Shown piece by piece: positions 1 through 38,667 of a stretch of 38,667 nt of DNA (its first letter is position 1; every line of letters begins with the position of its first letter). The position numbers were made by a program, and so were the translations under genes. The DNA is from Saprospirales bacterium (GTDB taxonomy: Bacteria; Bacteroidota; Bacteroidia; Chitinophagales; Saprospiraceae): the NCBI GenBank assembly GCA_007693915.1, contig RECS01000132.1, positions 1 to 38,667 of the forward strand, read 5' to 3'. A model generated the notes under the pieces. That model saw nothing but the letters and a program-made list of their open reading frames with translations. It was not told the origin of the DNA and ran no database searches.

Positions 1-111
1 GCTCTGGGTCAATCATGGGTATTAACTATTGAGTAGTTTATAAAACGGTGGTGCATATGCAAGTAGTCAAGTTTCTTAAACCAACTAAACAACTGATTTG
101 AGGAGAAGTGA

Positions 112-1140
112 TCAATAGTCAAGAGTCAAAAGCAATCTCATGACATAATCCAAGTCTTCAGCTTGAATATGCCTATGGGTGACGAATCTAACTGTTTGTT
201 TGCCGAAAGCTGCGCAAAGGATATTTTTTTCTTTTAAGACATCAATAAATTGGTTTGCCGTGATTCCTTCTTTCAGATCGAAAATTACGATATTGGTTTG
301 TCCGGGACGAATGTTTTCTACAAAAGGGCAATCGGATAAAGTAGTGCGTATTTTCCCTGCATTGGTATTATCTATTTTGAGTTGGGGAATATTATGATCC
401 AGAGCATATATACCGGCTGCGGCGAGATATCCAGCCTGACGCATACCGCCTCCCAATGCTTTGCGCAGTCTTCTGGCAAATGCTATTTCTTTAGTAGTTC
501 CAATTAAAAGGGATCCTACGGGCGCGCCGAGCCCTTTCGATAGGCAAATGGAAATACTGTCAAATATCTCTCCCAATTGAGCGGTAGTAAAACCTTCCTC
601 AACTAAAACATTGAAAATCCTCGCTCCATCCAAATGAAGTTTGATGCCTTTTGATTTGCAACAGTTTGATATCTCCTGCATTTCTTGTAGTGTGTAATGA
701 GTGCCTCCGGCTTTATTGCAACTGTTTTCCAGCACAACCAAAGAAGTCCTTGGATACCAATCAGTCAGTGGACGAATGGCATCTTCAATTAATGCTACAG
801 TTAATTTTCCATGATTTCCGTCAATGGTATTTAGTCCCACCCCTGAGTGCCAGGCATATCCAGCATTTTCATAGTGAAAAACATGGGAATCCTTATCGCA
901 GATTACCTCGTCCATTGCCTGTGTATGAACTTTTATAGCGATTTGGTTTGTCATTGTACCTGAAGGACAAAAAAGTGAAGCTTCCATTCCAAACATATCT
1001 GCTACTTTTTCCTCCAAACGGTTAATTGTTGGGTCCTCACGAAATACATCATCACCCACTTCGGCTTTCATCATAAAATTTAGCATCTCAGGACTTGGTT
1101 TTGTTACAGTGTCGCTGATGAGGTTGATAATCTTATTCAT
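112..1140 (-). CDS. ltaE: Low-specificity L-threonine aldolase (PLP-dependent)
   Basis: The protein should cleave L-threonine or L-allo-threonine to glycine and acetaldehyde in the cytoplasm. It is a fold-type I PLP enzyme of about 342 residues, the usual family length. Visible landmarks are the N-terminal substrate loop (SDTVTKPSPEM, residues 9-19), the PLP-stacking region around HVFHYENAG (86-94), the DGAR motif with Asp171 that contacts the pyridine nitrogen, and SKGLGAPVGS (201-210), where Lys202 should form the internal aldimine. I place the start at 1140. An upstream ATG at 1188 would overlap the end of menC-menE and add 16 residues absent from the family. The gene lies 25 bases after menC-menE on the same strand and is probably the last gene of the men operon, although no metabolic link is obvious. 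Family assignment is secure; substrate stereochemistry is not readable from sequence. Confidence 0.93.
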   Translation of the reverse strand: MNKIINLISDTVTKPSPEMLNFMMKAEVGDDVFREDPTINRLEEKVADMFGMEASLFCPSGTMTNQIAIKVHTQAMDEVICDKDSHVFHYENAGYAWHSGVGLNTIDGNHGKLTVALIEDAIRPLTDWYPRTSLVVLENSCNKAGGTHYTLQEMQEISNCCKSKGIKLHLDGARIFNVLVEEGFTTAQLGEIFDSISICLSKGLGAPVGSLLIGTTKEIAFARRLRKALGGGMRQAGYLAAAGIYALDHNIPQLKIDNTNAGKIRTTLSDCPFVENIRPGQTNIVIFDLKEGITANQFIDVLKEKNILCAAFGKQTVRFVTHRHIQAEDLDYVMRLLLTLDY

Positions 1141-1165
1141 TGTTAGATTTTTTGGAAAATTACTC

Positions 1166-3343
1166 TTAAGGGTGAATAAAGTCATCAAAGTTGAAAATTT
1201 TCTCAGAATTCTCCTGTATCGTTTGAGCTAAAAATTGAAGATCCGGCTTAATGGCATTCTTCCTCAAAGGGAAACGGTCAAAAATATGAATACCCGCAGG
1301 CCATAATTTCTTAGGCAGACTTTTGGAAATAATTTTTGCAATTTGTGGATAGTCAGACGGTCTCGTATCTTTTTTCTCAATTGCCAAAACGGGAACCTGG
1401 AAATATTTAGGATGTTCAAAATTGAGGATGATAATAGGGTAGGGAAGTGGAGTCTTCAGTTTTTTAATTATTTCATCCGGGGAGATTTTATACCCGGCAC
1501 GGTTGATGACTTGTCCCGCACGGCCTTTCCAGATAAAATGCCTTTTGTCAATTAGGTGCACAATATCATTCGTCTCTATTTTTTTAATTCCTGTACAATT
1601 ATCTGAAATGATTAATTTACCTGATTTGTTTGTCCAAAGTTCAACCCCGGGTAGAACTTCGTAAACTATTTTATCATTAATCAATGGGGCTGCCGCTACA
1701 TGTGAAATTGTTTCTGTCATGCCGTAAGTCGTCCAGATTCTACCCAGTGTTTTCATTAAGACAGGTAAATATTTTTCCTCTAATGGAGCACCTCCTATTA
1801 TTGTTTTTTCGATCCTCAATAGCCTGTTTGCAGTGGTTTTCTGCTGCAAGGAATTGACGACCTGAGTTGGAACCATAGCCGTGAATTCAATTTGCTTATC
1901 TATGTTCACCAGCGGACTTCCAAAATGATCTGCGATAATTAAATTCAGTTTTCCGGCAATGGCGCGCACGACCATCATAGCTCCTGCTATATGCTCGGTA
2001 GACAAACACAAAAGAGCATTCCCTCCCTCTCTAATCTTAAAATAGTCATTGGTTCGCTCTGCTGAATTGAGCATCATTTTCTTTATGAGCCTGATTGTTT
2101 TTGGTTTTCCCGTAGATCCAGATGTTTTGAAGGTGATATGAAGTTTTGAGTCATACCATTTTTGTAAAAAGTGAAACAGATTCTGATCCAAACCTTTAGG
2201 CAGATTTTTTTCCTGAGAAAAATCAATGGGAATGTAGGTTTTTCCTTCAATTTTTATCGGCTTAAACCACAATTGCTCTTTGGCTAATTTGCTAAAATCT
2301 ATTCTCCATTTTTTATTGGGATGAGAAAAAATATGGCCTTTCTCAATGGTGAGTGGGGAGTTGATGTTGTTGGTATATAACTGACCGGTACCTAAACCCT
2401 GTGGTAATGGATTGTCAAAAGTCGAGCAAAACTGAGCTATGGCATTTAAGCCGATATTTGACTCCAGAGCAGAGGTAATCCACCATTTAATGTCGAGTTT
2501 TTCAGCTGAAGTTATCCATTCTTGCGTATGGTAAAAGCCACCCAGTAGTGAAGGTTTTAAGATGATATAATGTGGCTTCAATACTGAAAGCATTTGGTGT
2601 TTATCCGTATTTATATGCTTGCCGATCAGCTCCTCATCCAAAGCAATGGGTATGGGAGATCGTTTAATGATATTGGTAAGTTTAGAATGTTGATCAGGCT
2701 TGATGGGTTGCTCAATACTCTGAATGGAAAATGGAGAAAGTGCTTCTAATTTCTTAAGTGCCTCATCAGGTGAAAATGCTCCATTGGCATCTAATCTAAT
2801 CTCTAGATCCTTTTCTTTGTAATGTGACCTAATGTGCTGTAGAACATTTAGTTCCTTTTGAAAATCCAGTGCTCCTACTTTTAATTTAAGAACATTGAAT
2901 CCATCATCTATCTTTTCTCCAATTTGCTTAATCATGTAATCTGGCTCACCCATCCAGATAAGTCCATTGATGGGGATTCGCATGGGGTTTTCTTTATTAG
3001 AGAAGTCAGTTTTAAATACTTTTCTTTTTCCTCCATTTTGTAAATCCCAAAGAGCGGTTTCCACAGCAAAGATTAAGGCAGGATATGATTTTAACTTTTT
3101 TCTGAGTTCATTAAGTGGCAAATGGATATTATCGCAAAGCCAATTTAATTTTTCATCCAAACTGTCTACAGGATCAATACTCAATCCTGGAATCAGGCCA
3201 CAATCTCCGATTCCAAAAATGGCGGGTTGCTTGGTGTCTTGGATGACCATGTACCAAGATAGACGATTATATAGGTACCCTCGTGAAGTTCCCGCCGGTA
3301 CTTTAAATTTGAGCGTATATTTAGTGAAGTAAGCTTTTAGCAT
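1166..3343 (-). CDS. menC-menE: MenC-MenE fusion: o-succinylbenzoate synthase / o-succinylbenzoate-CoA ligase
   Basis: This single 725-residue protein carries two consecutive menaquinone enzymes. Residues 1 to about 350 are an enolase-superfamily MenC that dehydrates SHCHC to o-succinylbenzoate: KLK at 153-155, metal ligands Asp185, Glu211 and Asp236, and Lys263 opposite the KxK pair. Residues about 400-725 are an AMP-forming ligase of the short Bacteroidota MenE type. It has the P-loop TSGSTGKPK (407-415), TTYGMTE (538-544), a GRAGQVINRAGYKISPDE hinge segment (607-624), and C-terminal Lys695 and Lys699, one of which is likely the adenylation lysine. The junction is roughly residues 350-400. 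The reading frame is continuous with all key residues intact, so both halves are probably active. The start overlaps the end of menA by 7 bases, which indicates translational coupling. Channelling of o-succinylbenzoate between the domains is inference. Confidence 0.93.
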   Translation of the reverse strand: MLKAYFTKYTLKFKVPAGTSRGYLYNRLSWYMVIQDTKQPAIFGIGDCGLIPGLSIDPVDSLDEKLNWLCDNIHLPLNELRKKLKSYPALIFAVETALWDLQNGGKRKVFKTDFSNKENPMRIPINGLIWMGEPDYMIKQIGEKIDDGFNVLKLKVGALDFQKELNVLQHIRSHYKEKDLEIRLDANGAFSPDEALKKLEALSPFSIQSIEQPIKPDQHSKLTNIIKRSPIPIALDEELIGKHINTDKHQMLSVLKPHYIILKPSLLGGFYHTQEWITSAEKLDIKWWITSALESNIGLNAIAQFCSTFDNPLPQGLGTGQLYTNNINSPLTIEKGHIFSHPNKKWRIDFSKLAKEQLWFKPIKIEGKTYIPIDFSQEKNLPKGLDQNLFHFLQKWYDSKLHITFKTSGSTGKPKTIRLIKKMMLNSAERTNDYFKIREGGNALLCLSTEHIAGAMMVVRAIAGKLNLIIADHFGSPLVNIDKQIEFTAMVPTQVVNSLQQKTTANRLLRIEKTIIGGAPLEEKYLPVLMKTLGRIWTTYGMTETISHVAAAPLINDKIVYEVLPGVELWTNKSGKLIISDNCTGIKKIETNDIVHLIDKRHFIWKGRAGQVINRAGYKISPDEIIKKLKTPLPYPIIILNFEHPKYFQVPVLAIEKKDTRPSDYPQIAKIISKSLPKKLWPAGIHIFDRFPLRKNAIKPDLQFLAQTIQENSEKIFNFDDFIHP

Positions 3344-4254
3344 AGGCCTGTTAAAATGCTTATAGTCAGTAATATAACCAATCCAAAAGTTGCCAGGGAT
3401 ACTACTTTTAATTGTCCGTTGAGGATTTGTGGTTTCGGTTTTTTAGTGATAGTAAAAAGATGTATAAAAAAAACAGGATAGACCAGTAAAAACAAAAAAC
3501 AGCCCCAGCTTTCAGATTGGTTCATCATATAAATCAACATTATAGCGAGAGCTGACAAAACCAGAAAGTAATGGTAAAATAGGGCATTTTTTGAACCGAG
3601 TATGACGACTAAGGTTTTTTTATTGGTAGCTTTGTCATTGTCGTGATCTCTCATGTTGTTGAGATTCAGAACTGCTGTGCTAAGAAAACCTATTGCTGCT
3701 GCCGGAAAAAAAATATTCGAAGAAATGGATTGAGTTTGTAGATAATAATTCCCCACAATAGCTGCTAAACCAAAAAAAAGGAAGACAAAAAGGTCACCAA
3801 GTCCTTTATAGCCATATGGATTTTTGGTAGCGGTGTAACTGATTGCTGCCCATATGGCAAGTATACCCAGTAAGGTTAAAAAAATAAAACCAGATAATTG
3901 TTCCGTACCTAATGCTAACCAAAGCAAGCTTAACCCAGATACAAAAGACAAAACCACAAGGATTTTTATTGCACGTAGCATAGCCTGCTGAGTTATGAGT
4001 CCTCCCTGCATTACCCTAAGTGGACCAAGACGGTTTTCATTGTCGACTCCCTTTTGAAAATCACCGTAGTCATTCGCATAATTACTCAGTATTTGTATTA
4101 GGACGGCAGTGAGGATAGACAAAAGGAGAACATCTATCCTCATATTTTCCTCCAGATGAACCAGGATATTACCCATTAAAGTAGCTGCCACGGCAAGAGG
4201 AAGTGTTCTGAGCCGCGCAGCAGATATCCAAGCTTTTAATGGGGTGCTTGCCAT
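3337..4254 (-). CDS. menA: 1,4-dihydroxy-2-naphthoate polyprenyltransferase
   Basis: MenA prenylates 1,4-dihydroxy-2-naphthoate at the inner membrane to give demethylmenaquinone. The 305-residue protein has the UbiA-family pattern of about eight or nine membrane helices. Both aspartate-rich prenyl-diphosphate/Mg2+ motifs are visible: NYANDYGDFQKGVD (58-71) and, near residue 200, NNMRDHDNDKATNKKTL. The gene starts within the menB stop (TAATG, one-base overlap) and its end overlaps the menC-menE start by 7 bases. The prenyl chain length cannot be read from the sequence. The downstream methyltransferase (MenG/UbiE) is not in this window. Confidence 0.95.
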   Translation of the reverse strand: MASTPLKAWISAARLRTLPLAVAATLMGNILVHLEENMRIDVLLLSILTAVLIQILSNYANDYGDFQKGVDNENRLGPLRVMQGGLITQQAMLRAIKILVVLSFVSGLSLLWLALGTEQLSGFIFLTLLGILAIWAAISYTATKNPYGYKGLGDLFVFLFFGLAAIVGNYYLQTQSISSNIFFPAAAIGFLSTAVLNLNNMRDHDNDKATNKKTLVVILGSKNALFYHYFLVLSALAIMLIYMMNQSESWGCFLFLLVYPVFFIHLFTITKKPKPQILNGQLKVVSLATFGLVILLTISILTGLC

Positions 4255-5078
4255 TATGGGAATTTAGGATACTGATCGAAATTGGGCTTTCTTTTCTCAA
4301 GAAAAGCGTGTTTTCCTTCCTGTGCCTCTTCTGTTAGGTAGTAAAGTAAAGTCGCATTTCCAGCCAGTTCCTGAAGACCAATTTGACCGTCGAGTTCAGC
4401 ATTAAGACACATTTTGATCATTCTTATAGCCAATGGACTTCTTTCCATTATTGTCATAGACCAATCTACTACTTCATCTTCTAATTGTTCGAGCGGCACT
4501 ACCTTGTTGACCATTCCCATTTCTAAAGCTTCCTGTGCACTGTATTGTCTGCAGAGAAACCAAATTTCCCTTGCCTTTTTCTGTCCTACTATCCTTGCGA
4601 GATAAGATGAGCCGAGTCCACCATCAAAGCTACCAACTTTAGGTCCTGTTTGCCCGAAGATAGCATTTTCAGAAGCAATGGAAAGATCGCAAACTACATG
4701 AAGTACATGTCCTCCTCCAATAGCGTAACCATTTACCATAGCAATTACCGGCTTTGGTAGTGAACGGATGAGCTTTTGGAGATCGAGTACATTTAATCGT
4801 GGCACCCCGTCTGTACCAACATAACCACCTATAGATTTTACATTTTGATCTCCTCCACTACAAAAAGCTTTGTCCCCCTCACCTGTGATGACCACTACAC
4901 CAACTTCATCAGTTTCTCTGCAATATACCATGCATTCGATCATTTGCTTAACCGTATCTGGGGTAAATGCATTTCTGTATCTGGGCCGATTGATGGTAAT
5001 CTTAGCGATTCCTTTATAAAACTCAAATTTTATCTCTGAGTATTCTTTAATCGTCTTCCATTCTCTTTTACTATTCAT
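4254..5078 (-). CDS. menB: 1,4-dihydroxy-2-naphthoyl-CoA synthase
   Basis: MenB is a crotonase-fold enzyme that cyclises o-succinylbenzoyl-CoA to DHNA-CoA by a Dieckmann-type condensation. The 274-residue protein keeps the signature segments: [10 protein letters not shown] (73-82), the oxyanion region around [11 protein letters not shown] (117-127) and [13 protein letters not shown] (142-154). The glycine of QTG (Gly145) matches the type I enzymes, which as I recall use bicarbonate as the catalytic base in place of an aspartate side chain. Similarity to the Escherichia coli type extends through the C-terminal LQELAGNA segment. It overlaps menD by 4 bases (ATGA) and menA by one base (TAATG), so it is embedded in a coupled operon. 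Confidence 0.96.
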
Positions 5079-6772
5079 GATGTTATGAATTTAAAATAAT
5101 TTTTCAATGTTTCCGAACTCTCTTTAGGAGTGATGATTTCTATTATTTGTGCTTTTTTTCCTTGGTATGCTTGAGATAAAACAGAGTCTATTTTATCAAT
5201 ACTTTGGACTGCTGTGTATTGGATGCCAAAGTTTTCAGCTATTCCTTTACATTTATATTGATGGTCAAAAATAATCAGTTCATCTGATCCCTCAAAATCA
5301 GTAGGTCCTGGAATTATTTTAAAAATATTTCCTCCGGAATTATTGATTACAATGATGATCAGGTTGTCAGATACCAGTTTATTGAATAAAGCATTACTGT
5401 CGTATAGAAATCCTAATTCACCGGTAATAAGCGTATTCCAATTGTCAGGATCAACTTTTGAATAGCCGACAGCGGTAGAGACGCTGCCATCAATGCCACT
5501 GACACCTCTGTTAGATAGAAAGCCAAATTCTCCTTGAATGTCAAATAACTGCGCATATCTGACAGGTGAACTGTTGGCGAGATGTATTTTACTGCCTTTC
5601 GGTATATTTTCAAACAGTTTTTTAAAAACGGACAAATCAGAATAAGGCAGGCGGTCTAAATATTCCTCGTGTTTTTGTCTTGCTTTTTTAGCCAAAGCTG
5701 TCCATTTATTGAAAAAAGACTGTTTCTCTTTGGTTTTGGTTTTAGGTATTTCGCTAATACTGACAAGGGCATCAGGGATGTTAGCAATAATGGTATTACT
5801 TATCCTTTGAAATGTATCTACAATTTGCCCCGTAGTATCTTCCGTGATATGGATGTGTTTGAATGAAGGACAATCAATCAACCATCGTTTAATTTTCTTT
5901 GAGACTATAGCTTCACCAAAGGTAATCAATAAATCCGGTGAATAAATTTCGTCCTCTGAAATACCTTCAATTGTTCTGTCAATACAACTTATGCATTCAG
6001 GCGTAATTACATTGGAAGTGTGTTCAGTCAAGATGACAGCCTTATGATCCTTTTCAATTTTTTCCAAAATATGGGACAATCCGTTATCTGTTTCCATTTG
6101 CCCAATAATGAACATCAGTTTAGAAGATTGGGATAGTAATTTTGATATGGATACCTTTTGATCTTCGGTTAAAGTCAAATCAGGGTGGTGAATATTGATG
6201 ATCAAATCTTGGTTTACAAGGAGATCATCAATAAGGGGTTTTTCGTAAAGAGGTTCGGATAGTGGAACATTAATATGTACAGGACCGGGAACAGGGTAGC
6301 GGGTGCTTGATAAGCTTTGATTAATCTGTCGTTTTAGGTATATTAGATTTTCACTGTTAGGAGGCTCGGATGGGAGACTGATACTATTCCTAATGTAGTT
6401 GGAAAAAAGGTCAATCTGATTAATGGTCTGACCTTCAAGTTGATTAATCCAAGCTGCCGGACGATCTGCTGTTATGGCTATTAGTGGGATTTTTTGATAA
6501 AAAGCTTCTGCTATTCCGGGGGCATAATTCAGTGCAGCAGAGCCAGAAGTACAAATGATCGCCACCGGTTTTTTTGTTTGCAAAGCAATCCCCGCTGCTA
6601 TAAATGCACTGCTTCTTTCATCTACTACAGCATGCATCTTAAAAAAATTCATACTTTTGAATCCAAGAGCAATAGGAGCGTTCCTCGAGCCTGGGGAGAC
6701 TAGGATTTGAGAAACTCCATATGATTTTAGAAGATTTCCCAGCATTGATATTACTACAGTGTTTGACTTCAT
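5075..6772 (-). CDS. menD: 2-succinyl-5-enolpyruvyl-6-hydroxy-3-cyclohexene-1-carboxylate synthase
   Basis: MenD is the thiamine-diphosphate enzyme that adds succinic semialdehyde, from 2-oxoglutarate, to isochorismate. It is 565 residues long, normal for the family. The N-terminal pyrimidine-binding domain has SPGSRNAP (26-33) and the cofactor-activating glutamate in DERSSAF (Glu52). A central Rossmann-like domain follows, then a C-terminal pyrophosphate-binding domain with the [12 protein letters not shown] and NNSGGNIF segments. It begins with a one-base TAATG overlap at the end of menF and overlaps menB by 4 bases. The product SEPHCHC normally needs MenH to lose pyruvate, and no menH is present in this cluster. 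Confidence 0.95.
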
Positions 6773-7872
6773 TAACTGTCTTTTGCAGGTGCAAAGGTGG
6801 CAATTTTTTCTATTGCGCGCAAAAGGGTTTTGCTTTTAAGATCAGTTTCCCTCCATTCCATTTTGGGAATGGAAACCGGAGTTATGCCGGCACCTACATA
6901 CAAAACCACCTTGTCGTGGAATAGTTGCAAACAACGCAGGTTAACAAATAGGTTTTGCCTTTTTTTTGATACCGGCCCCAGAAAGCCGGTATAATATACC
7001 CTGTCGTAATTTTCTGATTGGAAAATGAAGTCTTTGGCTTTATGAAGGGGATAACCACAAACCGCAGGAGTAGGATGTAAATTAAAAATTAGATCAGCTA
7101 TCAAAGTTTTATCATGGATTCTCGCTTCAAAATCTGTCTGAAGATGTTCCACAGGTCCTGCATGTATCGTTTTGATTTTTCCTTTATTGACCTCAGTACA
7201 TCCTCCTTTTTTCAATACTGATTCAATATATGAAACTACCCATTGGTGTTCATCTAATTCTTTTTTTGTCCAGGGTAGGTTCATATTCGCCTTTTTGGTG
7301 CCAGAAAGGGACATGGTGTTTAGTTTGGTAGAATCTTTTACGGATAGAAGGGTTTCAGGTGTCGCACCTATCCATAATTGACCCGAAGGAGTATAGACGA
7401 TATACCTCAAAGTAGCAGGGTACCATTCACACAAGATTTCAAAAAGGCTGCCTAGATGAGAAGTTAAATCCTGGTTCTCAATCTTAATCGGTCGAGATAA
7501 AACAACCTTTTTTAAATCACCTGCTGTCATCATCTTTTGGGAGTTGATGATACTTTTCTCAAACTGAGATTGATTGATTTCAGCAATTTTAGCACTATTT
7601 TTATTTTTGAAGAAACCTCCATTTACACTTTCAGATATAGAACTAATTCTTTCTTTTTCTGAAAAGAGGAAAATGGGGTGATCTGCAGATTCATAGGGTG
7701 CAAAAATAAAGCCAGTCGCTTCGCTGACTTCTTGAGGTTTTAAAATCTTTACCTCCTTATTGTCTAAAAATACAGACTCATCTGAATCCTTACCGGGCAA
7801 AGCATAAAGGGCAAATGCCTGACCTTTTACTAGTTTATCAAAAAGCTGGTGATTTAGTTGAAATTGGTTCAT
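6772..7872 (-). CDS. menF: Isochorismate synthase (chorismate-binding enzyme)
   Basis: This 366-residue protein should convert chorismate to isochorismate, the committed step to menaquinone. It matches the chorismate-binding fold shared by MenF, EntC, TrpE and PabB. The C-terminal two thirds carry the characteristic KVVLSRPI, the Mg2+/substrate segment around HPTPAVCGYP, and YTGFLGPVS. I assign it to MenF rather than EntC or anthranilate synthase because it sits directly upstream of menD in a men operon and no siderophore genes are nearby. It begins 3 bases after the thioesterase gene and its stop overlaps the menD start by one base. Confidence 0.92.
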   Translation of the reverse strand: MNQFQLNHQLFDKLVKGQAFALYALPGKDSDESVFLDNKEVKILKPQEVSEATGFIFAPYESADHPIFLFSEKERISSISESVNGGFFKNKNSAKIAEINQSQFEKSIINSQKMMTAGDLKKVVLSRPIKIENQDLTSHLGSLFEILCEWYPATLRYIVYTPSGQLWIGATPETLLSVKDSTKLNTMSLSGTKKANMNLPWTKKELDEHQWVVSYIESVLKKGGCTEVNKGKIKTIHAGPVEHLQTDFEARIHDKTLIADLIFNLHPTPAVCGYPLHKAKDFIFQSENYDRVYYTGFLGPVSKKRQNLFVNLRCLQLFHDKVVLYVGAGITPVSIPKMEWRETDLKSKTLLRAIEKIATFAPAKDS

Positions 7873-7875
7873 CGA

Positions 7876-8289
7876 TTACTTCTTTTCAACAATTAGTACG
7901 GTGTGGCGAGCAATGCAGACAAGTTCCTGTTCTTCATTACTGATCCTGATGTCCCAAACATGCAATTTCTTGGATTTTTGAATGAGTTTTGCTTCGCCAA
8001 AAACAAATCCTTCGCTAACTTTTTTTACATGGGTGGCATTGATCTCAATACCTACCGGTATCATGTTTTCCTTTTCAATTGTCAAAGCAGAACCCAGACT
8101 TCCAAGCGTCTCAGCAAAGGCTGCGGATGCTCCACCATGCAGTAATCCATAGGGTTGTCGCGTCTTGTAGTTTACCGGCATTTTAGCCTTCACCAAACCT
8201 TCCCCAATGGCTATAACTTCCATTTCCATATGTCCCGGCAGACTATGAGCCATGAACTTATTAATTTTTTCTACATGCTGATTTTTCAT
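7876..8289 (-). CDS. menI: Hotdog-fold thioesterase, probable DHNA-CoA thioesterase
   Basis: A 137-residue single-domain hotdog protein of the PaaI/YbdB type. The central helix motif is GLLHGGASAAFAETLGS (48-64), with His51-Gly52-Gly53 and Glu60 as the expected active-site region. As the first gene of the men operon it is the natural candidate for hydrolysing DHNA-CoA, made by MenB, to free DHNA for MenA. That role rests on context; the sequence alone supports only an acyl-CoA thioesterase. It is transcribed away from the secreted-protein gene at 8430. I see no exact TAnnTTTG promoter in the 140-base divergent spacer. Confidence 0.8.
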   Translation of the reverse strand: MKNQHVEKINKFMAHSLPGHMEMEVIAIGEGLVKAKMPVNYKTRQPYGLLHGGASAAFAETLGSLGSALTIEKENMIPVGIEINATHVKKVSEGFVFGEAKLIQKSKKLHVWDIRISNEEQELVCIARHTVLIVEKK

Positions 8290-8429
8290 ACCTTGTATAA
8301 AAAGTAAAATTAGAGAAAGTTTAAAAAGCTAAGGATAAAAATTTTAAATCAAATTTTGAGCTTTGTTATTATGGCTATATAATTTATCTTTACCTTTTGA
8401 AATGATAGTTCTAATGTAAAAATAATGAT

Positions 8430-8963
8430 ATGAAAATAAAATTATTAATGACAGTTTTCTTGGTTTTTTTTATATTTCATAGTCTGTTTGCGCTAACCTT
8501 CGTTAAGGACAATGGAATTAAAGAAATGGTAAACTTCCTAACTTCCGTGAATTCTTATCTTTATGAAAATGCAGAAAAAGAACGCCTTTATTCACCAGCA
8601 GATTTTAATGTTTTCATAGCTGAGTATTATGGAGACCGCGAAACTTATTTGGCTTCTGCTGAGATTATTCAAGGCTTATTGGAGAGAAATGCAGAATTAC
8701 TGGGGTTGGATATGAATTCCGAGTCCGGCTTAAATGAAATTCTAAATCATATCTTATTGTCAAAAAAGGAACGTCTGGAGAGATTTGAAGGATTAGATCC
8801 CGATCAGACTGAGTGTCATCAGGCATATATTCGTCAACATCAAAAATGCATGCTTGATGCCATTATGGATGGATTGTTTGAACGGGTAAATGCTTCAGTA
8901 GGTGCAAGTTTATTCAATTGTCAGTTTAAATCCTCCAGTAAGTTTTTTGATTGCATAAATTAA
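8430..8963 (+). CDS. Secreted four-cysteine protein of unknown function
   Basis: I do not recognise this 177-residue protein. It begins with a Lys-flanked hydrophobic stretch (residues 5-21) typical of a signal peptide, with cleavage plausible near FALT. The mature part is acidic and mainly helical in character. Four cysteines (129, 140, 164, 175) are confined to the last third and suggest two disulfides after export. No lipobox cysteine is present, so it is not an obvious lipoprotein. The ATG at 8430 is directly followed by the signal sequence. The DoxX-like gene follows after 34 bases in the same direction, so the two may be co-transcribed. Confidence 0.7.
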   Translation: MKIKLLMTVFLVFFIFHSLFALTFVKDNGIKEMVNFLTSVNSYLYENAEKERLYSPADFNVFIAEYYGDRETYLASAEIIQGLLERNAELLGLDMNSESGLNEILNHILLSKKERLERFEGLDPDQTECHQAYIRQHQKCMLDAIMDGLFERVNASVGASLFNCQFKSSSKFFDCIN

Positions 8964-8997
8964 TGCGCTGTCCATTTCATTTCAGTTGATAGGTTTT

Positions 8998-9426
8998 ATG
9001 AAAGATATTCTAGACTTTTTGGGAAGATTTTTTCTGTCTTTCATTTTTCTGTATGAAGCTTATGACAGCATAGTTTTCTACAGTAAGACCAAGTTGCGTA
9101 TGGAAGAGTTTGGTTTGGTTTGGCAAACTGATATACTTCTTGTTTTTTCTATTATTCTAATGGTGGTTGGTGGAGTTTTTCTAATATTGGGTTACAGATC
9201 TTCACTCGCATCAATCCTTTTATTAATTTACTGGATTCCACTTACTTTTATTCTTTATTCTTTTTGGTTTGAACCGGATGTAGAAGTGAGACGGTTCCTT
9301 GCAGTTATGTTTATGAGAAATATTGCTATCGCCGGAGGTTTACTACTTGTCATTGTAAATGGCAGTGGAAAATACAGTTTAAAAAGACTTATCGATCGAA
9401 GGCGAATCAATGTCAGGGATATCTGA
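8998..9426 (+). CDS. DoxX-like four-helix membrane protein
   Basis: A 142-residue integral membrane protein with about four hydrophobic helices and an Arg/Lys-rich C-terminal tail (KRLIDRRR). The order of helices, the internal loop LILGYRSSLASILL and the end segment GSGKYSLKRL resemble the DoxX/DoxD-like family, whose members are often linked to thiol or quinone redox chemistry without a settled role. I choose the ATG at 8998 over an in-frame TTG at 8986, which would add only four residues. Family assignment is moderate and no biochemical function can be read. The next gene, cryptochrome DASH, follows after 96 bases that contain a short hairpin. Confidence 0.65.
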   Translation: MKDILDFLGRFFLSFIFLYEAYDSIVFYSKTKLRMEEFGLVWQTDILLVFSIILMVVGGVFLILGYRSSLASILLLIYWIPLTFILYSFWFEPDVEVRRFLAVMFMRNIAIAGGLLLVIVNGSGKYSLKRLIDRRRINVRDI

Positions 9427-9448
9427 CCTTATTTTGACTTTTCCTTGA

Positions 9449-9467
9449 GCAAAAATGAAATTTTTGC
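9449..9467 (+). terminator. Short perfect hairpin between doxX-like and cry genes
   Basis: GCAAAAAT and ATTTTTGC form a perfect 8-bp inverted repeat around a GAA loop, 22 bases after the DoxX-like stop. The stem is AT-rich and is not followed by a T-run, so it would be a weak terminator at best. It could also stabilise a 3' end. Confidence 0.3.
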
Positions 9468-9522
9468 ATCAACTAATTTAATTCGTTTCTGTTTATTTCG
9501 CGAGTTTACTTGTCAAACTATT

Positions 9523-10941
9523 ATGAAAAATACCGAGAAAAAGGTTGGTATATTGTGGTTTAGAAATGATCTTCGTCTGCACGACAATGAGGCACTTGAG
9601 GATGCCTTAAATCAGGTGGAGAATTTGTACCCCGTATATGTTTTAGACGATCGTTGGGTAAATGGAAAAACTTCTTATGGATTTGCCAAAACCGGCCTTC
9701 ACAGAATGAGATTTATTATAGAGTCTCTTATTGACCTCAAGAATAATCTGAATTCCAGAGGAAGCGACCTGTATTGTTACACAGGAAAAACCGAAGATGT
9801 CATATTTGACTTGGTTCGTCAAACCGGTGCGAATTGGGTTTTTTGTAATAGGGAAAGAACTCAGGAAGAATCGGAAATTCAAGATGCTTTAGAAAAAAAG
9901 TTATGGACCATAGGTAGAGAAATGCGTTTCTATCGCGGAAAAATGTTGCTTTACACAGCTGATTTACCGTTTCCTGTGACGCATACCCCTGATACCTTTA
10001 GTCAATTTAGGAAGGAAGTTGAGAAATTTGTTTTGGTTCGAAAGCCTTTGGATACGCCTAATAAAATTTACGGTGGAAAGGAACTTCAATCTACAACTAT
10101 ACCCAATTTGAAAGATTTAGGGTTTTCAGAGACTTCAAATTATGATTGCGATAGCTATCAATTTAAGGGCGGAGAATCTGAAGCTATCAGCAGATTGAAT
10201 TATTATCTGTGGGAATCTGACTGCATCGCCCATTATAAAGAAACCCGAAATGGTCTTTTTGGAGATGACTATTCGAGTAAATTCTCTGCTTATTTATCTC
10301 AGGGATGCTTGTCGCCCAAATTGGTTTACAGTGAGGTAAAAAAATATGAAAAAGAGAGAGGAGGAAATCAATCTACTTATTGGTTGATTTTTGAATTATT
10401 ATGGCGTGATTACTTTAGATTTATAGCCAAAAAATATGGTAATGCCATCTTTCAGTTTTCAGGAATTAACGGTCATAAACAAATAGTAAGAGGTGGTAAA
10501 GAAGAATTTGAAGCCTGGTGTGATGGTCGCACAGGCATTCCATTCATAGATGCAAATATGAGTGAATTGAATGCCACCGGTTTTATGAGCAATAGAGGAA
10601 GGCAAAATGTAGCTTCTTTCCTAATTCACGATTTAAAGGTCAATTGGCTATGGGGTGCTGAATATATGGAGAGCTTATTGGTGGATTATGATCCCTGCTC
10701 CAACTACGGAAATTGGAATTATCTGGCTGGGGTTGGCACGGACCCACGAGAAGGAAGGTATTTTAAGGTACTTAATCAAGCCAAAAGGTACGATCCCAAT
10801 GGAGACTATGTCCGATATTGGATCCCTGAATTAGCACACCTTGATTCCGGTGACATCCATTGGCCTTTTGCTAACCCATCCTTAGATGACGTACCTAGTA
10901 TATATAAAAATCCGGTGGTTTTGACTGAGGTGCCGATTTGA
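9523..10941 (+). CDS. cry: Cryptochrome DASH / photolyase-family flavoprotein
   Basis: A 472-residue member of the cryptochrome/photolyase family. The N-terminal alpha/beta antenna domain starts with WFRNDLRLHDNEAL, and the C-terminal helical FAD-binding domain carries the family core: TYWLIFELLWRDYFRF, SNRGRQNVASFL, DYDPCSNYGNWNYLAGVGTD and FKVLNQAKRYDPNGDYVRYW. The NYGNWNYLAGVGTDPRE segment and overall length fit the DASH subfamily, known to bind FAD and an MTHF antenna and to repair pyrimidine dimers in single-stranded or looped DNA. I start at the ATG at 9523. A TTG-initiated frame from 9445 would add 26 residues with no family match and would run through the hairpin at 9449. No carotenoid genes are adjacent. 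Confidence 0.9.
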   Translation: MKNTEKKVGILWFRNDLRLHDNEALEDALNQVENLYPVYVLDDRWVNGKTSYGFAKTGLHRMRFIIESLIDLKNNLNSRGSDLYCYTGKTEDVIFDLVRQTGANWVFCNRERTQEESEIQDALEKKLWTIGREMRFYRGKMLLYTADLPFPVTHTPDTFSQFRKEVEKFVLVRKPLDTPNKIYGGKELQSTTIPNLKDLGFSETSNYDCDSYQFKGGESEAISRLNYYLWESDCIAHYKETRNGLFGDDYSSKFSAYLSQGCLSPKLVYSEVKKYEKERGGNQSTYWLIFELLWRDYFRFIAKKYGNAIFQFSGINGHKQIVRGGKEEFEAWCDGRTGIPFIDANMSELNATGFMSNRGRQNVASFLIHDLKVNWLWGAEYMESLLVDYDPCSNYGNWNYLAGVGTDPREGRYFKVLNQAKRYDPNGDYVRYWIPELAHLDSGDIHWPFANPSLDDVPSIYKNPVVLTEVPI

Positions 10942-11034
10942 AGTTCTTTTAAAAATGTGTAGACTTCTTTACTTAATGATGAAAGTTCAATGAATTCCAG
11001 GAAATAAGCTTTAAATTTTAGGCGTAAACCACTA

Positions 11035-11688
11035 TCAATTACCCACCATTCCATCATGCATGGTATAGCGTATATCGCATATTTCAGCTAAATCATTATT
11101 GTGCGTTACAATGATAAAAGTAATGTCCATGTCTTTTCGGAGCTGAAGGAACAGTTTGTGCATTTCTGAAGAAGAGGCCGTGTCAAGATTCCCTGTCGGC
11201 TCATCAGCCAAGACGAGAAGTGGTTGATTGATAAGTGCCCGGGCAACTGCAACCCGTTGTTGTTCACCACCTGAAAGTTCCTCCGGTTTGTGTTCAGCGC
11301 GTTCGGAAAGTCCAAAATACTCTAATAATTCTGTAGCTTTTTTTAATGCAATCTTTTTGTCCTCTTTTTTTAAAAGGGCCGGTATAGCTATATTTTCAGC
11401 AGCGGTAAATTCAGAAAGCAGGTGATGAAACTGGAATACGAAACCTATGTTTTCATTTCTAAAACGGGCTAATGCCTTGTTTTTTAGTATAAATGGTTCT
11501 GTCCCATTTATACTTAACGATCCCGAATCGGGATGGTCCAGCGTACCGGCAATGTGTAAAAGTGTAGATTTTCCTGTACCTGATTTTCCTAGGATGCCGG
11601 CTATCTGACCCTTTTCAATACTCAGGTCAACTCCTTTTAGCACCTCGAGCTTACCATAACTTTTCCGAATGTTCTTCATTTCTAACAT
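11035..11688 (-). CDS. lolD: ABC transporter ATPase, LolD-like
   Basis: A 217-residue stand-alone ABC ATPase. It has Walker A GKSGTGKST (34-42), a Q-loop, the signature LSGGEQQRVAVARAL and Walker B with LVLADEPTGNLD. Length and the DEPTGNLD variant place it in the LolD/MacB/FtsE group, so it most likely powers release of outer-membrane lipoproteins with a LolC/E permease. No permease gene is adjacent, which leaves MacB-like or FtsE-like roles open. The gene converges with cry and lies 140 bases downstream of the subtilase gene on the same strand. A TATATTTG element 70 bases upstream of the start probably gives it its own promoter. Confidence 0.85.
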   Translation of the reverse strand: MLEMKNIRKSYGKLEVLKGVDLSIEKGQIAGILGKSGTGKSTLLHIAGTLDHPDSGSLSINGTEPFILKNKALARFRNENIGFVFQFHHLLSEFTAAENIAIPALLKKEDKKIALKKATELLEYFGLSERAEHKPEELSGGEQQRVAVARALINQPLLVLADEPTGNLDTASSSEMHKLFLQLRKDMDITFIIVTHNNDLAEICDIRYTMHDGMVGN

Positions 11689-11757
11689 GGGCGCAAGATA
11701 ATGGATTTTATAAAAATGGGAATGGTAAGTTTATTTTCTTTGCATTCTAACCTCCTT

Positions 11758-11765
11758 CAAATATA
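11758..11765 (-). promoter_or_regulatory. -7 element TATATTTG for lolD
   Basis: The minus strand reads TATATTTG, an exact match to the Bacteroidota -7 consensus TAnnTTTG, 70 bases before the lolD start. I do not see a good TTTG -33 element at the expected spacing. Confidence 0.45.
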
Positions 11766-11802
11766 GTTACTGCGAAATTTACTTTCGAATTCCTATATTC
11801 TT

Positions 11803-11816
11803 GATAGTTAACTATC
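11803..11816. promoter_or_regulatory. 14-bp perfect palindrome upstream of lolD
   Basis: GATAGTTAACTATC is a perfect 14-bp palindrome between the end of the subtilase gene and the lolD -7 element, about 38 bases upstream of that element. With no central loop and no T-run, it looks more like a dimeric regulator site than a terminator. Function unknown. Confidence 0.35.
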
Positions 11817-11828
11817 GAATTTAACTCC

Positions 11829-13358
11829 TCATTCCTCCAAAATATATTTTAAAGCATTCAAGGGCGAAATCATTTTTATTTCTTCTTCTCCGGATACCGA
11901 TTTGCCGGACTGAGTAAGAATGCGGTATATTTCTTCAGTCTGTAGTTCCGGATTGTGACTTTTTAAGATGGCAACCAGAGATGCTACAAGAGGTGTTGCC
12001 ATAGAGGTGCCGTTGAAATATTCGTATCGATCGCCGGGTAGTGTAGAGTAAATGTCCTTTCCCGGTGCTGCGATGAAAAAATCTACTCCTTGCGGTGTAT
12101 TGGAAAATGAGGTAAGCTTACGCTCTAGATCTGTCGCACCAACAGTGATGACACCTTTTACATTTGCAGGACTGAAATCACCTGCGGGTCGTCCCGCATT
12201 TCCAGCAGCAACTACCACAATCGCATTTCTCTTGTTAGCATATTCAACTGCTTTTTGATAAAGCTTCTCAGGTTGAATAGATGGCCCACCAAGGGAAAGT
12301 GATATAACTCCTGCTCCATTGTCTGCAGCCTCCATAATTCCCTTAGCAATATTCTTTTTTCTTCCAAAACCGTTTTTGTCTAAGACTCTGATGGAGGTTA
12401 TTGAAAGGTGCTCTTCGTCAGGGCTTAGCGAAGAAATGCCAATTTGATTATTGGATACAGCGGCAGCTATTCCCGCACAATGGGTGCCATGCCCCATTGG
12501 ATCCCCATTGTAATTTGGATCAGTAGAAACAAAATTTCGTGCGAGATCTTCGTGTTCATGATCTACACCTGTATCAAGAATCGCAATTAAGGTTTTTTGC
12601 TGAATCCCCTCCGAGTTTCTGGCTAATAGTTCATGAATAGCTAAATAATCGAGTTGGTCAAAATGCCACATTTTGTGAGATAACGGATCGTTAGAGACCG
12701 AAGTTTCTTTCCCTTTTTCCAATAAAGGTTCGGGACCCTTGCCCGGGGGAAGGATTAGGGCTAGCTGTTCGTTCCACTCCCATGATTTTACATTTGGATG
12801 TCTATTCATTAGCCAAACCAATTGATCCTTTTGATGGAGTGACTGATTCGGAATGTTGCAAATTATGGTTGTTGTAAAAAAAGGAGCTGCCTGCTCAGAA
12901 AGTTTTAGTGGTCTGCAGTCCAAAGAAAAACGCCTTTGGATTAAACCCAATGAGCTTTCGTTAAAATCATTTTTTAGGTGAATAATCAACTGTGGACTCT
13001 CCTTCGATAAACTTGGCTGATAAAAACTGAAGGTTTCTTTCCATTTTTCAAAGAGTACAGATAAAAAAATGGCCATAAAAATACCTAATGCCCCGAAGTA
13101 TAGAATTTTTACCCTTGATAAAAACTGAAAACCTGTTACAACTATGGCCATCAGTATAAAATCTCTGCTGAGAATAATCAATTTAAAACCGAGGGAGGCA
13201 GGGGAAAAAGCAAGTGCCAAAAGGTAAATAAAAAAGGAAATCAAAAACATTTTGCTCATTAGCCTGCTGTAGGAGCTACCATGAAAGTAAAACCATCCAA
13301 CTAATCCCAAAAGAGTTAGTAGAAAAAAAAATGGGTATATGCCTGTTATGATGTCCAT
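11829..13358 (-). CDS. Membrane-anchored subtilisin-like serine protease (S8)
   Basis: A 509-residue protease with an unusual front end. Residues 1-105 contain about four closely spaced membrane helices (roughly 7-24, 36-53, 58-78, 84-103). Residues about 120-205 resemble a subtilase I9-type inhibitor propeptide (LIIHLKND, then MNRHPNVKSWEW). The catalytic domain follows from about 250 with all active-site residues: Asp262 in LDTGVDHEHEDL, His290 in GHGTHCAG, Asn387 in AAGNAG and Ser452 in GTSMATP. The C-terminal helix region ends at 509 with no sorting domain. Most bacterial subtilases are secreted, so a multi-pass anchor suggests cleavage of membrane-proximal substrates. The side of the membrane is not determined by sequence alone, although the I9-like segment favours the periplasm. 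It diverges from trxB. Confidence 0.88.
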   Translation of the reverse strand: MDIITGIYPFFFLLTLLGLVGWFYFHGSSYSRLMSKMFLISFFIYLLALAFSPASLGFKLIILSRDFILMAIVVTGFQFLSRVKILYFGALGIFMAIFLSVLFEKWKETFSFYQPSLSKESPQLIIHLKNDFNESSLGLIQRRFSLDCRPLKLSEQAAPFFTTTIICNIPNQSLHQKDQLVWLMNRHPNVKSWEWNEQLALILPPGKGPEPLLEKGKETSVSNDPLSHKMWHFDQLDYLAIHELLARNSEGIQQKTLIAILDTGVDHEHEDLARNFVSTDPNYNGDPMGHGTHCAGIAAAVSNNQIGISSLSPDEEHLSITSIRVLDKNGFGRKKNIAKGIMEAADNGAGVISLSLGGPSIQPEKLYQKAVEYANKRNAIVVVAAGNAGRPAGDFSPANVKGVITVGATDLERKLTSFSNTPQGVDFFIAAPGKDIYSTLPGDRYEYFNGTSMATPLVASLVAILKSHNPELQTEEIYRILTQSGKSVSGEEEIKMISPLNALKYILEE

Positions 13359-13406
13359 TGAAAACAGATTGTTATAAGCTCAAGCCATGTCAGTTTTATT
13401 TTGCTT

Positions 13407-13414
13407 CAAATATA
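13407..13414 (-). promoter_or_regulatory. -7 element TATATTTG for the subtilase gene
   Basis: Exact TAnnTTTG match on the minus strand, 49 bases before the subtilase start. The -33 element is poor. It lies in the 156-base divergent spacer with trxB, for which I see only an inexact element (TATCTTTT at 13429-13436). Confidence 0.4.
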
Positions 13415-13514
13415 CAAGGCAGAACCGATATCTTTTTATTAATATTGCAGTTTTAAAATGAAGTTGAGATAAACTGCGTTTTTTTAACTATTAAATGACT
13501 AAAAAAATATATTA

Positions 13515-14459
13515 ATGAGTGAAACAAAATCTGTATTGAATACACTAATTATAGGTTCAGGGCCTGCAGGTTATACCGCTGCAATTTATGCTGCTCGAGC
13601 AAATATGGAACCTGTTTTATATACCGGTTTGGAACCTGGTGGGCAATTGATGATAACTACAGATGTAGAGAATTATCCCGGATATCCTGATGGAGTTAAA
13701 GGACCGGAAATGATGGACGATTTTCGTAAACAAGCAGAGAGATTTGGAACTGAAGTAAACTACGACACTGCTGTAAAAGTTGATTTCAGCGGACCAGTTC
13801 ATAAGGTTTGGACCGAAGGGGGTAAGGAACTTCACGCGCATACCATTATCATATCGACCGGAGCAAGCGCTAAATGGCTTGGCTTGGAATCGGAGAAAAG
13901 ATTGGCTAACAAAGGTGTATCTGCCTGCGCTGTATGTGATGGTTTTTTCTTTAAAGGACAAAAAGTTGCTGTAGTAGGCGGTGGAGATACTGCCTGCGAG
14001 GAAGCGGTTTACCTTTCAAAACTTTGTCCAGAAGTCCATATGTTTGTAAGAAGGGATGAGATGAGAGCTTCGAAAATTATGCAGGAGCGTGTAATGAAAG
14101 CTTCGAATATTACCATTCATTGGAATACAGAGACTGATGAGATACTTGGGGAAGACGAGGTGACAGGTGTACGAATATTGAATAATCAAACCGGGGAGAA
14201 AAAGGAGATAGAAATCAGTGGTTTTTTTGTAGCCATTGGTCATGTCCCCAATACTCAAATATTTAAAGATTGGCTTGATATGGATGATACCGGATATCTG
14301 ATTATAAAGCCTTTTTCTACTAAAACCAATATAGAAGGTGTTTTTGCGAGTGGTGATGCAGCGGATAAAATTTACAGACAGGCAGTCACAGCTGCGGGTA
14401 CCGGATGCATGGCGGCATTGGATGCTGAGCGCTACCTGACCGATAAGGGAATAATTTAG
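13515..14459 (+). CDS. trxB: Thioredoxin reductase
   Basis: TrxB uses NADPH and FAD to reduce thioredoxin in the cytoplasm. The 314-residue protein has the FAD-binding GSGPAGY (14-20), the redox pair CAVC (Cys138, Cys141), the NADPH-binding GGGDTACEEA (155-164), the basic phosphate-binding segment VRRDEMRASK and the C-terminal FAD motif GDAADKIYRQAVTAAGTG. Length and domain order are those of the low-molecular-weight bacterial enzyme. The Asp after the second Cys (CDG) is the usual proton donor. It stands alone, divergent from the subtilase and 80 bases before fbaA. Confidence 0.96.
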   Translation: MSETKSVLNTLIIGSGPAGYTAAIYAARANMEPVLYTGLEPGGQLMITTDVENYPGYPDGVKGPEMMDDFRKQAERFGTEVNYDTAVKVDFSGPVHKVWTEGGKELHAHTIIISTGASAKWLGLESEKRLANKGVSACAVCDGFFFKGQKVAVVGGGDTACEEAVYLSKLCPEVHMFVRRDEMRASKIMQERVMKASNITIHWNTETDEILGEDEVTGVRILNNQTGEKKEIEISGFFVAIGHVPNTQIFKDWLDMDDTGYLIIKPFSTKTNIEGVFASGDAADKIYRQAVTAAGTGCMAALDAERYLTDKGII

Positions 14460-14539
14460 GTTTTGGAATAATTTACTAAATGTACATAAAGCTAAAAAAC
14501 TGTTAGGTATTTATTTAATTTAGATTTAATCAATAAATA

Positions 14540-15625
14540 ATGAAAAAAATGGGAAAGACCAGATTCAGAACGGGGGTATTGCATGGACAGGAGGTAACCA
14601 ATTTATTTAACTATGCGAATGAGCACAATTTTGCGCTACCGGCAGTAAATGTTATTGGTACCAATTCGATAAATGCTGTACTGCAGACAGCAGCAGACCT
14701 CAATAGCCCGGTAATTATTCAGTTTTCTAATGGTGGAGCGAGCTTCTATGCAGGTAAAGGTCTTGCTAATACCAACCAAAAAGCTGCAATATTAGGCGGG
14801 GTAAGTGGAGCGGCCCATGTTCACAGTCTGGCTAAAGCTTATGGGGTTACGGTGGTACTGCATACCGATCATTGCGCCAGAAAATTACTTCCATGGGTGG
14901 ATGGTTTACTCGCTGCCGGAGAGGATTTTTTTAAAGCCAAGGGTTACCCATTATACAGTAGCCACATGCTTGATCTTTCTGAAGAACCTATAGAGGATAA
15001 TATAGGCACCTGCGTAGAATATCTGAAAAGAATGGATAAAATGGGCATGACGCTCGAAATTGAATTGGGTGTAACCGGGGGTGAAGAAGATGGTGTTGAT
15101 AATACAGATATAGACAGTTCTAAGCTATACACTCAACCTGAGGAGGTAGCATACGCTTATGAAAAATTAATGGAAGTAAGCGATAAGTTTACTGTAGCTG
15201 CTGCTTTTGGTAATGTGCACGGGGTTTATAAGCCAGGTAATGTAAGCCTGAAACCTATTATTTTAAAGAATTCTCAGGAACATATACAGGAAAAATTCAA
15301 AACAGCAGCACTTCCCGTTAATTTTGTATTTCACGGTGGTTCAGGTTCTTCACAAGAAGAAATAAGAGAAGCAATAGGTTATGGAGCAATTAAAATGAAT
15401 ATCGATACCGATATGCAATGGGCATTCTGGGATGGAGTGCATGGATATTATAAAGAGAAATCAGACTATCTGCAAGCTCAAATTGGTAACCCCGATGGAG
15501 AAGATAAGCCAAATAAAAAGTACTATGATCCACGTGTATGGTTGAGAAAAGGTGAAGAAGCCTTTGTCACAAGGTTAAAACAAGCCTTTGAGGACCTCAA
15601 CTGCGTTGGGACAAATGCTGTTTAA
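14540..15625 (+). CDS. fbaA: Class II (class IIA) fructose-bisphosphate aldolase
   Basis: This is the zinc-dependent aldolase that interconverts fructose 1,6-bisphosphate with dihydroxyacetone phosphate and glyceraldehyde 3-phosphate. The 361-residue length fits the IIA (E. coli FbaA) group. Catalytic Asp110 and zinc ligand His111 sit in HTDHCARK. Further zinc or substrate residues are in ELGVTGGEEDGVDN, AFGNVHGVYKPGN and FVFHGGSGSS. I keep the ATG at 14540; an internal ATG three codons later is also possible. The 78 bases after its stop are filled with inverted repeats that run up to the next start. Confidence 0.95.
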   Translation: MKKMGKTRFRTGVLHGQEVTNLFNYANEHNFALPAVNVIGTNSINAVLQTAADLNSPVIIQFSNGGASFYAGKGLANTNQKAAILGGVSGAAHVHSLAKAYGVTVVLHTDHCARKLLPWVDGLLAAGEDFFKAKGYPLYSSHMLDLSEEPIEDNIGTCVEYLKRMDKMGMTLEIELGVTGGEEDGVDNTDIDSSKLYTQPEEVAYAYEKLMEVSDKFTVAAAFGNVHGVYKPGNVSLKPIILKNSQEHIQEKFKTAALPVNFVFHGGSGSSQEEIREAIGYGAIKMNIDTDMQWAFWDGVHGYYKEKSDYLQAQIGNPDGEDKPNKKYYDPRVWLRKGEEAFVTRLKQAFEDLNCVGTNAV

Positions 15626-15627
15626 AT

Positions 15628-15703
15628 GGTAGCAGATTTAGAGTGTTTAATCGGGCTACTATTACCAAGTTTTATTAAATAGTAACTCTAAATTTAAACT
15701 TGG
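15628..15703 (+). promoter_or_regulatory. Interleaved inverted repeats before the GT-C-like gene
   Basis: Two perfect 8-bp inverted repeats interleave in this 78-base spacer. TTTAGAGT (15637-15644) pairs with ACTCTAAA (15685-15692). CCAAGTTT (15665-15672) pairs with AAACTTGG (15696-15703), whose last base touches the ATG at 15704. A 5-bp pair, GTAGC (15629-15633) with GCTAC (15655-15659), also exists. The two 8-bp stems cannot form as a simple nested structure, so they are mutually exclusive or a pseudoknot. The second would occlude the initiation region. No T-run follows either stem. Confidence 0.35.
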
Positions 15704-17470
15704 ATGAATGTAAGCATTAATTCAAAAAAAGGGTTCTTAATTTCTGCTGCATTCATTCTTGTGGTCCATTTTTTCTATTATCCAAAATGGCAAGAATCAT
15801 ATACCGAAGCAACCCTATCATGGGATGTCTCCGGATATTATATGTATCTTCCTGCTCTATTTATCTACAAAGACCTAAAGGGATGTAGTTTTATTGATGA
15901 TGTGCTCAATGAATATCATCCCACGCCGGATTTTCAGCAGGGTTTCTTTCACGAGGAGTCTGGGAACTGTGTAATGAAGTATCCTGCTGGCATGGCATTG
16001 ATGTACATGCCATTCTTTTGGATTGCCCATGGATGGGCTTCCATTTCATCAACTTACCCTCCTGATGGGTTCTCATTGCCTTACCAATTAATGATCTCTT
16101 TGGGTACACTTTTAGTCGCCCTTTTAGGTTTGTATTTCATCAGAAAAAGCTTATTGGTTTACTTTGATGATAAAGCTGTAGGATGGACGTTGATGCTGGT
16201 GGTTTTGGGTAGTAATTATTTAAATTACAGTGCAATAGATGGTGCGATGACCCACAATTTCTTATTTACACTTTATGCAATATTAATTTGGCAAACTATA
16301 CGCTTTTATAAAAATCCTAATTTTATTGGAGGTGCATTTATTGGTGCAATAGTGGGATTGATGGCACTAACCCGACCTACTGAAATCATAGCTGTTTTGA
16401 TTCCATTGCTCTGGGGTGTCAACCTATTTTCCACTTATAGTTTAAAAAACAGACTGAGTTTAATCCTCGATAAATCCGGAATATTTTTAACTGCTGTAGT
16501 CAGTTGTGGACTTGTTGGATCTGTTCAATTGATATACTGGAAATATGTATCCGGTGATTGGCTAGTTTACAGCTATGAAGATCAAGGCTTTAGTTGGCTT
16601 AAACCGAGGATTTGGAAAGGGTTTTTTAGCCACAAGGCAGGTTGGTTGATGTACTCCCCCTTTATGTTGATCTCGCTATTTGGATTTTTTTATTTGTGGA
16701 AAAAAAAAGCGAACCTTTTCGGTTCCACATTGCTCTTTTTTCTGACCTTTATATATATTGCCTTTTCCTGGGACATTTGGTGGTATGGGGGTTCTCTTGG
16801 ACAGCGTACTATGGTTCAAACCTATGCCGTTTTGATGTTCCCTCTGGCTGCTTTTCTTACGTATATGATGAAGTGGGCTCTTTGGAAAAAATTTATTATA
16901 GCCTTTTTGATCCTTCTTGGGGTTTACGTCAATTTGTGGTTTACCCATCAGTCACATAAAGGAGGTTGGTTTTTTACCGAACAAATGAATAAGGAGTTTT
17001 ATTGGGCTACAGTTGGACGATGGAATATTTCTCCTGAGGTAATAAAGTACCTAGATACTGATGAACTGTTCAAGGGGAAAATAGGAGAGACAGATACATT
17101 ATTATATTTGTCAGGAGAATGGAGCCACCTTCCAGGTCGCCAGTCAGCTTATTTTTACCCTACTGAAACTAAACTTGATCATCCAGCATGGATACGGATA
17201 TCAGCTAATTGGCGGATAGGGGAGAAGGAGTGGAATTTTTGGGACCAAACTCAATTAGTGGGTCGTTTTATAAAAAATGAAGAAGTGGTTAAATCTAGGT
17301 TTTTTAGACTACATAGACTTTTGGATCCCTATTCGGAAAAGGAAATATATCTGGATGTTCAATTTCCAAAAGAAAAATTTGACAGGATAGAGGTAACTAT
17401 TATGAATGAATTTACCCCGCACTTTATTGAGTACAGCAATCTTAGTATATTCGCTTTCAGGGAAAAATAA
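15704..17470 (+). CDS. Multi-pass membrane protein, GT-C glycosyltransferase-like
   Basis: A 588-residue polytopic membrane protein with roughly ten hydrophobic helices up to about residue 425, followed by a soluble C-terminal domain of about 160 residues. Its layout resembles GT-C transferases of the PMT/ArnT type: a first helix, then a large loop with an acidic residue shortly after it (LSWDVSGYYMYLP, Asp41), then many helices. Such enzymes move sugars from polyprenyl-phosphate donors to periplasmic acceptors. I see no residue pattern that fixes a subfamily, so the enzymatic role is inference. It follows fbaA by 78 bases and ends 12 bases from the convergent dnaG. Confidence 0.7.
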   Translation: MNVSINSKKGFLISAAFILVVHFFYYPKWQESYTEATLSWDVSGYYMYLPALFIYKDLKGCSFIDDVLNEYHPTPDFQQGFFHEESGNCVMKYPAGMALMYMPFFWIAHGWASISSTYPPDGFSLPYQLMISLGTLLVALLGLYFIRKSLLVYFDDKAVGWTLMLVVLGSNYLNYSAIDGAMTHNFLFTLYAILIWQTIRFYKNPNFIGGAFIGAIVGLMALTRPTEIIAVLIPLLWGVNLFSTYSLKNRLSLILDKSGIFLTAVVSCGLVGSVQLIYWKYVSGDWLVYSYEDQGFSWLKPRIWKGFFSHKAGWLMYSPFMLISLFGFFYLWKKKANLFGSTLLFFLTFIYIAFSWDIWWYGGSLGQRTMVQTYAVLMFPLAAFLTYMMKWALWKKFIIAFLILLGVYVNLWFTHQSHKGGWFFTEQMNKEFYWATVGRWNISPEVIKYLDTDELFKGKIGETDTLLYLSGEWSHLPGRQSAYFYPTETKLDHPAWIRISANWRIGEKEWNFWDQTQLVGRFIKNEEVVKSRFFRLHRLLDPYSEKEIYLDVQFPKEKFDRIEVTIMNEFTPHFIEYSNLSIFAFREK

Positions 17471-17482
17471 AAATGCTAGACG

Positions 17483-19414
17483 CTAACCATAAATTATAGT
17501 TCGTAACTTTTCTGCTAGCTCACTCTCAACCTTTTTTAATTCTTTGTAAAACTCTAGGAAATCATCTAGCTCCTCATTATCTTTTATACCTTTTATCTTT
17601 TCTGCCCAATCGGCCGATAGTTTTCTTACTTTTCTAAGCTTAAGACTGATAACTATGTGCTCAGCATCTGATTCATAATTTTCTTCTGGGGGCTTTTGGT
17701 TTTGAAGTAATATGTTCCACCTTTTTTCCCAGTTTTCACTGTATTCAAATTCATCTGATATCAAACTAACAATGAGTTGAGCATCCTGAGGGTCAGATTC
17801 AGAGATCAAACTTTGAATATTCAATTTTGAAGGACCACTTGTACGGGCACTTATTTTATCCAGTAGATTGTTAATCTGTGGGTCATTAATGCCGGGCAAG
17901 TCTTTGTCCTGAATATTGTTGAAACAATATTGTGCGACAGACAAGCCGTTTGACATTGTTTCATTCCCATATTTCAGTATCAATTGTAAAAGAGCCAATT
18001 CCTGATGATAATCTGGACTACCAAGTTTTTCTTCCTCCTGTTTTACCTGTATTTCAAATGTCGTATCTTCTTGTCTTTCTCTTTCGCGGTCTTTCTTTCG
18101 TTTTCCTTTTTCCTGCCAAATTTTGGATCTTAGAATTTTATTGACTTCATTAATGATTACAGCTTCTTCGACCTGCAGCATTTCAGCAGTTTTACTCACA
18201 AATAAGCTTCGGCTGAGTTGATCATTGATTAATGCCAGTGTTTTTACCAATTCCTTTATGGCCTTGGATTTTTCGAATGGATCCTGATTACCTTTTGGGA
18301 AGTAGTGGGCAATTTTAAACTCGAGGAAATCTTGTGAGTTAGTTTTGAGGTAATTTTCAAAATCCTCTTTTCCAAGTCTTTTTATAGCTGAATCAGGGTC
18401 GTCCTCAGGATCCAGTATTACAACCTTCACGTTAACTTCTGCCTCGAGTAGTAAATCTATACTCCTGTTTGCGGCCTTTATACCCGCTGCATCCCCATCA
18501 AATATAAGAGTGGTATTAGCAGTAAATCGTTTTATTAATCTCGTTTGCCCCGGGGTTAAGCTCGTTCCGGAAACAGCAACCACATTTTCTATTCCGTGTT
18601 GATGAAGAGTAATAACATCTGTGTAGCCCTCTACAAGATAACAATTGTCTTCCCTTCTGATTGCAGTTCGTGCCTGAAAAATTCCATAGAGGATGTCACT
18701 TTTTACATAAATTTCTGTCTCTGGAGAATTAATGTACTTTGGGGCTTTTTTATTACTTCCCAACATCCTACCTGCAAAAGCAATGGGTTTTCCACTCAGG
18801 TTGTGGATAGTAAACATTACTCGTTCTCTGAAAAAATCATTTCCTCTATCCGAGATTAATCCAAGGGCTTTTATTCTATCCTGTTCATGTCCCGCTCTTA
18901 GGGCAGCACTTTTGAATGCATTTCCAGATCTGGGTGCATATCCTAAATCAAACTTATTTATTATTTCCTCATCGTAGCCTCTGTCCTGAAAGTATTGAAA
19001 GCCAACAGATTTTCCTTCCCCTGTGTTTAACAATTGTTCTTGAAAAAAGCGTTTTGCAAACTCATTGACGATATATAGACTTGCCCTTTCTTTATCTTTT
19101 TCTTGCTGCTCCGGACTTAAATCCTCTTCTTCAATTTCTATTCCGTATTTATTTGCAACATGTTTCAGTGCTTCCGGATAGGAATAGTTTTCATGTTCCA
19201 TTAAAAAATGAATGGCATTTCCCCCTTTTCCACAACCAAAACATTTGAAAATTCCCTTAGCAGGTGAAACGGTAAAAGATGGGGTCTTTTCATTGTGAAA
19301 AGGACAGAGTCCCAGTAGATTAACTCCTCTTTTTTTAAGACTAACAAAATCCTCTATGATCTCCTCTATCTGTACGGTCTCGTAAATTTTATCAATTTTT
19401 TTTGAAGAAATCAT
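17483..19414 (-). CDS. dnaG: DNA primase
   Basis: DnaG makes RNA primers at the replication fork. The 643-residue protein has the N-terminal CHC2 zinc site (Cys37, His40, Cys58, Cys61 in CPFH and CFGC), the RNA-polymerase core domain, and a Toprim domain with Glu262 in VEGYTDV, Asp306 and Asp308 in FDGDAAG, and the acidic PEDDPDS segment. A very basic, Arg/Lys/Glu-rich linker (about 436-450) joins it to the C-terminal helicase-interacting region, which is the least conserved part. Length is normal. The start at 19414 is well placed before the zinc domain. I see no consensus promoter directly upstream, so it may be read with yebC. A divergent small-RNA unit begins about 45 bases away. Confidence 0.96.
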   Translation of the reverse strand: MISSKKIDKIYETVQIEEIIEDFVSLKKRGVNLLGLCPFHNEKTPSFTVSPAKGIFKCFGCGKGGNAIHFLMEHENYSYPEALKHVANKYGIEIEEEDLSPEQQEKDKERASLYIVNEFAKRFFQEQLLNTGEGKSVGFQYFQDRGYDEEIINKFDLGYAPRSGNAFKSAALRAGHEQDRIKALGLISDRGNDFFRERVMFTIHNLSGKPIAFAGRMLGSNKKAPKYINSPETEIYVKSDILYGIFQARTAIRREDNCYLVEGYTDVITLHQHGIENVVAVSGTSLTPGQTRLIKRFTANTTLIFDGDAAGIKAANRSIDLLLEAEVNVKVVILDPEDDPDSAIKRLGKEDFENYLKTNSQDFLEFKIAHYFPKGNQDPFEKSKAIKELVKTLALINDQLSRSLFVSKTAEMLQVEEAVIINEVNKILRSKIWQEKGKRKKDRERERQEDTTFEIQVKQEEEKLGSPDYHQELALLQLILKYGNETMSNGLSVAQYCFNNIQDKDLPGINDPQINNLLDKISARTSGPSKLNIQSLISESDPQDAQLIVSLISDEFEYSENWEKRWNILLQNQKPPEENYESDAEHIVISLKLRKVRKLSADWAEKIKGIKDNEELDDFLEFYKELKKVESELAEKLRTIIYG

Positions 19415-19422
19415 AAAAAATA

Positions 19423-19455
19423 TTTGGTTGTTTTATTTTGGTTATTGTATATTTG
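19423..19455 (+). promoter_or_regulatory. Promoter TTTG-N21-TATATTTG for the small RNA
   Basis: TTTG at 19423-19426 and TATATTTG at 19448-19455 match both Bacteroidota promoter elements at a near-ideal 21-base spacing. A TTG at 19428 with 17-base spacing is an alternative. It points along the plus strand, where no protein gene follows, and predicts a transcript start near 19459. Confidence 0.6.
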
Positions 19456-19458
19456 CAT

Positions 19459-19551
19459 CAGTTATTTAAAAATACTCACCGAGTAAAAGATTTTAGGGTG
19501 TTCTCATAGTGTGTTCGGCCTCGTTGTCATCTTCGGCAACGAGGTTTTTTT
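19459..19551 (+). ncRNA. Candidate small RNA of about 93 nt between dnaG and yebC
   Basis: A full promoter lies just upstream and a strong intrinsic terminator closes the unit. Between them is a possible hairpin with CACC (19477-19480) pairing GGTG (19497-19500) and TAAA pairing TTTA inside it, then a single-stranded stretch, then the terminator stem. There is no convincing open reading frame. It lacks the SRP RNA core and is too short for tmRNA, RNase P RNA or typical 6S RNA. The 3' end overlaps the yebC stop codon antisense. Target and function are unknown. Confidence 0.5.
19519..19551 (+). terminator. Strong intrinsic terminator
   Basis: CCTCGTTG (19519-19526) and CAACGAGG (19537-19544) form a perfect 8-bp GC-rich stem, extendable by T-G and C-G pairs, followed directly by seven T residues (19545-19551). 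It works only in the plus direction: on the minus strand the T-run becomes an A-run in front of the hairpin. It is the best intrinsic terminator I see in the window and ends no protein gene. Confidence 0.8.
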
Positions 19552-20302
19552 ATGCCAATTCCCGTTCTAAATCCTCTGTCATTTCCAGATTATGGAATAC
19601 ATTCTGAACGTCCTCTACTTCTTCCAGTAGTTCTATTAATCCAAGTGCTTTTTTTGCCTCACGTACATCCAATTCAATGGTATTTAAAGGAATTCTTTCA
19701 AGACTAGAATTCTTCGGTTCAATGTTTAATTCTTCTAATTTTTTTTGCATGTTCCCAAAATCCTCAAAACTTACCGTCAGCGTAATTTCATCATTTTCCT
19801 GATCATACTCTATATCCTCAGCACCACTGTCAATTACTTCCAACTCAAAACTTTCTTTATCCTTTAAATCTGAGGGTATAACAAATATTCCTTTTCGTTC
19901 AAATAGGTAATCAACCGAACCAGATGTGGATAAACTACCTTCCCTTTTATTGAATGCGGCTCTTACTGCCGCAACCGTTCTATTCAGATTGTCAGTCGCA
20001 CATTCGACAAAAACAGCAATTCCTCCAGGTGCATAACCTTCATAAGTAGGTTGGTGATAAGATTCAGAACCGCTATCTTCTGCTTTTTTTATTGCCCTTT
20101 CAATATTATCCTTAGGCATATTAGCTCCTTTTGCATTGGAAAGGGCTAATCTTAGTCTGGGATTAAAATCTGGATCCGAGCTTCCTCCCTCTTTTATTGC
20201 TATGGTTATTTCTTTAATTATTCTAGAAAAAATTGCGCCTCTTTTTGCATCCGCAACTCCTTTCTTTCTTTTAATTTTTGACCATTTGTTATGTCCTGCC
20301 AT
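19550..20302 (-). CDS. yebC: YebC/PmpR-family protein
   Basis: A 250-residue protein beginning with the family hallmark MAGHNKWSKIKRKKG, followed by DAKRGAIFSRIIKEI, NPRLRLALSNAKGANMPKDNIERAIKKA and the EGYAPGGIAVFVEC segment. YebC proteins have been described as DNA-binding regulators (PmpR), and more recent work links members of the family to relieving ribosome stalling at polyproline-type sequences. The sequence does not decide between these roles. I start at the ATG at 20302; an upstream in-frame ATG at 20350 would add 16 residues before the invariant start. Its last bases overlap the small-RNA terminator on the other strand. Confidence 0.93.
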   Translation of the reverse strand: MAGHNKWSKIKRKKGVADAKRGAIFSRIIKEITIAIKEGGSSDPDFNPRLRLALSNAKGANMPKDNIERAIKKAEDSGSESYHQPTYEGYAPGGIAVFVECATDNLNRTVAAVRAAFNKREGSLSTSGSVDYLFERKGIFVIPSDLKDKESFELEVIDSGAEDIEYDQENDEITLTVSFEDFGNMQKKLEELNIEPKNSSLERIPLNTIELDVREAKKALGLIELLEEVEDVQNVFHNLEMTEDLERELA

Positions 20303-20355
20303 CTTGGTTAAATTATTTTTTAATCTGGGGTAAAATGTTTTGATTTTCAATTATG

Positions 20356-20363
20356 CAAATATA
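20356..20363 (-). promoter_or_regulatory. -7 element TATATTTG for yebC
   Basis: Exact match to TAnnTTTG on the minus strand, 54 bases before the chosen yebC start. It lies just upstream of the longer in-frame ATG at 20350, so a transcript starting here would leave that ATG essentially leaderless. This supports 20302 as the start. Confidence 0.5.
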
Positions 20364-20508
20364 GATAATAAACAATTTGTTAGATTGTTTTCATTGCTAT
20401 ACTAACTTATCTTGGAACGATAAATAATAATTTTTTTCCATTTTTTATTTAATGAATTGATAGGTAGTGCTAAATGTATTTAGTGCTTTTGTTATTTGTT
20501 TTTTCCTG

Positions 20509-20538
20509 TTTGAGTTTCTATATTATTCATTAACTTTG
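20509..20538 (+). promoter_or_regulatory. Promoter TTTG-N18-TAACTTTG for accD
   Basis: TTTG at 20509-20512 and TAACTTTG at 20531-20538 match the -33 and -7 elements with an 18-base spacer. The predicted start near 20542 leaves a leader of about 113 nt before accD. Confidence 0.5.
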
Positions 20539-20655
20539 CTCTCCCATGAATTTATTTTTATAAGATAAATTCCAGAAAATTGCCTTGAATAGAAGCCTGT
20601 CATTCAGTCTTTAAAAGGTTTATTTTTTCTGTTAACCAAAAAACTTTATTCTGTA

Positions 20656-21513
20656 ATGGGTTGGTTTAAAAGACTTAAAGACGGCATTCAAACTGCCACC
20701 AAATTTAAAAAAGAAGCACCTGATGGTCTATGGCACAAATGTAAGTCCTGTGGTCATCTCAGCACCATAAAAGAACTTCGGGAAAATTTTTACAAATGTA
20801 ACTCCTGCAACTATCATGTGAGAATAGGGTCTTATGATTATTTTGATCTGCTCTTTGATGATAGTGAATATGAGTTATTACTTGAAGACTTGGTATCCTA
20901 CGATTTTTTAGGATTTAAAGACCTAAAACCTTACGATGAACGACTTAAGGCTGCGAGGAAAAAGTCGCAGCTAAAAGATGCCATGAGCGTTGGCACGGGT
21001 ACTATTGAAGGAAAATCAATAGTTATTGCTGCAATGGATTTTAGTTTTATTGGTGGTTCTATGGGGTCAGTTGTTGGTGAAAAAATTAGCAGAGCAATAG
21101 ATTATGCACTTCAGCACCGAATGCCTTTTATGATTATTTCAAAGTCCGGTGGTGCCAGAATGATGGAGTCTGCTTTTTCTTTAATGCAAATGGCAAAAAC
21201 TTCCGCTAAATTAACACTGCTTGCCAAAGCCGGTATTCCATACTTTTCATTGTTGACCGATCCCACAACAGGCGGTGTAACAGCATCTTTTGCTATGTTG
21301 GGTGACATCAACTTTGCAGAACCAAAAGCCTTAATAGGTTTTGCAGGTCCTAGGGTGATTAAGGAAACCATAAAAAGAGATTTGCCAGAGGGCTTTCAAA
21401 CATCAGAATTTTTGCTCGATAACGGATTCCTTGACTTTATCGTAGATCGAAAAGACCTCAGAGATAAACTAGCTGAACTGCTGCACTTGTTTGAGATTCA
21501 ATCTTCTTCTTGA
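20656..21513 (+). CDS. accD: Acetyl-CoA carboxylase carboxyltransferase beta subunit
   Basis: AccD pairs with AccA to transfer the carboxyl group from biotin-BCCP to acetyl-CoA, giving malonyl-CoA for fatty-acid synthesis. The 285-residue protein opens with MGWFKRLKDGI and a Cys4 zinc ribbon (Cys29, Cys32, Cys48, Cys51). The crotonase-like carboxyltransferase core follows, with the FIGGSMGSVVGEKI, SGGARMMESAFSLMQMAKT and DPTTGGVTASFAMLGD segments. Length and order are typical. The accA gene is not adjacent. The last 16 bases overlap the convergent bshC gene. Confidence 0.96.
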   Translation: MGWFKRLKDGIQTATKFKKEAPDGLWHKCKSCGHLSTIKELRENFYKCNSCNYHVRIGSYDYFDLLFDDSEYELLLEDLVSYDFLGFKDLKPYDERLKAARKKSQLKDAMSVGTGTIEGKSIVIAAMDFSFIGGSMGSVVGEKISRAIDYALQHRMPFMIISKSGGARMMESAFSLMQMAKTSAKLTLLAKAGIPYFSLLTDPTTGGVTASFAMLGDINFAEPKALIGFAGPRVIKETIKRDLPEGFQTSEFLLDNGFLDFIVDRKDLRDKLAELLHLFEIQSSS

Positions 21514-23099
21514 AATAAAATAATTTCTTTAGAGAAGGGATCGAGATGCTCCATAAGTACCTCGATAAAATTTGGCCCCAATCTTAAATAATACATAATA
21601 AAATTATCAAATCGCTCTTGAGGTTTTGAATTGGGGAAAATCTTAGAGTGAGTCTTTCTAAGTTTATTTAAACTGACTTCCAATTGCTGTTTTTTAGCTT
21701 TCAATAACTTGTGTTCAAGATGATCTATTGATTTTTGATGCTTAGCCTCTTCAGCTTTTATGGTTTTATAAATAGAGGCTTCGAGCTGATTAGCCTTTTC
21801 AGCTATATGTTTAAAAATAACAGCCAACTGTTGTTTTTCTTCATTGAGGGATATTTCTTCTTCTGCTTCCTTTAGCACAAAGGAATTGATCAACTGATCC
21901 AAGTCATCAAATATATCTATTGTTTCCAAACTGAGTTGATTGAGGGATTTACTGCAAATGTGATCTAACCAAAATACAGTATTCCGTCTGAGTAAAACCG
22001 GAAAATTGATATTGAAATGTTCAAACTGCCTTTTACGTTCGAGCCAATATGATATTTCACCGCCTCCACCGACATAGGCAAGGTTGGGGAGCAAAGCTTC
22101 CTGATACAAAGGCCTGATTACTACATTGGGACTAAATCTTTCAGGATGTTTTTCTAAAAGAGAAAGTATTTCTGCTTCTGAGAACTTAATGTCAGAATCT
22201 ACAATTGCAAAGTTATCAGCCTCTCGTTCAATTCTAAGCCTTTTATTTTCATGAAAATAAAAAAGATTAATTTCTCTAGCATAAGCTTGTTGTCCAAAGC
22301 CAATTTTTTCTAATTCCTCCTGTGTTTGGTTTACTATTATTTGGGATGAATGTTTAATAAGCTCATCTCTAAAAATGGGAATTGCAGCTTTTTTCAATAC
22401 TTTTTCATCCATATTAAGGATGAGCAATCCCGTTTCGTGAAAAAGTTTTGCAAGGATATTTCTAAAAAATGCACCGTAATTTGAGGCATTTTTATAAGCG
22501 TCATTCAAAAGCGAATTAAGTTGTGATGAAAAGGGAGAATTGCCTGACATTTGTTCAATGGCCTGAAGAATTTCATTAATGCCCTCCGTTTCCATTCTGC
22601 CTACCGGACCAGTCTGCTCGGTTTTCCATTGTATTTTTTTCCCAAAAAGGTGAAAATGATTTGTCTCCTCTAAATCATGATCCTCGCCTCCACTAATAAA
22701 CATTGGAACAAAATGAAAATCAGGGTAGTTCAGATTTAACTTCCTGGCAAGATTGATGGTGCTAATAGCTTTGTAAATCACATAAAGTGGACCGGTCATT
22801 AAACAGGGTTGATGTGCCGTAGTAACTGTAAAGGTATTTTCATTTCCTAGCCTCTCAACTTGCATTTTAGCCAGGTCATCTTCAGGCATTTCAGAGTATT
22901 GTTTTATTAAAACAGCCTTAAGAAGTTTCCTTTTATCAGAGATAAATTCTATCTTTTTATCTTGGATCACCTCAGTAAAACTCGGAATTTCAGGTTTATA
23001 TTTATAGAATGGCTGTAAAGTGGGGTCTTCATTTATGTAACGTAAGTCCTTTGAAGAAAAATGGTATTTTTCTTCGTAAGGCATTAAAAAGATTTTCAT
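21498..23099 (-). CDS. bshC: Bacillithiol biosynthesis cysteine-adding enzyme
   Basis: BshC adds cysteine to glucosaminyl-malate, the last step of bacillithiol synthesis. The 533-residue protein matches the family through TTAHQPCLMTGP (93-104), the nucleotide-binding-like FISGGEDHDLEETNH (134-148), the GGGGEISYWLERK region and a long Lys/Glu-rich coiled coil near the C terminus (about 415-495). Bacillithiol occurs in many Bacteroidota. BshA and BshB are not in this window. A TACATTTG -7 element lies 34 bases upstream of the start. It converges on accD with a 16-base coding overlap. Confidence 0.92.
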   Translation of the reverse strand: MKIFLMPYEEKYHFSSKDLRYINEDPTLQPFYKYKPEIPSFTEVIQDKKIEFISDKRKLLKAVLIKQYSEMPEDDLAKMQVERLGNENTFTVTTAHQPCLMTGPLYVIYKAISTINLARKLNLNYPDFHFVPMFISGGEDHDLEETNHFHLFGKKIQWKTEQTGPVGRMETEGINEILQAIEQMSGNSPFSSQLNSLLNDAYKNASNYGAFFRNILAKLFHETGLLILNMDEKVLKKAAIPIFRDELIKHSSQIIVNQTQEELEKIGFGQQAYAREINLFYFHENKRLRIEREADNFAIVDSDIKFSEAEILSLLEKHPERFSPNVVIRPLYQEALLPNLAYVGGGGEISYWLERKRQFEHFNINFPVLLRRNTVFWLDHICSKSLNQLSLETIDIFDDLDQLINSFVLKEAEEEISLNEEKQQLAVIFKHIAEKANQLEASIYKTIKAEEAKHQKSIDHLEHKLLKAKKQQLEVSLNKLRKTHSKIFPNSKPQERFDNFIMYYLRLGPNFIEVLMEHLDPFSKEIILFQEED

Positions 23100-23132
23100 A
23101 AAATTTTTTGGCTTGATAAATCAATAAAGATT

Positions 23133-23140
23133 CAAATGTA
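23133..23140 (-). promoter_or_regulatory. -7 element TACATTTG for bshC
   Basis: Exact TAnnTTTG match on the minus strand, 34 bases before the bshC ATG. I see no clear -33 element. Confidence 0.45.
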
Positions 23141-23224
23141 ATTTTAAGTAAAAGGTTTACTGAGACTTGGATCAAATTTCATTGTGGCTTCTTTTTAAAG
23201 CAATTTAGATTTAGGTGCATTGGT

Positions 23225-24649
23225 TTATCTATGAAAAGCATACCACCAGGGACCACCGTGCTGTTCGTAATATCCTTCAAAAAAGATTCTGCCCCTTGTT
23301 TCTGAGAGCAGTGATATCAGTTGCTCTGCATTTTTTATAGGAATTTCATTCATTTTTGTAATAATGTAACCTGGTTCCATCCGCGTGCGTGCAATGGTAC
23401 TTGATCGATAAATGGATATGACTTTTACTCCTTCCACCTCGATTCTTCTCTTTTCAGCGGGCAGTAAATCTCTCACTTCAAAACCGAGATCTGTAAGTAC
23501 TTTATCTCGTCTTACCGAAATAAGGTCAGTAGTGTTGAGTTGATTCTTTAAAACTGAAACGGTATTTTTTATTTCACCCTCTCTGATAAAGCCAACTTCT
23601 ACTTTATCACCCGGTCGATATCTTCCAAGGGTCTCTAATAGCTCAGGTAGGGTGTTTACGCTTCTATTGTCAATACTTATAATTACATCACCTCTTTTCA
23701 ATCCTGCTTCTTCTGCTCCGCTACCGGAAGTAATTCGCTGGATAAAAACGCCGTTTGGACTTTCTAAATTTAGTTCAGATGCCATTTCAGCATTCACACT
23801 TGTTGCTTGAATGCCAAGTAATCCTCGGTGGACGGATCCAAATTCCATGAGATCGTAAAGCACCTTCATGGCAAGGTTAGAGGGGATTGCAAAAGAGTAT
23901 CCCTCATATCTGCCGGAATAGGTTATGATGGCTGTATTTATCCCTACCAGTTCCCCATTAGTATTGACAAGTGCGCCACCACTGTTTCCCGGATTTACCG
24001 CAGCATCAGTTTGTATAAAAGATTCAATTCCATATTGGGTATCGAGAATATTAATATTTCTACCTTTGGCACTGACAATACCCGCTGTAACCGTAGATTG
24101 TAAACGGAAAGGATTTCCCACAGCAAGGACCCATTCACCTACTTGAAGTGAATCGCTGTTACCAAAAATTAAGTAGGGTAAATTATCAGCCTCTATTTTT
24201 AAAAGCGCTAAATCTGTAGTTGGATCGGTTCCTACTATTTTAGCAGAAAACTCTCTTCGATCATTTAAGACAACAACTATGTCATTCCCATTTTCAATAA
24301 CGTGATTATTTGTAGCAACAAAGCCATCAGGGGAAATAATTACACCGGAGCCCGCTGCATTACTTTGACCCCTTAATGAGGAAAGACCACTGTTATTAGC
24401 GCGGATATAAACTACTGCCGGAGCAGCTGTTGAAGCAGCGTGGATAAAATCTGTTGGTGCCGAAGACTGAAAATACCTTTGTATTTCTCCGGACATGAGA
24501 ATATCATTTGCTTGAATGGCTGTTGTTCTCGGTGCTTGCATAATCACCACTTTTTCCTCTTTAAAATAGCGATCATAAACGGCAATAGATGCAACTGAAA
24601 TCAAAATTGCGACTGAAGTTAGAATTAAAATTTGTCTTAATGTTACCAT
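23225..24649 (-). CDS. HtrA/Deg-family periplasmic serine protease
   Basis: A 474-residue envelope quality-control protease. An uncleaved-looking N-terminal membrane helix (about 6-25) anchors a trypsin-like domain with the triad His116 (TNNHVIEN), Asp146 (TDLALL) and Ser223 (GNSGGAL). Two PDZ domains follow, about 275-370 and about 380-460, and the second is the more divergent. This is the DegP/DegQ-type architecture (protease plus two PDZ), but with a membrane anchor like DegS. It should bind and degrade misfolded periplasmic or outer-membrane proteins. Start chosen at the ATG before the membrane helix. It diverges from the small membrane protein gene at 24763. Confidence 0.93.
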   Translation of the reverse strand: MVTLRQILILTSVAILISVASIAVYDRYFKEEKVVIMQAPRTTAIQANDILMSGEIQRYFQSSAPTDFIHAASTAAPAVVYIRANNSGLSSLRGQSNAAGSGVIISPDGFVATNNHVIENGNDIVVVLNDRREFSAKIVGTDPTTDLALLKIEADNLPYLIFGNSDSLQVGEWVLAVGNPFRLQSTVTAGIVSAKGRNINILDTQYGIESFIQTDAAVNPGNSGGALVNTNGELVGINTAIITYSGRYEGYSFAIPSNLAMKVLYDLMEFGSVHRGLLGIQATSVNAEMASELNLESPNGVFIQRITSGSGAEEAGLKRGDVIISIDNRSVNTLPELLETLGRYRPGDKVEVGFIREGEIKNTVSVLKNQLNTTDLISVRRDKVLTDLGFEVRDLLPAEKRRIEVEGVKVISIYRSSTIARTRMEPGYIITKMNEIPIKNAEQLISLLSETRGRIFFEGYYEQHGGPWWYAFHR

Positions 24650-24733
24650 GATAGAGGCGGAGGTATTTTAAGTTCGATTTTGAAAAAATTGTAGCTGTAT
24701 TTTTTTAACTCATCATACTTACAAATAATTTAA

Positions 24734-24741
24734 TAATTTTG
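24734..24741 (+). promoter_or_regulatory. -7 element TAATTTTG for the small membrane protein gene
   Basis: Exact TAnnTTTG match 21 bases before the ATG at 24763. It overlaps the TTG at 24739, so that codon would lie upstream of the transcript start. This supports the ATG at 24763 as the true start and may also drive dapF. Confidence 0.45.
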
Positions 24742-24762
24742 TTGAATCATAAAAATACAACT

Positions 24763-24954
24763 ATGTCTGAAGATAAAGAGCAAAAACAAGATAATAACGA
24801 AAAAGAAAGCGAATATGTTGGAACGGTTTGGAGTCCGAGCTTCCTTCGATGGTCTGCAATTGTCATTTTATTCTTTTTGGCATTGTTTATTTATAGGCAT
24901 TGTACCCATGGTGACTTAGGTGGAGGTGTGGATGGTATAAGATCTGTACTGTAA
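24763..24954 (+). CDS. Small single-pass membrane protein, unknown function
   Basis: A 63-residue protein that I do not recognise. Residues 1-20 are hydrophilic and rich in Lys, Glu, Asp and Asn. A single hydrophobic helix follows (about 31-44, WSAIVILFFLALFIY), then a short tail with a Cys-His pair (HCTHGD) and a glycine run. The charge pattern suggests a cytoplasmic N terminus, but topology is not certain. It has its own likely promoter element and ends 9 bases before dapF, so the two are probably co-transcribed. Confidence 0.65.
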   Translation: MSEDKEQKQDNNEKESEYVGTVWSPSFLRWSAIVILFFLALFIYRHCTHGDLGGGVDGIRSVL

Positions 24955-24963
24955 AAAATAACA

Positions 24964-25785
24964 ATGAAATTTAAATTTTCTAAATATCACGGTGCAGGTA
25001 ATGACTTCATTTTATCAGATGATTTGATTTTGCTAGGTCAAGATGAGGATAAAAGAGTAAAAATAATTACCGCTTTGTGTGATCGAAGGTTGGGTATAGG
25101 TGCAGATGGTTTGATGCTAGTTGAAAAGAATAAAGCTCAGAAGCTCAAAATATTTTTTTTTAATAGTGATGGCAAGGCGGGTAGTCTTTGTGGAAATGGG
25201 AGTAGATGTGCGCTAAGTTTTGCTATATATTTAGGGTTTATAAATTCAGGTTCAGTTGACTTTTTCTTTTGGGACAATATGTATCAGGCTAAGATCGGAG
25301 ATGATGGTGTGAAAATCAAAATGAAAGATATTAACATAAGGGAAAACACTGAGTTTGGTTTTTTTACAGATACTGGTTCACCTCATCTGATTAAAGAACT
25401 TGACCATTCATCATTGAATAAAGATATATTGCTAAAGGAGGCTTTGTACTTAAGGCATCATCCTTTTTTTCAAAAAAGGGGAGGAACAAATATTAATTTT
25501 ATAAAACTACAGCCAACAAATAAATACCAATGTCAAGTGCTTACTTTTGAAAGGGGAGTAGAGGACTTTACCTTTGCCTGCGGAACAGGCGCGGTTGCTA
25601 TAGCTGGTTATTTGGCATGGAAATCCCAATCTGGAGGAGTATATGAAATTATTTCAGAAGGTGGCACTTTGGAAGTTGAAATTGGTGGGTATTTGGAAAA
25701 TCTTCTTGCTGATGTATGGCTGAGTGGTCCGGTAAAATTTGTTTTTGAAGGTCAATTGGATTTATTTTCCTTTTTAGGGAGGTAA
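24964..25785 (+). CDS. dapF: Diaminopimelate epimerase
   Basis: DapF interconverts LL- and meso-diaminopimelate for lysine and peptidoglycan synthesis. The 273-residue protein contains the N-terminal KYHGAGNDF, the first catalytic thiol Cys76 in CGNGSRC and the second, Cys206, in FACGTGAVAIAG. Both halves of the duplicated fold are present. The last catalytic loop reads ERGVEDFTFACGTG, close to consensus. It follows the small membrane protein gene by 9 bases and converges on ftsK with 16 bases between stops. Confidence 0.95.
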   Translation: MKFKFSKYHGAGNDFILSDDLILLGQDEDKRVKIITALCDRRLGIGADGLMLVEKNKAQKLKIFFFNSDGKAGSLCGNGSRCALSFAIYLGFINSGSVDFFFWDNMYQAKIGDDGVKIKMKDINIRENTEFGFFTDTGSPHLIKELDHSSLNKDILLKEALYLRHHPFFQKRGGTNINFIKLQPTNKYQCQVLTFERGVEDFTFACGTGAVAIAGYLAWKSQSGGVYEIISEGGTLEVEIGGYLENLLADVWLSGPVKFVFEGQLDLFSFLGR

Positions 25786-25801
25786 AATAGGCTTTCTAAA
25801 T

Positions 25802-28258
25802 TTAAGATTGTTGAAAAATCTCCTTAAGTAATCTTTGCAGTTCATCATCAGAATGTACGTGTACTTCTCGTGCTTTGGATCCTTCGCTTGGTCCGACGAT
25901 GCCAAATGCTTCCAATTGATCCATTATCCTTCCGGCGCGATTAAATCCGAGTTTTAATTTGCGCTGAATCATTGAGGTCGAACCGCTTTGCGCCGATACC
26001 ACCAAAGACGCAGCATCGCTGAACATTTCATCTAAATCGGCAATGGAAATACCTCCAGGACCTGCTGATTCCTCAGTACTGAATTCCGGCAAGAGATAAG
26101 GTTCGGGGTAGCCTTGTTGATCTGCTATAAAATCCAACACCTTTTCAACTTCCGGAGTGTCAACAAAAGCACATTGTAGCCGGATAATATTACCACTAAC
26201 AGATAGCAACATATCCCCACGGCCGATTAACTGATCTGCACCACCGCCATCTAATATTGTTCTAGAGTCTATTTTAGAGGTAACCTTATAGGCAACTCGG
26301 GCGGGGAAGTTGGCTTTGATTATACCGGTAATGATATTTACCGATGGGCGCTGTGTTGCTATAACGAGATGTATCCCAACCGCTCGCGCCAATTGAGCCA
26401 ATCTAGCTATAGGCATCTCAATATCCTTTCCTGCAGTCATTATTAAATCTGCAAACTCATCAATAACCAGCACAATAAAAGGCAGATATTTATGTCCCTT
26501 TAATGGATTGAGTTGTCGATCAACAAACTTTTTGTTGTATTCCCTAATGTTTCTGGCTCTACCCCTTTTAAGTAAATCGTATCGTTGATCCATTTCGATA
26601 CATAACGAATTTAATGTTTCTATAACTTTAGTAGTGTCTGTGATGATGGGTTCATGTTGGCCGGGCATCATAGCAAGAAAATGGTTTTCTAGTCCACCAT
26701 AAGGGAATAATTCCACTTTTTTGGGATCGATCAGGACGAGCTTCACTTTTGATGGATGATTGTGATAGAGCAAACTGATTAAAATGGCATTAATACCTAC
26801 TGACTTACCCTGACCAGTGGCACCGGCCATCAGTAAATGCGGCATTTTTGCTAAGTCAGCAATAAAAACCTCATTGGATATGGTTTTCCCTAGGGCGATG
26901 GGTAATGCCATGTTGGTTGAGGCAAACTTTTCGTGTTGTATTATTTCTTTGAGAGATACGATTTGCTTTTTCTTGTTGGGTACTTCAATTCCGATAGTTC
27001 CCTTGCCGGGTATAGGGGCAATAATTCTAATCCCCAGAGCTGCCAATGAGAGCGCGATATCGTCTTCAAGATTTTTGATTTTAGATATTCTTACTCCTGG
27101 CGCCGGAACAATTTCATACAGCGTTACCGTCGGTCCAATTGTTGCCCTGATTTTAGTTATGTCAATATTGTAGTTGGAAAGGGTGCGAATGATCTGATTT
27201 TTATTCTCTTCGAGTTCTTCGCGGTTGATAGAAACCTTTCCTGAATCGTGCGATGCCAATAGTTCTAAGACAGGTTTTTGATAATTTGATAATTCAAGTG
27301 AAGGATCATAAGCCTCCTGATCCCCATTCTTATCCTCTGTGGCAATATCCATCTCCGGATTTATATTACCTTGCTTATTGATCTCTATTTCAGTAGAGTT
27401 GTCCTCCTCTGTATGGCTTTTTTTATCTAAGGTTTTTACTTCTTCAAAATCGTTCTCATGGGTCTCATGTGCAGGTTTCTCCTCTCTTATGCTTAATTCC
27501 GACTCTATAGTTTCAACTTCTGTAGTATCCTCCATTTTAACCTCAGTATAGGTATATTCTGAGTTTATTTCAGCATTAGTTGGAAAGGTGTTTTCGTCTT
27601 CGAACTCATTATCTGCATTTTGTTTTTTACCCATACTACTGAGAAAACCAGGTAGCTTAAATGAGGGTAATCTTTCAAAACCCTTTATTTCCCGAAGGTT
27701 GATATTAAAAAGAAGGATGACATATGTGGCAGTTAGAAAAAGTAATAAAATAACTGTACCCACTCTTCCGATAAAGTCAGAAATCCAGATTTGAATAGAT
27801 TGTCCAATACCTCCGCCCCATGGAAAATCGCTTTCAGTTGAGAAAAAGTCAAATATTACTGCGAGTAATACAAGCGTATATAAGCTGTAAAGTGTATTCG
27901 TGAATAATCGGGATGCAGACCCTCCAAAAGTCAATAGCTCTCCAAACTTAAAAATAATGAAAGGAATAACTAATGATGACAAACCAAAACCGTAAAAGAA
28001 AAAATAATTTGATAGAAATGCCCCCAATCTACCCATCCAGTTTTTGGCCTGTTGATCACTGTCCATCAAGAAGTCACCATTCAAAATACCTACAAGCGCA
28101 AAATCTTCTTTCCAAGTAAAAATGTATGAAATAAGTGCAATGGCTAAATACAACGAAACTGCTATGATAAAAAGCCCAAGGATACCTCTTATCGATTGGT
28201 TCTTAGAAAAAACTGAAAAAAAGTTTTTAGATTTCTTTTTTCTTCCTCTTCTTGCCAT
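25802..28258 (-). CDS. ftsK: FtsK/SpoIIIE DNA translocase
   Basis: FtsK couples chromosome segregation and XerCD dimer resolution to cell division. Residue numbers here count from an alternative ATG at 28276. Four membrane helices lie within about 30-195, then an acidic, low-complexity linker (about 215-325). The motor domain has Walker A GATGQGKSV (485-493) and Walker B VLVIDEFADL (602-611, Asp606-Glu607), and a winged-helix gamma domain (about 760-824) should read KOPS-type sequences. I prefer the ATG at 28258 (MARRGRKKKSKNF) because the likely -7 element at 28280-28287 would put 28276 at or before the transcript start. The linker is short compared with E. coli. It converges on dapF. Confidence 0.94.
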   Translation of the reverse strand: MARRGRKKKSKNFFSVFSKNQSIRGILGLFIIAVSLYLAIALISYIFTWKEDFALVGILNGDFLMDSDQQAKNWMGRLGAFLSNYFFFYGFGLSSLVIPFIIFKFGELLTFGGSASRLFTNTLYSLYTLVLLAVIFDFFSTESDFPWGGGIGQSIQIWISDFIGRVGTVILLLFLTATYVILLFNINLREIKGFERLPSFKLPGFLSSMGKKQNADNEFEDENTFPTNAEINSEYTYTEVKMEDTTEVETIESELSIREEKPAHETHENDFEEVKTLDKKSHTEEDNSTEIEINKQGNINPEMDIATEDKNGDQEAYDPSLELSNYQKPVLELLASHDSGKVSINREELEENKNQIIRTLSNYNIDITKIRATIGPTVTLYEIVPAPGVRISKIKNLEDDIALSLAALGIRIIAPIPGKGTIGIEVPNKKKQIVSLKEIIQHEKFASTNMALPIALGKTISNEVFIADLAKMPHLLMAGATGQGKSVGINAILISLLYHNHPSKVKLVLIDPKKVELFPYGGLENHFLAMMPGQHEPIITDTTKVIETLNSLCIEMDQRYDLLKRGRARNIREYNKKFVDRQLNPLKGHKYLPFIVLVIDEFADLIMTAGKDIEMPIARLAQLARAVGIHLVIATQRPSVNIITGIIKANFPARVAYKVTSKIDSRTILDGGGADQLIGRGDMLLSVSGNIIRLQCAFVDTPEVEKVLDFIADQQGYPEPYLLPEFSTEESAGPGGISIADLDEMFSDAASLVVSAQSGSTSMIQRKLKLGFNRAGRIMDQLEAFGIVGPSEGSKAREVHVHSDDELQRLLKEIFQQS

Positions 28259-28279
28259 TGTCTGAGTTGAATTCAATTA

Positions 28280-28287
28280 CAAAAGTA
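28280..28287 (-). promoter_or_regulatory. -7 element TACTTTTG for ftsK
   Basis: Exact TAnnTTTG match on the minus strand, 22 bases before the ATG at 28258. A CAAA on the plus strand (28313-28316) gives a TTTG -33 candidate, but with a long 25-base spacer. Confidence 0.4.
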
Positions 28288-28297
28288 ATAAAAATCT

Positions 28298-28336
28298 ATT
28301 ATGTACCACCCACAAATCAAATTATTTATACATAAT
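28298..28336. promoter_or_regulatory. Spaced 8-bp inverted repeat upstream of ftsK
   Basis: ATTATGTA (28298-28305) and TACATAAT (28329-28336) are perfect inverted copies 23 bases apart. They straddle the expected -33 region of the ftsK promoter. This could be a regulator site; the AT-rich context makes chance possible. Confidence 0.25.
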
Positions 28337-28404
28337 GTAAAAAAATAATAGGTGAGTCCACTTTATTTTTAAGAGAGGATTTAAAAACGAAATTGGGTTT
28401 TAGA

Positions 28405-29103
28405 CTACAATCCTTTATTGTCATCGAATACGTCCGGAGGAAAATAATAGGTTTGTTCACCTAGTTCTAGCTCAGAGTCCCATTCTTTTTTTCTTTGTTC
28501 AAGTTCTTCTTGTTCCAAGTCAGACCTGTAGATAAAAGCTACGAGTATGCCTACGATACCTCCCAAAAGGTGACTTTCCCAGGAAATACCTTCTTCTCCC
28601 GGTACAATACCCAAAAAATAACCGCTATATAGCACGGTAACAACAAGTGCAAGAACAATGGATTTTATATTCCTACGGAATATACCCGACCAGAAGATAA
28701 AAGCTACCAAACCGTATATCACTCCGGATGCACCAATATGAAAGCTTGAACGTGCAAATATCCAGACTAATAATCCGGTCATTAAATAGATTAATACAAA
28801 GCTCTGCACAGCAATTTTTCTGTAAAAGAAGAACAGCATAAAGGTCAATAGTAGAAATGGGATCGAATTAGAAAAAAGATGAAGAAAATCCCCATGAATA
28901 AAAGGAGCAGAAATAACCCCCATCAAACCAGATGTAGTTCTAGGATATATTCCCAACCAATGAAGTGATATCCCGGTAATCCAACTAAATAAGTGAATTA
29001 TCCATATGGTCAGGACAAAGTAAAGGGGAAATCTAACCGCTGAAAGAAATTTATGTTTAATGCTGGCTTCTGTCACAATTTGAAGTTTTTCAATAGAAGT
29101 CAA
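28405..29103 (-). CDS. Rhomboid-family intramembrane serine protease
   Basis: A 232-residue polytopic protein of about six membrane helices with the rhomboid catalytic dyad: Ser126 in HIGASGVIYG and His178 in SWESHLLGG. The HGDFLHLFSN segment (70-79) supplies His75 and Asn79 of the oxyanion region. Rhomboids cleave transmembrane segments of substrate proteins inside the bilayer; the substrate here is unknown. The C-terminal tail after about residue 195 is soluble and acidic. It follows the unknown gene at 29148 by 44 bases on the same strand and may be co-transcribed with it. Confidence 0.92.
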   Translation of the reverse strand: MTSIEKLQIVTEASIKHKFLSAVRFPLYFVLTIWIIHLFSWITGISLHWLGIYPRTTSGLMGVISAPFIHGDFLHLFSNSIPFLLLTFMLFFFYRKIAVQSFVLIYLMTGLLVWIFARSSFHIGASGVIYGLVAFIFWSGIFRRNIKSIVLALVVTVLYSGYFLGIVPGEEGISWESHLLGGIVGILVAFIYRSDLEQEELEQRKKEWDSELELGEQTYYFPPDVFDDNKGL

Positions 29104-29147
29104 ACAAGCCCAAAGGGAATTAGTTTGGACGTAGGACGCAATTGATC

Positions 29148-29978
29148 TTACTTATATCTACGGTAAACCAACTGAATAAAGTTTTTTGCTTTTTTGGATT
29201 TATCCGGAGCTGTCCACTCAAAGGAACCTGCCACCTCACTGGCGAGAAAATTCTTAGCCTCATCAAAATTTTGGAAGGCATTTAATCTGCTTAGCGTGGA
29301 TCTGAACACATTGTCATCTCCTCCAAAAAGTTCATTTTTCACAAATATTTTCTCATTTACCCCCATAGCTTTGTTTAAATCACTAATAGGTAATTGACTT
29401 AGTTTTTCGGAAATTTCATTTGCCTTTTTAATAGAAAAAAGTTCAAGTAATTCCGGATTGGTAGTGCTTTTAGCTACTTTTACTGCAGTAGCATCAACAA
29501 TTTTTTCAGTATTTACCTCTTCTATTTTAGGAACTGATTCTGCAACAGATTCTTTAGGTGTTTTTTCACTTTTCTTAGTTGCAGATTGGGGTGAAGGATT
29601 AGGCGAAGTCTTTTCGATAACAGCTTCAACAGCAACAGCTTCTTCAGATATTTTATCAGAAATAACTTTCTCAGCCTTTCTTTCTTGCTCACTATATTGC
29701 TGAATAATAACCTCTTCTTTAATTTCTTGTTTTGGTTGTGACTCAGGTTGAACCCGGATTTTGCTGACTGGGGTTGTTGGTGCACTTGATGACTGAACTT
29801 GTGTTCTTTGAGGTTTTACAGCTCCATTTGTAGGCTCTGCAATGGCCTCATAAAATTCTCTTGTATAGCTCATGATCAAGTCCCTCTCAAGACGAGATAC
29901 ATGACTATCTCCAGGTTCAAAAGTATCAATGAGTCTATTGATCTTCTCTAATTTCTTTTTTGCTAATTGAATATTCAT
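29148..29978 (-). CDS. Unrecognised cytoplasmic protein with low-complexity centre
   Basis: I do not recognise this 276-residue protein. It has no signal peptide or membrane helix. Residues 1-50 form a charged helical region (AKKKLEKINRLIDTFEPG, then SRLERDLIMSYTREFYEAI). Residues about 55-165 are a Pro/Ser/Thr/Lys/Glu-rich disordered stretch. Residues about 170-276 form a second folded block with repeated helical patterns (ISEKLSQLPISDLNKAMGVNEK, FRSTLSRLNAFQNFDEAKNFL) ending in basic VYRRYK. The arrangement suggests a scaffold or adaptor with two helical ends. It precedes the rhomboid gene on the same strand. Confidence 0.65.
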   Translation of the reverse strand: MNIQLAKKKLEKINRLIDTFEPGDSHVSRLERDLIMSYTREFYEAIAEPTNGAVKPQRTQVQSSSAPTTPVSKIRVQPESQPKQEIKEEVIIQQYSEQERKAEKVISDKISEEAVAVEAVIEKTSPNPSPQSATKKSEKTPKESVAESVPKIEEVNTEKIVDATAVKVAKSTTNPELLELFSIKKANEISEKLSQLPISDLNKAMGVNEKIFVKNELFGGDDNVFRSTLSRLNAFQNFDEAKNFLASEVAGSFEWTAPDKSKKAKNFIQLVYRRYK

Positions 29979-30305
29979 ACTAAAGATTTTTATTGGACTG
30001 TGCTTTATTAATGGAGCTGCAAAGGTCTAAACTTATTATAAAAAAAACAAATATGTAAGGCATTAATAATAGCTTAACGTCTGATAATGGTTTGAATTTC
30101 ATTTTTTCAGTTTGTTTTTTAAAATTAATGGTTCGGTCCACTAAGTTATTATCTTACTATTTTGAATTTTAATTTCAATGGATTTTTTTGCACCATGTCT
30201 CAACGAAAGGGGTTGTAGCTTTAACGTATAAACTTTTTGAATCAGATCTATGGAAATTTTATATTTTTTTCTTTCCAAGCTCGTAAAATATGCGAAATTT
30301 GCCTC
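29979..30305. other. Divergent spacer before tdk (327 bases)
   Basis: This AT-rich spacer separates the unknown gene at 29148-29978 from tdk. I found no exact TAnnTTTG element for either direction, no RNA gene and no repeat. An in-frame ATG-less extension of tdk to 30237 exists, but it encodes nothing like the kinase family. Confidence 0.4.
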
Positions 30306-30890
30306 ATGTTTTTGGAAGCTAATGTAAAGTTACAACCTGCCGGTTGGATTGAAATAGTTTGCGGTTCAATGTTTTCAGGAAAAACAGAGGAACTCCTCCG
30401 GCGATTAAAAAGAGCCTATTATGCTCGTCAGCATTATGTGCTATTTAAACCTGAGAAGGAAACACGCTATTCTGAAAGGGCTGTGGTGTCACACGATGAA
30501 AACTCTATGGAATGTATTGTGTTAGGCTCTCCAGATGACATCCTTAAGTATACCGATGGCATCGAAGTTATTGGAATAGATGAAGCTCAGTTTTTTGACC
30601 AGGGTCTCGTTCGTGTTTGTTCTGAGCTCGCCAATGCCGGTAAAAGGGTTATTGTTGCAGGTCTCGATATGGATTACCTAGGCAGACCTTTTGGTCCAAT
30701 ACCTGAACTGTTGGCTATTGCAGAATTTGTAACTAAGGTACATGCTGTATGTCCTCATTGCGGAAACCTAGCTTCTCATTCATACAGATTTGCCAAAAGT
30801 GAGGAAACCATTCTTTTAGGAGCTACTGATTCATATGAACCAAGATGTAGAAAGTGTTTTGGTCTCGGTGAAAAACTAAAGCCCAAATAA
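30306..30890 (+). CDS. tdk: Thymidine kinase (type II)
   Basis: Tdk phosphorylates thymidine to dTMP in the salvage pathway. The 194-residue protein has the P-loop GSMFSGKT (20-27), the DEAQFF motif (92-97, with Glu93 as likely catalytic base), the lasso substrate loop around the [13 protein letters not shown] segment, and a zinc site made by Cys149, Cys152, Cys181 and Cys184. This is the TK1-like, zinc-binding bacterial form. I start at the ATG at 30306, which gives the usual family length; earlier in-frame codons add an unrelated 23-residue sequence. Zinc and P-loop motifs are complete. Confidence 0.95.
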
Positions 30891-30980
30891 AGCCCCATTT
30901 ACAAAACCTTTTCATCTTTAATAATTTATTAAACAATGACATTCCTTTTGTCACGTTCTCAACAAAAAATATCCTAAAAC

Positions 30981-32252
30981 ATGAAACAGTATTTGCTTAG
31001 CTTTTTCTTAGTACTTTATAGTTTCTCCCTTTTTGCGGGTATGATATTGATACCAATGGATCCCAATCAGAAGAACCACCTCAAGGCCTATGGGGTGACC
31101 TACTGGGTACTTTCTCAAGATGTGGAAGCTTATTGGTTATTGAATTATCGCGGTGGGAGTTTTGCATTCGTTCATACGCGAGCTTTCGAAAGAGAATGTA
31201 TTTTAAGGGATGTATCTTATGAAGTTATATCGAATGCCCAATTCAACAGGATAAGGGAAGAAATCAGTAATCCCGCTGTGAATCAGGAAGTGATCAAATT
31301 AGAGGTGGCTCCACGGGTAGCTGTGTATACACCGGATTACAATCCATACGAGGATGGTATTCAGCCATGGGGAGATGCGGTTACCCAGGTTCTTGACTAT
31401 GCAGAGATTCCTTATGATAAAGTTTATGATCGCGAGGTTTTAGATGGGAGGCTGGCCGATTATGATTGGTTGCACTTGCACCACGAAGATTTTACCGGGC
31501 AATATGGGAAGTTTTATCGGGCCTATCACGCGCATACCTGGTATCGTAATCATGTTGCTTCATTGGAGAACCTTGCAGCTGAGCTGGGCTTTGGAAAAGT
31601 TACTCATCTGAAGTCTGCTGTGGTAGAAAGAATTAGAGAATATGTTGCAGGGGGTGGATTTATGTTTGCGATGTGTTCCGCTACGGACACCTATGATATT
31701 GCCCTCGCTGCAAAAGGAATTGATATAGCCGCAGAAATATATGACGGTGATCCGGCAGATCCCAACGCCAATGAAAAGCTAGACTTTACGCGAACTTTTG
31801 CATTCAGGGATTTTCAATTGGAAATGGATCCTTTGGTGTATAGGTATTCTAATATTGACCCCAAAACAAGACAAGTGTCTCCATCGATGGATTACTTTAC
31901 GCTCTTCGACTTTTCAGCTAAATGGGATCCGGTTCCAACCATGCTCACCCAAAATCATACCAGAACGGTAAAGGGTTTTATGGGACAGACCACCTCTTTT
32001 CAGTTGAATTTAATTAAACCCACTGTTGTGGTGATGGGTAAAAATGAAGGCCTGAATGAAGCCCGATACATTCATGGGACTTTTGGTGATGGCTTCTGGT
32101 CCTTCTATGGAGGACATGACCCGGAGGATTATACACATAGGGTAGGAGATCCTGAAGTGGATTTAAATTTGCACCCCAATTCACCGGGATACAGACTAAT
32201 ACTAAATAACATTCTTTTTCCTGCTGCCAGAAAAAAGGAGAGAAAAACCTAA
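30981..32252 (+). CDS. Secreted protein of uncertain function
   Basis: A 423-residue protein with a clear N-terminal signal peptide (about 1-20, ending FAG). I recall Bacteroidota proteins of this kind being labelled 'asparagine synthetase B' by automatic pipelines, but there is no N-terminal catalytic Cys, no glutaminase domain and no PP-loop, so I do not support that name. The middle reads like an alpha/beta domain with a flavodoxin- or GATase-like pattern: RVAVYTPDYNPYEDGIQ, then DYDWLHLHHEDFTGQYGKF, GGGFMFAMCSATDTYDIA and, near the end, GDGFWSFYGGHDPEDY. Conserved-looking His, Asp and Cys residues hint at an enzyme or metal site. It is convergent with the DUF481-like gene, 4 bases apart. 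Confidence 0.6.
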   Translation: MKQYLLSFFLVLYSFSLFAGMILIPMDPNQKNHLKAYGVTYWVLSQDVEAYWLLNYRGGSFAFVHTRAFERECILRDVSYEVISNAQFNRIREEISNPAVNQEVIKLEVAPRVAVYTPDYNPYEDGIQPWGDAVTQVLDYAEIPYDKVYDREVLDGRLADYDWLHLHHEDFTGQYGKFYRAYHAHTWYRNHVASLENLAAELGFGKVTHLKSAVVERIREYVAGGGFMFAMCSATDTYDIALAAKGIDIAAEIYDGDPADPNANEKLDFTRTFAFRDFQLEMDPLVYRYSNIDPKTRQVSPSMDYFTLFDFSAKWDPVPTMLTQNHTRTVKGFMGQTTSFQLNLIKPTVVVMGKNEGLNEARYIHGTFGDGFWSFYGGHDPEDYTHRVGDPEVDLNLHPNSPGYRLILNNILFPAARKKERKT

Positions 32253-32256
32253 CCTT

Positions 32257-33063
32257 CTACCAACTATAGGATATACCCGTTCGGAAATTAAATATAAATT
32301 TCGTTATCGGTACTATGGGGCGTTGGTCATAACTAAAGTCAAAAGTATTGGTAAATGAAAACCGATCACTTATTTTGGAATTGAGGTTGAAATTTCCACT
32401 CAGCCTGTTCCTGAGTTTTTTAATTTCACTGTCATATCCTGTCTGAAAATAAGCAATCGCATTAAAATCGAGGAATTCATTCACACTCAATCTATAAGAA
32501 AGGTAATTGGTGGACTTAAAGAGGTTCGTTTCCACTATGTTTTTCTCTTGAGGATGTTTCCATCTTTCCCATTCGTAAAGTATACCAAGCCCGGCATATA
32601 TTAGAGCGCGGTCTGTTGAAAGAACTTTTTGACGAAGTCCACCTCCAAGGAGAATCCTCGGGTCTAATCCCCTAAAGTTATCATACGAAGCCTGAGTAAA
32701 AGCCTCAAAACTCGAGTTGTTATGGCTAAAGAAATGACCTCTAATATGAACGTACCCAAAGTTGAGGAAGGGATTCTCATTGATTTTGAGATAGTCTATC
32801 TGACCAATTGCTGTATAAGTGTGGTTTTCTGAAAAATAAATAGCATTAATTCTTCCATTGTATCCAAATAGGTCTACCGGCGAATCTTCGGCTGCACTGC
32901 GGTTGTAAATGCTTAAACCCATAGTGGCTTTCATCAAAAAGTTTTTTTCCTCTTCTTGCTCTAATCTGTACCTTTCTATGTTTAATATCTGTGCACTTAT
33001 TTCCGTGCTTGCGATAAGTACAGCAAGTAATACTGTTAGTACTGAAATTGATTTTGCTCCCAT
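32257..33063 (-). CDS. DUF481-like outer-membrane beta-barrel protein
   Basis: A 268-residue protein with a signal peptide (about 1-24, ending SAQ). A mature chain of alternating polar/hydrophobic strands with aromatic girdle residues ends in an aromatic C-terminal strand (FRTGISYSW), as expected for a BAM-inserted barrel. Strand-turn patterns such as AYFQTGYDSEIKKLRNRLSGNFNLNSKI fit DUF481 proteins, which have no settled function. About ten to twelve strands can be guessed. A TAATTTTG promoter element lies 29 bases upstream. It converges on the secreted protein gene ending at 32252. Confidence 0.7.
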   Translation of the reverse strand: MGAKSISVLTVLLAVLIASTEISAQILNIERYRLEQEEEKNFLMKATMGLSIYNRSAAEDSPVDLFGYNGRINAIYFSENHTYTAIGQIDYLKINENPFLNFGYVHIRGHFFSHNNSSFEAFTQASYDNFRGLDPRILLGGGLRQKVLSTDRALIYAGLGILYEWERWKHPQEKNIVETNLFKSTNYLSYRLSVNEFLDFNAIAYFQTGYDSEIKKLRNRLSGNFNLNSKISDRFSFTNTFDFSYDQRPIVPITKFIFNFRTGISYSW

Positions 33064-33091
33064 TTCTGCGGTTGGTATTTTTTTGATAGGA

Positions 33092-33099
33092 CAAAATTA
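33092..33099 (-). promoter_or_regulatory. -7 element TAATTTTG for the DUF481-like gene
   Basis: Exact TAnnTTTG match on the minus strand, 29 bases before the ATG at 33063. No good -33 element is visible. Confidence 0.4.
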
Positions 33100-33170
33100 A
33101 AGATTTTTGTAATATTTACTCATAAAGGGAATCAAGTTAAATTAGCTTGCAGCTGACTAATTGGCTTTGG

Positions 33171-33220
33171 GTCTATAGCTTTATTCGTCTCTAGCTTTTA
33201 GATACTGTCTCTAGACTTAT
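33171..33220. repeat. Three degenerate direct repeats, core GTCTMTAGMTT
   Basis: GTCTATAGCTT begins at 33171, GTCTCTAGCTT at 33187, and GTCTCTAGACTT, which has one extra base, at 33207. The spacing is 16 and 20 bases. They may be regulator sites or decaying low-complexity repeat; nothing decides this here. Confidence 0.3.
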
Positions 33221-33425
33221 CGTAAACTTAGTTGAAAGTTTTTTGCGAATCAATATTCGCATCAATAAATTACTGAAAGTTTGAAATTCCATAATAATTG
33301 ATTTATTTATAGAATATTAAACTTGTTAGGCTGCCAGAAACCCGAAACTAGAAGCCAATAGCCAACTTATACAATTTTTTTCAATTTTTCCTATTAAGTA
33401 TATTGAATCAAAAAAGCCAAAAAAA

Positions 33426-33806
33426 GTGTATCTATTTCTGGACTACCTTTTTATAGTCTTTCACAGTCTGCTGATTTTATTTAATGTTTTTGGTTGGCTT
33501 TTTCCTGCCCTTCGGTTTTGGAACTTTATTACTTTGCTAATGACTGGTGGTTCCTGGTTTATTTTAGGGATCTTTTACGGAATTGGTTATTGTCCGCTAA
33601 CTGATTGGCATTATATGGTATTGAGGGAGCTAGGTGAAACCGGAATGCCACCCTCATATATTCAATATATATTGGACCGTTTGCTAGGCATTCAGATTAC
33701 ACCTTTACAGGCTGATACAGTAACCGTCGGTGTCTTTTTTTTGGCTCTGATGGCTTCTTTATATGTAAATATTAATGCCTATAGAAGAAGGCGAGAATTA
33801 AACTAA
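33426..33806 (+). CDS. DUF2784-like small membrane protein
   Basis: A 126-residue protein with about three or four membrane helices. The segment GYCPLTDWHYMVLRELGETG followed by PPSYIQYILDRLLG matches the characteristic region of DUF2784 proteins, which have no known function. The first codon is a GTG at 33426. No ATG lies upstream in frame, and the next in-frame ATG would remove the first membrane helix. The C terminus is basic (YRRRRELN), consistent with a cytoplasmic end. It converges on the T9SS gene with 7 bases between stops. Confidence 0.7.
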   Translation: MYLFLDYLFIVFHSLLILFNVFGWLFPALRFWNFITLLMTGGSWFILGIFYGIGYCPLTDWHYMVLRELGETGMPPSYIQYILDRLLGIQITPLQADTVTVGVFFLALMASLYVNINAYRRRRELN

Positions 33807-33813
33807 TGTATGC

Positions 33814-36450
33814 CTATTCAATTTTCGTGATTGAATAAATATGGCGTTTAGCTTCTAGTTCTATACTGATGTGATAAATTCCTGAGGGAAAATCTGCTAT
33901 ATTGATTTTTTTAAAGTTGGAACTTGCGGTAAGCTGAATAGTTTTCATCAATTCACCCTTATTGTTGTGTATTTGAAGACCTGTACTTTTGTCCATAGGT
34001 ATATTCCACTGAAGAACGATTACTTCTTTTGCAGGATTTGGGAACACAATCATATTGAAATTTCCATCAAAATCTGACACTGATGTAGCATCCAAAAGGT
34101 AACATTTTTCGATTTCGCAACCATTTTGATCAGAAATAGTGAGGCAATACAATCCTGCAATTAACTGATCAATGTTAGACTGTGTATCTCCGGTGGACCA
34201 CAAATAACTGTAAGGTGGTGTTCCTCCTGTTATACTCGTAATTATGTTGCCGTTATTTTCAGAATCATCAGGGTAAGTTGGAAAGAATTCCAGGACGAGA
34301 CTGTCAGGTTCACTGATAACCCAAGGTCCGAATTCCTCTTCTTTTCCTGTAATTGTACTAATAGTCAGATAATATAAGCCGGATGACAGATCGCTTATAT
34401 CAGTTCCCTCGCCTTTATTGCTCCAATTTAGGACCGGGTTGGACGCCCCATCGAGTAGTTTTATAGAAATATTTCCATCTAAATTGCCATGACAACTGAT
34501 ATCTTCTTTTTCAGCTTCAACAAATGGCATGCTGTTAATTACCTCAATTTCTTGACAAACTTTATCTTTATAACAAGAATTAAATGCTTGTAAACATATA
34601 TCAAGTACTCCTGAGGAATCGAAAAGGTAAACCGGAGACGGGAGGCTGTCTGTTGTACCATCGCCAAAATTCCAGAGAAAGTGAGTAGCTCCCGATGAGT
34701 TGTTTTCCAATGTGAGTAGATCGTAAAATAATTCATATTCAAAATCACTTGTCGGCAGTAAATCACCTAAATGAGCTTCAAAAGTAGAACTAATACCCGG
34801 ACTCAAATGATAAAAAGTTCCACTAGCCGTAGTTCTTAATTCAGAACTCCTAACTTTATATTCAAATTCTCCGGGTGGAGGACAAATTTTTAGAAAAAAA
34901 GTATCTGTTATTTTATCTTCCTTAATTAGAGTGTATGATTGATCACCTTTCTGACGGGAGTAAAGGTAATACCCCTCAGACGCTGAGACTGACGTCCAGG
35001 ATATTTTGAGGGTGTCATTTACTTGTGAGATATGAATATCTTCTGGTGGTCGCGACACATACATAGTTAGCGTAGGGTCACCCATCAATGCCATATGGAC
35101 ACCTCTTGGAAAGAATCCGGTTTGATAAATACTATTGTTGTTTTTAGATTTTAAAACTGAATAACCAATAGGTTTACCCATCCCCATATGATGGAATTGC
35201 CAATTGGGTCTTCCTGCCCATACGTTTGTCAGGACGGTTCCCGAAGCGAGAGCTGCACGCAGTAGATTGTTTGTATAGCCCCAATCGCCGAAATAAGAAC
35301 CGAAAAGTATGGTAAAAACGGATTGAATAGAATCTGTGCTCAGATTTGATGTACTAATTATACCTCCGGCATTGGATGGATTGCCAGGACCTGCACCATA
35401 ACTCCAAAGGTAAGATTCATTTCGGAGAGTAGATCTATAGGGTAAGACGTGTACACTATCTATTCCGAACATTACAGAAAAATTTTTATGACCATTTTGA
35501 CCAAAGCCTTCACTGATTCCCCCGAAGTTATTGTGTACCAGCCCCCTTTCAATAGATGAAATTCGACCACTTCGCCAAAGGTGATTTTTATCTAAATAAT
35601 TTCTAAGTAATTCCTCATCAGATTTATCAAATGCAGGTAAGTCATGAAAGTCAACTCTGCCAACAGCCTTTTGTAAAAGTCCGGGAAAGGTACTTTGGTC
35701 AAATTTTCCATCACCGGGAACATTGTGATTTCTGGGGTCCGAGGCAACTGTAATATTTACAGTTTGATCTGTCCAGTTCCCTGTCATGCTGCCATAATAG
35801 CCATCAGCAGGCCATGCCCCTTGATGGTCTGGGTGTCCATCGGGGAAAATATTCCCTGAATAGGGTATTGGTATTCTCCCCAGAAGCAACAGACTGTAAA
35901 AACTTTCATTAGGGTGTTCATTGTAGATATTTATTATCCTGTCACGGAGCTCAGGTGGACTGTCGTGTTCTGAACAATAAAGGGTGAGAACTTTCCAACC
36001 CTCGTTTTCCATGTCATTTATCAATCGATTTATTTCTAATTCCAGACTTAGTTTGAAGGAACTGTCAATTGCCAAAATACACATTCCTCTATAATGTTTA
36101 GGAGGCAAATGAATCCCACTGTAAATATACCCATTGCTATTTAACCCTGATAAGACTTTTTCAATTCTATATTCGTATAAAACACCAGCTTCAACATTGG
36201 TGTCTTTCCAGCTCAATGAATCGGGTGGCAATGTCGCGAGAGTGAATCCCCAGAAAGTAGATGAAGGTAATTTTCTATAGATATTGTACGATTGTGCGTT
36301 GTCGTCTTTAGTCCATTTTAATTGAATGAAGGATTCTGTTTTATTGATTGATGCTTCAATTATTACTGATTGATCCAGATCGTGAATTACTTGAGAGTGG
36401 ATGAAAAATGGCATCAAGAGAAAGAATATATTAATGGAAAAAGTCTTCAT
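33814..36450 (-). CDS. T9SS cargo protein with degenerate C25 (gingipain-like) core
   Basis: An 878-residue secreted protein. Signal peptide about 1-20. A fibronectin III-like domain (about 28-100) precedes a core (about 115-465) laid out like peptidase C25: LLLLGRIPIP, a PADGYYG segment, QKAVGRVDF, YGAGPG (351-356), FGSYFGDW (383-390) and the closing MGDPTLTMYV (456-465). In gingipains the last-but-two motifs read GHG and SC. Here Ala353 and Tyr386 stand at the expected His and Cys positions, so proteolysis looks unlikely. Then come a second fibronectin-like segment (about 468-535), a PKD domain (WNFGDGTT, about 593-600), two SprB-like repeats (about 645-715 and 733-786, GGTPPYSYLWSTGD), and a C-terminal T9SS type A sorting domain (about 800-878, FPNPAKEV to SGIYHISI). 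It is probably exported by type IX secretion and surface-attached. Confidence 0.8.
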   Translation of the reverse strand: MKTFSINIFFLLMPFFIHSQVIHDLDQSVIIEASINKTESFIQLKWTKDDNAQSYNIYRKLPSSTFWGFTLATLPPDSLSWKDTNVEAGVLYEYRIEKVLSGLNSNGYIYSGIHLPPKHYRGMCILAIDSSFKLSLELEINRLINDMENEGWKVLTLYCSEHDSPPELRDRIINIYNEHPNESFYSLLLLGRIPIPYSGNIFPDGHPDHQGAWPADGYYGSMTGNWTDQTVNITVASDPRNHNVPGDGKFDQSTFPGLLQKAVGRVDFHDLPAFDKSDEELLRNYLDKNHLWRSGRISSIERGLVHNNFGGISEGFGQNGHKNFSVMFGIDSVHVLPYRSTLRNESYLWSYGAGPGNPSNAGGIISTSNLSTDSIQSVFTILFGSYFGDWGYTNNLLRAALASGTVLTNVWAGRPNWQFHHMGMGKPIGYSVLKSKNNNSIYQTGFFPRGVHMALMGDPTLTMYVSRPPEDIHISQVNDTLKISWTSVSASEGYYLYSRQKGDQSYTLIKEDKITDTFFLKICPPPGEFEYKVRSSELRTTASGTFYHLSPGISSTFEAHLGDLLPTSDFEYELFYDLLTLENNSSGATHFLWNFGDGTTDSLPSPVYLFDSSGVLDICLQAFNSCYKDKVCQEIEVINSMPFVEAEKEDISCHGNLDGNISIKLLDGASNPVLNWSNKGEGTDISDLSSGLYYLTISTITGKEEEFGPWVISEPDSLVLEFFPTYPDDSENNGNIITSITGGTPPYSYLWSTGDTQSNIDQLIAGLYCLTISDQNGCEIEKCYLLDATSVSDFDGNFNMIVFPNPAKEVIVLQWNIPMDKSTGLQIHNNKGELMKTIQLTASSNFKKINIADFPSGIYHISIELEAKRHIYSITKIE

Positions 36451-36668
36451 ATAATTGTTTTTGCTAAGATATATAAATTTTTAATCTGGAATAGGTTTTT
36501 TATTGAGTATTTCATTGAATTTATGCTCCAAATGTTAAATTTCTGCCTATTAACAAAAATTTTTTGTAAGGATTTGTTTTTCATGAATAAATTCCATATT
36601 TTTACTCATATTTTTAAGTTTACCTAAATCTGAAAATGACTTTTCATGTCCAAAGCAATCCATTATCT

Positions 36669-38667
36669 ATGAAAATAGCTACACTTCTTACATTCGTAAT
36701 TTTTATTATTTCTGTTTATTCCCCTCTGAATGGCTACACTCCTCCCGGTTTTGGTAATGAGGGTGATGAAGAACCACCAGCAACTTTTAGATCCGATTGT
36801 GCACCGGCAAAAGGCCAAAAGGATTTGGCTATTAACCGTGTAAGAGCAAGGATATTGACGGGAGGTGACAAATGGTGGAATTTGAATAATGCAAGGTATG
36901 TAGTTCCTACACCGACTTCAGGACAACCGGAAGTATCATCTATTTTTGCCGCAGGATTATGGCTTGGTGGATTTGATGAGGAAGGCAATCTTAAATTAGC
37001 AGCACAAACGTATAGAGCCCACGGTAGGAGTGATTGGTGGCCCGGTCCGCTTAACGAAGATGGATTTACTGATTCTAACCAGTGTAATGATTGGGATATA
37101 GTTTTTAGAGTAACCGAAGAAGATGTTAGAAAACAACGAAAAAATATTCAACAATACAGTCAGCTTGGTTTGCCTATTCCTAAAGAATTGGTTCCTGAGA
37201 ATATTCTTTATTGGCCTGCTGAGGGCAACCCGTTTTTTAGTGAAAAATATGGTTTTAGTTTGCCCAATAGAGATATTGGTCTTGCACCGTTTTTCGATTT
37301 GAACGATGATGGTTTGTATAATCCTGTAGATGGTGATTTTCCTGTTCTTGGTTTAGAAAATTGTTTGCTTTCTGTTGACACCCGAATTCCTGATGAAATG
37401 CTTTTTTGGATTTTCAATGATGCCGGTGGAATTCATACCAATTCAGGAGGTGATTTATTAAATGTAGAATTTAGAGCTCAGGCATTTGCTTTTGACGCTG
37501 GGGACGAATTAGATCACATGACTTTTTATCGTTATCAGATAGTCAATAGGGGGCATGGTCTTATTGATAGTACCTATATTGGGCTTTGGATAGATTTTGA
37601 TCTTGGTTGTCCTTTTAATGACTACATTGGCAGTTATCCAGATCTCGACCTAGCTTTTGCTTACAATATGGATGAATTTGGTGGACTTAATCAAGGGTGT
37701 GAATGTGGTAGCATTCCGACCTATTGTGATCATATTCCGGCTATTGGTGTAAACTTATTGAGAGGTCCTTTAAATGATCAAGGTGAATATTTAGGGATGA
37801 ATCATTTTATGTTATATAATAACAGGACAAATTATGCGGGCCCAATTTCTACCACAGACCCTACTAATGCGACAGAATATTATCGATATCTCACTGGTCA
37901 CTTTAGGGACGGACGTCCTTTAACAATTGGTGGAGATGGATATCGACCTGCAGGAGGAACTAAAACTAATTTTGCCTTCCCCGGTAATCCTTCTGATCCT
38001 GATGCTTGGACAATGTGTTCTGAAGATCTCGGACCAGGTGACCGCAGATCACTTATATCCACGGGACCATTAAAATTTTACCCCGGATCAATAAATGAAA
38101 TTATTTACGGGGTTCCCTTTGTCCTTGATGTGGACTATCCCTGCCCCGATTTGACGAGACTTTTTGAGGTTACTAAAAAAACACGTACGCTATTCGACCA
38201 ATGCTTCCAATTGGGTTTGAGGGGCCCTGATGCACCGGAGATGGTTGTCAGTCGCACGAACGATGCTTTTTCTGTTGTGCTTAAAAATGATTTCCCAGGA
38301 TCTAATAACCGAAATCAGGATTATAGAGAAAAAGCCACTTTTATTCCTGATGATGCTCAGGATCATTATTACGAATTTGAGGGTTATATTGTCTATCAAC
38401 TGCGCAGTGGTGATTTACCTCTGACGCATAAGACCTTCAACAATCCCGACCTTGCCATCCCCGTATTTCAGTCTGATTTAGAAAATGATGTGGATATCAT
38501 ATACAATTGGACGCGTTATGAAAATCCATCCTACTATCTGGCGAGACCGATATTTATTCCTGAACTGATGGTAGATGGAGCTAATACAGGGATTGAAAGC
38601 AATTTTGTCATAGATCGGGATATGTTTGATCAGTCAGGTGATGGTCTCCTGCACGCAGGTCAGGATT
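36669..38667 (+). CDS. Large secreted surface protein, 5' part only
   Basis: The reading frame is open from the ATG at 36669 to the right edge, so at least 666 residues are encoded and the C terminus is missing. Residues 1-22 form a signal peptide (hydrophobic TLLTFVIFIISVY). The chain then has AAGLWLGGFDEEGNLKLAAQ (about 98-117), WWPGPL, a calcium-loop-like LNDDGLYNPVDGD near residue 211, the WIDFDLGCPFNDYIGS segment and several cysteines. Near the edge, DQSGDGLLHAGQD is another such loop. I associate this layout with very large Bacteroidota proteins that end in a T9SS sorting domain, but that domain would lie outside the window. Function unknown; probably surface-exposed or adhesive. Confidence 0.75.
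   Translation, partial: MKIATLLTFVIFIISVYSPLNGYTPPGFGNEGDEEPPATFRSDCAPAKGQKDLAINRVRARILTGGDKWWNLNNARYVVPTPTSGQPEVSSIFAAGLWLGGFDEEGNLKLAAQTYRAHGRSDWWPGPLNEDGFTDSNQCNDWDIVFRVTEEDVRKQRKNIQQYSQLGLPIPKELVPENILYWPAEGNPFFSEKYGFSLPNRDIGLAPFFDLNDDGLYNPVDGDFPVLGLENCLLSVDTRIPDEMLFWIFNDAGGIHTNSGGDLLNVEFRAQAFAFDAGDELDHMTFYRYQIVNRGHGLIDSTYIGLWIDFDLGCPFNDYIGSYPDLDLAFAYNMDEFGGLNQGCECGSIPTYCDHIPAIGVNLLRGPLNDQGEYLGMNHFMLYNNRTNYAGPISTTDPTNATEYYRYLTGHFRDGRPLTIGGDGYRPAGGTKTNFAFPGNPSDPDAWTMCSEDLGPGDRRSLISTGPLKFYPGSINEIIYGVPFVLDVDYPCPDLTRLFEVTKKTRTLFDQCFQLGLRGPDAPEMVVSRTNDAFSVVLKNDFPGSNNRNQDYREKATFIPDDAQDHYYEFEGYIVYQLRSGDLPLTHKTFNNPDLAIPVFQSDLENDVDIIYNWTRYENPSYYLARPIFIPELMVDGANTGIESNFVIDRDMFDQSGDGLLHAGQD

Follow-up and report, generated by a model that had tools for sequence, protein, structure and literature searches.

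Organization of the locus between dnaG and yebC

In the window, which is the whole stretch of 38,667 nucleotides analysed here, a promoter, a putative small RNA gene and an intrinsic terminator follow each other on the plus strand between the genes of DNA primase and YebC, both encoded on the minus strand (Table 1). The promoter elements named in an earlier note on this DNA, TTTG and TATATTTG separated by 21 bases, are present, and the hairpin described there as the strongest terminator is the longest terminator-like site in the scans of both half-windows. The 93 bases were said to carry no protein gene; indeed, no open reading frame of at least 80 amino acids covers them, the last bases of yebC excepted, and the T run lies over the yebC stop codon in antisense, as had been claimed.

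Table 1. Features of the small RNA locus in the window
Feature	Position	Strand	Details
dnaG (DNA primase)	17483..19414	-	TIGR01391, 431.5 bits; divergent neighbour in most carriers
Promoter, Bacteroidota type	19423..19455	+	TTTG 19423-19426, 21-nt spacer, TATATTTG 19448-19455
Putative small RNA gene	19459..19551	+	start and end deduced from the -7 element and the T run, respectively
Upstream hairpin TACTC-ACC-GAGTA	19473..19485	+	hairpin enriched over shuffles at this position; sequence varies among copies
Core GGGUGUUCUCAUAGUGUG (= GGGTGTTCTCATAGTGTG)	19496..19513	+	nearly invariant; between the two hairpins, directly 5' of the terminator
Intrinsic terminator	19517..19551	+	12-pair hairpin 19517-19546, 6 pairs G-C, then T7
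yebC	19550..20350	-	NF001030; facing neighbour of the small RNA

The promoter pattern occurs four times in the window against 2.05 expected, a number reached in 13 of 100 shuffles and thus within chance, and the reality of the unit is established by comparison among genomes, not by the promoter pattern alone. On these grounds the promoter-to-terminator unit is almost certainly a functional RNA gene, and its earlier reading as an orphan small RNA gene is supported by its relatives. The gene is matched by covariance model R1 at 19483-19551 (46.5 bits, E 3.2e-10 in its own genome), and a genome-wide search found a single copy there. The predicted fold has a lower energy than all of 200 shuffles (z -3.05), which is mostly the contribution of the terminator.

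Core, terminator and distribution of the RNA family

A search of 100 relatives revealed that the 3' part of the RNA is far more conserved than the promoter and the 5' part. Towards more distant genomes a short common block is left, corresponding to 19496-19513 of the window. The copies share one layout: a variable stretch, an A-rich linker, GGGTGTTCTCATAGTGTG, a hairpin and usually a T run. Among 96 distinct copies (101 model matches minus the viral contigs L111 and L114 and identical rows) the core is conserved at 95-100% per position, with one position at 86%, in a search whose model was built on core-bearing copies and therefore favours the core.

The terminator hairpin varies by compensatory substitutions. 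In 22 copies of the major subtype, 11 of the 13 pairs of the helix show changes on both sides; the cells changed on both sides number 40 against 12.1 in shuffles, and 88.7% of the helix cells are paired against 76.8% after shuffling. When the partner is slid by 1 to 3 columns, this share falls to 31-52%. A run of at least four T follows the hairpin in 103 of 110 distinct complete copies; in the remaining seven, namely L125, L127, L129 and four array copies, this run is absent or interrupted.

The internal hairpin of the earlier note (CACC/GGTG) can be drawn in the sequence, but only its GGTG arm, which is part of the core, is conserved. The upstream hairpin TACTC-ACC-GAGTA appears to be the better candidate; a hairpin just 5' of the core is found in 28.6% of 112 copies against 7.2% of shuffles at score 14, and is thus enriched, not universal. 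By this comparison the conserved element is the core, predicted to be unpaired, and not the internal hairpin, and the core is shown to be constrained at the RNA level. Two other readings of the core were rejected. A small peptide, suggested by ATG GGT GTT CTC... in some copies, does not agree with the window type TTTAGGG, which has no start codon, nor with third codon positions that are, by inspection, equally invariant. A hairpin AUGGG-UGUU-CUCAU within the core is broken, uncompensated, by A/U at core position 1 and by A at position 10.

From these data the RNA is, as judged from sequence, a small-RNA family new to Rfam 15 and present across one bacterial family. Neither the window nor 20 loci gave any covariance-model match over the gathering score of Rfam 15, so that the unit is not assigned to a known RNA there; the sub-threshold matches lie far below gathering and are of the attenuator or leader type. 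None of the open-literature papers listed, judged by title or opening of the abstract, describes this RNA. The exact 18-mer core is present in 30 of 87 genomes of the window's family (f1) and in 0 of 211 others of the order; a reversed-pattern control was zero in the 298 order genomes. At E <= 0.01, model R1 has matches, some of them weak, in 162 of the 298 family genomes. A phylum-wide sample gave matches in 20 of 296 genomes, three of f1 at a best E of 3.2e-10 or better and those outside f1 at a best E of 2.0e-4 or worse. Both the named relatives of yebC and the promoter type indicate that the carriers belong to Bacteroidota. Among 15 named genomes reached through their yebC loci there were three weak matches, the best (E 1.8e-5) in Maribacter. 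The latter (L255) was rejected as a member, being a terminator without the core. Weak out-of-family matches were not counted; of those inspected (L168-L174, L255, L256), a shorter core-like stretch is seen in L168, L172, L173 and L256, a kind of match which the search favours.

Thirty family genomes without the exact core all possess dnaG. In the 29 that are readable upstream of it the element was found in none, within a scan of up to 1.5 kb which farther copies would escape; this indicates that dnaG does not need the RNA. Along a tree built from 88 DnaG rows, 13 changes of the presence label are required against 25.6 after shuffling, the tree being weakly resolved, with some near-copy rows and with one carrier of a variant core (L176) labelled negative. 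The difference suggests inheritance in blocks, with several losses or gains.

The core together with a hairpin also occurs on three viral contigs (L112:5729, L115:11941 and L113:2131), of which L112 and L115 are related. On L112 the RNA is located at the 3' end of a tail(-fibre) module and faces a DUF5675 gene. Two further viral contigs, L111 and L114, were rejected as carriers because their core match, at 21.9 bits, lies within a long open reading frame and is regarded as coincidence. Phage and plasmid collections gave no good match to the RNA.

Neighbouring genes, promoters and tandem copies

For the analysis of the neighbourhood, 80 carriers were taken from the 95 genomes with the strongest listed model matches, 15 being left out, and dnaG was located by TIGR01391, distances of up to 6 kb being counted from the start of the dnaG match. 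The RNA lies 0.07-4.1 kb upstream of dnaG in 64 of these carriers, within 565 bases in 53, within 1.4 kb in 61 and within 4.1 kb in all, and it is divergent from dnaG in 63, the co-directional exception being G376. As for the other 16 carriers, RNA and dnaG are on different contigs in 14 and 16 kb apart on the same contig in one, and in the last dnaG gave no match; dnaG falls outside the stretch read around the RNA in at least five of these carriers (L177, L178, L180, L182 and L187). A distance of 3.2-4.1 kb separates the RNA from dnaG, the two still being divergent, in L257, L258 and L259 (G363, G043 and G137); the intervening sequence contains open reading frames and, in G043, a masked stretch.

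A tblastn search over the loci found that dnaG adjoins the RNA in 62 of 76 carrier genomes, divergent in 61, and yebC downstream of the RNA and facing it in 12 of the 76, from 7 of 41 genera. Judged from part of the loci and from open reading frames, yebC was found in the window's genus and in L101 only, and could be taken as an accident of the genus; with 12 carriers from seven genera this reading was dropped, and the order yebC-RNA-dnaG is rather a recurrent and perhaps old one. Among the core-negative genomes, yebC is situated upstream of dnaG and in the same direction in 2 of 30 (L227 = G059 and L235 = G232), which shows that these two genes can stand in this order where the RNA is missing. 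The nearest upstream gene was called in 53 of 59 chromosomal loci, some of which share a genome; 50 of these genes are divergent and 37 are members of the dnaG cluster. On the downstream side, 51 genes are spread over 32 clusters, the largest with six members, and 35 of these genes are on the other strand. By these counts dnaG is by far the more constant neighbour.

The promoters were compared in 75 distinct upstream regions, the window's own being excluded as a duplicate. The arrangement TTG-17/24-TAnnTTTG is present in nine of them, against 0.4 in shuffles and one on the reverse strand. For the -7 element alone the counts are 13 forward and 11 reverse, with 4.2 in shuffles. Both elements occur in all five same-genus regions of the set (L091-L094 and L096), and in close relatives the -7 element and the terminator, which the note had paired, are both conserved. 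The TAnnTTTG type is that of the window's genus, and the promoter type varies between genera. Elements of the TGGCA(C/T) type, which may be sigma-54-like, a label of our own given from the sequence, were found in 9 of the 75 regions, and GCATAC...GTCT elements in 9 of 75 as well; neither type occurs on the reverse strand, and shuffles give at most 0.1 of each. Promoter-like elements of the forms TGGCA(C/T)...TTG/TGC and GCATAC...GTCT were seen at L182, L183, L186, L189 and others, and at L119-L121, L130, L132 and L134. Promoter types thus change while the adjacency to dnaG stays, so that the position beside dnaG outlives the changes of promoter.

According to the model matches, a genome may hold up to seven copies of the RNA, and many genomes have tandem copies. 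Tandem arrays beside dnaG occur in several genera; the window has a single copy. In L180 the copies are spaced by 85-96 bases, probably too tight for a full promoter per copy, and the terminators of this array are therefore likely to be read through. A variant core, TTCTAATAGTG, with AGT before GGG, was noticed in a late array copy of L126, L128, L184 and L194, and in L192 in the third of several copies. These late copies look as if a distinct sub-type were kept in the arrays.

Candidate partners and possible role of the RNA

Sites complementary to the core were looked for in several ways. Read in antisense, the dnaG codons for the HNEKTP motif resemble the core, and dnaG mRNA was considered as a target and rejected. 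With the site fixed, 0.5% of 1000 shuffled cores are as good; at the best common site (half of the 54 genes used) the share is 8% of 60. The energies of core-dnaG pairing, -14.35 at 62 carrier loci and -13.91 at 30 core-negative ones, do not differ (one-sided p = 0.32), and the dnaG codons at the HNEKTP site vary. The complement of a 17-nt core, allowing up to 2 mismatches, was found at 37 places in 15 genomes; 21 of these are RNA genes, and the 16 others compare with 30 for the reversed control, which argues against a family-wide antisense target. In the window's own genome the only such place is the RNA gene itself. A search for 16S rRNA itself, meant to include rRNA among the possible targets, gave no match in three genomes, 9 of 14 controls being positive.

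Ten of the 16 places outside RNA genes were examined with their loci, and four (in G137, G220, G223 and G283) belong to a second small-RNA-like locus. A loosened core-complement pattern occurs in 100 of 298 family genomes (reversed control 0). Among the matches listed, nine were judged not to be copies of the RNA, and five of them (G026, G137, G223, G283 and G502) adjoin another conserved core, TCATGGGATTATRA, after which comes a hairpin or terminator; no TCATGGGATTATRA accompanies the remaining four (G400, G410, G460 and a second site of G283). With G220 added, the second locus with a near-complement of the core is present in six genomes of the genera g7, g20, g93 and g104. In g7, g20 and g104 the second core is followed on its own strand, at a distance of 60-71 bases, by the complement; in g93 the complement is situated 58-59 bases upstream of that core. 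These complements form 18-22 predicted pairs with the core, and the predicted duplexes between the RNA and the second locus of the same genome, at -28.6 to -39.7 kcal/mol, are in every case lower in energy than the best of 300 shuffles. As complementarity was the criterion by which the sites had been found, these energies are not independent evidence, and the recurrent context is the stronger argument. The near-complement in a second small-RNA-like locus suggests that the core may pair with RNA. Alternatively, the opposite strand of the second locus may hold a core-bearing copy without the T run. Partner loci were seen in a minority of genomes, most carriers having none observed.

The TCATGGGATTATRA core with its hairpin or terminator represents a second putative small-RNA family found in hosts and on viral contigs. 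Its host loci are L271:1097 and 1517, L265 (minus strand), L214:1429, L217:1436, L213 and L223. It is present in seven viral contigs, including L277-L280 and L283, some with a terminator-like hairpin after it as judged by eye. In L266 (G410:C45) and L267 (G460:C331) the core, followed by TGTGGTCTG, lies within an apparent coding region of the other strand; both genomes are of one genus, and the core is exact in G460 and one letter off in G410.

The locus would thus carry the gene of a small RNA, about 93 nt long, that belongs to an RNA family of this bacterial family; many of the genomes hold paralogues. Such an RNA would begin with a variable 5' part, in many cases containing a small hairpin, continue with an exposed and hardly changing core of about 18 nt, and end in a terminator which drifts in sequence and is kept in nearly all copies. 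It probably works in trans by way of the core, base pairing with other RNAs being the most likely mode; base pairing taken by itself, and a role in replication, are each held with less confidence. The candidate partner would be the second small-RNA-like locus with the core complement in four genera, and with complementary cores each RNA could titrate or silence the other. The place beside dnaG suggests that transcription of the RNA may be tied to dnaG, and so to replication. A more speculative extension, which we regard as improbable, is a two-RNA circuit tied to DNA replication, in which the dnaG-linked RNA is opposed by the complement-bearing family, both occurring on viral contigs, and host and phage could adjust primase or replication by RNA-RNA titration.

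Several other explanations were weighed against action in trans. The role of the RNA might be purely local, with dnaG or a yebC-dnaG transcript as its sole object of control, through divergent or antisense transcription across the dnaG leader, and the core would then have no partner in trans. The adjacency to dnaG (64/80 and 62/76), nearly always divergent and despite changes of promoter type, agrees with this, as do the co-orientation of yebC and dnaG on either side of the RNA in 12 carriers and the yebC found upstream of dnaG in 2 of 30 core-negative genomes. Moreover, of the 44 bases preceding dnaG in the window most are occupied by the RNA promoter, and dnaG may therefore be transcribed from beyond it, across the RNA gene. 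However, antisense action needs no invariant 18-nt core, yet the core alone is invariant, and it is kept both in copies away from dnaG (L098, L099, L125, L127 and L129, the last three without a T run) and in the viral copies L112, L113 and L115, for which reasons a purely local role is considered unlikely. The core could also be the binding site of a protein, either an RNA-binding regulator or DnaG itself, with the RNA as a decoy or carrier. Near-invariance over diverged genera in the lack of a family-wide complementary target would be understandable then, and multi-copy arrays suit titration; complements of 18-22 pairs in the second loci of four genera would be unexpected if only a protein read the core, and this explanation, too, appears doubtful.

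A cis-acting, riboswitch-like leader or attenuator for the downstream gene is very improbable. The order of hairpin, conserved core and terminator resembles such an element, as does the type of the sub-threshold Rfam matches, but a conserved co-directional downstream gene is missing: the nearest downstream gene is opposite in 35 of 51 loci and spread over 32 clusters, and in the window the next gene, yebC, is on the other strand, which contradicts an attenuator there. Action in trans through the core remains the reading preferred here, at the strength given above.

The analysis provides the RNA family with a covariance model, a list of its carriers and a core that can be tested, and the second locus with its complementary sequence opens a direct look at pairing. 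It also raises the question why a small RNA is situated beside the primase gene in most carriers while the gene on its other side changes. To our knowledge, the small RNAs of Bacteroidota have hardly been studied outside Bacteroides. A non-coding RNA of this phylum with a similar length, about 100 nt, is 6S-Flavo (RF01685, a model of 108 positions). It has no match in the window and none in the window's own genome, where the search was also silent in 14 of 14 controls. The 6S RNA possesses one long closing stem, whereas the RNA described here has two separate predicted hairpins.

The FopS and GibS small RNAs of Bacteroides thetaiotaomicron, as far as the portion of their description consulted here goes, are multi-copy paralogues located in intergenic, antisense or 3'-UTR positions, with sequence also in phage (PMC11697453). 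Set alongside them by description only, the present RNA is likewise a multi-copy paralogous RNA of Bacteroidota with the same promoter type (PMC11697453), several copies per genome with core and terminator being found, and one in the window's genome. FopS carries its seed in the 5' part, represses SusC-type start sites and binds RbpB (PMC11697453). In contrast, the conserved core here is internal and next to the terminator and the 5' part varies, so that there is no conserved seed at the 5' end; the dnaG linkage of the present RNA also has no counterpart in the consulted part of the FopS and GibS description (PMC11697453). A second parallel, again from the part of the source consulted, is NsiR1 of Nostoc, which differs in phylum, gene and sequence and whose tandem, slightly different copies lie upstream of hetF with individual promoters and act in antisense on the neighbouring gene as well as on a second target (PMC9045159). 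In several arrays described here the distance from a T run to the following core is only some tens of bases; like NsiR1, the RNA forms tandem copies upstream of one conserved gene, here dnaG (PMC9045159).
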